IMG/VR virus record: IMGVR_UViG_3300027793_003021 | Coordinates: 1-35,880 of that record | Strand: one strand, 5' to 3' | DNA length: 35,880 nucleotides | Source: a virus | Shown here: in pieces, positions 1-35,880 of the stretch | Position numbering within the stretch: position 1 is the stretch's first letter | Layout: each line of letters begins with the position of its first letter | The notes under the pieces: generated by a model | The model's database searches: none | What the model was told of the DNA's origin: nothing | Seen by the model: only the letters and a program-made list of their open reading frames with translations | Translations under genes and position numbers: made by a program

Positions 1-1760
1 GTGATTCTACCATAGAAACGGTTGTTAACCATTTTCTTAGCGTATCTAGTCATGATACCCTTGATAGGTGTGAAGTTGAATGGGTTATACATTGTTGGAG
101 TAAGTTGTAAAGGTACATATGGTGCGTAGATATAACCTGTGTCAAGTAAAGATGTTCCTTTGTGACCCAACAACACTTGGTTTGGTGGGAAGTAAGGATC
201 TCTATAAACTTGGTATCTACCAGCAAGAGTACCAACTCTTTCAATACCCATGTTGTATTGATCCTGCTCAGGAGCCGCGTTTGATACGTGGAAATACTCC
301 AAGTCATCAAAAATTGCACTGATTTCAGAAGATACAACGATCCAGTTAGCACCACCTCTTAGAGTTGATTTGTGGATCTGAGCTGAAATTTGGTTGATTG
401 CTGTGATAAGCGTTTGGTTCCAGTCCTTTTGTGTATAAGGTACTGCATTGTTACCCAATTGCTTCCATCCGTTGTAGTTCCATCTTAAGTTCCAAGCTGC
501 ACCTTTTCTAAGGTCTCTTAGGATCTCTCTATCAATTTCAGCTGCAACTTGCTCTGATAACAAAGCAGTTAATTCAGCTTCAGCATCGATGTTGTGGAAT
601 GCCGCAACGTCTTGAGCCAATTCAGGTGACCATTGAGCTCTTAGTTTTCTTTCAGTTACAGAAACTGTTACAGCCTGTAGATCGAAAGAAACCTCACCCA
701 ATCTGTCTTCGAATTCCATTTCTTTGTAAACTCTGTACTTACACTTGAATGCTTGGTTGTAATCTGTGTTCACTGTTGTAGTGTATCCAGAATAACCATC
801 AAGTGAAGAAGATGTTACTTCACAAGGAACTTGAAGATCAGCTTCAAGATAAATTACACCGTTAGCATCACAAACGTTGTTGTATGAACCACCATTACCT
901 GTAGAAGGGAATGTTGTGTTTGACTGACCGCCATACTGTACAATACCTTTACCGTAAACCTGTGTTACAACTCTGAATAATACAGGTGAAGATACACCTG
1001 AGAATCCGTTTGCAGTTGCGTTAGTGATTGGAAGAACTTGTAAAGAAGCTAAGAAAGCTTCAGTATCTTGTTCGTTACCATCTGGTCCGATCAATTGACC
1101 TTGACCTGCACTTTGGAAACCAGAAAGTGCCATGATTACTTTTCTATAAGTACCAGCTGCGTATCCTGATTGGATAAGTGCGTTTCCTGCTGCATCCCAT
1201 ACTTGCGTTGAAGCTGTGTATGTCATTGCAGAGAATGTACCTTTAGAATAGTCGAATAGACCTGGAGGATCCAAATCTGGTTCGTTACCTTCATAGAAAA
1301 GATCGTAAAGATCTTTGTCATTTTGGTTGTAACCCGCATTTTGTGAAGCTGGTCCGTTAGGTGCTCCAAAAGGTGCGTAGTGATCACCACCATCTTGTGG
1401 TAATAATTCATTCGGAGACTGATATCTCTGAATGTGAGGTACGAAGTAGAACAACTTACCGATTGGTAGGTTCATAGCTTGTACTGAAACGATATCATTA
1501 GCAAGAAGTTTAGAGAAAACTCTTCTAACGATTGGGAAAACTACAGTTTCGAAAGAACCTGATGAGTCAGTTGTTGCAGCCTCATTGATCAAATATGATG
1601 CTTGGTTTTCGAAAAGCTGAGCAATGTTTTCCTTTGCGTGACCTTTAAGACCCTCTAAGAATCCTAATTTGTCCCATTTGTTGATAGTATCTTCCTTGAT
1701 AACTTTAAGGTGCTTAAGACCAATGTTACCAACGAGACCTGATTCTAATAATGCTCCCAT
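1..1760 (-). CDS. Major capsid protein, T4 gp23-like (C-terminus beyond window)
   Basis: Translating the minus strand from the ATG at 1758-1760 gives 586 residues with no stop, so the gene runs off the left edge. It begins MGALLESGLVGN. Segments resemble T4 gp23: a stretch like KLLANDIVSVQAMNLPIGK, then ILRDLRKGAAW, FDDLEYFHVS, and RDPYFPPNQVLLGHKG near the visible end. An N-terminal region of about 60 residues ends in LINE/AATT, which fits the I/L-x-E/A site used by T4-type prohead proteases, so mature capsid protein probably starts at Ala61. The scaffold gene lies 29 nt upstream and the order scaffold then capsid matches T4 genes 22-23. No Shine-Dalgarno sequence is present; the leader is A/T-rich. 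The gp23 family call is confident. The cleavage site is inference. Confidence 0.93.
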   Translation of the reverse strand, partial: MGALLESGLVGNIGLKHLKVIKEDTINKWDKLGFLEGLKGHAKENIAQLFENQASYLINEAATTDSSGSFETVVFPIVRRVFSKLLANDIVSVQAMNLPIGKLFYFVPHIQRYQSPNELLPQDGGDHYAPFGAPNGPASQNAGYNQNDKDLYDLFYEGNEPDLDPPGLFDYSKGTFSAMTYTASTQVWDAAGNALIQSGYAAGTYRKVIMALSGFQSAGQGQLIGPDGNEQDTEAFLASLQVLPITNATANGFSGVSSPVLFRVVTQVYGKGIVQYGGQSNTTFPSTGNGGSYNNVCDANGVIYLEADLQVPCEVTSSSLDGYSGYTTTVNTDYNQAFKCKYRVYKEMEFEDRLGEVSFDLQAVTVSVTERKLRAQWSPELAQDVAAFHNIDAEAELTALLSEQVAAEIDREILRDLRKGAAWNLRWNYNGWKQLGNNAVPYTQKDWNQTLITAINQISAQIHKSTLRGGANWIVVSSEISAIFDDLEYFHVSNAAPEQDQYNMGIERVGTLAGRYQVYRDPYFPPNQVLLGHKGTSLLDTGYIYAPYVPLQLTPTMYNPFNFTPIKGIMTRYAKKMVNNRFYGRI

Positions 1761-1789
1761 TTTTATTTGTTTTTGTTTTTAATTTTTTA

Positions 1790-3370
1790 TTATCCGATCT
1801 TACTCATCAAATCCTTAATTCTTAAGAACTGAGGTGCTTCGTAAGTCTTATTTTCTATCAGATTAGTTGCTGATCCTGTTGATACAACCTTTTCAATTTT
1901 TCCAACAGATTCGTTGATTGATTTAGAAGGTGCACTGTCAGTGTTTGACAACTCATCTTTTAGAGTTTTGTATAGATTTTTAGATTCTTTCAAAGATTCA
2001 ACACTATCAAATCTTCTAAGGATGTTAATTTTTTCCTTTTTAGTTGTAGCGTGTTCTGTGAACAATCTTGTAGCGTATGCTAAATTTGAATTGAAGATTG
2101 CAACTTCATTTAATTTAGATCTGAAAATGTTAAGTGCTTTTCTGTACTCTTCATTCTTTTCTCTTAGTTGTTTTACTTCGATTTCAAGTGCTTCAAATGT
2201 TAGATTTCTGTTGTCTGTTATTGCTTTTCTAAGACCTCTAGATCCGTCTTTAGAACCAAACCCGTAAGTACGAGCCGCTTCTTTAGCTTCAACTTTCTTC
2301 TTAGCTTTAACAACTTTAGTCTTTCCATCAGTATTTTCACCTTCTTTGTACTCAAACTTAGGTTTACCCATACCAACGCCTTTTGTTCCTTGCTTCATTT
2401 TTTTAGGTGACTTGTATTCAGTTTCACCATCATATTTGAAGTTAGGTTTTCCGATGCCCTTACCTACTGGTTTTACGGTCATCTTAGCCTCTTTTACTCC
2501 GACCTTTTTGTGATCGTAAGATTCTTCTAAACCATCCATGTCTTCTTCCATGTCTTCGTGCATTTCGTCTTCCATATCTGAGTCCATGCCCTCTTCCATT
2601 TCCATAGCCATTTCAGGATCTATGTCGTCCTGTTCGTCCAACTCATCAACTTCAGCTCCCTCTTCCATTTCCTCGATATCATCATCTTCATCGAGACTGA
2701 TTTCATAAACGATTTCGTCAACTTCTTCTTCGTCATCTTCCTCTTCTTCTTCGTCATCTTCCTCTTCTTCAAGAGAATGATCACCGTCAAAAAGTTTGCT
2801 AACGATCATGTCGATTTTCTCGTCGTCCATGTCTGAGGTTTCGTCAGATCCCATGTCCATAGGATTACCCTCTTCATCGAGAGTTTCATCAAAAGATGCC
2901 ATATCCATGTCCTCTTCTAATGATTCTCCTAACTTAACAAGATATTCTGCATCCTGATTGTTATCAGTGATATGAATATCATCACCGTCTTTTTTCACGA
3001 TGATTCCATCTTCTTCGCCCATTGCTTTAAAAATTTTAAGAATTTCTTCGTCCGATGCGCCTGTTAAGTCGATAGGACTTTCAGAATCCATGTCCATGTC
3101 CATATCAATGTCCATATCCATGCCTTCTTCGTTATCAACATCCATTTCCATTTCATCTTCTTCAGGTGAAACTTCTACGTCTGTATCTATTTCTGAATCT
3201 AAGTCAACCTCTTCCTCATCATCTTGTTCTGAGAGAGATTCTTTTACCAGTTGTCCGATTTCTTCTTTCATTGTAGAACGAAGTATTCCTTTTGCATTTT
3301 CGGCGATTGCTTGTTCAACATTTTTCATTTGAATCAACGCCTCTTCAACAATTGATTTATTTTCTTGCAT
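1790..3370 (-). CDS. Acidic prohead scaffold/core protein (positional T4 gp22 counterpart)
   Basis: A 526-residue protein with extremely acidic residues 45-290, including Asp/Glu runs and a Met-Asp tandem stretch near residues 84-96. A basic middle part (about 295-375) holds two imperfect copies of a G-[IM]-G-K-P-[NK]-F-[KE]-Y motif. The C-terminal 150 residues look helical or coiled-coil. It sits between the prohead protease and the capsid gene, where T4 has gp22, the main core protein. No clear sequence similarity to gp22 can be claimed by eye and it is about twice the length of T4 gp22. Function is inferred from position, acidity and helical character. The ATG at 3368-3370 follows a TATTTATA box. 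Confidence 0.62.
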   Translation of the reverse strand: MQENKSIVEEALIQMKNVEQAIAENAKGILRSTMKEEIGQLVKESLSEQDDEEEVDLDSEIDTDVEVSPEEDEMEMDVDNEEGMDMDIDMDMDMDSESPIDLTGASDEEILKIFKAMGEEDGIIVKKDGDDIHITDNNQDAEYLVKLGESLEEDMDMASFDETLDEEGNPMDMGSDETSDMDDEKIDMIVSKLFDGDHSLEEEEDDEEEEEDDEEEVDEIVYEISLDEDDDIEEMEEGAEVDELDEQDDIDPEMAMEMEEGMDSDMEDEMHEDMEEDMDGLEESYDHKKVGVKEAKMTVKPVGKGIGKPNFKYDGETEYKSPKKMKQGTKGVGMGKPKFEYKEGENTDGKTKVVKAKKKVEAKEAARTYGFGSKDGSRGLRKAITDNRNLTFEALEIEVKQLREKNEEYRKALNIFRSKLNEVAIFNSNLAYATRLFTEHATTKKEKINILRRFDSVESLKESKNLYKTLKDELSNTDSAPSKSINESVGKIEKVVSTGSATNLIENKTYEAPQFLRIKDLMSKIG

Positions 3371-3393
3371 AATAAATTGTTATTATTTTAACT

Positions 3394-3401
3394 TATAAAT
3401 A
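3394..3401 (-). promoter_or_regulatory. TATTTATA box upstream of scaffold gene
   Basis: TATTTATA in gene orientation, 23 nt before the scaffold ATG. One of 14 such boxes in the window. A -10-like promoter role is inferred from position only. Confidence 0.45.
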
Positions 3402-3421
3402 GTGTCTAAATCGAAAAAAAT

Positions 3422-3736
3422 TTAGGCTGTAGCTAATATTATTGAAGTTTTTCCGAATGTAACCAACGTAGCTGTTGGGTAGTTTGTCGTGATCCAAGAC
3501 AAAACGTTAGATGAAGTAGTATCAAAAATTAGAAATCTCTCTGTAGTTCCTTCGTCATTTAGGTTAATGTTGAAACCACCACCTGTGTTATCATTAACAA
3601 CAACAGAGGCCGCATTGTAAACAGCAACATTATATTCAGTAAGTCCTAATGAATTGGCAAGTGTAATCCCATCTTGGATGGTTCCGCCCTGTATCAATCT
3701 TCCATTACCTGATGGAGTACTAAGTAGGATATTCAT
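3422..3736 (-). CDS. Small virion-module protein of unknown function
   Basis: A 104-residue protein starting MNILLSTPSGNG. It is rich in Asn, Thr, Gly and beta-branched residues and has almost no charge, which fits a compact beta-rich structural or decoration protein rather than a regulator. There is no signal peptide and no membrane segment. It lies between the DUF4494-like gene and the scaffold gene, within the block expected to hold head genes. I do not recognise the family. A TATTTATA box 12 nt upstream of the ATG and a hairpin terminator just before it suggest that it starts its own transcript. Confidence 0.65.
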   Translation of the reverse strand: MNILLSTPSGNGRLIQGGTIQDGITLANSLGLTEYNVAVYNAASVVVNDNTGGGFNINLNDEGTTERFLIFDTTSSNVLSWITTNYPTATLVTFGKTSIILATA

Positions 3737-3748
3737 AATTTTTTATTT

Positions 3749-3756
3749 TATAAATA
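3749..3756 (-). promoter_or_regulatory. TATTTATA box upstream of 104-residue gene
   Basis: TATTTATA in gene orientation, 12 nt before the ATG at 3736, directly downstream of the terminator-like hairpin at 3766-3790. Confidence 0.45.
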
Positions 3757-3765
3757 TCCTCAAAA

Positions 3766-3790
3766 TAAAAAAAGTGGTATAAAACCACTT
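3766..3790 (-). terminator. Hairpin terminator after DUF4494-like gene
   Basis: On the minus strand AAAGTGGT pairs with ACCACTTT across a short loop, followed by a run of T. It abuts the stop codon of the 69-residue gene, so it likely ends the protease/DUF4494 transcript. Confidence 0.7.
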
Positions 3791-4000
3791 TTAATCAATT
3801 ACTTCGTCAATCTTACTTTCTGATACAGAAGTTATTCTCCAATCATTAGAGAACCCCTCATATCGTTTGGTAACTTTTGCTTCAACATCAGTTACTGAAA
3901 ATCCTTTAACGAGTTTTTCTTCTTTAATTTTTTTGATTTTACCTGTGTTTTCATCAGGAAGATCATAAGTAATTTTTGCTACAAAAAATTTTTCGTCCAT
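3791..4000 (-). CDS. DUF4494-like small protein
   Basis: A 69-residue protein with the pattern FFVAKITYDL...KIKKIKEEKLVKGFSVTDVEAKVTK. This resembles DUF4494 proteins of Bacteroidota and their phages (W/F-F-x-x-K-I-x-Y ... K-x-x-E-x-x-L-V-x-x-x-S-x-T-E-A-E-A). The molecular role of that family is unknown. It lies 9 nt downstream of the prohead protease gene on the same strand, so the two are probably cotranscribed. The family assignment is by eye from pattern only. Confidence 0.6.
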   Translation of the reverse strand: MDEKFFVAKITYDLPDENTGKIKKIKEEKLVKGFSVTDVEAKVTKRYEGFSNDWRITSVSESKIDEVID

Positions 4001-4009
4001 AGTTTTTAA

Positions 4010-4723
4010 TTATCTTCCCAAATAATCGGTAAGTTTTTTCATTAAATCAATAGACTTGTTTCCAGCCGAACTTAACCCAACGATTTTTTCTTCTTCCAAG
4101 TTTTCCTCATATTTCATTCTGTCCTCAGCATTTGGGAAAAGGTATGCACCTGGTGTTGAAGGTGAAGAAACCAAATCGAAACAAATCAACTCGAAATCAT
4201 CTTGTACTTCATTTCTCTCACCGATTTTCTTGAGGGATCCTACTCCTCTTGAAGATACTCCCATCGTTACTCCTTGTCTCATTAGGTTCGCCGCAATATC
4301 ACCCTTTGTTGAGACAATACCGCTTTCATGAAATCCTGGCGATGTCAATAATTTTAATTTACCCATCAAAACATTTCCTTCCCACCAAATATCTGTGATC
4401 AAATGAGATACTCTATCAAGGTCAATGAGAGAGGATTCGGGGTGGTTTAATTCAGATGTAGAAAGACCTTTTTGGATTGTCTTTTTATATTTTTCCGCTT
4501 CTCTTTTAAGAATGTTTTCAGGATAAAATCTTCCGTTTCTATTAGGGGTGTTGAATTTTTGTAAAACTGCAAAAAATTCAAATGGTTTCTTATAGTCTCT
4601 TTCTTGAGCTTCTTTCAAAATTGATTCATTCAATTTATCAAGTGGAGAAAGATATCCCGCATCTTCTTCGATAAGGATACCTTTACCTATTTCGTGTGGA
4701 CCAAGTATTTTATATTGTTTCAT
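4010..4723 (-). CDS. Prohead maturation protease, T4 gp21-like
   Basis: A serine protease of the herpesvirus-assemblin/T4 gp21 fold that cuts scaffold, capsid and internal head proteins before DNA packaging. From the ATG at 4723 the protein has 237 residues; the frame also extends one codon up to a TTG at 4726, but the ATG is the better start. Family features: FFAVLQKFNTPNRNGRFYP near the N-terminus, the catalytic His in SELNHPE (about His94), the Ser in MGVSSRGVG (about Ser157/158) and a following FDLVSSPSTPGA segment. The length fits T4 gp21 (212 residues). It lies between a possible core gene and the scaffold gene, as in T4. A TATTTATA box is 12 nt upstream. Confidence 0.92.
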   Translation of the reverse strand: MKQYKILGPHEIGKGILIEEDAGYLSPLDKLNESILKEAQERDYKKPFEFFAVLQKFNTPNRNGRFYPENILKREAEKYKKTIQKGLSTSELNHPESSLIDLDRVSHLITDIWWEGNVLMGKLKLLTSPGFHESGIVSTKGDIAANLMRQGVTMGVSSRGVGSLKKIGERNEVQDDFELICFDLVSSPSTPGAYLFPNAEDRMKYEENLEEEKIVGLSSAGNKSIDLMKKLTDYLGR

Positions 4724-4734
4724 CAAAACTTTTT

Positions 4735-5199
4735 CTATAAATATACTTCTGACTTTGATTTTGTTGGATTTCCATTTTTAGTGAGGGTAAAATCAAAATA
4801 ATTGTTTTTCTTGAAATTTTCGGAGTTGATTGCAGAAACTAATTTTTTAATTGAGTCTCGTACTACATTTGATTTAAAGTCTAATTCTTGGGATGTGAAA
4901 AGATTAATTTCCAAGTTCAAAAAGGATTTCTTTCCAAAGACTATACCTGACGTTCTGAGATCCAAATCAACGATTGACTTATCCTCGAATATTTGTCTGT
5001 CTAATTGATAATAAATGGTGTGTTTGATTTCACGACTAAAATTACATACAATTCTATTCCAGTTCTCGGAGATAATTTTAGGGTTTACCCATGATTGTAT
5101 GTTAATGTAAATTGATTTTAAATTTTTGGAATCTACTGTTCCATAATTTACTTTGAGAGATTCGAAGTTATTTATTTTTGAGGTTTTTCCTTTCTTCAT
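4735..5199 (-). CDS. Unknown protein in head module
   Basis: A 154-residue protein starting MKKGKTSKINNFESLKVNYG. It is rich in Asn, Lys, Ser and Ile with alternating hydrophobic strands, and has no signal peptide or membrane helix. I do not recognise it. It is on the same strand as the protease, 11 nt upstream of it, and faces the bS21 gene across a 91-nt divergent spacer. Its place between the core-type gene and gp21 would suit a minor head or assembly protein, but nothing in the sequence proves this. Confidence 0.6.
   Translation of the reverse strand: MKKGKTSKINNFESLKVNYGTVDSKNLKSIYINIQSWVNPKIISENWNRIVCNFSREIKHTIYYQLDRQIFEDKSIVDLDLRTSGIVFGKKSFLNLEINLFTSQELDFKSNVVRDSIKKLVSAINSENFKKNNYFDFTLTKNGNPTKSKSEVYL
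4736..4743 (-). promoter_or_regulatory. TATTTATA box upstream of prohead protease
   Basis: TATTTATA in gene orientation, 12 nt before the ATG at 4723. It overlaps the end of the upstream gene. Confidence 0.45.
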
Positions 5200-5256
5200 T
5201 TTGTTTCATATACAATAGTTTATTTGTTTTTAAAATATTATGAAAAAGGAATATAA

Positions 5257-5270
5257 TTGTCAAAATTGAC
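5257..5270. promoter_or_regulatory. Inverted repeat GTCAA/TTGAC in the bS21 divergent spacer
   Basis: GTCAA-AA-TTGAC at 5259-5270 lies 20 nt before the bS21 ATG, inside the only divergent promoter region of the virion block. It is a possible operator. Related TTGTCA/TGACA palindromes precede clpC, the DoxX gene and the 28278 gene. Confidence 0.3.
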
Positions 5271-5290
5271 TTTTCGAAATATATGTTATT

Positions 5291-5476
5291 ATGTTAATTA
5301 TTGAAATCGGAAAAAACGAAAACATTGAAAGAGCACTTAAGACCTTGAAATCTAAGGTGATGAAGACTAAGCAACAAAAAACACTTTTCGAAAGAAAAGA
5401 GTATGTTAAACCTTCAGTCAAAAAAAGGACTCAAAAGCTTAAAGCTATTTATACACAACAGAAGATAGGAAATTAA
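5291..5476 (+). CDS. rpsU: Phage-encoded ribosomal protein bS21
   Basis: A 61-residue basic protein with the full-length bS21 pattern: MLIIEIGKNENIERALKTLK at the start, then KPSVKKRTQKLKAIYTQQ. This matches Bacteroidota bS21 in length and in the KPSVKRR-x-x-x-KAIY-x-Q core. bS21 binds the 30S platform next to the 3' end of 16S rRNA. In Bacteroidota it helps cover the anti-Shine-Dalgarno sequence, and a conserved Tyr near position 54 takes part; Tyr54 is present here. It is the only plus-strand gene among the head genes. Its stop overlaps the stop of the convergent 232-residue gene by two bases. No Shine-Dalgarno sequence lies close to the ATG. Phage bS21 genes are known in other large phages and probably alter ribosome preference. 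Confidence 0.9.
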   Translation: MLIIEIGKNENIERALKTLKSKVMKTKQQKTLFERKEYVKPSVKKRTQKLKAIYTQQKIGN

Positions 5477-6171
5477 ATAGATTTTTCTAACGAGCTGATT
5501 CTTACAAAATTCATTTGATTGAACTCTTCGTTTTTCAATCTATCAATCGTTTCAGATATTTTGGTTTTCAACTCAAACTCGTTTTCACCTTCCAAAATAG
5601 TTTGCAATTTATTAATTGCACTTTCTTTGATTGTACCAAACTCTTTTTCCAAATCATTCTGATCAGATTTGATTACTTTGAAGAAATCTTTTTTTGTTGA
5701 CTCATCCATAGTCTCAATGTAATTCTTCAGGGTTTGATTTGCAACTGAAACCATCGATGTCAAAGGTAGGTTAATCGATTCTTTCAATGAGTTAGGAGAT
5801 TTAGTTAAATTGGAAATAAGATTGTTTTTAGCAGAAACTCTCTCTGATATATTCAAATTTTTGGTGTAAACTAATGTATCCAAATCTTTGTATTTGTTTT
5901 CAATCTTTTTAGATGTGAATTTTGGCAACTTAGCATTTTCCAATACAGATCTAATAAGAGAGATACCTTCTTCCAAGTACTCCTTAGCTTCTTTTTCGGA
6001 CAAAGATTTTTCTGAATTCAAATCATCGTATAGGGAATACAATTTAGACAATGACTTGTTAGTCAAGATATTTGTGTGAAACTCTTTCATCACACTTTTG
6101 AAATTTTTGGAATCTTTATAAGATTCTATCAAGCTTTCTTCAATTATGGATTTTACTTCTCCGAAGGTCAT
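5473..6171 (-). CDS. Helical protein, possible prohead core component (gp67/68 position)
   Basis: A 232-residue, almost entirely charged and helical protein starting MTFGEVKSIIEESLIES. Lys/Glu-rich heptad-like stretches run through residues 20-110 and 130-225. It lacks membrane segments and known motifs. It sits between portal and prohead protease, where T4 has the small core genes 67 and 68, so a core or internal head role is plausible. No sequence match to gp67 or gp68 is claimed. It starts 23 nt after the portal stop with a TATTTATA box in between, and its 3' end meets the bS21 stop tail-to-tail. Confidence 0.65.
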   Translation of the reverse strand: MTFGEVKSIIEESLIESYKDSKNFKSVMKEFHTNILTNKSLSKLYSLYDDLNSEKSLSEKEAKEYLEEGISLIRSVLENAKLPKFTSKKIENKYKDLDTLVYTKNLNISERVSAKNNLISNLTKSPNSLKESINLPLTSMVSVANQTLKNYIETMDESTKKDFFKVIKSDQNDLEKEFGTIKESAINKLQTILEGENEFELKTKISETIDRLKNEEFNQMNFVRISSLEKSI

Positions 6172-6186
6172 GGAACAATATTTTTT

Positions 6187-6194
6187 TATAAATA
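6187..6194 (-). promoter_or_regulatory. TATTTATA box between portal and core-type gene
   Basis: TATTTATA in gene orientation, 15 nt before the ATG at 6171 and immediately after the portal stop codon. Confidence 0.45.
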
Positions 6195-8036
6195 TTAGGA
6201 GTTTAGTAAGTTGTCTAACTCTTTTTCAATTTCTCCTAAATATTGTTGACCATGGCTCAAATCTAAGATTGTTCTACCCTTAATCATATCTGAGTCTAGC
6301 AAAATATTCATGTTGTCGAAACGTGATTCTGGTACTGTTCCACCCGCAGCTTCTCCCTCAGGTGCTGCCTCAGGAGCGGCCACCTCTTCACCCGGTAAAG
6401 CTCCACCTGTTTCAGCAGGTAAGGCCCCTAAAGCAGGTTCAGAAACTTCTCCACTAGGTGTTGCTCCTGCAGTTGCTGTAGATCCTGTTGTAGAACCATA
6501 TAGTTTGTCAATATTGTCAAATATACCTGTTTTTTGGATTACGGCTGGAGTATTCTTCAATTCTTCACCTACCGCTTTTTCTATTCTTTGTTGTTGTAAA
6601 TCCAATTTGATTTCCTCATCAGACATTCCGAGAATATGTTTTTTAGCCCATGTAGATGATACAGGTTGAATACCATTACCTGGATCCGCAACTGCATCTT
6701 TGTAAAGTAAAACTTTCTCTTTCCATACATCAATCTTTAAAAGGTCAGCTTGAGTAGATGGGTTTGTAAGACCTAAAGTGAAGTTTGCAATTTCTTCTTC
6801 AAATCCGTTGAGAAACAAATGTATAATTGCAATTTTGTTCAATTCTTGCAACATACTTTTTTGGATTCTATTAATAGTACGGGCAAAACGAATATCTTGT
6901 AATGACAAATTTTTTCCGTCTCCTACCACTTCTTCAAATCCCAAGAATGCTTTTGGAACACGTAATGCAGTTAGTAATTTCTTCTGAATATATTCAATAT
7001 CGGCAATCTCAGCTAAGTTTTGTGCACCTGGTAATGTATCAATTGGAGAAGGAGCTGCAGGGTCTCTCACGGGAACAAAGTAGTCCTGATCAACAGCCAT
7101 TTGGTTGAACCTCATGTCCACGTTACCCGTCTTTTGATCCAACACCTGATCTCTTTTGAACTTATTTGCTACACGTTGAACGTATGCTTCAACATCCTCG
7201 TCATTCATATTTCCAACGAACACTTTGAATATTCTTCTTTCAGGTGCTCTTGAAGTACGATAAATTAACATTGCGTCTTCAGATAACAATAATTGTTTCC
7301 AAATACGTCTTGCTTTTTCTAACATCGAGGTACCATATGGAAGTTTTCTGTCGTCACCCAGTAGTCTGAAATGTGCAATCTCCCAAGATTGGAACTCCAT
7401 GTTTTTGTTTTTCCACTTGAAGTGAAGGGCTCTTTGAGCTGTAGGGTCTTCCAAAGATTGTGCTCTTTTTTCGTGCATTCCTGCTTCAACTCTTTCGATT
7501 TCTATATTTGGTAATTGTTGTACACCAACAACTCCTTTTTCAGGATCCAATTTCAGATATACAAAATTGTCACCATATTTACACGTGTTTCTTGTCCACA
7601 TTGGTAAGTTTGTATTGATATCCAATGTGTTATTGAAAAGATCTGCTAATACACCCTTGATTCTTTTTGATTCAGAATAAATTTGTAGAATGAACCCGTC
7701 TTCGTTAGTAGTTGTTGATTCCTCAGCGTAGATATCTAACGCCGCAGATATTTCAGGAGTATACTCCATTGATTCATAGTCGTATACTGAAGCCAATCTT
7801 GTTGGTTCATAATATACTGCTTGAGAATACAAATTGTTTTCAACTTTTGCCCATTGATTAGATAAGTAAAAGGTTTGTTGGGCTTGAAGTTTTTCTTTTT
7901 CGTATTGGGCTTTGTCTTGAGTTTTTAAAAGAACCTCTTTGTCGAAATGAAAAGTAGGATAATCCTGATTAAGGAGCGCGTTAGGTCCAAATGCCGCAGA
8001 AAGTCGTTGCCATACCGTTAGATTCTTATTATCCAT
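6195..8036 (-). CDS. Portal vertex protein, T4 gp20-like
   Basis: A 613-residue portal subunit; twelve copies form the DNA entry ring and connector. It carries the T4-like signature: EISAALDIYAEESTT at about 95-108, a central segment with LLLSEDAMLIYRTSRAPERR and VGNM, then DIEYIQKKLLTALRVPKAFLGFEE and NLSLQDIRFARTI. The C-terminal part (from about 510) is an unusual Ala/Gly/Pro/Glu-rich linker followed by a short helical end, absent in T4 gp20 as far as I recall. It lies 37 nt downstream of the terminase gene, giving the packaging pair side by side. A TATTTATA box lies 28 nt upstream of the ATG. Confidence 0.95.
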   Translation of the reverse strand: MDNKNLTVWQRLSAAFGPNALLNQDYPTFHFDKEVLLKTQDKAQYEKEKLQAQQTFYLSNQWAKVENNLYSQAVYYEPTRLASVYDYESMEYTPEISAALDIYAEESTTTNEDGFILQIYSESKRIKGVLADLFNNTLDINTNLPMWTRNTCKYGDNFVYLKLDPEKGVVGVQQLPNIEIERVEAGMHEKRAQSLEDPTAQRALHFKWKNKNMEFQSWEIAHFRLLGDDRKLPYGTSMLEKARRIWKQLLLSEDAMLIYRTSRAPERRIFKVFVGNMNDEDVEAYVQRVANKFKRDQVLDQKTGNVDMRFNQMAVDQDYFVPVRDPAAPSPIDTLPGAQNLAEIADIEYIQKKLLTALRVPKAFLGFEEVVGDGKNLSLQDIRFARTINRIQKSMLQELNKIAIIHLFLNGFEEEIANFTLGLTNPSTQADLLKIDVWKEKVLLYKDAVADPGNGIQPVSSTWAKKHILGMSDEEIKLDLQQQRIEKAVGEELKNTPAVIQKTGIFDNIDKLYGSTTGSTATAGATPSGEVSEPALGALPAETGGALPGEEVAAPEAAPEGEAAGGTVPESRFDNMNILLDSDMIKGRTILDLSHGQQYLGEIEKELDNLLNS

Positions 8037-8064
8037 TTTACAATTTTACGTGTTACGTTGATAA

Positions 8065-8072
8065 TATAAATA
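8065..8072 (-). promoter_or_regulatory. TATTTATA box upstream of portal gene
   Basis: TATTTATA in gene orientation, 28 nt before the ATG at 8036 and directly after the terminase stop. Confidence 0.45.
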
Positions 8073-8073
8073 C

Positions 8074-9831
8074 TTATCGACCCCCAAATAACCATCCATA
8101 TTTCCTGTAGTCCTCTTTGGATGCTTCGTTGATAAATCTTGGATTGTGATTTCCTGCTACGGGTATTGTAGGATTGAAAAAATCAGATCTCATTTTGTTC
8201 TCACTACGTTCTGTGTGCCACGAATCAATCATAACTTTAGTTTGTTGAACAACCTTCTGTAAGTTTTGGAATGCAGTATCTCCAACGTAAATTGCCATAG
8301 CAATTGACATAATTGTATCGTCATGGTGACCTTTTTGGTGATCTGGTCTACCATTCACATAAATGAATTTACCCATTTCATTCAAAAGTCTTTGAGATCT
8401 AACTTTGAAACCGTGTCTCAAAGATTCTTCCAAAGATGCAATAATTTGAACCCTTTTAGCATTGAAGTTAATCCCTGGTATTTTTTCGTCTCTTTTCGGA
8501 TCCCATTTATATTTGTTTCTTTCTGTCAGTCCTTCAACATATAAATTCTTATAACCTAACTCTTGCAATTTTCTCGCCGTTGCGACTCCCATACCTCCAG
8601 TCAGATCTGTGACAATCATTGCATTATACATCTTACCCCACTTGTAGGCAACTTCCGCTAAAACGTCTGGCGGTGTTTTAGCCACATATTCAAAAACTTG
8701 TTCTCTCTCATCAAAATCGATAATTTGGATACAAGAAAAATCCTCCGAATCACCCCTCGAAACGTCCACACCCATGATGTATCTATGACTCATAACAGGA
8801 TCTTTCCAAATCCACAAGTTACCTGCCATCATTTTTCCATCAGGATCTTTTATATCATTATCTTTTATTTTAGTAAGGAGAGTTGATTCGAATACATTAT
8901 CACCTGACCCCAAAAAGTTACACTCAAGTTCCTGAGCAACTTTTCTTTTGTCATACTTCAGTTTTTTTACCATACCTTCGAACCAAGATGAACATGGTTT
9001 GAATCCTTGTGAGATGTAATTTTTTACAACATCATAATCTCTTTCGTAGGCATTTTCTACCGTTAGGTCTATAACTTCAGTGTTCTTGTAATTTTCGCGG
9101 TTTAAAAGATAATCAGTCAGATCATCACATTTTACCATGTAAAGATCTTTGTTGTATCTCGGATCCTTGTACCAAAACATTTCAGAAACTTTGAACGTAT
9201 TCATGTTTCTCAATGCCTGTTCATAGATTTCATAGTAAATTGGATCGTAACCATTTGGGGTAGAAATTACAATCACTTTACCTCCCGTAGACAGGGAAGC
9301 CATACAGGCTGCCCAAAAGTCGTCATCTGCCTCAATATATGCTGCTTCATCGAATATTAGGATTGTAGGTGTATAACCACGTAAGGCATCTTTGGAAGTT
9401 GCAACCGCCTTAACTTCACAATTATTTGTGAGTTTGAAATGTCTTTGTGAATTTTTTTCTTGTGAAAAGCCAACCCCAACCCAAGCAGGCCATTGTTCTG
9501 TAAATCCTCTAACCTTATTAGCAAATTCTACAGCGGTATCCAATTTGTTTGCAATGATCAGTATTTTTTCTGGATTGTTCTTCTTTGCAAAAACTAACCT
9601 TTTCGAAGACCATGCAGCGGTTACTGTTGATACACCCGCCTGTCTATATTTCAGTGCAATGTTTTCGTTGTAATTATCATAATCCTCAACTAAGGTTACT
9701 TGGTCAGGGAATAGATCCAATGGTACATATCTTTTGACGGTATTGTCAAAAGTCTGCAAATAAGTTCTCATCGCGTACGGAGTGTTTTTCATACACTTCG
9801 TAACTTCGATAATTAATTGTTCTCTGGTCAC
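8074..9831 (-). CDS. Terminase large subunit, T4 gp17-like
   Basis: A 585-residue DNA-packaging motor with an N-terminal ATPase and a C-terminal RNase H-like nuclease. ATPase motifs: Walker A in LKYRQAGVST (about 60-69), Walker B ILIFDE (157-162) and the coupling motif ISTPNG (189-194). The Walker A is the deviant type, with Lys at the front (Lys61) and Val where T4 has Lys. Nuclease acidic residues lie in MGVDVSRGDSEDF, VTDLTGGMG and the C-terminal HHDD. The frame opens with GTG at 9831; the next in-frame ATG would remove 13 residues. It lies 6 nt after the 434-residue gene and upstream of portal. Confidence 0.95.
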   Translation of the reverse strand: MTREQLIIEVTKCMKNTPYAMRTYLQTFDNTVKRYVPLDLFPDQVTLVEDYDNYNENIALKYRQAGVSTVTAAWSSKRLVFAKKNNPEKILIIANKLDTAVEFANKVRGFTEQWPAWVGVGFSQEKNSQRHFKLTNNCEVKAVATSKDALRGYTPTILIFDEAAYIEADDDFWAACMASLSTGGKVIVISTPNGYDPIYYEIYEQALRNMNTFKVSEMFWYKDPRYNKDLYMVKCDDLTDYLLNRENYKNTEVIDLTVENAYERDYDVVKNYISQGFKPCSSWFEGMVKKLKYDKRKVAQELECNFLGSGDNVFESTLLTKIKDNDIKDPDGKMMAGNLWIWKDPVMSHRYIMGVDVSRGDSEDFSCIQIIDFDEREQVFEYVAKTPPDVLAEVAYKWGKMYNAMIVTDLTGGMGVATARKLQELGYKNLYVEGLTERNKYKWDPKRDEKIPGINFNAKRVQIIASLEESLRHGFKVRSQRLLNEMGKFIYVNGRPDHQKGHHDDTIMSIAMAIYVGDTAFQNLQKVVQQTKVMIDSWHTERSENKMRSDFFNPTIPVAGNHNPRFINEASKEDYRKYGWLFGGR

Positions 9832-9837
9832 AGAAAA

Positions 9838-11142
9838 TTATTTGGGTCTTGATATACCCAAACTTCCTAAGAAATCGTCGAGACCTTCATCGTCGTCTCC
9901 TTCATCTTCAGAATCGATGTCATTTTCTTCTTTGTAATTTTCGAATTCTGACTTCATGTTCTGAGCTTCTTTCATGATCTCCTCGAATCTCGCAGTAGCT
10001 TTCTTGTTTTTAGATTTATCATCTGAGATAGCGTCTCCTATGATTTCCAAGAATTCTTTTGCATCAATTTGGTATAACAAGATGTGGAACCAGTTTATTA
10101 ATCCTTTATTGGATTCATCAAACATTTCATCAGGAAGTGAAAAACGGATTTTTTCTACAATTTCTGGTCCGATTCTCAATTGCATTGGTTCGTTTGCCAA
10201 AGTATCAACTTGTTGTTGAACTTTTTGACGCATTCCGGGTTCCTTCGGTAAACCATGTCTTCCTTTGGACTCTTCAATACCTTTTATAATCTCATGGCAT
10301 AAAATTGGGAAGATAAGACCTTGAGCTTTGATTACAGTATCAATTTCAGACTCACCTTCTTCTCCACCCTCATCTCCCTCTTCTCCTTCGGGATCCAACT
10401 CAACTTTTCCAGCAACACCTTGACCTGTTGTACTCATCATTTCAATCATTTGTTCTTGAGTGAAGTACATGTAGTCATTAACTGCCATTATAGCCAAGTA
10501 CAATGGAAATAATTGTGGATCAATGCGGTCTAATGCTCTCTTTACAGAGGGTTTTTGAAATATGTAATGTCCCTTCTTAGCAGCACCTTGGATGATAGCG
10601 TTGATGATGTTTCTTTTGTGTTTTTCTAACTCGAGCTGTTCAGCGTCTGTTAGATCCTCAACATCAAATGATTGGAATTGCAATTTTTCTTCTTTTTCCT
10701 CCTCATCTTCTTCCTCCTCTTCATCTTCAGGTTCGTATCTGAAATTAGAGACATCAATTGGCATACCTAATTCTGCAATTATATTAACCCAACCATCAGG
10801 AACTTCTGTTTCTTCGAGTGAAGCTTTTTTAGCTAACTCAATCAATTCATCTTTGTGCGCACCCTCAATTCTCATTATTGTTGGTAGGCTATTCATCATT
10901 TGCATATAGAAAGCTTGTACCACTCTTGGACTGAGATCTCTCATTCCGGGTACAGACCTTAACTTGTCGGCAACTTTTTTGAATCTTGAGCTAACCAATC
11001 TTTCAACATCTTGGGGTCCTTTTCTCATAGCAGGATTCTGTCCATAAAGACCCTGTGGATCTGCTAACTTTCTCTCCAAATTAGGATCCATTCTTTCCGG
11101 TCTATTACCATAATCTAATTGTTCTTTCAGTTTCTTTGCCAT
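9838..11142 (-). CDS. Unknown acidic protein upstream of terminase
   Basis: A 434-residue protein with a basic N-terminus (MAKKLKEQLDYGNRPERMDP), a Glu/Asp run at about 150-162, a second acidic patch at about 255-275 and a very acidic tail ending FLGSLGISRPK. In between lie conserved-looking helical blocks such as FPLYLAIMAVNDYMYFTQEQM and KGLINWFHILLYQIDAKEF. I do not recognise it. It occupies the slot before gp17 where T4 has the small terminase gp16, but it is far longer and no helix-turn-helix is obvious, so I do not assign that role. Tight spacing on both sides (6 and 2 nt) indicates one transcript with terminase. Confidence 0.7.
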   Translation of the reverse strand: MAKKLKEQLDYGNRPERMDPNLERKLADPQGLYGQNPAMRKGPQDVERLVSSRFKKVADKLRSVPGMRDLSPRVVQAFYMQMMNSLPTIMRIEGAHKDELIELAKKASLEETEVPDGWVNIIAELGMPIDVSNFRYEPEDEEEEEDEEEKEEKLQFQSFDVEDLTDAEQLELEKHKRNIINAIIQGAAKKGHYIFQKPSVKRALDRIDPQLFPLYLAIMAVNDYMYFTQEQMIEMMSTTGQGVAGKVELDPEGEEGDEGGEEGESEIDTVIKAQGLIFPILCHEIIKGIEESKGRHGLPKEPGMRQKVQQQVDTLANEPMQLRIGPEIVEKIRFSLPDEMFDESNKGLINWFHILLYQIDAKEFLEIIGDAISDDKSKNKKATARFEEIMKEAQNMKSEFENYKEENDIDSEDEGDDDEGLDDFLGSLGISRPK

Positions 11143-11144
11143 GA

Positions 11145-11927
11145 TTACTTGTCTAATAAGTTGATAATTAAGTCTATAACCTCTTTCTTCGCCTTTTCGT
11201 GGCCAGCTTTAGGTGCGGGTTTTTCACCTGGATTTGGATTCCTTAAAGGATGGCCGGGCTTCTGAGGTTTAGTACCAGGTTTTCCTGGTTTTGTTGTTGG
11301 AGATGTTTTTGGTTTTGATGGGGCTACCGCTGGTCCGTCTTCAACTAAGTGTTTCATCAATTCTCCCTTAGTCATTTTTGGTGGGATATGTTTAGATACT
11401 AATTCCATAATCTTGTTTTCAATAAACAAAGATACAGGATTTTTTCCTTCCTTCACAGTTTTCTTTACGTCCTTAACACATCTTTCATATTTTTTCATTT
11501 GTCCTTTAGACCAATCACTTCTCTCTGTTGTACCAAACTCTTTACCAAGTTGTGCTGTACAAATAGCCCAAGGATTAGTTTCTCTTTCTGAAATCTCCTT
11601 CTCTTTATTGATTTGATCATTACCTACGTCGTCAGTCCCATCAGGTCCTTGTACTTGTACAGGATCTTGTGTCGTACCTCCTGCTGTCTTGTCAGTCATG
11701 CTAACTTCAGTATCAGGTTGTTCTTTGATTTCTTTTTCGTAAACCTCGAAAGGTTTCTTTTCAGTTTTAAGTTTGTTAATAGTGCTCGTATCTGCTTTAG
11801 AAACCATAGTGATTTCAGAGATCATTTTTGAATGTAAGGTGTTAATTTGTGACTCTGACATTTTTGCAACTGTGTCAGGTCTTAAACCTACTTCAACTAA
11901 ATCCAAGGCTTTTTTATTAATTTTCAT
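11145..11927 (-). CDS. Unknown protein with NPWAICTAQLG motif and Pro-rich tail
   Basis: A 260-residue protein. The N-terminal half is helical and charged. The middle carries NPWAICTAQLGKEFG followed by KGQMKKYERCVKDVKK, a pairing of a W-x-x-C turn and a second Cys in a basic helix that I have seen in phage and metagenome proteins without an assigned role. The section after that is Pro/Lys/Gly-rich (SKPKTSPTTKPGKPGTKPQK), then a short amphipathic C-terminal helix. It overlaps the upstream 129-residue gene by 11 nt and ends 2 nt before the 434-residue gene, so all three are translationally close. Confidence 0.65.
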   Translation of the reverse strand: MKINKKALDLVEVGLRPDTVAKMSESQINTLHSKMISEITMVSKADTSTINKLKTEKKPFEVYEKEIKEQPDTEVSMTDKTAGGTTQDPVQVQGPDGTDDVGNDQINKEKEISERETNPWAICTAQLGKEFGTTERSDWSKGQMKKYERCVKDVKKTVKEGKNPVSLFIENKIMELVSKHIPPKMTKGELMKHLVEDGPAVAPSKPKTSPTTKPGKPGTKPQKPGHPLRNPNPGEKPAPKAGHEKAKKEVIDLIINLLDK

Positions 11928-12306
11928 AAGATTCCTTTTTTTCTATTTTGAGAATTAAATCTTTAGAATATAGAATATCAGTTATTTCCTCCTCACTTTG
12001 GCCAAACCTGAACACCATTCTATCTTCTACCTCATCAGATTCCCAGGCTAATGCGATTACTCCGTCAACCGCATCTATCATACTAAAATAATCAGAGTTC
12101 TGAATCAAATCCAATTTTATATCGGTATTTTTCAGAACTCCTACTTTCTTTACATATTTCAAATCGGGTGGTTGAGGGTAACCATTTGATGGTTTACTGT
12201 CCCAATTTTCACCCCAAACATCTTTCTCATCCGAAAAAATAAACTCATACAAATTATCACCTCTAAAATTTGGACCAAGTCCATTTACATAGATTAGATA
12301 ACTCAT
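11917..12306 (-). CDS. Conserved-looking phage protein, unknown function
   Basis: A 129-residue protein starting MSYLIYVNGLGPNFRGDNLYEFIFSD. It has alternating beta-type stretches, several Trp residues and an acidic C-terminal half. There is no signal peptide or membrane helix. It overlaps its neighbours at both ends (4 nt with the upstream 452-residue gene, 11 nt with the downstream gene), which implies coupled expression. I cannot name a family. A small structural or assembly role is suggested only by position among packaging genes. Confidence 0.65.
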   Translation of the reverse strand: MSYLIYVNGLGPNFRGDNLYEFIFSDEKDVWGENWDSKPSNGYPQPPDLKYVKKVGVLKNTDIKLDLIQNSDYFSMIDAVDGVIALAWESDEVEDRMVFRFGQSEEEITDILYSKDLILKIEKKESYEN

Positions 12307-13661
12307 AGAATCAATCCTTCAGGTGAAATTTTAGTTTGTTTATTATTTTTTTCGAACACTAAGTTTTTCTTGTTTGTTTTTCCAATCAAAGAAAAACCAA
12401 AGTTTTCTTCTAAAAATTTTTCAGCAGCTAATTCTTGTTCAATTGACTCAGATAGTTTTTTTACTGAATTCATTTCTTTTTCAATAACTTTCTTCAATTG
12501 AATATTTTTCACAGTTCTTTTTTCTTGGATCATTCTCTTTTCAGAATCCTTAACCTCAAAGTATTTCGATAATACTTTATCAACTTTAGATTCTGAGAAT
12601 AAATGATCTAACAAACTTTTCTCAACTGCAGATTCTTCTTCAATTTCTTCTTCATTTGAAAACATGTCTGAAACTTTATCAGCAGCTTTGTTAGCCGCAT
12701 ATGACATTGCCATTCTTTCAATTGCCGGTGCGATAGCCGCTTGCCACTGTTCCTCTGCCTCGATTTTTCCAAATCCTTCAGGTTGTGCCCCCACATCTAC
12801 CATATCAGCGTCGTTTTCAACATCCATAAAGTTTTGTATATCTTCAACCTCAGTGTCATCTGTAATATCGGTACCATCTTTGTCATCACCACCGTCTACA
12901 ACCGCATCTGCTTCATCAGATTCAAATTTGTTCATAATTTCATCCTTGTCCTCTGTCGAAAGATTTGTCAAATCAACTGAAGAAAGAACCATATTTATAA
13001 CGTATTTGATATCCTCAGAAGACATTTCATTCTCTGAACCAAATTGTCTGATCTTTTGAGTTAACTTACCTGTCAACTTCTGAATAACTTTAAATGACAC
13101 AGGTTCGTTGTCTGTTGGTTCAGAATCCATTTCCATCCCCATTTCAGTATCTACTGATACATCATCAACAGGAACCTCAGCATCAGGTGCTGGCATTTCC
13201 TCTGTTGAAGGTAATTCAGGTTCCGGTAGAGTCGGTGCAACTGGTTCTTCAGGTGCCACAGGAGATTGTTCAGCAGCCGCTTGAGGAGCCTTAAGAACAA
13301 ATTTTTTCTGCTCTCCGAATAAAGAAACACCCTCTTCGTTACCAACTAAAGAATTGTTTTCTTTGATCATTAAATTCAGTTTCTTTAATGCTTGAGAATA
13401 GCTTGAAAAATATTTTCTATTTTTCATTGGCTCAATATAATCTGATTGGCCTTCCTCCAACATTTGTTTAATGATATATCCTTGTTTTTCTTTAACAATA
13501 CCGAAACTGTTGCCGTCGGCGAAAGTAATGTTGTATTCTGAAGAAGTGTTTTCATTAACAGGGTTCGAAGATGCATCTTTGTATTTTGCAATCTCCATGA
13601 TTCTTTTGATTTTGTCTAAACCCTCTAATCTTTCACTTCCTAATGGTCTGATGTCTGCCAT
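12303..13661 (-). CDS. Unknown acidic, Pro-rich and coiled-coil virion-module protein
   Basis: A 452-residue protein. The N-terminal 90 residues form a compact lysine-rich domain with EYNITFADGNSFGIVKE. Residues about 125-190 are Pro/Glu/Ala-rich. Residues about 190-275 are helical and acidic with MVLSSVDLTNLSTEDKDEI. The C-terminal third is a coiled coil with KVDKVLSKYFEVKDSEKR and ends in a small basic domain (FGFSLIGKTNKKN). No enzyme motif is visible. It heads the tight cluster leading to terminase. Its 5' end follows the Thr/Pro-repeat gene by 21 nt, with no TATTTATA box. Confidence 0.65.
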   Translation of the reverse strand: MADIRPLGSERLEGLDKIKRIMEIAKYKDASSNPVNENTSSEYNITFADGNSFGIVKEKQGYIIKQMLEEGQSDYIEPMKNRKYFSSYSQALKKLNLMIKENNSLVGNEEGVSLFGEQKKFVLKAPQAAAEQSPVAPEEPVAPTLPEPELPSTEEMPAPDAEVPVDDVSVDTEMGMEMDSEPTDNEPVSFKVIQKLTGKLTQKIRQFGSENEMSSEDIKYVINMVLSSVDLTNLSTEDKDEIMNKFESDEADAVVDGGDDKDGTDITDDTEVEDIQNFMDVENDADMVDVGAQPEGFGKIEAEEQWQAAIAPAIERMAMSYAANKAADKVSDMFSNEEEIEEESAVEKSLLDHLFSESKVDKVLSKYFEVKDSEKRMIQEKRTVKNIQLKKVIEKEMNSVKKLSESIEQELAAEKFLEENFGFSLIGKTNKKNLVFEKNNKQTKISPEGLIL

Positions 13662-13682
13662 GATATTTTTTTTAGTTTTTTT

Positions 13683-14507
13683 TTAGTTATTTAATCCATC
13701 GAATCCACCGATCTTTATTGCACTCATGTCATAAACTGTGCCTCTTTCACTTCCAATCATTGCTTGGTTAGCTGGACGTGGTAATTGTCCTACACTTGGG
13801 TCATAAGTACCCCCACTGTAAGATCCGAACATTTCATTTGTGAATTCATAGTACGTATTAGCACTGAATACTCCGAATGGTGTAGGTGTTGGTGTTGTTG
13901 TCGGTGTTACAGTTGGTGTGACACTCGAAGTTGGTGTAGGTGTAACTGCTGCAGTTCCCGTAGGTGTTGGTGTTACACTTGCTGTACCTGACTGCGTAGG
14001 AGTAGGCGTTTTAGTTGTGGTTACTGAAGGAGTTGGAGTTGCACCTGCGGTTGTGCTCGGTGTTGGTGAGTTTGTTGGAGTAACTGTTGGAGTAGATGTA
14101 ACCGCTGCAGTCACGCTTGGAGTAGGTGTAGCCGTTTTTGTTGGTGTAACCGTTGGTGATGCTGTTATACTTGGAGTAGGGGTTGCGGTAGCCGTTTTTG
14201 TTGGTGTAACCGTTGGTGTTTTAGTAACTGATGGTGTTGGTGTTGCAGTAGTACTTGGAGTTGGAGTTGGTGTTACAACTGCCTCACAAGTTGCACAATC
14301 TCCGTAATCAACGGACATGTACGTAACAACGTCTACACCTGTAGTTGGCTCTGCATTATCGATAATGTCATAACAACCCTCGGCAGTTGCACCTGAGAAT
14401 CTAAGGAAATAATTACCGTTGACCGCAGGTAAATTACTGCTGTCAAAATCAACAAGTATTGCTGGACCCCCTGCACATGAACCAATGAGATATGTTACTA
14501 AAGCCAT
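13683..14507 (-). CDS. Thr/Pro-repeat surface or structural protein
   Basis: A 274-residue protein in three parts. Residues 1-75 form a small Cys-containing domain (CAGGPA, GCYDII, CATCEA). Residues about 78-212 are a low-complexity stalk of repeated T-P-T, T-V-T-P-T and T-P-S-V-T units. The last 60 residues hold [23 protein letters not shown]. Thr/Pro stalks of this kind suit an extended, possibly glycosylated fibre or decoration protein exposed on the virion. The repeats are also visible in the DNA and could vary in number. A TATTTATA box lies 13 nt upstream. The exact virion location is unknown. Confidence 0.7.
13873..14277. repeat. In-gene Thr/Pro codon repeat tract
   Basis: About 400 bp of degenerate short repeats rich in GGTGTT, GGTGTAAC and GTTGGAGT units on the plus strand, encoding the Thr/Pro stalk on the minus strand. 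Longer near-identical copies, for example the two GCCGTTTTTGTTGGTGTAAC blocks at about 14132-14151 and 14192-14211, point to expansion by slippage or recombination. Confidence 0.8.
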
Positions 14508-14520
14508 TTAATTTTTTCTT

Positions 14521-14528
14521 TATAAATA
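14521..14528 (-). promoter_or_regulatory. TATTTATA box upstream of Thr/Pro-repeat gene
   Basis: TATTTATA in gene orientation, 13 nt before the ATG at 14507, in the 45-nt gap after the fusion lysin gene. Confidence 0.45.
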
Positions 14529-14552
14529 TACGTTCCTTAAGAATAATTTAAT

Positions 14553-16559
14553 TTATGCGAGGTCTTTGATACTCGGAGACGCTCCCTTTTCGTAACTATT
14601 AACCACTTTAGCAACCAAATCTCCAGTTCCCCAAGTTTTAAGTGATGAACATTTTGATATTTGGGATGCCCCAATGTCGTTTTTGAGACCATCTACAATA
14701 CAACTGTACCTTCCATTTCTCAATGTTTTAAGAGTCGCAATCATACCATCCTCCAATGATTTGTAATGTTGTACTCCGACCTTATTCATATTTGTTGAAC
14801 CAGGTAGTTTCCATGTTGTATTGAATGGGTTATATCTTCCTCCCTTACCCTCGGCTTGTCTCCACGCATATAAAAATTTAAGGTTTTCTGATGTGACAGG
14901 AGCACCTAACTCCTTTAATATCCTTTCGTAGAAGTTCTTGTCAGTTATGTTTGAAGTATCAACCTCTTTTTGTTTTTTGATTTTACTCAAATCATCATCT
15001 GAGAATTTTCTAATAACCAACATCGCGGTTAAGTATCTAAGATCAAAACCATCCATTTTTCCATCAGTTGTGATCTGCATAGATTTTTGGAATTCTTTGG
15101 CTGCGTTTTCTGTCTCAGGACCATACTTACCGTCAACACCCCATTTTGGTAATGAGAATCCTAAGAACTGTAAAGCGGTTTGAATGAACTCAACGTCCTT
15201 GTCATAGGTAATTTTACCTGGCTCGTATTTGTAGGTTTTATTTCCTTCAGCCACTCTGATGATGTCTTGTAAAAATCTTGAATCTCCAACAAGATCGGAT
15301 ATCTCACCGTCTTCACTAAATTTCTTGGCGTACTTTCCTAATTTTTGTCCTTTAGCACATTTCAAAGATCCATCATCATTCAAAAACTCTCTTATGTTAT
15401 GACCTGACTCAATACCAATGTGAACGTGATCATAGGAACTATTAGGGAAATCCATGACATACCCCAAGAGTTGACCACACTGAACTTTATCTCCTTTTCT
15501 AACTTGTGCACCTTGTAAGTGTGTATAATAGATGTCAGGTAAACCACCTTCACTATCAACAGTGAAACTTTGACCATATAATTTTTTACCACCCCTCTTT
15601 ATAACATCTGCACCATAATCAGAGAAGGTTTGTACTGTACCACCGGCTAAAGCAAAAACAGGATCTCCAACAGATGCTTTGATATCCCAAGCATTACTTG
15701 AGTGCCAGCCACTTTGTCCTGCATGTGCACCATCCCTTGGTATTGTAATGTTAGCACCGCCTGTCAAATGAGAACTCATTGGTGCTTCTTGAAGGAACTT
15801 GATAATACTTTCTTTGATTGATTGTTCCATAGAAAGTTCTTGATCGATGTAGTTGTTGTACGTGTTGAATAATTTTTCAATCATACCGTTTCTTCTCAAG
15901 AATTTGAATGTCAAATTCTCATATGAAAGTTCTCCCTCTTTTTCAAGTCCAGATTTTCTATACTCTTTCAACTTGTCTTTCAAGTCCTCTATTTTTTTCT
16001 TTCCTTTCTCAAGATCACCTTTGTCCAAAGACTCCAAAGCATTTTCTATCTTTTCGTTCCAGTTTTTTACTTTATCCTCGATAACAGACTTATCAATTTC
16101 GTTCTTCATTTTTTGTGGTTTATTAATCCACTCATCCTCCATCAATGAATAAACTCCTGAACTTTCATGTTTTTCATCTTCACCTTGAGCATATAATTCT
16201 ACATCATATCCGAATATTTTGATATCATGTTTTTCGTTGAAAAGTTGTTTTTTAAGATTGAATAATTCTTTGTAGGTATCTTCCTGTTTTCCAAACTTCT
16301 TTAGATCTACAATTACGTGAAGATCAAAGTCTGAATATTCGGACCAATTGAAGTTTGAAAGTGACCCTGTTAGGGTGATATCTTCAACAAACGCATCCTC
16401 ACCCAAGTAGTCAATAAACTCGTTTGCAATTTTCATCAAGGCTTTACGAACCTTGGGCTTCATTTTTGATTTTTCAGGATCTTCAGGATTATCCCAAATT
16501 TTCGGATTTAAAGTATCCCTCAGGGTGAAACTATCTAATATTTTTTGGAAATTACTCAT
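14553..16559 (-). CDS. Nucleotidyltransferase / M23 peptidase / PG-binding / lysozyme-like fusion
   Basis: A 668-residue protein with four parts. Residues about 45-125: a polymerase-beta-type nucleotidyltransferase core with TGS (64-66) and SDFDLHVIVD (Asp77, Asp79). Residues about 150-255: a coiled coil ending KFLQEAP. Residues about 275-395: an M23 metalloendopeptidase with His286/Asp292, YTHL and DHVHIG (His378, His380), expected to cut peptide crosslinks. Residues about 450-515: a peptidoglycan-binding domain with WGVDGKYGPETENAAKEFQ. Residues 540-668: a muramidase/glucosaminidase-like domain (FLYAWRQAEG, NPFNTT, KLPGSTN, VGVQHY). The last three parts make a virion or tail lysin; the first is unexpected. 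LQE/A at 256-259 is a possible prohead-protease site separating the parts. The ATG lies 4 nt after a TATTTATA box. Confidence 0.87.
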   Translation of the reverse strand: MSNFQKILDSFTLRDTLNPKIWDNPEDPEKSKMKPKVRKALMKIANEFIDYLGEDAFVEDITLTGSLSNFNWSEYSDFDLHVIVDLKKFGKQEDTYKELFNLKKQLFNEKHDIKIFGYDVELYAQGEDEKHESSGVYSLMEDEWINKPQKMKNEIDKSVIEDKVKNWNEKIENALESLDKGDLEKGKKKIEDLKDKLKEYRKSGLEKEGELSYENLTFKFLRRNGMIEKLFNTYNNYIDQELSMEQSIKESIIKFLQEAPMSSHLTGGANITIPRDGAHAGQSGWHSSNAWDIKASVGDPVFALAGGTVQTFSDYGADVIKRGGKKLYGQSFTVDSEGGLPDIYYTHLQGAQVRKGDKVQCGQLLGYVMDFPNSSYDHVHIGIESGHNIREFLNDDGSLKCAKGQKLGKYAKKFSEDGEISDLVGDSRFLQDIIRVAEGNKTYKYEPGKITYDKDVEFIQTALQFLGFSLPKWGVDGKYGPETENAAKEFQKSMQITTDGKMDGFDLRYLTAMLVIRKFSDDDLSKIKKQKEVDTSNITDKNFYERILKELGAPVTSENLKFLYAWRQAEGKGGRYNPFNTTWKLPGSTNMNKVGVQHYKSLEDGMIATLKTLRNGRYSCIVDGLKNDIGASQISKCSSLKTWGTGDLVAKVVNSYEKGASPSIKDLA

Positions 16560-16563
16560 CTGA

Positions 16564-16571
16564 TATAAATA
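16564..16571 (-). promoter_or_regulatory. TATTTATA box upstream of fusion lysin gene
   Basis: TATTTATA in gene orientation only 4 nt before the ATG at 16559. If it is a -10 element, the transcript would be leaderless or nearly so. Confidence 0.45.
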
Positions 16572-16580
16572 CTCAGTGAG

Positions 16581-16823
16581 TTAGAGTTTTTTGTATGTGA
16601 ACTTCTTAGAAATCTCGCTCATGAAAAATTTCCCTTGTGACTCAGCCATTCTGAATTTGGTGTACGTGGCGTGAGGTACATCTTTATATTCGTAAACTAA
16701 TCCATTATTGAATTCACAAACAAGTGATTTTAGTTCCGTGTCGTATGTTGTCTTTTTAATATTTGAGGACTCAATCTCGTTGATAATTTTGGATCCCTCA
16801 ATCGTCTCTTTCTTTACTGCCAT
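16581..16823 (-). CDS. KTSC domain protein
   Basis: An 80-residue protein whose middle matches the KTSC family: SSNIKKTTYDTELKSLVCEF, NNGLVYEYKDVP and a C-terminal ESQGKFFMSEISKKFTYKKL. KTSC domains are small and occur widely in phages and bacteria, sometimes fused to lysyl-tRNA synthetase or nucleic-acid enzymes. Their role is not firmly known; RNA or DNA binding has been suggested. The start overlaps the end of the upstream 104-residue gene by 26 nt. The family call is confident; function is open. Confidence 0.82.
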   Translation of the reverse strand: MAVKKETIEGSKIINEIESSNIKKTTYDTELKSLVCEFNNGLVYEYKDVPHATYTKFRMAESQGKFFMSEISKKFTYKKL

Positions 16824-17112
16824 CTTTTAAAGGTGTTAATAAATCAATTTTATTCATTTTTGACTGTAAATAAAGCATGAGATCCTCATCTTGAATATCG
16901 AAACCGAAACCTTTCAGTTGTTTTTTGAGATCACGCATAAGCATCGCTATTTCAGCTCTGATTTCAAACATTCTTTCGGGACCAGAACTAATTCTTTCCA
17001 ATTGTTTCTCAGTGTATCCCAACTCTTGGAACATAAGTCTCAACTCAAGATATTTTTGTAGTATCTCTTGAGCGGCTAAAGTATCTTCAACAAATTTTTT
17101 CCAATTGTCCAT
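16798..17112 (-). CDS. Small helical protein, unknown function
   Basis: A 104-residue, all-helical protein starting MDNWKKFVEDTLAAQEILQKY, with heptad-like Leu spacing to about residue 70 and a charged tail ending KDGSKERDD. There is no membrane segment and no known motif. It overlaps the KTSC gene, so the two are likely cotranscribed. Its ATG lies 3 nt after a TATTTATA box, just downstream of a hairpin that ends the Hsp20 transcript. I do not recognise the family. Confidence 0.6.
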   Translation of the reverse strand: MDNWKKFVEDTLAAQEILQKYLELRLMFQELGYTEKQLERISSGPERMFEIRAEIAMLMRDLKKQLKGFGFDIQDEDLMLYLQSKMNKIDLLTPLKDGSKERDD

Positions 17113-17115
17113 GAA

Positions 17116-17123
17116 TATAAATA
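17116..17123 (-). promoter_or_regulatory. TATTTATA box upstream of 104-residue helical gene
   Basis: TATTTATA in gene orientation, 3 nt before the ATG at 17112 and right after the hairpin at 17127-17151. Confidence 0.45.
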
Positions 17124-17126
17124 CAA

Positions 17127-17151
17127 ATCCCCCACCATTTGGTGAGGGATC
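17127..17151 (-). terminator. Hairpin after hsp20
   Basis: ATCCC-CCACC and GGTG-AGGGAT form a strong stem with a loop of about 4 nt and one bulge. It follows the Hsp20 stop by 20 nt. The T-run is weak on the minus strand (ATTTGTATTT), so it may act as a terminator or as a 3'-end stabiliser. Confidence 0.55.
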
Positions 17152-17171
17152 TGATCTTGAATGAGCATTTA

Positions 17172-17567
17172 TTATAGAAGTGAGATCTTCTTCTTTTCTT
17201 GTTTCTTAAATCCAGGGATGAAAACCGTAAGGAGTCCGTCCTCGATCGTTGCTTCAATTAGTTCTGCATTGTAATCAGTTCCTAATTTGAATTGTTTGTG
17301 AATCGATTTAGAAATTTCCTCACCGTTCATTTTGTATTTTCTCTTACCGTCAATGGTCATTACACCATCTTCAATTTCAACCTTCAAATTTTCTTTGTTG
17401 AAACCAGGTGCTTCAAATAAAAGGTATGCACCATCTTTAGTTTGGTTTACTTCGTAGTTGTTTTCATCTTCTTTGTTTTTTGTTACAACCGAAGTCTTGT
17501 AATAAGTGTTAGGACTGTTGAAAAACTTTTCAAAGATGTCATTGAAATCGTTTGTACCGTAGATCAT
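17172..17567 (-). CDS. Small heat-shock protein, Hsp20/alpha-crystallin family
   Basis: A 131-residue ATP-independent holdase that keeps unfolding proteins soluble. The alpha-crystallin domain spans about 38-125: GAYLLFEAPGFNKENLKVEIEDG early and the hallmark EATIEDGLLTVFIPGF near the end, followed by a KKISLL tail resembling the I-x-L oligomerisation motif. T4-like phages of other hosts also carry Hsp20 genes. It is divergent from the ClpC gene across 202 nt, so the two may share regulation. This fits a protein-quality-control group with ClpC and the tmRNA. Confidence 0.92.
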   Translation of the reverse strand: MIYGTNDFNDIFEKFFNSPNTYYKTSVVTKNKEDENNYEVNQTKDGAYLLFEAPGFNKENLKVEIEDGVMTIDGKRKYKMNGEEISKSIHKQFKLGTDYNAELIEATIEDGLLTVFIPGFKKQEKKKISLL

Positions 17568-17702
17568 AATAATTTGTTTTTGATTTTAAAATTTATTATT
17601 TATTCTGTAGTTTATCAATATTGGTGCCGATTCATTTATGGTGACAATTTGATAGTCTAAGAATAATCTTTTAGACAAAATGACAGACAAAAAAAATATA
17701 TC

Positions 17703-17716
17703 ATGACAATTTGTCA
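17703..17716. promoter_or_regulatory. Palindrome TGACAA-T-TTGTCA in hsp20/clpC spacer
   Basis: A perfect 6-bp inverted repeat centred at 17710, in the 202-nt spacer between the divergent hsp20 and clpC genes and 54 nt before the clpC ATG. A TGACAATTTG copy lies at 17642-17651. A regulator binding site is plausible but unproven. Confidence 0.4.
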
Positions 17717-17769
17717 AAATAATTGTTTATGTCCAAATTTTGATACACCTTTGAAAAAAATTATTAAAT

Positions 17770-19779
17770 ATGAATGATCTACTTGATGACGATGACAAAA
17801 TGATGAGTAAGAAGAAACAATCTTCTGACAGCCCAACACCAGTGTTGGATAATTTCAGTAGGGATCTTATCAAATTAGCCGAACAAGGTAAATTGGATCC
17901 CGTTATCGGCCGAGATAAAGAAATCATGAGGATTGCTCAAATTCTTTCGAGAAGAAAAAAGAACAATCCAATTATCATCGGAGAACCTGGTTGTGGTAAG
18001 ACCGCAATCGTTGAGGGTTTGGCTATGAAGATTTATAACGGTGAGTGTCCAAAAAATTTGATGGATAAAAGGATTGTGAATCTCGATATCAACTCAATTG
18101 TTGCCGGTACAAAATACCGTGGTCAGTTCGAAGAAAGGTTGAAAGTGATCATCGAAGAATTACAGGCTAACCCAAATGTGGTTGTGTTCATCGATGAAAT
18201 TCACACAATGGTTGGAGCAGGAAATGCGTCAGGTTCATTGGATGCATCAAACATCTTCAAACCAGCATTATCTCGTGGAGAGATTCAATGTATTGGTGCA
18301 ACTACACTTGATGAATACCGTACCAACTTTGAAAAAGATGGAGCACTCGAGAGACGTTTCCAAAAAATTATGGTTGAAGGTGCAACCAAGGAAGAAACAC
18401 TCCTTATTCTCAAAAATTCCAAAGACAAGTATGAAGCTTACCATAAGGTAACTTATTCTGATTCTGTTTTGGAGGCTTGTGTGAAATTGGCCGATCGTTA
18501 TATTACTGATCGTGAGTTTCCCGATAAAGCTTTCGATATCCTTGACGAGGTTGGTGCTCGTACACAACTCGAAACTAAAATTCCCGCAGCTATCGAAGAA
18601 TTGAAACAAAAGGCTTCTGAGATCAAACAACTCAAAATGGATGTTGTTAAGAAACAGAACTACGAGCAAGCCGCAGAATTACGTGATAAAGAAAGGAAGA
18701 TCATTGTAAAACTCGAAGACGCAAAGAAAAAGTTCGAAGAAGAAATGTCTCAATCAAAGAAGGAAATCTCTTTGGACTTGGTTTATGAAGTTGTTTCTAC
18801 AATGACCAAAATTCCGGTATCCAAGATGTCTATCGATGACACCAAGGCTCTTGTTAATTTGGATTCAGTCCTCAAGGATAGAGTTATCGGTCAAGATGCT
18901 GCGGTTCTCAAGATTGTAAAATCTATTCGTAGAAATCGTTTGGGTATCAAAGATCCAAATCGTCCAATCGGTTCATTCATTTTCTTAGGATCAACAGGTG
19001 TAGGTAAAACTCACTTAGCAAAACAACTCGCAAAAGAAATTTTCGGTACTGAGGATTCTTTGATCAGAGTGGACATGAGTGAATATCAAGAAAAACATAC
19101 TATCTCCAAATTAGTAGGTGCTCCTCCAGGCTATGTTGGTTACGATGAAGGTGGTCAACTTACAGAGCAAGTTAAAAACAAACCTTATTCTGTAATCCTA
19201 TTCGATGAGGTAGAGAAAGCTCACAAAGATATATTCTCTGTCTTACTACAAATATTGGATGACGGTCATGTTACCGATAGTTTGGGTAGAAAAATCAACT
19301 TCAGAAATACGTTGATTATCATGACTTCTAACTTGGGTGTAAAAAAACTACAAGACTTCGGTACGGGTATCGGATTCGGTTCGTCCAAGTATGGTTCTGA
19401 TGAACAGAAAAAAGAAATCTTGATGAAAGAAATGAAAAATTTCTTCTCTCCCGAATTCTTGAACCGTGTTGATGACATCATTACATTCAATGCACTCAAA
19501 GAAGATGACATCAAGAAAATCAGTGAAATTGAAATCAAGAAGTTGATCTCACGTTTGAATGAAATGAACTATAAGATCTCTTATGACCAAACACTCGTAG
19601 ATTATATTTCTAATGTTGGGTATGATGAACTTTACGGAGCAAGACCACTCAAGAGAGCAATTCAGGACAAAGTGGAAGATCTTGTGTCAGAAGAAGTTTT
19701 GAAGGGAAATGTGAAAGAAGGGACATCTTACAAAGTGATTGTAGATGGTGAAGAAATAAAACTGAAGAAGGGTAAATAA
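17770..19779 (+). CDS. ClpC/ClpA-type AAA+ unfoldase lacking the N-domain
   Basis: A 669-residue Hsp100 protein with two AAA+ rings that unfolds proteins and feeds them to a protease. First ring: GEPGCGKT (71-78), VVVFIDE (137-143), and GATTLDEYR as sensor. Middle: a UVR-like helix pair at about 275-325 (QNYEQAAELRDKER), typical of ClpC. Second ring: GSTGVGKT (407-414), VILFDE (475-480). A ClpP-docking IGF loop is present (GTGIGFGSS, 531-539), so it may use host ClpP. The usual Clp_N double repeat of about 140 residues is missing; only about 25 residues precede the first ring. It is convergent with the M20 peptidase and ends at a bidirectional terminator. Confidence 0.92.
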   Translation: MNDLLDDDDKMMSKKKQSSDSPTPVLDNFSRDLIKLAEQGKLDPVIGRDKEIMRIAQILSRRKKNNPIIIGEPGCGKTAIVEGLAMKIYNGECPKNLMDKRIVNLDINSIVAGTKYRGQFEERLKVIIEELQANPNVVVFIDEIHTMVGAGNASGSLDASNIFKPALSRGEIQCIGATTLDEYRTNFEKDGALERRFQKIMVEGATKEETLLILKNSKDKYEAYHKVTYSDSVLEACVKLADRYITDREFPDKAFDILDEVGARTQLETKIPAAIEELKQKASEIKQLKMDVVKKQNYEQAAELRDKERKIIVKLEDAKKKFEEEMSQSKKEISLDLVYEVVSTMTKIPVSKMSIDDTKALVNLDSVLKDRVIGQDAAVLKIVKSIRRNRLGIKDPNRPIGSFIFLGSTGVGKTHLAKQLAKEIFGTEDSLIRVDMSEYQEKHTISKLVGAPPGYVGYDEGGQLTEQVKNKPYSVILFDEVEKAHKDIFSVLLQILDDGHVTDSLGRKINFRNTLIIMTSNLGVKKLQDFGTGIGFGSSKYGSDEQKKEILMKEMKNFFSPEFLNRVDDIITFNALKEDDIKKISEIEIKKLISRLNEMNYKISYDQTLVDYISNVGYDELYGARPLKRAIQDKVEDLVSEEVLKGNVKEGTSYKVIVDGEEIKLKKGK

Positions 19780-19780
19780 A

Positions 19781-19809
19781 AAAAAGGGGGTTGAAAAACC
19801 CCCTTTTTT
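19781..19809. terminator. Bidirectional terminator between clpC and M20 peptidase
   Basis: AAAAAGGGGG and CCCCCTTTTTT form a perfect stem around an 8-nt loop, with U-runs on both strands. It lies 1 nt after the clpC stop and 1 nt before the stop of the convergent peptidase gene. Confidence 0.9.
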
Positions 19810-19810
19810 A

Positions 19811-20650
19811 TTAATCCCATAATCTATTAAAAGATTTCTGTGGTACGTTCTGTTTGTAATGTAACTTATATCCTAAATTCTCAATCATTTTTCTACCCAT
19901 ATTAATTCCATTGTAAACGTCTTCAACAACTACATATTCATTTTTGGTGTGGTAGTTGTAGTACCCAATAGAAAAGTTAATACAAGAAAAATCAAATTTA
20001 GACCTCAACGCCCAAACATCAGTATAAGGGTGAGTCATATAATCCATGTCTTCCATAACCATCCCCTCAGATAATACCTTATCACAAACTTCGAAGAATT
20101 CTGAGTCTCTGTCGAACAGAACTTGTCCGAAACATCTTTCGGTAATCATCCAATTTTCGGGAGCATCAAACTGAATAACATACCCCACATTTTCAAAAAA
20201 TTTTGTGTTGGCTTTCTGTGATCCATGACAACCAGTTTCCTCTGAAACGAAGAAGGCTGCTTTCAGAAATGGAAGTTCTTTCAATAAAGTCAGACAAGCA
20301 AAAACGCCAGCTTTATCATCACCACCAATACCTGTTGGTTGACCTTGGTCATTGTAGGCCTTCAATGCGAGTTTGATTTCTCCTTGTGCGTTTGGTAGTT
20401 GTTCTTCAACCACATTGATGATGTCTATGTTATGTACAGTATCTGTGTGTGCAACTACACACGGATAGTAAAATCCTTCATTTATTTCACCTGTTTTTTT
20501 TGTGACGTAAACGTTGTAATTTTGATCTACTTCGTAATCCAAACCTTCTTTATTACACCAATTGATAAGATATTTTACCATCTCACCTTCTTGGTAAGTC
20601 TTGGTTGGAACACTCAAAACAGATTTTAGAAATTCTAATTCTTGATTCAT
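19811..20650 (-). CDS. M20-family metallopeptidase (peptidase T-like)
   Basis: A 279-residue di-zinc aminopeptidase-type enzyme. Visible ligand motifs: VAHTDTVH (His68, catalytic Asp70), GIGGDDKAGV (Asp111), SEETGCHGS (Glu137/Glu138), QFDAPE (Asp162) and a C-terminal YYNYHTKNEYV (His). Spacing fits M20 peptidases such as PepT, which trims short peptides. It is shorter than bacterial PepT (about 400 residues), probably because the dimerisation domain is reduced. No signal peptide, so cytoplasmic. It converges on the clpC gene, and the neighbourhood suggests recycling of peptides released by Clp. It could instead act on another amide substrate. Confidence 0.85.
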   Translation of the reverse strand: MNQELEFLKSVLSVPTKTYQEGEMVKYLINWCNKEGLDYEVDQNYNVYVTKKTGEINEGFYYPCVVAHTDTVHNIDIINVVEEQLPNAQGEIKLALKAYNDQGQPTGIGGDDKAGVFACLTLLKELPFLKAAFFVSEETGCHGSQKANTKFFENVGYVIQFDAPENWMITERCFGQVLFDRDSEFFEVCDKVLSEGMVMEDMDYMTHPYTDVWALRSKFDFSCINFSIGYYNYHTKNEYVVVEDVYNGINMGRKMIENLGYKLHYKQNVPQKSFNRLWD

Positions 20651-20683
20651 TAATAAAAATTTACTACAAAAGTAAGTAAACTT

Positions 20684-21724
20684 TTACACATCACCAAACG
20701 GACCAGCAAATAATTCAGGTTGGTATAATAATTTATAAAAATTTTCTTCTGAGACTTTTCTGGATATTGATTTTAGGTCTTTACGTAGGATTACCTCAAC
20801 TTTCATTTCATCTTTATCGAAATCTTTAATCATGAAAGTGACACCCTTCAATTTGGGTAAATCATACATGACCATTGGTTTGAATTTTTTTGTGATTCTG
20901 TTATAAAACTCTATAAATTTTGGAAGATTTTCATCTTCTTCAATGTTGTCTTTAATCTTATCAAGTTGCCAAGCAACATCTCGATTGAAGGATTCTTTGT
21001 CGAAGTCACTGTTATATCCCCACTCATAACTTTGTTCGGACCAATTCCAACCTTGATCTTCTCCTTTGTATAACTCTTTAAATAGATCCTTGAAACTCAA
21101 CCACACTAATCCCGTTTTCAAGTATAACATTATCAATTCACCTACATTGATACTCACTGTGTCCCACTTTCTTGCAACTGTGAATTCATTTTTTTTGAGT
21201 TCTTCAGTAAGTTCTTCGTCGATAATTTCCATCGCCTTTTGAGTCGCCGCATGTTCAAACTCAGAATGATAATCATCTAAAATCCTATTAGTCTGTTTTG
21301 GATAAACTTTCAAAAGAATCTCCGCTGCCCTTTTGTTTGTGTTTTCTTCCGGTAGATCCGAGTAATCATAATTTGGATCCAAAACTTTCAAAATAAAATT
21401 CATTGTTTCCAAATTTTCTTCGTTCAATTCATAAAAAACAATATATCCTTGTTCGAAGTCTTCGAATACACGAGATTCATCTGTGAATCCCCAATTTGAA
21501 TGAGGTGAGTAAACATGATTCACAAAGAAAACGTCGTCCTGAGAAACACCTAAAGCTTCGAGTAGTTCTTCGTCGTTTTTGAACTCGAATTGAATTTTTG
21601 TTAACCCCTTTACCGGATTTTCAACAACCCTATGTATCGATGGTTCGGTCCTTTCAATATCATACCTATCCGCTTGTCCCCTTACGTATTTTCTTAATAT
21701 TTGAAATAATTCACTCGATGCCAA
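20684..21724 (-). CDS. Unknown 346-residue protein
   Basis: It starts with TTG at 21724 (residues MASSELFQILRKYVRGQ); no in-frame ATG lies nearby, which is unusual here. The N-terminal helix is followed by a mixed acidic domain with VFFVNHVYSPHSNWGF, a helical middle (ATQKAMEIIDEELTEELKK), a Trp-rich stretch GWNWSEQSYEWGYNSDF and a C-terminal alpha/beta part ending ELFAGPFGDV. No catalytic motif is recognised. It is transcribed away from the tmRNA. A TATTTATA box lies 14 nt upstream, linking it to the phage's own gene set. I do not recognise the family. Confidence 0.6.
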   Translation of the reverse strand: MASSELFQILRKYVRGQADRYDIERTEPSIHRVVENPVKGLTKIQFEFKNDEELLEALGVSQDDVFFVNHVYSPHSNWGFTDESRVFEDFEQGYIVFYELNEENLETMNFILKVLDPNYDYSDLPEENTNKRAAEILLKVYPKQTNRILDDYHSEFEHAATQKAMEIIDEELTEELKKNEFTVARKWDTVSINVGELIMLYLKTGLVWLSFKDLFKELYKGEDQGWNWSEQSYEWGYNSDFDKESFNRDVAWQLDKIKDNIEEDENLPKFIEFYNRITKKFKPMVMYDLPKLKGVTFMIKDFDKDEMKVEVILRKDLKSISRKVSEENFYKLLYQPELFAGPFGDV

Positions 21725-21738
21725 AACAATGATTTTAA

Positions 21739-21746
21739 TATAAATA
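21739..21746 (-). promoter_or_regulatory. TATTTATA box upstream of 346-residue gene
   Basis: TATTTATA in gene orientation, 14 nt before the TTG start at 21724, back to back with the tmRNA promoter. Confidence 0.45.
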
Positions 21747-21755
21747 TAAAATTCG

Positions 21756-21787
21756 TTTGGATTAGAAACTATTTATTCTTACCTTTG
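21756..21787 (+). promoter_or_regulatory. Bacteroidota-type promoter of the tmRNA gene
   Basis: TTTG at 21756-21759, 20 nt, then TACCTTTG at 21780-21787. This matches the Bacteroidota housekeeping consensus (TTTG, 17-23 nt, TAnnTTTG). The mature tmRNA 5' end at 21808 lies 20 nt beyond, leaving room for a short leader removed by RNase P. Confidence 0.8.
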
Positions 21788-21807
21788 AAAAAGTTATTTG
21801 AAATCAT

Positions 21808-22202
21808 GGGGATGTCACGGCATTGATTGGCATGTGATATTATAGATGGCACGTAGGAGCTGAATTAACTCCTTAAAAACTGATTTGAAACACAAACGGC
21901 GAAACTTTCGCAAAACTTTCTGCTATCGGTCTTATCCGTGAAGAAAGCGTTGTTGCTGCGTAATCGTAGAGAACAACATATCGGGTCGATTAGGACGTTA
22001 ACCTAGGAACAGAAGTCCAATATACGGGTGACAGGTCAGAGCTCGTTTAAAATAATTCTGAGACCAGGTTGTTTGTAGGTTGGTTTCCCACATATATCTA
22101 ACCTAATATTTCGTAACGTTGAGAAACAACGTTGTACTAAACGTGTAGTCATTTATAGTGTTCGTGAACAAGACACGGGTTCGACTCCCGTCATCTCCAC
22201 CA
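21808..22202 (+). ncRNA. ssrA: Transfer-messenger RNA (tmRNA), phage-encoded
   Basis: The 5' GGGGATG pairs with CATCTCC at the 3' end, followed by discriminator A and encoded CCA (22199-22202). The T arm is ACGGG-TTCGACT-CCCGT. The message part has the Bacteroidota resume context AAACGGCGAAA; from GGC at 21898 it reads GETFAKLSAI, GLI, REESVVAA and stops at TAA 21961-21963. With the tRNA-borne Ala the tag is 22 residues, about twice the usual bacterial length, and ends in VVAA, a protease-recognition type C-terminus. tmRNA rescues stalled ribosomes and marks the product for Clp proteases. It has its own promoter and sits near a phage ClpC and M20 peptidase. The tag-frame call follows from context and the exact Ala-Ala-stop ending. 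Confidence 0.93.
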
Positions 22203-22399
22203 GACAGGTGAAGACTGAGGTGGAACCCCTCGGTATATGAATCCCAAAGACGCCGTCTTGATTCGCGGTATCAGAGCGGTGAGGGTAGTGTTTACTATAA
22301 GTCAGGAGTAATTAACCAACGACGAAAATGTAACCACCAATGTAGGAATATGTTGGTCATGATGTGTAAAAGGACACGAAAAGCCTGTTTTTTTTAACC
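22203..22399 (+). other. Non-coding, hairpin-rich spacer between tmRNA and tRNA-Glu
   Basis: No ORF or tRNA fits these 197 nt. They contain several short hairpins: GAGG-TGGAACC-CCTC (22215-22229), AAGAC-GCC-GTCTT (22244-22256 region), TAGT-GTTT-ACTA (22288-22299 region), and GTGT-AAAAGG-ACAC (about 22365-22378), which precedes a T8 run (22388-22395). The last pair could be a weak terminator. A GAGGTrGAAC ... ATCCCAA motif recurs in the spacer after tRNA-Thr at 31404-31614. It may be a structured RNA; the identity is unknown. Confidence 0.4.
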
Positions 22400-22473
22400 G
22401 CTCCGTTAGACCAGTGGCTTAAGTCGTCTCCCTTTCACGGAGAAAATCAGGGGTTCGAATCCCCTACGGAGTA
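22400..22473 (+). tRNA. tRNA-Glu (anticodon TTC)
   Basis: Acceptor GCTCCGT/ACGGAGT with a G-T first pair. Anticodon stem TCTCC-CTTTCAC-GGAGA gives TTC. T arm AGGGG-TTCGAAT-CCCCT. Discriminator A; CCA is not encoded. It reads GAA, the favoured Glu codon in this AT-rich DNA. Confidence 0.93.
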
Positions 22474-22489
22474 CAAACGATCCTGAACT

Positions 22490-22672
22490 ATGAAAGAAAT
22501 ATTAAAATTAGCATCCGTATGCATCTACGTAGATAAGGACTACGTGTATCCATGTGACGAAAAAGGGAATCCCGATTTCGACAACAAAAAAAGTTATAAT
22601 GATCTGAGTCCTGAGTGGTTTCAGAATCTCTCGAACGAAGACAAAAATCTTATTAATTCTTTAAAAAATTAA
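22490..22672 (+). CDS. Small unknown protein after tRNA-Glu
   Basis: A 60-residue protein starting MKEILKLASVCIYVDKDYVYPCDEKG and ending with SPEWFQNLSNEDKNLINSLKN. Two Cys and an acidic middle are present; there is no membrane helix. The start follows tRNA-Glu by 16 nt, so the two may be cotranscribed. No family is recognised. The amino-acid make-up is normal, which supports a real gene over chance. Confidence 0.55.
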   Translation: MKEILKLASVCIYVDKDYVYPCDEKGNPDFDNKKSYNDLSPEWFQNLSNEDKNLINSLKN

Positions 22673-22827
22673 TTACTGAAAATCAGTTGGATATCTCCGT
22701 GTCTACATTTTCTTAACATGAAGTTTGACAACTTGGAAACTGTGTCCTATACTTATTGAAACAAGGATAATCCTAAAAAACAATTTTGTGGAACTTAATT
22801 ATTACCGAAAAACACATAGAAATTAAA

Positions 22828-22864
22828 CAAATCCCGTTGACGTAACAGTCGCGGGATTTTTTAT
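22828..22864 (+). terminator. Terminator-like hairpin upstream of receptor gene
   Basis: AAATCCCG pairs with CGGGATTT across a 15-nt loop, followed by TTTTTATTT. It insulates the receptor gene from upstream transcription. The 217-nt spacer from 22673 to 22890 holds no other gene. Confidence 0.75.
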
Positions 22865-22869
22865 TTATA
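22862..22869 (+). promoter_or_regulatory. TATTTATA box upstream of TonB-type receptor gene
   Basis: TATTTATA in gene orientation, 21 nt before the ATG at 22891, fused to the T-run of the preceding terminator. It shows that the host-like receptor gene carries the same upstream signal as the virion genes. Confidence 0.4.
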
Positions 22870-22890
22870 AACCAATAAACAGAAAGCAAA

Positions 22891-25800
22891 ATGAAAAAAG
22901 CAATCTTGATGTCCCTTTTATCCTTTATGGTGGCATTGACATCTTTCGGGCAGATTACAACTTCTACCCTGTCAGGTGTTGTGAAAAATGAAAAAGGAGA
23001 AACTTTAGCAGGTGCCACTGTACACGCAGTACACCAACCTTCAGGTTCTGAGTATCGAACAAGCTCAACAAAATCTGGTTTGTATACCATTCCAGCAGTT
23101 CGTGTAGGTGGACCTTACATTATCCACGTTAGTTACGTTGGTTACAAAATGGCTGAGATCACAGACATTCAGACATTGTTGGGCTCGACAAGTAATGTGG
23201 ACGTAGTTCTACTTTCCGACTCTAAACAACTCAGTGAGGTTACAGTCGTGGGAACAAAGAGTAACGTTTTTTCGAAAGACAAAACCGGAGCTGCTCAACA
23301 ATTCGGACGTAGAGAACTTACTTCTATTCCGATCGCGGGAGCAAGAACTATCGATGGTATCACAAAGTACAACCCATTCGGTAACGGAAACTCTTTTGGA
23401 GCTCAAGACTCACGTTTAAACAACTTCACTATTGACGGATCACAGTTCAACAACAACTTTGGTTTGGGTTCTTCAGCTCAAGCGGGTGGTAGAACTGGTG
23501 CTTCAGCAATATCATTGGATGCAATTGACCAACTTCAGGTTAACGTGGCACCTTTCGATATTCGTCAAAGTGGTTTCGTTGGTGCAGGTATCAATGCTGT
23601 TACTCGTTCAGGTACGAATGAGGTTGAAGGAAGTGTGTATCAAACACAGAGAAACAACTCATCTACTTATGTTGGTAACAATGCAAGGGGTACGACAGTA
23701 ACTGCGGCTAAATTTGATGAAAAGGTACAAGGTTTCAGATTAGGTGCTCCAATTATCAAAAACAAATTATTCATTTTTGGTAACTATGAGAGTATCGTAA
23801 GAACTGAACCAGGTACGACTTGGATTTCAGAAGGATCTCCTTTAACAGGTACACAAATCAGTAGAGTTAAATTTGCTGACATGCAAAGACTATCAAACTT
23901 TATGAAAGATAGTTTGGGTTATGTCACAGGTCCTTGGGAAGGGTATTCTAACACTAACGATTCAAGAAAATTCTTGATTCGTGTGGATTGGAACATCAAC
24001 AAGAATAACAAGTTAACCGCTCGTTATGTGAATCACAATTCTTCTGCTGAGATTAACATTTCAAACTCTCAGTCAGCGGGAGCAGGAAACAGAACTACTC
24101 AGTTCAACGCAATGAGTTTCAAAAATAGTGGTTACATTATTCAGGACAATACTCGTTCTGCGGTTTTGGAACTTAACTCTAAAATCTCTAACACACTTCA
24201 CAATAACTTAATCGTTTCTTACGATAAGCAAATTGAGGATAGAGCATATTTGAGTCAAATGTTCCCAACTATTGATATCAGAGAAGGTTCCGCAACTTAC
24301 ACTTCAGTAGGTTTCGACCCTTTCACACCTGGTAACAAATTGAACTATTGGACGTTCAACGTAACAAATAACTTGACAAAGTATTTGAACAAACATACTT
24401 TGGTTGGTGGTTTCAACTATCAAAGTTATCAATCAAATAACCTATTCTTCCCAGCTTCTAACGGAGTTTACATCTTCAACAGTCTGAACGACTTCTATAC
24501 CGCAGCAAGACAATCAATTGCTAACGGTGGTAGACCTTCAACATTCGCACCAGCAAGATTCCAATTACGTTATTCGGCACTACCTGGAGCGGTAGAACCA
24601 ATGCAGGTTTTGGAAGCTAATCGTTTGGATCTTTACGTTCAAGATGAATTCAACGCAACCAAAGAACTGAAGTTGACTTTTGGTATCAGAGCAAATGTTA
24701 TTGATTTAGGTAACACAGCTTTAGAAAATAAAGCGGTGTCTTCAATGATCTTCGCAAATGGTGAAGGATTCAATACAAGTGTTCTTCCAAAAACACAGTT
24801 CTTAATAGAACCTCGTTTCGGATTCAACTACGACCTCAAAGGTCAGAAAAAAACACAAATCCGTGGTGGTACAGGTGTATTCACAGGTAGACCACCATAC
24901 GTGTTCCTTTCTAACCAAGTTGGTAACAACGGTGTGTTAACAGGATTTATCGATGTATCAGGAGCGGCAGCGGCACAATATGGTTTCACTGCAAATCCTA
25001 ATCAATACTTCATCCCATCAACACCAACTTTACCTTCTACGTTTGATTTAGCATTCACTAATCAGAATTATAAATTTCCACAAGTTTGGAAAAACAACAT
25101 CGCTATTGATCAGAAACTACCTTGGCTTGGTTTAATTTTGAGTGCTGAATTACTCTACAACAAAACCATCAATGCGGTTCATTATTACAACGCTAACTTA
25201 GATAAACCAGTTGGTAAGTTAGGTGGTGTTGATACTAGAGACCTTTTCGCAGGAAATGATAATGGTGTAAGAGTAAATGATAACGTATCAATGGCTGCAG
25301 TTCTAACAAACAGAAATGGTACTTACAATCGTTCTGCAACTTTCAAATTAGAAAAACCTGTATCTAAAGGTCTTTGGGGTTACGTAGCTTACACAAACGC
25401 TATGGCAGAAGATTTCATGAGTGCGGGTTCAATCGCGAGTGGTAGCTGGCAGTCAGCAGTATCTGTAAACGGTAACAATAACTTAGGACTATCAATTTCT
25501 GACTTTGTTGTTAGAAATAGAATCGTAGGTTTGTTAGGTTACAGAATTGACTACGGTAAAAAATATGGTGGAGCAACAACAATCACTCTTGGTTATGTTG
25601 GTTCACAGAACAATCCATTCTCTTACATTGTAGCTGGTGATTTGAACGGTGACAGAGTAAATAACAATGATTTGGTATTTGTACCAAACAAAGGATCTGA
25701 CATTCGTTTTGCACCACTTACAGTAGGAACAAGAGTTTACACTGAAGCTGAACAACAAGCAGCATTTGAAGCTTTCATATCTCAAGATCCATATCTATCA

Positions 25801-26166
25801 ACAAGAAGAGGACAGTACGCTGAAAGAAACGCACTTGATCTTCCTTTCTTACATAGATTCGATCTTTCAATAGCTCAGGATGTATTTGTTAAAATCGGTG
25901 GAAAAAGAAATTCTTTCCAAATCAGAGCTGACATTCTAAACTTCGGAAACATGGTAAACAACAAATGGGGTGTATCTCAAAGAGCTACAAACCCTCAGTT
26001 GTTAAACTTCGTTAGCAGAGATGCTAGTAACATTCCAACTTATAGATTGGCAACTCAAAGAGATGCAAGCGGTACTTACTTGATCAAAGACACATATCAA
26101 TTCAATTCATCAGTATTTGATGTATGGTCTGCACAGTTAGGTATCAGATATACTTTTGGTAAGTAA
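22891..26166 (+). CDS. Oar-like TonB-dependent outer-membrane protein
   Basis: A 1091-residue, complete outer-membrane beta-barrel. Signal peptide at 1-21 (MKKAILMSLLSFMVALTSFGQ). Carboxypeptidase-regulatory-like domain at about 25-110 (LSGVVKNEKGETLAGATV, SYVGYK). Plug region at about 115-240 (LSEVTVVGTKSNVF, NNFTIDGSQFNNNFG, SGFVGAGINAVTRSGTN). The rest is a barrel of amphipathic strands ending QLGIRYTFGK. This is the Oar/SusC-related architecture typical of Bacteroidota. I see no frameshift or internal stop, and base composition is like its neighbours. Such genes are rare in phages. It may replace or mask a host receptor (superinfection exclusion) or change uptake. It is flanked by terminators on both sides, so it is an independent unit. 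Confidence 0.92.
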   Translation: MKKAILMSLLSFMVALTSFGQITTSTLSGVVKNEKGETLAGATVHAVHQPSGSEYRTSSTKSGLYTIPAVRVGGPYIIHVSYVGYKMAEITDIQTLLGSTSNVDVVLLSDSKQLSEVTVVGTKSNVFSKDKTGAAQQFGRRELTSIPIAGARTIDGITKYNPFGNGNSFGAQDSRLNNFTIDGSQFNNNFGLGSSAQAGGRTGASAISLDAIDQLQVNVAPFDIRQSGFVGAGINAVTRSGTNEVEGSVYQTQRNNSSTYVGNNARGTTVTAAKFDEKVQGFRLGAPIIKNKLFIFGNYESIVRTEPGTTWISEGSPLTGTQISRVKFADMQRLSNFMKDSLGYVTGPWEGYSNTNDSRKFLIRVDWNINKNNKLTARYVNHNSSAEINISNSQSAGAGNRTTQFNAMSFKNSGYIIQDNTRSAVLELNSKISNTLHNNLIVSYDKQIEDRAYLSQMFPTIDIREGSATYTSVGFDPFTPGNKLNYWTFNVTNNLTKYLNKHTLVGGFNYQSYQSNNLFFPASNGVYIFNSLNDFYTAARQSIANGGRPSTFAPARFQLRYSALPGAVEPMQVLEANRLDLYVQDEFNATKELKLTFGIRANVIDLGNTALENKAVSSMIFANGEGFNTSVLPKTQFLIEPRFGFNYDLKGQKKTQIRGGTGVFTGRPPYVFLSNQVGNNGVLTGFIDVSGAAAAQYGFTANPNQYFIPSTPTLPSTFDLAFTNQNYKFPQVWKNNIAIDQKLPWLGLILSAELLYNKTINAVHYYNANLDKPVGKLGGVDTRDLFAGNDNGVRVNDNVSMAAVLTNRNGTYNRSATFKLEKPVSKGLWGYVAYTNAMAEDFMSAGSIASGSWQSAVSVNGNNNLGLSISDFVVRNRIVGLLGYRIDYGKKYGGATTITLGYVGSQNNPFSYIVAGDLNGDRVNNNDLVFVPNKGSDIRFAPLTVGTRVYTEAEQQAAFEAFISQDPYLSTRRGQYAERNALDLPFLHRFDLSIAQDVFVKIGGKRNSFQIRADILNFGNMVNNKWGVSQRATNPQLLNFVSRDASNIPTYRLATQRDASGTYLIKDTYQFNSSVFDVWSAQLGIRYTFGK

Positions 26167-26186
26167 TCTAAACATCATAGAATATA

Positions 26187-26214
26187 AAACCCTCACTACG
26201 GTGGGGGTTTTTTA
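26187..26214 (+). terminator. Terminator after receptor gene
   Basis: AACCCTCAC-TACG-GTGGGGGTT followed by TTTTT, starting 21 nt after the receptor stop. Confidence 0.85.
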
Positions 26215-26216
26215 TT

Positions 26217-26227
26217 TGACAATGTCA
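26217..26227. promoter_or_regulatory. Palindrome TGACA-A-TGTCA before DoxX gene
   Basis: A perfect 5-bp inverted repeat 37 nt before the DoxX ATG. It shares the TGACA half-site with the palindromes before clpC and the 28278 gene. Possible operator. Confidence 0.3.
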
Positions 26228-26264
26228 TGTTGTTTAACTATTCTTTAATTTCAAAATAAATTAT

Positions 26265-26603
26265 ATGACAATTTTAGCAATTCTCGGATGGGTTTTAACT
26301 GCAGTTGTAGCCGTTATGTTAGGTAAAGGTGCTGTAGAAAAAATCATCGGAACTCAAGAAATGGTCGGAAACTTCGCATTTATGAAGTTAGAAAAGTATA
26401 GAGTACTGACAGGAGTTGGAGAACTTTTGGGTGTTATCTTACTTTGTATTCCAGTAACATCCCTTTACGGAATGGTATTGGTTACTTCATTTATGAGTGC
26501 TGCGGTTGTTTTACATCTTGCACTTATGGGGGGAGCAAAAACTTACATGCCAATTTTGGTTGGTGTGTTATCACTACTCTCCTACGTTCTCAGATCACTT
26601 TAA
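26265..26603 (+). CDS. DoxX-like small membrane protein
   Basis: A 112-residue protein with four hydrophobic segments (about 3-20, 47-68, 70-88, 92-111). The pattern GWVLTAVVAVMLGKGAVEKIIG ... YRVLTGVGELLGVILLCIPVTSLYG fits the DoxX/DoxD-like family: an early segment, a K-x-x-G motif, then G-x-x-E-L-x-G-x-x-L. Bacterial members are inner-membrane proteins linked to thiol stress or unknown roles. It is a single-gene unit: the upstream receptor has its own terminator and a UUCG-loop terminator follows. Probable host-derived gene. Confidence 0.75.
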   Translation: MTILAILGWVLTAVVAVMLGKGAVEKIIGTQEMVGNFAFMKLEKYRVLTGVGELLGVILLCIPVTSLYGMVLVTSFMSAAVVLHLALMGGAKTYMPILVGVLSLLSYVLRSL

Positions 26604-26610
26604 TTTAATT

Positions 26611-26636
26611 AACCCCGTCTTCGGATGGGGTTTTTT
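26611..26636 (+). terminator. UUCG-loop terminator after DoxX gene
   Basis: AACCCCGTC-TTCG-GATGGGGTT followed by TTTTTT. A classic intrinsic terminator. Confidence 0.9.
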
Positions 26637-26651
26637 ATTTTGGGTAAGTGG

Positions 26652-26659
26652 TATTTATA
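26652..26659 (+). promoter_or_regulatory. TATTTATA box upstream of MORN-repeat gene
   Basis: TATTTATA 3 nt before the ATG at 26663, just after the DoxX terminator. Confidence 0.5.
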
Positions 26660-26662
26660 GGA

Positions 26663-28240
26663 ATGGAATTACGCAGTTTAATTTGGAAACTTCTTAAAGA
26701 ACAGTTAGATCAGAACACCGTCAATTTGAAAAACAAATATGTTGGTGAAGACAAACCTGTTTCTGAGGACGACTTCAATAAAATTGTGGAGGTTACGGGT
26801 AATAAATTTTACCTATTAAGTTGGTTGACAAAGAAAGTGGGTACGGGAATGATTAAGCCCGAGGATATCTACAAATACAAAGAATACTTTGAGCTTTTCG
26901 AAAAAAACAAAAACAAATTCCAACACAAAGATATTCACCTGTATAAGACTTCAGAGGACGTAAAAAATTTTCTTAAAGATGCAATTTCGGTGAGAGAATC
27001 TGATATCGTTTACGATGAAATTCAAGGACTGGACAACTACGTCACACAAAACGAAATAGAAAAATTAGAATCTACAGGAGGTATGAAATACCTTGGTATG
27101 TATCAAGATAAAAAATACAAATATCAGGTTTTTCAAGTGTTCGGTTACGACCAAGACACATGGAAAATTTACAGAGATATATTAGGTAGGTGTAAAGGTA
27201 GAAATAGAGGTGCTAAGATTGACATATGTACTATTGGTAATTACAAATATTTCAAAAGTTACCTTACAGATCCTAAAGGTTCGAATTACTTTTTACTCTT
27301 CAACTTGGATGACCCCAAATCTCCATACCAATTACATTTCGAGTCCGATCAATTCATGGATAAGAATGATAATGAAGCGAGTTTAGATCAATATAAATTC
27401 TATGAATTTGTAGGTGAAAGAGTCCCACAATATAGTATGACACAAGACCCATTTCCTGGTAATATGGAAATTCCTGTTAAGGATAAGGGTTATTTAGATA
27501 GTAGAAGAAGGAAGAATGGTCTTTGGAAACAATATGATCGAGGCAAACTTATTGGAGTATCTACATATGAAAAAGGTAAACTGAAAGGGCCTTTTGTGGT
27601 GTACGATTCCAAAGGTGGAATTTCAGTCAAAGGTAATCACTCATTAGTAGGTCTCGAAACCTTGGAGGGGCCATTTGAAAGATATCATGATGGAAAACTT
27701 GAAATTAAAGGAATTTATGGCCCTGACGGTTATAAAGATGGAGTTTGGTTTGAAAAAAGTTACTACTCGAGAGGTCATAGATTAGTAGACTATTCCGAAA
27801 AGAACCTTAAAATATCAGGATTTACTGAACAAGGAAAATTGAGATTTATAAGTAGTGGTTCGAGAGGCTCTCGTTACCAAAACGCAACTGTAAATGGTAA
27901 GATCACCATTTTCTATCCATCAGGGAAGGTTTTTGCTGTGGGCAGATACGGTAAAAATGATAATAGACTCGGAGATTGGGTGTATTATTACCCTGATGGA
28001 AGTTTAAGGGCTAAAGGAAAATTCAATCGTTACGGAACTCGTGATGGAGAGTGGATTGATGTTGTGAAAACAAAAGATAACACCAAATTAATTTTACAGG
28101 GATCTTTTCCCGATGTAGCAAGAAATAAAATCAAGGTTTCCGATAGTTCAGGAAAATTTATAAAAAACGCCAAGATCGAAGATTTCGAACCTGAGGAATA
28201 TTGGCATCACGTAGCTTTCAATTTGTACTCTTTTAGGTAA
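26663..28240 (+). CDS. WCT-type phage protein with C-terminal MORN-like repeats
   Basis: A 525-residue protein from the ATG at 26663 (an in-frame GTG lies 15 nt upstream inside the TATTTATA box). Residues 1-250 resemble the 494-residue protein at 28752: an FELFEKNKNKFQHKDIHLYKTSEDVKNFL-like block at about 76-104, then CT-x(7)-F-x-x-Y followed by a YFLLFNLDD strand at about 189-216. The tryptophan of the partner's WCT motif is replaced (DICT). Residues about 285-490 hold repeated G-x-[WV]-x-x-Y-x-x-G-[KS]-[LV] units (GLWKQYDRGKL, GPFERYHDGKLEIKG, GDWVYYYPDGSLRAKG), which match MORN variants seen in YwqK-type proteins. Function unknown. The N-terminus SLIWKLLKEQ could be a head-targeting segment. 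Confidence 0.72.
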   Translation: MELRSLIWKLLKEQLDQNTVNLKNKYVGEDKPVSEDDFNKIVEVTGNKFYLLSWLTKKVGTGMIKPEDIYKYKEYFELFEKNKNKFQHKDIHLYKTSEDVKNFLKDAISVRESDIVYDEIQGLDNYVTQNEIEKLESTGGMKYLGMYQDKKYKYQVFQVFGYDQDTWKIYRDILGRCKGRNRGAKIDICTIGNYKYFKSYLTDPKGSNYFLLFNLDDPKSPYQLHFESDQFMDKNDNEASLDQYKFYEFVGERVPQYSMTQDPFPGNMEIPVKDKGYLDSRRRKNGLWKQYDRGKLIGVSTYEKGKLKGPFVVYDSKGGISVKGNHSLVGLETLEGPFERYHDGKLEIKGIYGPDGYKDGVWFEKSYYSRGHRLVDYSEKNLKISGFTEQGKLRFISSGSRGSRYQNATVNGKITIFYPSGKVFAVGRYGKNDNRLGDWVYYYPDGSLRAKGKFNRYGTRDGEWIDVVKTKDNTKLILQGSFPDVARNKIKVSDSSGKFIKNAKIEDFEPEEYWHHVAFNLYSFR

Positions 28241-28247
28241 TTTTTTT

Positions 28248-28278
28248 TTGTCACAACTTTTTTTTATATTTGTGACAA
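28248..28278 (+). promoter_or_regulatory. TATATTTG promoter element inside an inverted repeat
   Basis: TTGTCACA (28248-28255) and TGTGACAA (28271-28278) form a perfect 8-bp inverted repeat flanking TATATTTG (28265-28272), a match to the Bacteroidota -7 element. The right arm ends in the A of the ATG. The -33 spacing (14 nt from a TTTG) is short. An operator over a promoter is the simplest reading. Confidence 0.45.
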
Positions 28279-28628
28279 TGAACAAGATTTACTCGATTAT
28301 TTTTATTTTAACAGTCTACCTGTTTTCACAGGCTTTCACATTTTATCAATTACAAGGTCACCTTTGGAATAAATGGATCAAAGAACACCCCTTCCTAATG
28401 ACTTTGATGGGTGTCCCTGTTGGTTATTTTGTAATTTTGGCAAGTAGGGAAATGGTTAGTCTCTACGATGGTCAGACTTGGCCAAACCGTATTATTGGAT
28501 TCAGTATTGGTGTTATTGTATTTAGCATAATGGCTTGGTTTATACTCAAAGAACCCATGACAACTAAAACAATAATTTGTTTATCATTAAGTTTTATTAT
28601 ACTTTTGATCCAACTATTTTGGAAATAA
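28278..28628 (+). CDS. Four-helix membrane protein, unknown function
   Basis: A 116-residue protein from the ATG at 28278 (MNKIYSIIFILTVYLF); a longer frame from a TTG at 28248 would begin inside the inverted repeat and is unlikely. Hydrophobic segments lie at about 5-25, 38-57, 70-90 and 96-114. Conserved-looking turns include WIKEHPFLMTLMGVP and TWPNRIIGFSIG. It has no signal peptide or enzyme motif. A holin role is possible for a small phage membrane protein but the four-helix layout and distance from lysins give no real support. The gene is followed after 5 nt by tRNA-Arg, so both are probably on one transcript. Confidence 0.6.
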   Translation: MNKIYSIIFILTVYLFSQAFTFYQLQGHLWNKWIKEHPFLMTLMGVPVGYFVILASREMVSLYDGQTWPNRIIGFSIGVIVFSIMAWFILKEPMTTKTIICLSLSFIILLIQLFWK

Positions 28629-28633
28629 AACAT

Positions 28634-28705
28634 GGTCCTGTAGTTAAATGGATATAACTACTGCCTTCTAAGCAGTAATTCCAAGTTCGATTCTTGGCGG
28701 GACTA
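28634..28705 (+). tRNA. tRNA-Arg (anticodon TCT)
   Basis: Acceptor GGTCCTG/CGGGACT with a G-T first pair. Anticodon stem ACTGC-CTTCTAA-GCAGT gives TCT. T arm CCAAG-TTCGATT-CTTGG. Discriminator A; no encoded CCA. It reads AGA, common in AT-rich phage genes. Confidence 0.93.
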
Positions 28706-28708
28706 CAA

Positions 28709-28736
28709 AAAAGGGGAGACATAGATCTCCCCTTTT
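28709..28736 (+). terminator. Terminator after tRNA-Arg
   Basis: AAAAGGGGAGA and TCTCCCCTTTT form a perfect stem with a 6-nt loop; the T-run follows. Confidence 0.9.
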
Positions 28737-28739
28737 GTA

Positions 28740-28747
28740 TATTTATA
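28740..28747 (+). promoter_or_regulatory. TATTTATA box upstream of 494-residue gene
   Basis: TATTTATA 4 nt before the ATG at 28752 and 3 nt after a strong terminator, so it is the only plausible local promoter signal for this gene. Confidence 0.55.
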
Positions 28748-28751
28748 CCAT

Positions 28752-30236
28752 ATGAAGTTCATATCAATTTTATTAGGGGAAGGACGTAAAGAAGATTTAA
28801 AGAAAAAATATACCAACAAGTTTGATGAAAAAACTTTAGATTGGTTTCTGAATATTGCTGATTTACAAGATTTCAATCACAAATACACGGATTTTGTTCT
28901 GAAAGGAGTTCATCCTGATCATATTGAAGGTGACGCTGAAATTGGGATTAATTTGATTAAAAGTTTTGATAAGTATCAATCCCAACTTGATAAAAAAGAC
29001 ATCAATCAATATGAAAGTTTTGAAGAATTAGATTCAGCTTTATTCCCTATCAAACAAAAACAAAAAGAAAAAGAACTAGAAAAACAAATTGATAAGATTT
29101 ATGAGGACGATAAATTCGTTGTTATAATACCGAAAAATGAAGAATCTTCATGTAAATACGGATCAGGAACAAAGTGGTGCACAACTTCAAAAGGTGCGGG
29201 ACATTTTGGTAGATATACATCAGGAGGTCAACTTTTATTTTACATCATCGACAAGAAAAGTTCAAAGCCAGGTAACTACACAAAAGTTGCAGTACACTTT
29301 GATAACTCAGGTAAAGAATCTTGGTGGGACACAGCAGACAACAAAATGTCGGATAGGGAAGTTGAGGTATTCAAATACGCATTCTCGGATATTACAGATG
29401 CAATCTACGAACACAAAAAGAAATCCACGGAATCTCAGAAGAACGAATTGTTATTTCAAGTATTCAACGATTACCAACGTTTAGATCAAACAAAAAACTA
29501 TTTGATGCCCGGTACAAAGTTAGGAATCGGGATCGATGCATTTGAAAACGTACAGGGTATGCCAAATCACGCTGTGGGTGAGTTAACAATATATCTATCA
29601 AAATTAAATGAGAGTAAGGTATTAGATTCTTACCAAATCATGATCTCATATGGTGATGTGGAATTCAATCATAGGTTCCAAAGGAATGTATTCAAAATTG
29701 ATCTTGGTTTTCAAGGTAATGATCCTTCGGAAGATAGTGATTACATAGATTTAGGTTTAGAAAATTTCGAACTGAAATCACCTATGGTTTTGGATACTGT
29801 TGAAAACACTACAGATACAATGAGGAGGTGGATACTTTCTAGTGTTATGAATAAAGTGGAGAATAACCGTGAGTTACAGAAAAAAGTAATTGGCGATCAA
29901 GCCGTTTTTACTCCAACATATGGATATACATTCGGAAAAAACAAAGGGATGATTTCAAAACTTGTTAAATTCTTGGAGGCAGGTAAAATAGGAACCAAAT
30001 TAGACTTTTTAGTTGACATCGGTTACATCGAGAAAATTACAGACAATGGAAAAACCAAATACAAAAGAGGTAACTATACAATGGAACCAAGAGAATTAAG
30101 AGGTCAACATTCTTCATTCTTCGCCGCAGCTAAGAACGCAGGTATCTTAGGATATAGAAAGGTTGGAAAAGACTATTTTTTAACCAAAGGTCCCAATTTT
30201 GAGTTATTCAAAGAAGGAAAACTCAAGGCGCTTTAG
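28752..30236 (+). CDS. WCT-motif phage protein, unknown function
   Basis: A 494-residue protein. The N-terminus MKFISILLGEGRKEDLKKKY carries an L-x-E/G site like those cut by T4-type prohead proteases, so residues 1-10 may be a capsid-targeting leader. An acidic helical region (20-120) follows. The core motif at 135-195 reads KYGSGTKWCTTSK, then HFGRYTSGGQLLFYIIDKK and VAVHFDNSGKESWWDTADN; I know this W-C-T pattern from uncharacterised phage proteins. Residues about 225-390 form an alpha/beta part. The last 100 residues look like a helix-turn-helix-type domain (TKLDFLVDIGYIEKI ... GKTKYKRGNYTM). It is related to the 525-residue protein upstream. Confidence 0.72.
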   Translation: MKFISILLGEGRKEDLKKKYTNKFDEKTLDWFLNIADLQDFNHKYTDFVLKGVHPDHIEGDAEIGINLIKSFDKYQSQLDKKDINQYESFEELDSALFPIKQKQKEKELEKQIDKIYEDDKFVVIIPKNEESSCKYGSGTKWCTTSKGAGHFGRYTSGGQLLFYIIDKKSSKPGNYTKVAVHFDNSGKESWWDTADNKMSDREVEVFKYAFSDITDAIYEHKKKSTESQKNELLFQVFNDYQRLDQTKNYLMPGTKLGIGIDAFENVQGMPNHAVGELTIYLSKLNESKVLDSYQIMISYGDVEFNHRFQRNVFKIDLGFQGNDPSEDSDYIDLGLENFELKSPMVLDTVENTTDTMRRWILSSVMNKVENNRELQKKVIGDQAVFTPTYGYTFGKNKGMISKLVKFLEAGKIGTKLDFLVDIGYIEKITDNGKTKYKRGNYTMEPRELRGQHSSFFAAAKNAGILGYRKVGKDYFLTKGPNFELFKEGKLKAL

Positions 30237-30447
30237 ATAATCTTCGAAAGTAGATATAAAGCCCAAAAAATACCCCCGCAATACAATACAAAACGAAGTT
30301 CGCTTTCCATAAACTTCCTGTCAGTAATATTAGGGAATACTGAACGGCATCGAATCCAAATGGATTGAAGAACAAAGCGAGCATTAAAAATATTTGAGAC
30401 AGATTCTCTTGGAGTGTTTTCTGCCACGTTTCCCTGTTTATTTGCAT
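30223..30447 (-). CDS. Small two-helix membrane protein
   Basis: A 74-residue protein starting MQINRETWQKTLQENLSQ with hydrophobic helices at about 19-42 and 47-66 and a basic tail (YFRRLSKAP). A second minus-strand frame (30233-30454) overlaps it but lacks this membrane pattern. The 3' end overlaps the end of the 494-residue gene by 14 nt, tail to tail. It is a candidate for a membrane-active phage protein, but no family is recognised. Confidence 0.55.
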   Translation of the reverse strand: MQINRETWQKTLQENLSQIFLMLALFFNPFGFDAVQYSLILLTGSLWKANFVLYCIAGVFFGLYIYFRRLSKAP

Positions 30448-30488
30448 CGTCCATCTGAGGGGTGTTTAAAGTTTATGTCTTTAGACTT

Positions 30489-30519
30489 TTTGGTGTTATA
30501 ATAAATATTCGTACATTTG
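30489..30519 (+). promoter_or_regulatory. Bacteroidota-type promoter of the HAD gene
   Basis: TTTG at 30489-30492, 19 nt, then TACATTTG at 30512-30519. This is a perfect match in sequence and spacing to the Bacteroidota consensus. The -7 element ends 4 nt before the ATG, so the mRNA would be leaderless or nearly so. Confidence 0.8.
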
Positions 30520-30523
30520 TCTT

Positions 30524-31114
30524 ATGAAAGTGATTTTCTTAGATAATGATGGTGTAATCTGTTTGTCCACAGAATGGGGTGGACGTTACAAAAAACAGAA
30601 AAAATGGGGAGGACGAAAGTTATCCATGACTCCAAGTGAGATCCCTTTTGAATATAGATTCGATAACTTTAATAAAAAGGCTGTAAAGGTTCTAAATGAA
30701 GTTTTAGAGGAGACTGGTGCAGAAATTGTTGTTTCCTCTGATTGGAGGTACTATGCGAGTTTGGAAGAACTTCAGAAGTACTATATGGATCAAGGTATTA
30801 CCAAAGGTCCTATTGGCGTTACAAAAAGAGTAAGTGAAATTGATCCAAAAAATTGGGAAAAAAATTTTAGGAACTACGCCAAATTAGAAGAAGAAAGATC
30901 ATTAGAAATTAAAACCTATTTGAATGATCATCCTGAGATAACATCTTGGGTTGCTGTTGATGATTTGAATATGGGTAAGTTTCAAACTGAGAACGATTTA
31001 GAGTTTGTTTATGATTGGGGTTTAGATAATTTCGTCCATACAAAGAAATCTAATGAAGGAATCAAACAAACAGGAATCAAAGAAAAAATTTTAAAATTCT
31101 TGAATAATGGTTAA
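30524..31114 (+). CDS. HAD-superfamily phosphatase (HAD_SAK-like)
   Basis: A 196-residue hydrolase. Motif I is FLDNDGV (Asp7 nucleophile, Asp9), motif II VVSSDWR (Ser71/72) and motif III VAVDDLNMG (Asp146, Asp147). The VSSDWR and (A)VDD pattern resembles the HAD domains found in Swiss-army-knife RNA-repair proteins, which suggests a nucleotide or nucleic-acid end as substrate. That link is inference. It has a strong host-type promoter directly upstream and overlaps the following 70-residue gene by 8 nt, so it leads a short operon that also includes tRNA-Thr. Confidence 0.8.
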   Translation: MKVIFLDNDGVICLSTEWGGRYKKQKKWGGRKLSMTPSEIPFEYRFDNFNKKAVKVLNEVLEETGAEIVVSSDWRYYASLEELQKYYMDQGITKGPIGVTKRVSEIDPKNWEKNFRNYAKLEEERSLEIKTYLNDHPEITSWVAVDDLNMGKFQTENDLEFVYDWGLDNFVHTKKSNEGIKQTGIKEKILKFLNNG

Positions 31115-31319
31115 TATCAAAGAGATTCTCGAAAGAGAGGGTGAGGTTCGTAAGTTCGCGGGGGTTGCTCCTGAGGGTTTCATTCTCGTTCATGAGAAAA
31201 CCCTCATGGATCTCCGTGATATGGACACTTGGCTTGATTGGAAAACTGGAAGAAAAACAATCAAAGAAATGAATAAAAAAAATTTTGATTTGGAAGAAAA
31301 AACGTTATCTTTGAAGTAA
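31107..31319 (+). CDS. Small unknown protein
   Basis: A 70-residue charged protein starting MVNIKEILEREGEVRKFAGVAPEGFILVHEKTL. The body is helical with a WLDWKTGRKTIKE turn. It overlaps the HAD gene by 8 nt and ends 11 nt before tRNA-Thr. No motif is recognised; expression with the HAD phosphatase is the only clue. Confidence 0.55.
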   Translation: MVNIKEILEREGEVRKFAGVAPEGFILVHEKTLMDLRDMDTWLDWKTGRKTIKEMNKKNFDLEEKTLSLK

Positions 31320-31330
31320 TTAGAATGAAT

Positions 31331-31403
31331 GCCCGAGTAGCTCAGCAGGTAGAGCAACTGATTTGTAATCAGTAGGTCGCAGGTTCGATTCCTGTCTCTG
31401 GCT
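31331..31403 (+). tRNA. tRNA-Thr (anticodon TGT)
   Basis: Acceptor GCCCGAG/CTCTGGC with one C-T mismatch. Anticodon stem ACTGA-TTTGTAA-TCAGT gives TGT. T arm GCAGG-TTCGATT-CCTGT. Discriminator T. Reads ACA. Confidence 0.9.
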
Positions 31404-31614
31404 CACAAAACCGTTGATGATGAGTTATGATTTGAAATACGAGGTAGAACTCGATCCCAACAATGGACAGGGAGATGATTATCCTGAACATGGGGACAAT
31501 ATCACATTTTAACGGATGGTGAACATGTTGGTGTAACTGTCTGCAGCAGTGAAAGGAAGTCGACTCCGAGGTATAGTATCCCACCAACCACTGTTCACTT
31601 AAATAATATAATTT
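31404..31614 (+). other. Structured non-coding region before pspC
   Basis: No ORF is supported in these 211 nt. Hairpin CGAG-GTAGAA-CTCG lies at about 31440-31453; CCGTT (about 31410) can pair with AACGG (31511-31515). The largest element is a long-range stem: GTGAACA-TG-TTGGTG (31519-31533) with CACCAA-CCAC-TGTTCAC (31582-31598), enclosing ACTG-TCTGCAG-CAGT and GGA-AGTCGAC-TCC hairpins. It ends 16 nt before the pspC ATG. The fold is tRNA-like in outline but has no valid anticodon arm. It could be a cis-acting leader or a degenerate tRNA. Confidence 0.45.
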
Positions 31615-31797
31615 ATGAAACGAATTTTCAGAGATCCCGTCGATAAAGTTTTCGGTGGTGTTTGCTCAGGATTAGGTGAATACTTCAACACAGATCCTGT
31701 TTTTTTCAGAATATTGTTTGCAGGACTTATTTTTTCTCCACTACCAATAATTTTGATTTATATTTTATTTTGGATTATAATTCCAAAAAGATATTAA
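31615..31797 (+). CDS. PspC domain protein
   Basis: A 60-residue protein that is a single PspC domain: KRIFRDPVDKVFGGVCSGLGEYFNTDPVFFRILFAG followed by a hydrophobic helix (IILIYILFWIIIP) and a short basic end. The V-x-x-G-V-C-x-G-L-x-E-Y-F signature is exact. Bacterial PspC is an inner-membrane sensor or toxin-related part of the phage-shock response, which reacts to membrane damage such as secretin mislocalisation. In a phage it may protect the membrane while outer-membrane proteins are made. The stop codon is followed directly by tRNA-Gly with no gap. Confidence 0.9.
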   Translation: MKRIFRDPVDKVFGGVCSGLGEYFNTDPVFFRILFAGLIFSPLPIILIYILFWIIIPKRY

Positions 31798-31870
31798 GCG
31801 GGAGTAGCTCATTTGGTAGAGCGATAGCCTTCCAAGCTATAGGTGGCCGGTTCGAGCCCGGTTTCCCGCT
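31798..31870 (+). tRNA. tRNA-Gly (anticodon TCC)
   Basis: Acceptor GCGGGAG/TTCCCGC. Anticodon stem ATAGC-CTTCCAA-GCTAT gives TCC. T arm GCCGG-TTCGAGC-CCGGT. Discriminator T. It starts at the base after the pspC stop codon. Reads GGA. Confidence 0.93.
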
Positions 31871-31885
31871 CAAAAAATAAAACAT

Positions 31886-32410
31886 ATGCCCAAATTCACC
31901 ATTGTATTACAAGGTAGAGGTTCAGAAATTTATCAACATCCGATTGATTCGGATCAGAGAGAACAACTCGAACATCTAAATTTACAAGAGTGTATATTAG
32001 AGGACGTTGCCGATATCCTCAACGTTGACATGGAACATTTAGTCTCTACGGAATCCTCAATAGTTGGTGGAATTCCTGAAAACACTGAAATAACTGTGTT
32101 TGATGATGAAAATGCAACCATATTTAAAGAGGAAGTTCAGATAATTCTATTCCAAGAAACACATGATCCCAACTCTGAAATGACGGAAATCTACAACTCT
32201 AATACGTTATATGTTGAAGATAATATCAAAGGTCAGTTCTTCGAAATTACAATTGACGATGAGGAGAATTTTGACGTATCAAAACTAAAAATAAACATTA
32301 CCGATATTGAAGGTGAAGACTACGTGACATCGATAAAATACAAAGATATTGAAGGTTCATTTGGTGATTACTGGAGTAAAGGAATACATTTTTTCTTAAG
32401 CAATGAATAA
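31886..32410 (+). CDS. Unknown acidic protein
   Basis: A 174-residue acidic protein starting MPKFTIVLQGRGSEIYQHPID. A predicted helix (DQREQLEHLNLQECILEDVADIL) is followed by a beta-rich acidic region (ENTEITVFDDENATIFKEEVQIILFQET). It has no membrane helix or catalytic motif. It follows tRNA-Gly by 15 nt and overlaps the next HAD gene by 8 nt. No family is recognised. Confidence 0.6.
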   Translation: MPKFTIVLQGRGSEIYQHPIDSDQREQLEHLNLQECILEDVADILNVDMEHLVSTESSIVGGIPENTEITVFDDENATIFKEEVQIILFQETHDPNSEMTEIYNSNTLYVEDNIKGQFFEITIDDEENFDVSKLKINITDIEGEDYVTSIKYKDIEGSFGDYWSKGIHFFLSNE

Positions 32411-32795
32411 AACAATTAAAAACCCAACTTTCTTCGTCGATATCGATGGAACATTAGTTCAATATAGAAAGTTCAATGAACTATCAACTTCAGTTTTGAC
32501 CCCCATACAAGAGGTTATCGATGTAATAAACAAATACTACGACGAGGGGGCAGTAATAGTAATAACAACAGCTAGACCAAGCTCATACGAATTGTTCACA
32601 AAACAGGAACTCGAAAAAATTGGTGTCAAATACCATCAACTTGTTATGGACTTAGGTAGAGGTACAAGAGTAATACTTAACGACAAAGATCCTGAGAATG
32701 AACAAATACCGAGAGCTATAGGTATAAATTTGAACCGTAATCAGGGATGGGAAGGATTAGATATCACTGAGATGGTTAATTCGTACGAAGTATAA
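32403..32795 (+). CDS. HAD-family phosphatase
   Basis: A 130-residue minimal HAD hydrolase. Motif I FFVDIDGTLV (Asp13, Asp15), motif II VITTARP (Thr55/56) and motif III LNDKDP (Asp94, Asp96). No cap domain insert is visible. Length and the ITTARPSSYE segment resemble small phage and capsule-cluster HAD phosphatases acting on sugar or nucleotide phosphates; the substrate cannot be told. It overlaps the genes on both sides (8 nt and 1 nt), so it is in an operon with the acidic protein and DUF2061. It is not closely similar to the other HAD at 30524. Confidence 0.8.
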   Translation: MNKTIKNPTFFVDIDGTLVQYRKFNELSTSVLTPIQEVIDVINKYYDEGAVIVITTARPSSYELFTKQELEKIGVKYHQLVMDLGRGTRVILNDKDPENEQIPRAIGINLNRNQGWEGLDITEMVNSYEV

Positions 32796-33016
32796 TGGTA
32801 CAAAATAAAAGACACGTTGCTAAAACCATAAGTTACAGAATTATTAGTACACTAATAGGTTTTCTTATCATGTGGTTTGCAACTGGTTCTGTAAAAGTTG
32901 GTGCCGCTTTCGGAGTTGCAGAATTACTTTACAAACCAATACAATATTATATCCATGAACGTATTTGGTACAAGTATATCAAATATGGATTAGACAGAAA
33001 AAAAGAAGCCGATTGA
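32795..33016 (+). CDS. DUF2061 membrane protein
   Basis: A 73-residue protein with the DUF2061 pattern: KRHVAKTISYRIISTLIGFLIMWFATGSVKVGAAFGVAELLYKPIQYYIHERIWYK. Two hydrophobic helices lie at about 16-32 and 36-52, and the conserved YY-x-HER-x-W motif is near the end. In bacteria DUF2061 occurs alone or fused to sulfate-assimilation proteins; its role is unknown. The stop of the HAD gene overlaps its ATG by one base (TAATG). Confidence 0.85.
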   Translation: MVQNKRHVAKTISYRIISTLIGFLIMWFATGSVKVGAAFGVAELLYKPIQYYIHERIWYKYIKYGLDRKKEAD

Positions 33017-33035
33017 AAAATCGGTTTTTCTTTTT
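33001..33035 (+). terminator. Terminator overlapping the end of the DUF2061 gene
   Basis: CCGATT-GAAA-AATCGG followed by TTTTTCTTTTTT. The stem includes the DUF2061 stop codon. Confidence 0.85.
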
Positions 33036-33041
33036 TATGGG

Positions 33042-33049
33042 TATTTATC
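33042..33049 (+). promoter_or_regulatory. TATTTATC box (variant) upstream of M23 gene
   Basis: TATTTATC, one mismatch to the box, 4 nt before the ATG at 33054 and just after a terminator. Confidence 0.4.
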
Positions 33050-33053
33050 TTAT

Positions 33054-34262
33054 ATGAAAAAGTTACTGAGAGAAGTCACATTTATGAATCCTGTAGGATC
33101 ATCCCAAGTATCTTCTCCATTTGGTGCCAAAAGAAGTTATGAAACACATCCAGGTGTGGACATTCCCGTACCTTCAGGCACAGCTATAAAGGCACCAGCA
33201 GATGGTATTGTAAAAACAGCACACCCAAATCATAACAGACAATGTGGTGGTACAATCGATATTGATTATGGTAATGGTTTTTGGAGTAGATTTTGTCACG
33301 TAAAACGCGTTGATGTATCTCAGGGTAGTACTGTAAAAAGAGGTCAGGTGGTCGGGCTTTCAGGTGGAGGATCGGATGATCCGGGTAGAGGTAACTCACG
33401 TGGTCCGCATTTACATTTCACATTGAAAAAAGATGGTAAATTGGTTGATCCAATGAATTACGTTGATAAGTTCGACGTTGGTACACAAAATATTCCTATG
33501 TCTGCAGGGACAAAATCATCCGAAACTAATTGGGATGACTTTTTTAGTAAAGATACTCAAGTCAAAAAAGACACCACATCCAAAGAACGTAGTGAGGATC
33601 CAATATTGAAAAAGATATTAGAGCCACTGAAAAATGCTGTGATGATGAAACTTGAACACAGAGATATGATAACCCCAATCAACGAAGTATACGAGTTGTC
33701 TAATGGTCGTTACATATCAAGCGTAGAATATTCAGTCGATAATGATAAGAAAGTTTTGAATCCAGAGGATGGTAAAGTTGTTTTTGTTGGTAACAGAGAC
33801 AACTGTAAAGATTCTGTAATCATACAACATATGATTGAAAAGAAAATTTATTACACAGAATTTTGCTCTGTATCTAATATCAAAGTAAGACCGGATCAGA
33901 CATTGTCAAAGAATAAAGTTATTGGAACTGCCGGTCGTGATACTGTTGCAAGAATATTAGATAGATCTAAGTCAAAAATAAGTTTTAGACAATTCGAGAG
34001 TGACACTGAGGTTGATGACAAAGACAAGAAAAGAAAGGAGATCAAACCTGAAAGACCTAAACTCGACTCAAGAAAAGATCCAATATTAGACCTATTAACG
34101 AAACCTTTAAGAGCGTTAGACGTGGATACAAGTAATATCAAAACTGTCTCAAAAACTGATGAGGTACAACCTTACAAATGGGTAGATTGGGTAAAGAAGA
34201 ATACTGTAAGTAAAAACGAATCCATCAGAGAAAATATAAAACAGATCAAAAGATTACTATAA
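33054..34262 (+). CDS. M23 metallopeptidase with a second, degenerate M23-like domain
   Basis: A 402-residue peptidoglycan endopeptidase. The N-terminal M23 domain (about 14-140) has THPGVDI (His32, Asp36), RFCHV (His82) and GPHLHF (His119, His121), the full zinc and catalytic set. A second region (about 212-315) repeats the fold outline (LNPEDGKVVFVGNRDN, VIIQHM, VRPDQTLSKNKVIGTAG) but lacks the metal ligands. The two regions are each linked to a DPIL-x-x-[IL]-x-x-PL-x-[AN] helix (182-194 and 342-354), so the protein contains an internal duplication. The N-terminus MKKLLRE/V could be a protease-cut head or tail leader. No signal peptide; probably virion-borne. Confidence 0.87.
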   Translation: MKKLLREVTFMNPVGSSQVSSPFGAKRSYETHPGVDIPVPSGTAIKAPADGIVKTAHPNHNRQCGGTIDIDYGNGFWSRFCHVKRVDVSQGSTVKRGQVVGLSGGGSDDPGRGNSRGPHLHFTLKKDGKLVDPMNYVDKFDVGTQNIPMSAGTKSSETNWDDFFSKDTQVKKDTTSKERSEDPILKKILEPLKNAVMMKLEHRDMITPINEVYELSNGRYISSVEYSVDNDKKVLNPEDGKVVFVGNRDNCKDSVIIQHMIEKKIYYTEFCSVSNIKVRPDQTLSKNKVIGTAGRDTVARILDRSKSKISFRQFESDTEVDDKDKKRKEIKPERPKLDSRKDPILDLLTKPLRALDVDTSNIKTVSKTDEVQPYKWVDWVKKNTVSKNESIRENIKQIKRLL

Positions 34263-34267
34263 ATAAA

Positions 34268-34294
34268 AAACCCACTCAAAAAGTGGGTTTTCTA
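34268..34294. terminator. Terminator after M23 gene, probably bidirectional
   Basis: AAACCCACT-CAAAA-AGTGGGTTTT; T-rich on the plus strand, A-rich upstream so it also works for the convergent lipoprotein gene. Confidence 0.85.
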
Positions 34295-34312
34295 TTTCGG
34301 TGAGAAGATAAA

Positions 34313-34486
34313 TTACTTAACTTCAGCAGCAACTGAATCAACTTTAGTTGAATCAGCAACAACCTCTGTAGAAACTGCTGTAGAATCAACTACAACTGAA
34401 TCTTTAGTTGCAACTTCAGTAGAAGTAGAACCATTACAAGCCGCTAAACCTGCGATTACCAAAAGAGAAAACAATACTTTTTTCAT
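34313..34486 (-). CDS. Small lipoprotein
   Basis: A 57-residue protein from the ATG at 34484-34486: MKKVLFSLLVIAGLAACNGS is a lipoprotein signal peptide with the lipobox LAAC and Asn at +2. The mature part is a low-complexity Thr/Ser/Val/Asp/Lys tail with a repeated [VA]-DST-[AK]-V unit. A 71-residue frame starts upstream but would add a charged stretch before the signal, so the shorter start is preferred. Such short lipoproteins are common in Bacteroidota. In phages small lipoproteins can block superinfection, which is a possible role here. Confidence 0.78.
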   Translation of the reverse strand: MKKVLFSLLVIAGLAACNGSTSTEVATKDSVVVDSTAVSTEVVADSTKVDSVAAEVK

Positions 34487-34533
34487 TTGTTTTTTTTGTT
34501 TTAGTTTATGTAAAAAATAGTTTACCAATAGAT

Positions 34534-34541
34534 TATAAATA
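34534..34541 (-). promoter_or_regulatory. TATTTATA box upstream of lipoprotein gene
   Basis: TATTTATA in gene orientation, 47 nt before the ATG at 34486, the longest spacing among the 14 boxes. With this spacing a normal leader is possible. Confidence 0.4.
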
Positions 34542-34567
34542 TATCAAAACTATATCGAAAGGTCAAA

Positions 34568-34810
34568 TTAGAATACTTTCTTATCGTCTGAATTTCTTCT
34601 ACGTGCTTCCTCAGCTTCTTTGTAAAGCCTGATCCAAGTTAGGAAAAAGTCCACAGGAGCCAAAGCCCAACCGAGAATAATAACCATGATTGAATCTAAA
34701 GCCGGTGTTATATTCAACGCTCCAGGCGTCATGTCTCTACGATATCTTTTGTAGAGTTGAATGTGACAATAAATCACACAGATAACATAATAAGTCCAAA
34801 AAAGTTCCAT
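34568..34810 (-). CDS. Small membrane protein, unknown function
   Basis: An 80-residue protein with a helix near the start (FWTYYVICVIYCHIQLY), a basic turn (KRYRRDM), a second helix (IMVIILGWALAPVDFFLTWI) and a charged tail (KEAEEARRRNSDDKKVF). No signal peptide cleavage site is clear. It is on the minus strand between the lipoprotein and a 202-nt gap. No family is recognised. Confidence 0.6.
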   Translation of the reverse strand: MELFWTYYVICVIYCHIQLYKRYRRDMTPGALNITPALDSIMVIILGWALAPVDFFLTWIRLYKEAEEARRRNSDDKKVF

Positions 34811-35012
34811 AATAAATTGTTTTAAGGAGGATCAAGGAAAAGGTTTGAAAATTAAAATTGAAAGAATGTTGACATCTGACGTTTAATTTTTGAACTGATG
34901 AATTTTAATTTTTGAATACACAATTCGAGTTCCTGCATCAGAAATATTTGATTGTAGAGCCATTGCTAGCTTAACTTTTAATTATCTCTCCTCTTCACTT
35001 GACCCAATATTT
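34811..35012. other. Intergenic stretch, no gene seen
   Basis: 202 nt of AT-rich DNA with short repeats of TTTAATTTTTGAA (34879-34892 and 34904-34917 region) and no ORF, tRNA or clear terminator. It may hold promoters for the minus-strand gene at 34810, but no consensus element is visible. Confidence 0.4.
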
Positions 35013-35453
35013 TTAAATTGTTGTAATTGCGTTGTGATGATCCAATTCTTCTTGAATTTTTTCAATCTCAGTTTCCAAAGTTTCCACCGCCTCATCTCTC
35101 ATTTTGACTGTAATTACAGCGGTCTTAATTGTAGGTTCTTCACCCATACTTCTACCATATCTTGATGCAACTTTACCTTCAGAACAATCCAATTGTTTTA
35201 GGTTACTCACCATTCCTTTTAATTCAGATAAACGGAAAATTTGGTAATAAACAGGTGCGTTTGCAAGATGTATTTTGTTTTTTAAATCCACCAATTCATT
35301 TACCATGGTGTAATATTTTTGGTAAGACTCATTAACATCGTAAGGACGAACAGATCCTACTTCTATTGAGTTATAATGCGAGATTTTGATCATCTCTTCA
35401 GAAATTTTCTTAGCAAGTTTGTTTTTGTACTTTAAAGCTTGTTTGATAGTCAT
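35013..35453 (-). CDS. Coiled-coil protein, DIP1984-like pattern
   Basis: A 146-residue helical protein starting MTIKQALKYKNKLAKKISEE, with a central NELVDLKNKIHLANAPVYYQIFRLSELKG and a C-terminal coiled coil (TVKMRDEAVETLETEIEKIQEELDHHN). The start and the helical hairpin shape recall DIP1984/septicolysin-like proteins, but the match is weak. It lies next to the tRNA array on the same strand and starts 50 nt downstream of tRNA-Ser. Function unknown. Confidence 0.6.
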   Translation of the reverse strand: MTIKQALKYKNKLAKKISEEMIKISHYNSIEVGSVRPYDVNESYQKYYTMVNELVDLKNKIHLANAPVYYQIFRLSELKGMVSNLKQLDCSEGKVASRYGRSMGEEPTIKTAVITVKMRDEAVETLETEIEKIQEELDHHNAITTI

Positions 35454-35503
35454 AAAAAAAGTTTGTATGAAATAATAGTAAAATAGATTTTAATTGTCAA
35501 ATG

Positions 35504-35588
35504 CGGAGAGTATTGGATTCGAACCAATGGATCAGTTTCCCGACCACGGTTTAGCAAACCGCTCCTTTAACCACTCAGGCAACTCTCC
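35504..35588 (-). tRNA. tRNA-Ser (anticodon GCT)
   Basis: Acceptor GGAGAGT/ACTCTCC. Anticodon loop TTGCTAA gives GCT. A long variable arm is present as expected for Ser. T arm TTGG-TTCGAAT-CCAA. Discriminator G. Reads AGC/AGU. Confidence 0.93.
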
Positions 35589-35595
35589 TCTTTTG

Positions 35596-35670
35596 TTGGA
35601 ATGGGCGGACTCGAACCGCCGACATCTAACGTATCAGATTAGCGCTCTAAACCAACTGAGCTACATTCCA
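35596..35670 (-). tRNA. tRNA-Ile (anticodon GAT)
   Basis: Acceptor TGGAATG/CATTCCA. Anticodon loop CTGATAC gives GAT. T arm GGCGG-TTCGAGT-CCGCC. Discriminator A. Reads AUC/AUU. Confidence 0.92.
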
Positions 35671-35676
35671 ATGTTG

Positions 35677-35749
35677 GGTGAATGATGGGACTCGAACCCA
35701 CGACATCTTGAACCACAATCAAGTGTTCTTCCTCTGAACTACATCCACC
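35677..35749 (-). tRNA. tRNA-His (anticodon GTG)
   Basis: Acceptor GTGGATG/CATTCAC plus the His-specific extra G at -1 facing discriminator C. Anticodon arm CTTGA-TTGTGGT-TCAAG gives GTG. T arm GTGGG-TTCGAGT-CCCAT. Confidence 0.93.
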
Positions 35750-35754
35750 ATGAG

Positions 35755-35825
35755 TTGTCGCACAAGGATTCGAACCTTGAAAAGCAGAACCAAAATCTGC
35801 TGTGTTACCGTTACACCATACGACA
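35755..35825 (-). tRNA. tRNA-Gln (anticodon TTG)
   Basis: Acceptor TGTCGTA/TGCGACA. Anticodon arm GCAGA-TTTTGGT-TCTGC gives TTG. T arm CAAGG-TTCGAAT-CCTTG. Discriminator A. Reads CAA. Confidence 0.93.
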
Positions 35826-35830
35826 ATAAG

Positions 35831-35880
35831 TGGGAGTAGCTGGACTCGAACCAACGAACTCGAAAGAGGGAAGATTTACA
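35831..35880 (-). tRNA. tRNA-Tyr (anticodon GTA), 5' part beyond window
   Basis: The visible 3' part has the acceptor strand TACTCCC with discriminator A, T arm GTTGG-TTCGAGT-CCAGC, a long variable arm (CCTCTTTCGAG) and the anticodon-loop end TGTAAA before stem TCTTC. This fits GTA and a type II tRNA, so Tyr. The D arm lies outside the window. Confidence 0.8.

Follow-up and report, generated by a model that had tools for sequence, protein, structure and literature searches.

The window analysed here, a 35,880-base IMG/VR virus record with T4-type portal, terminase and prohead protease genes, carries a complete tmRNA gene that encodes a long tag. A family of related phages keeps this tag at 21 or 22 codons, together with a ClpC-like unfoldase and ClpP. 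We put at slightly under an even chance the whole chain in which the phage tmRNA would use host SmpB and mark stalled products for the phage ClpC-like/ClpP protease. The tmRNA itself is solid, and its link to the protease is what we infer.

Results

The window encodes a complete phage tmRNA

ARAGORN called a tmRNA at 21808-22202 on the plus strand, with the tag GETFAKLSAIGLIREESVVAA* at gene positions 91-156. The Rfam model RF00023 matched over its full length, 1-374 (90.9 bits, E 2.8e-34; cut-off 47). The two methods agree on the tRNA-like ends, the resume codon GGC and the stop that a preliminary description had read from the letters, and the covariance model places the consensus resume codon on the same GGC as ARAGORN (21898), not elsewhere. 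The tag has 22 residues as that description had claimed, 21 codons plus the charged alanine, in both the ARAGORN call and the Rfam alignment. The parts of the gene are as follows.

21808..22202, + strand: one-piece phage tmRNA (ssrA) gene, from ARAGORN, Rfam RF00023 and family conservation
21898..21963, + strand: tag reading frame, with resume codon GGC (21898-21900), 21 codons GETFAKLSAIGLIREESVVAA and stop TAA (21961-21963)
21808..21814, + strand: 5' strand of the acceptor stem, GGGGATG, paired with 22192-22198, G3 (21810) facing U70 (22196)
22192..22202, + strand: 3' strand of the acceptor stem, discriminator A and encoded CCA

The bases preceding the resume codon were compared among the 52 distinct tmRNAs of the family described below. 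The base at -4 is A in 52/52 (21894 in the window), and the base at -5 is C (27) or T (25), never A. In E. coli tmRNA, A86, four bases 5' of the resume codon, is the frame setter, and the U85A change, which places an A at the preceding position, is harmful (PMC2481249). The constant A at -4 and the lack of A at -5 thus give independent support for the tag frame. The family frames close with TAA (44), TAG (7) or TGA (1).

The G3-U70 pair is the alanine-identity pair of the acceptor stem. It is kept in all 35 scorable family members, even where the remaining stem pairs are swapped (GGGCTCG/CGAGTCC); the 17 members without the exact T-loop string used for scoring were left unscored. The window encodes its own CCA, as do 26 of the 35 scored members; in those without it, CCA would have to be added. 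Judged from these features, the tmRNA is genuine, that is, a working phage tmRNA with an alanine-type tRNA-like domain and a correctly placed resume codon. A decayed or mis-assembled fragment of a host ssrA gene could account for a score of 90.9 bits, below the 108.5-158.5 bits of host tmRNAs, but such an origin is highly improbable, as it is contradicted by the presence of the gene in 74 of the best 80 of 276 contigs, by the open tag frames, by a promoter and by the compensated acceptor stem.

The tag is conserved in length and variable at its end

Related loci were fetched from IMG/VR through the neighbouring peptidase, and the best 80 of 276 viral loci were searched with a profile built from 19 of the tmRNAs. 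A tmRNA lies near the Clp ATPase gene in 74 of these best 80 of 276 loci, one tmRNA being cut. In the remaining 6 the contig stops less than 1.9 kb from the peptidase on the tmRNA side. L236 and L243 still extend for 1.8 kb, a distance at which the tmRNA is already present in some relatives, so that tmRNA loss is possible there. Of 120 loci from a pattern scan, the family set took in only near full-length profile matches (1e-20 or better) chosen by hand; L126 (3' part only) and L098 were left out, and two sequences with another tag family were set aside.

Among the 52 distinct tmRNAs, the tag has 21 codons in 45 and 22 in 7, and the resume codon is GGC in 50 and GAC in 2. The 22-codon branch carries the tag GNVLNKMAL[LV]GLVKQDELV[AE]VA. 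Among the 21-codon tags there are 37 distinct DNA sequences, which encode 32 distinct peptides, and K6, G11, L12, E15 and V19 are invariant in them; the first half follows the consensus GxTFAKxxxLGL. The C-terminal ends differ over the family (VVAA, VVTA, VVGA, VVKA, TVVA, VVTI and others), with alanine as the last residue in 34 of the 37 sequences. The conserved small C-terminal end of an SsrA-type degron was not found in the family. We therefore dropped VVAA as a conserved degron, since the tag of the window's species ends in it but the family does not conserve it. Comparison with related phages thus bore out the long tag of the preliminary description and not its VVAA end. The proposal that the tag ends in a Clp-type degron is not supported by codons 13-21 either, where averaged counting detects no clear amino-acid constraint (see below) and where pairing is predicted in the helix that follows the tag.

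ARAGORN misreads the resume codon in L214, L229, L268, L277 and others, giving AEEATVVA-type tags, and misses the gene in still others, so automatic tag tables will hide long tags.

A DNA pattern covering 29 of the 37 family tags had no match in a sampled set of 198 Bacteroidota genomes, nor did a narrower pattern covering 7 of the 37 (the window's own excluded) in the same 198. A tblastn search with one family tag, a 21-residue query of little power, found no match among 50,697 phage records. When IMG/VR was scanned with a tag profile, 81 stretches matched and 58 of these encode a relative; all 58 lie inside a tmRNA, 57 placed there automatically and L375 by its coordinates (3468 within 3374-3770). 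Outside its tmRNA, a 321-kb relative holds only weak look-alikes. The idea that the tag peptide also occurs in host genomes or phage proteins was dropped, as the pattern, tblastn and profile scans gave no such case.

Several further observations concern the tmRNAs of these and other phages. The middle of the tmRNA (22000-22130) occurs in at least two unlike versions in the family alignment, which do not track the 5' part; L206 and L267 have the window's middle without its 5' type. This distribution suggests cassette exchange. A second group of phages with long tags (L083, L105, L119 and L121) carries the tag ADEEYRDLLAEAEQIFNNADAYVPEEALLAA. A third (L098, L099, L106, L120, L138, L150, L171, L184 and L193) has tags of the form ELS(T/S)(M/F/W)TF ... 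YAVAA or YALAA.

Host tmRNAs and the origin of the long tag

We found 26 tmRNAs in 31 Bacteroidota genomes. All 26 tags have 9-10 codons and end in LAA or MAA, in line with the length of about 10 given in the preliminary description; ARAGORN gave 22 of the tags, three of which lacked the first Gly, and the other 4, where ARAGORN misplaced or missed the tag, came from a direct search presuming G...[LM]AA. The phage tag is about twice as long. The host tmRNAs (tags GENNYALAA and GNTQYAMAA) share with the phage tmRNA the one-piece form, the resume codon GGC and a start of the GE-T or GNT kind. They differ in that the phage tag has 21 rather than 9-10 codons, has no LAA or MAA end family-wide and contains an extra hairpin in the frame. 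What is fixed in the host tags seen is their end.

At the DNA level, a Chitinophagaceae tag reads GGC AAT ACT CAG TAT GCC ATG GCT GCT TAA, and the tag of phage L206 reads GGC AAT ACT TTT GCT AAG ATG GCT GCT TTA GGT. From this likeness, the phage tag looks like a host-type nine-codon tag extended by twelve. The claim that the tag starts like a host tag held in a modest form: the best phage/host pair of tag starts is alike in 6/9 residues (permutation p 0.004, for a pair picked after looking), and the window's own start matches host tags in at most 5/9. A host-type 9-residue tag was probably the starting point of the extension, which would have come with an added RNA hairpin in the frame. A one-step extension by change of the stop TAA to TTA is suggested by the DNA and was not retained, because codon 10 of the ancestor was reconstructed as ATC/CTC, not TTA.

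The host phylum of these large phages is probably Bacteroidota, because the tmRNA promoter is of that type and the relatives of a receptor-like gene lie in Bacteroidota genomes. A gene of the window at 22891-26166 encodes a 1091-aa outer-membrane receptor-like protein with a carboxypeptidase-regulatory domain, a beta-barrel and a signal-peptide-like start. It looks bacterial and is present in 22 of the best 80 of 276 loci and in a 99.67% identical contig.

A Bacteroidota-type promoter precedes the tmRNA

Bacteroidota promoters follow the consensus TTTG, 17-23 bases, TAnnTTTG. The upstream region of the tmRNA contains two elements.

21756..21787, + strand: Bacteroidota-type promoter, TTTG (21756-21759), 20 nt, TACCTTTG (21780-21787)
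21793..21803, + strand: boxA-like leader element GTTATTTGAAA, mostly GTTCTTTRAAA in the family

The full pattern TTTG-N17..23-TAnnTTTG is present in 30 of 50 distinct upstream regions (mean 0.19 and maximum 2 in shuffles), and the downstream box alone in 45 of 50 (5.8 expected, maximum 13); the shuffles were single-base and the upstream regions are related sequences. On this evidence the tmRNA is likely expressed. The strict boxA-like form TTCTTTRA occurs in 35 of 50 leaders (shuffles mean 0.7, maximum 4), the window's own variant lying outside it, and in one of three host 16S leaders, the other two having near forms. The element thus resembles motifs of host rRNA leaders, as if antitermination of the rRNA type were used.

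On the downstream side, about 190 bases between the tmRNA and a tRNA-Glu (22203-22399) contain no recognised gene, and an Rfam search of this stretch returned only the tRNA and one chance-level match. A tRNA-Glu lies within 400 bases of the tmRNA in only 4 loci among the best 80 of 276.

A ClpC-like ATPase and ClpP accompany the tmRNA

Three conserved genes lie beside the tmRNA.

17770..19779, + strand: Clp ATPase, a ClpC core without N-domain (phrog_4871, E 1.3e-241), with two Walker A/B sites, pore loops and a GIGF ClpP-docking loop
19811..20650, - strand: M20/M42-like peptidase between Clp and tmRNA (phrog_4191, E 1.3e-36; Pfam M20 and M42 both below cut-off)
20684..21724, - strand: conserved protein adjoining the tmRNA (ORF346), in 79 of the best 80 of 276 loci

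The order tmRNA, ORF346, peptidase, Clp is kept in all 71 loci showing all four among the best 80 of 276, where the tmRNA and Clp lie on the same strand, 2.0-5.6 kb apart. The peptidase is present in 80/80 by construction, and ORF346 has no Pfam or PHROG match. A gene for the small heat-shock protein Hsp20 (17172-17567) also lies near Clp in the window, and Hsp20 is found in 34 of the best 80 of 276 loci.

The phage Clp is a ClpC core with a ClpP-docking loop, which confirms the nearby phage ClpC of the preliminary description. Like ClpC (6em8), it has two AAA+ modules, pore loops and the docking loop. Unlike ClpC it lacks the N-domain, its residues 10-664 aligning with 146-802 of 6em8. The N-domain is the usual adaptor-binding part of Clp proteins. 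Among 59 Clp sequences (58 distinct plus the window), no change is seen in the GIGF loop, the two Walker A sites or the first pore loop, and the Walker B sites and the second pore loop vary slightly. Clp was found in 40/40 family records searched and a tmRNA above the Rfam cut-off in 37 of the 40.

The search for ClpP covered 23 of these 40 records, picked mostly by length, and found it in 19. The misses mean little, since the records may be fragments. A 97-kb contig of the window's own species (L202; 99.67% identical to the window over 12.8 kb) contains ClpP, and the available part of another contig of that species (70 kb) has none. The phage ClpP aligns to 1y7o and, inspected by eye in L417 and L418, shows the motifs GMAASMGS and MLHQ and an Asp-containing motif, so the pair has the Ser/His/Asp motifs of a ClpC/ClpP protease beside the ATPase features. 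Of the suggested pairing of phage Clp with host ClpP, the ClpC-type partner stands; host ClpP need not be involved, because the same phage species encodes ClpP. SmpB was detected in 0/40 family records, most or all of them fragments, and in 10 of 14 control genomes.

As a comparison, 37 other viral records with an ARAGORN tmRNA, many of them short, contained no full Clp ATPase and four weak partial matches; ClpP-like matches were seen in 11 of the 37 and may in some cases be head proteases. The notion that a long phage tag means an own Clp was dropped, as 11 long-tag records of other groups (17-180 kb) lack a full Clp ATPase. Another tmRNA-bearing phage record (G275, the record of L110) has two tandem ClpP-like genes at 21352-22499.

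The tag frame is predicted to fold

Three structures were predicted within and just after the tag frame.

21899..21911, + strand: hairpin A, tag codons 1-5, predicted RNA (folds; pairing preserved in 96.2% of cells across 37 sequences; RNAalifold consensus)
21916..21947, + strand: hairpin B, tag codons 7-17, predicted RNA (folds and synonymous test; single-register pairing in 77.3% of cells)
21949..21977, + strand: H5-like helix in which tag codons 18-21 and the stop pair with the bases after them (single-sequence folds)

Folded singly, most 21-codon tags form hairpin A over codons 1-5, hairpin B over about codons 6-17 and a helix with codons 18-21. Hairpin B is about as long as the 12-codon extension. 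We compared tag codons 1-17 with synonymous versions drawn from phage-gene codons, and the mean z was -2.44 over 42 sequences, 29 of them below -2. For 13 clusters at 90% identity, the mean z was -2.30 against -0.25 in 300 control windows from the phage's own genes (p 9e-8). The effect was weaker when codons were drawn from the family tags instead (mean z -1.77, 15/42 below -2). Overall, the named structure pairs in 83% of cells, compared with 34-55% when slid.

The RNAalifold consensus contains hairpin A only, and we think that hairpin B was missed through register shifts between branches. Covariation in hairpin B was not upheld: shuffles favoured it by score (0/500) but not by the number of pairs with two-sided changes (330/500), and the hairpin is absent from the RNAalifold consensus. 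The case for hairpin B comes mainly from the synonymous-codon test. A different fold is predicted for the 22-codon branch, and hairpins at codons 1-6 occur in two Chitinophagaceae tags. Folding extends to other long phage tags, and one stem shows matching changes in one group (GTAGA/TCTAC, GAAGA/TCTTC and GTTGA/TCAAC); this hairpin inside the tag belongs to the third group with ELS(T/S)(M/F/W)TF tags. To our knowledge, a tag frame that doubles as peptide and RNA hairpin would be unusual for a tmRNA.

The tag codons show modest amino-acid constraint

Codon changes were counted by parsimony on a Clp tree and on a tree of whole tmRNAs without the tag, with p values that treat changes as independent. 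With averaged paths and random ties, omega of the whole tag was 0.66-0.71 (p 0.003-0.01; both trees). By the same averaged counting, codons 1-12 gave 0.56-0.58 (p 0.004) and codons 13-21 gave 0.78-0.88 (p 0.13-0.3), again on both trees. Counting in favour of synonymous change lowered the whole tag to 0.45-0.48 (p 2e-7 or less), and codons 13-21 to 0.60 (p 0.006) on the tmRNA tree. Counting against synonymous change raised the whole tag to 0.90 (p 0.25) and codons 1-12 to 0.92 (p 0.38); constraint then stayed clear in codons 1-6 alone (omega 0.43, p 0.009). By these estimates, the amino-acid constraint on the tag is modest, certain only for codons 1-6 and weakest towards the end. Codons 11-12, in the loop of hairpin B, always encode Gly-Leu, and Phe is avoided at codon 12 (Fisher p 8e-7, relatedness ignored). 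Tag peptide and tag RNA both appear constrained.

Cleavage of the tag by the prohead protease was also considered. L12 and E15 are constant in the 21-codon tags, the phage has an S77 prohead protease (4010-4726, near the head genes), and T4-type prohead proteases cut after Glu (PMC5694885). We rejected this candidate, because the L12/E15 motif is too short and the 22-codon branch has no motif there; it remains a lead.

Discussion

In the reading that we favour, host alanyl-tRNA synthetase would charge the phage tmRNA, and host SmpB and EF-Tu would carry it to stalled ribosomes, the use of these host factors being proposed since SmpB went undetected in the phage group. The ribosome would then append A-GETFAKLSAIGLIREESVVAA. 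Our main claim is that the lengthened tag, mainly its first half, would be an address for the phage's own protease, made up of the ClpC-like unfoldase encoded 2 kb away and the phage ClpP encoded elsewhere in the genome. If the hairpin was added inside the reading frame with the extension, the same tag codons would serve peptide and RNA fold. The docking loop of Clp and the phage's own ClpP make a phage-specific protease route more plausible. The main claim is weakened by the missing N-domain of the phage Clp, by long tags elsewhere without a full Clp, and by a constraint estimate that depends on the counting. Clp and ClpP are so general in the group, in every member or almost every one, that their presence or absence cannot link them to the tag. 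A private tag-and-destroy route, in which the phage ClpC-like/ClpP protease reads the internal core of the tag instead of its C-terminal end, host ClpXP largely ignores the tag and the codons also fold, seems to us doubtful but quite conceivable.

The phage gene could instead keep host ribosomes running as a spare copy of host ssrA, with host ClpXP or another host protease degrading the products through a small hydrophobic C-terminus and the length being tolerated drift. The alanine that ends 34 of the 37 distinct tag sequences fits this explanation, as do the 8-35 residues of published tags (PMC8012679) and the near-neutral codons 13-21 under averaged counting, joined by codons 7-12 under counting against synonymous change. 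Drift is harder to reconcile with a length of 21 codons in all 32 distinct main-branch peptides (22 in the side branch) and with five residues (K6, G11, L12, E15 and V19) constant in 37 sequences. Ends such as VVTI, VVKA and TVVA are unlike the host LAA and MAA, and the phage owns Clp and ClpP; we consider a spare copy rather doubtful. Selection may otherwise have acted on RNA architecture, a hairpin having been added to the mRNA-like part with the frame running through it, so that the peptide is largely a by-product and the main role is ribosome release. That release, not degradation, secures survival (PMC8012679) agrees with this, and so do the tag frame that out-folds its synonymous versions (mean z -2.3 against -0.25 for 13 clusters, p 9e-8), the match in length between hairpin B and the 12 extra codons, and the folding of other long phage tags with matching changes in one stem. 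A by-product peptide sits poorly with codons 1-6 being constrained under every counting, and codons 1-12 with averaged counting, and with the constant Gly-Leu in the hairpin-B loop, where codon 12 avoids Phe. Hairpin A alone enters the RNAalifold consensus, and the 22-codon branch folds differently, and on balance RNA architecture as the selected trait is unlikely.

Phage tmRNAs are known from mycobacteriophages and Bacillus phage G (PMC4131195), from the methylophage Melnitz (PMC9004378) and from huge phages (PMC7162821), and a survey found tmRNA in 402 of 18,146 phage genomes (PMC9004378). Suggested roles are to keep the hijacked machinery running or to tag host proteins for recycling (PMC9004378). 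Bacterial tags of 8-35 residues (PMC8012679) and Clp proteins of jumbo phages (PMC6102473) are also known. The described phage tmRNAs have in common with that of the window a complete ssrA on the phage genome; their descriptions, in the passages that deal with tmRNA, do not include tag length, tag conservation or a paired phage Clp protease (PMC4131195, PMC9004378, PMC7162821). The Melnitz tmRNA is two-piece (PMC9004378) and that of the window one-piece, and a phage SmpB is mentioned for huge phages (PMC7162821), whereas none was found in this family.

The phage group may be that of the moraphages, large aquatic phages with predicted Bacteroidota hosts (PMC12619734). Gene content agrees by description, which is the level of this comparison: T4-type head genes, a prohead protease, a Clp ATP-binding subunit and a putative peptidase are among the moraphage core genes, and the main text of that report makes no mention of tmRNA (PMC12619734). 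Our searches of the open-licence literature turned up no paper that describes a conserved long tag in phages together with phage Clp/ClpP. New here are the variable tag ends, the stable fold of the tag frame, and a ClpC-like unfoldase with ClpP in tmRNA phages without detected SmpB.

As the tag, its length and the phage ClpC-like/ClpP pair are conserved together in one large group, the reason why phages carry tmRNA at all becomes directly testable with purified parts. If the favoured reading is true, these phages would own a virus-encoded protein quality-control route with a degron read from inside, which would be useful for orthogonal protein degradation in bacteria.
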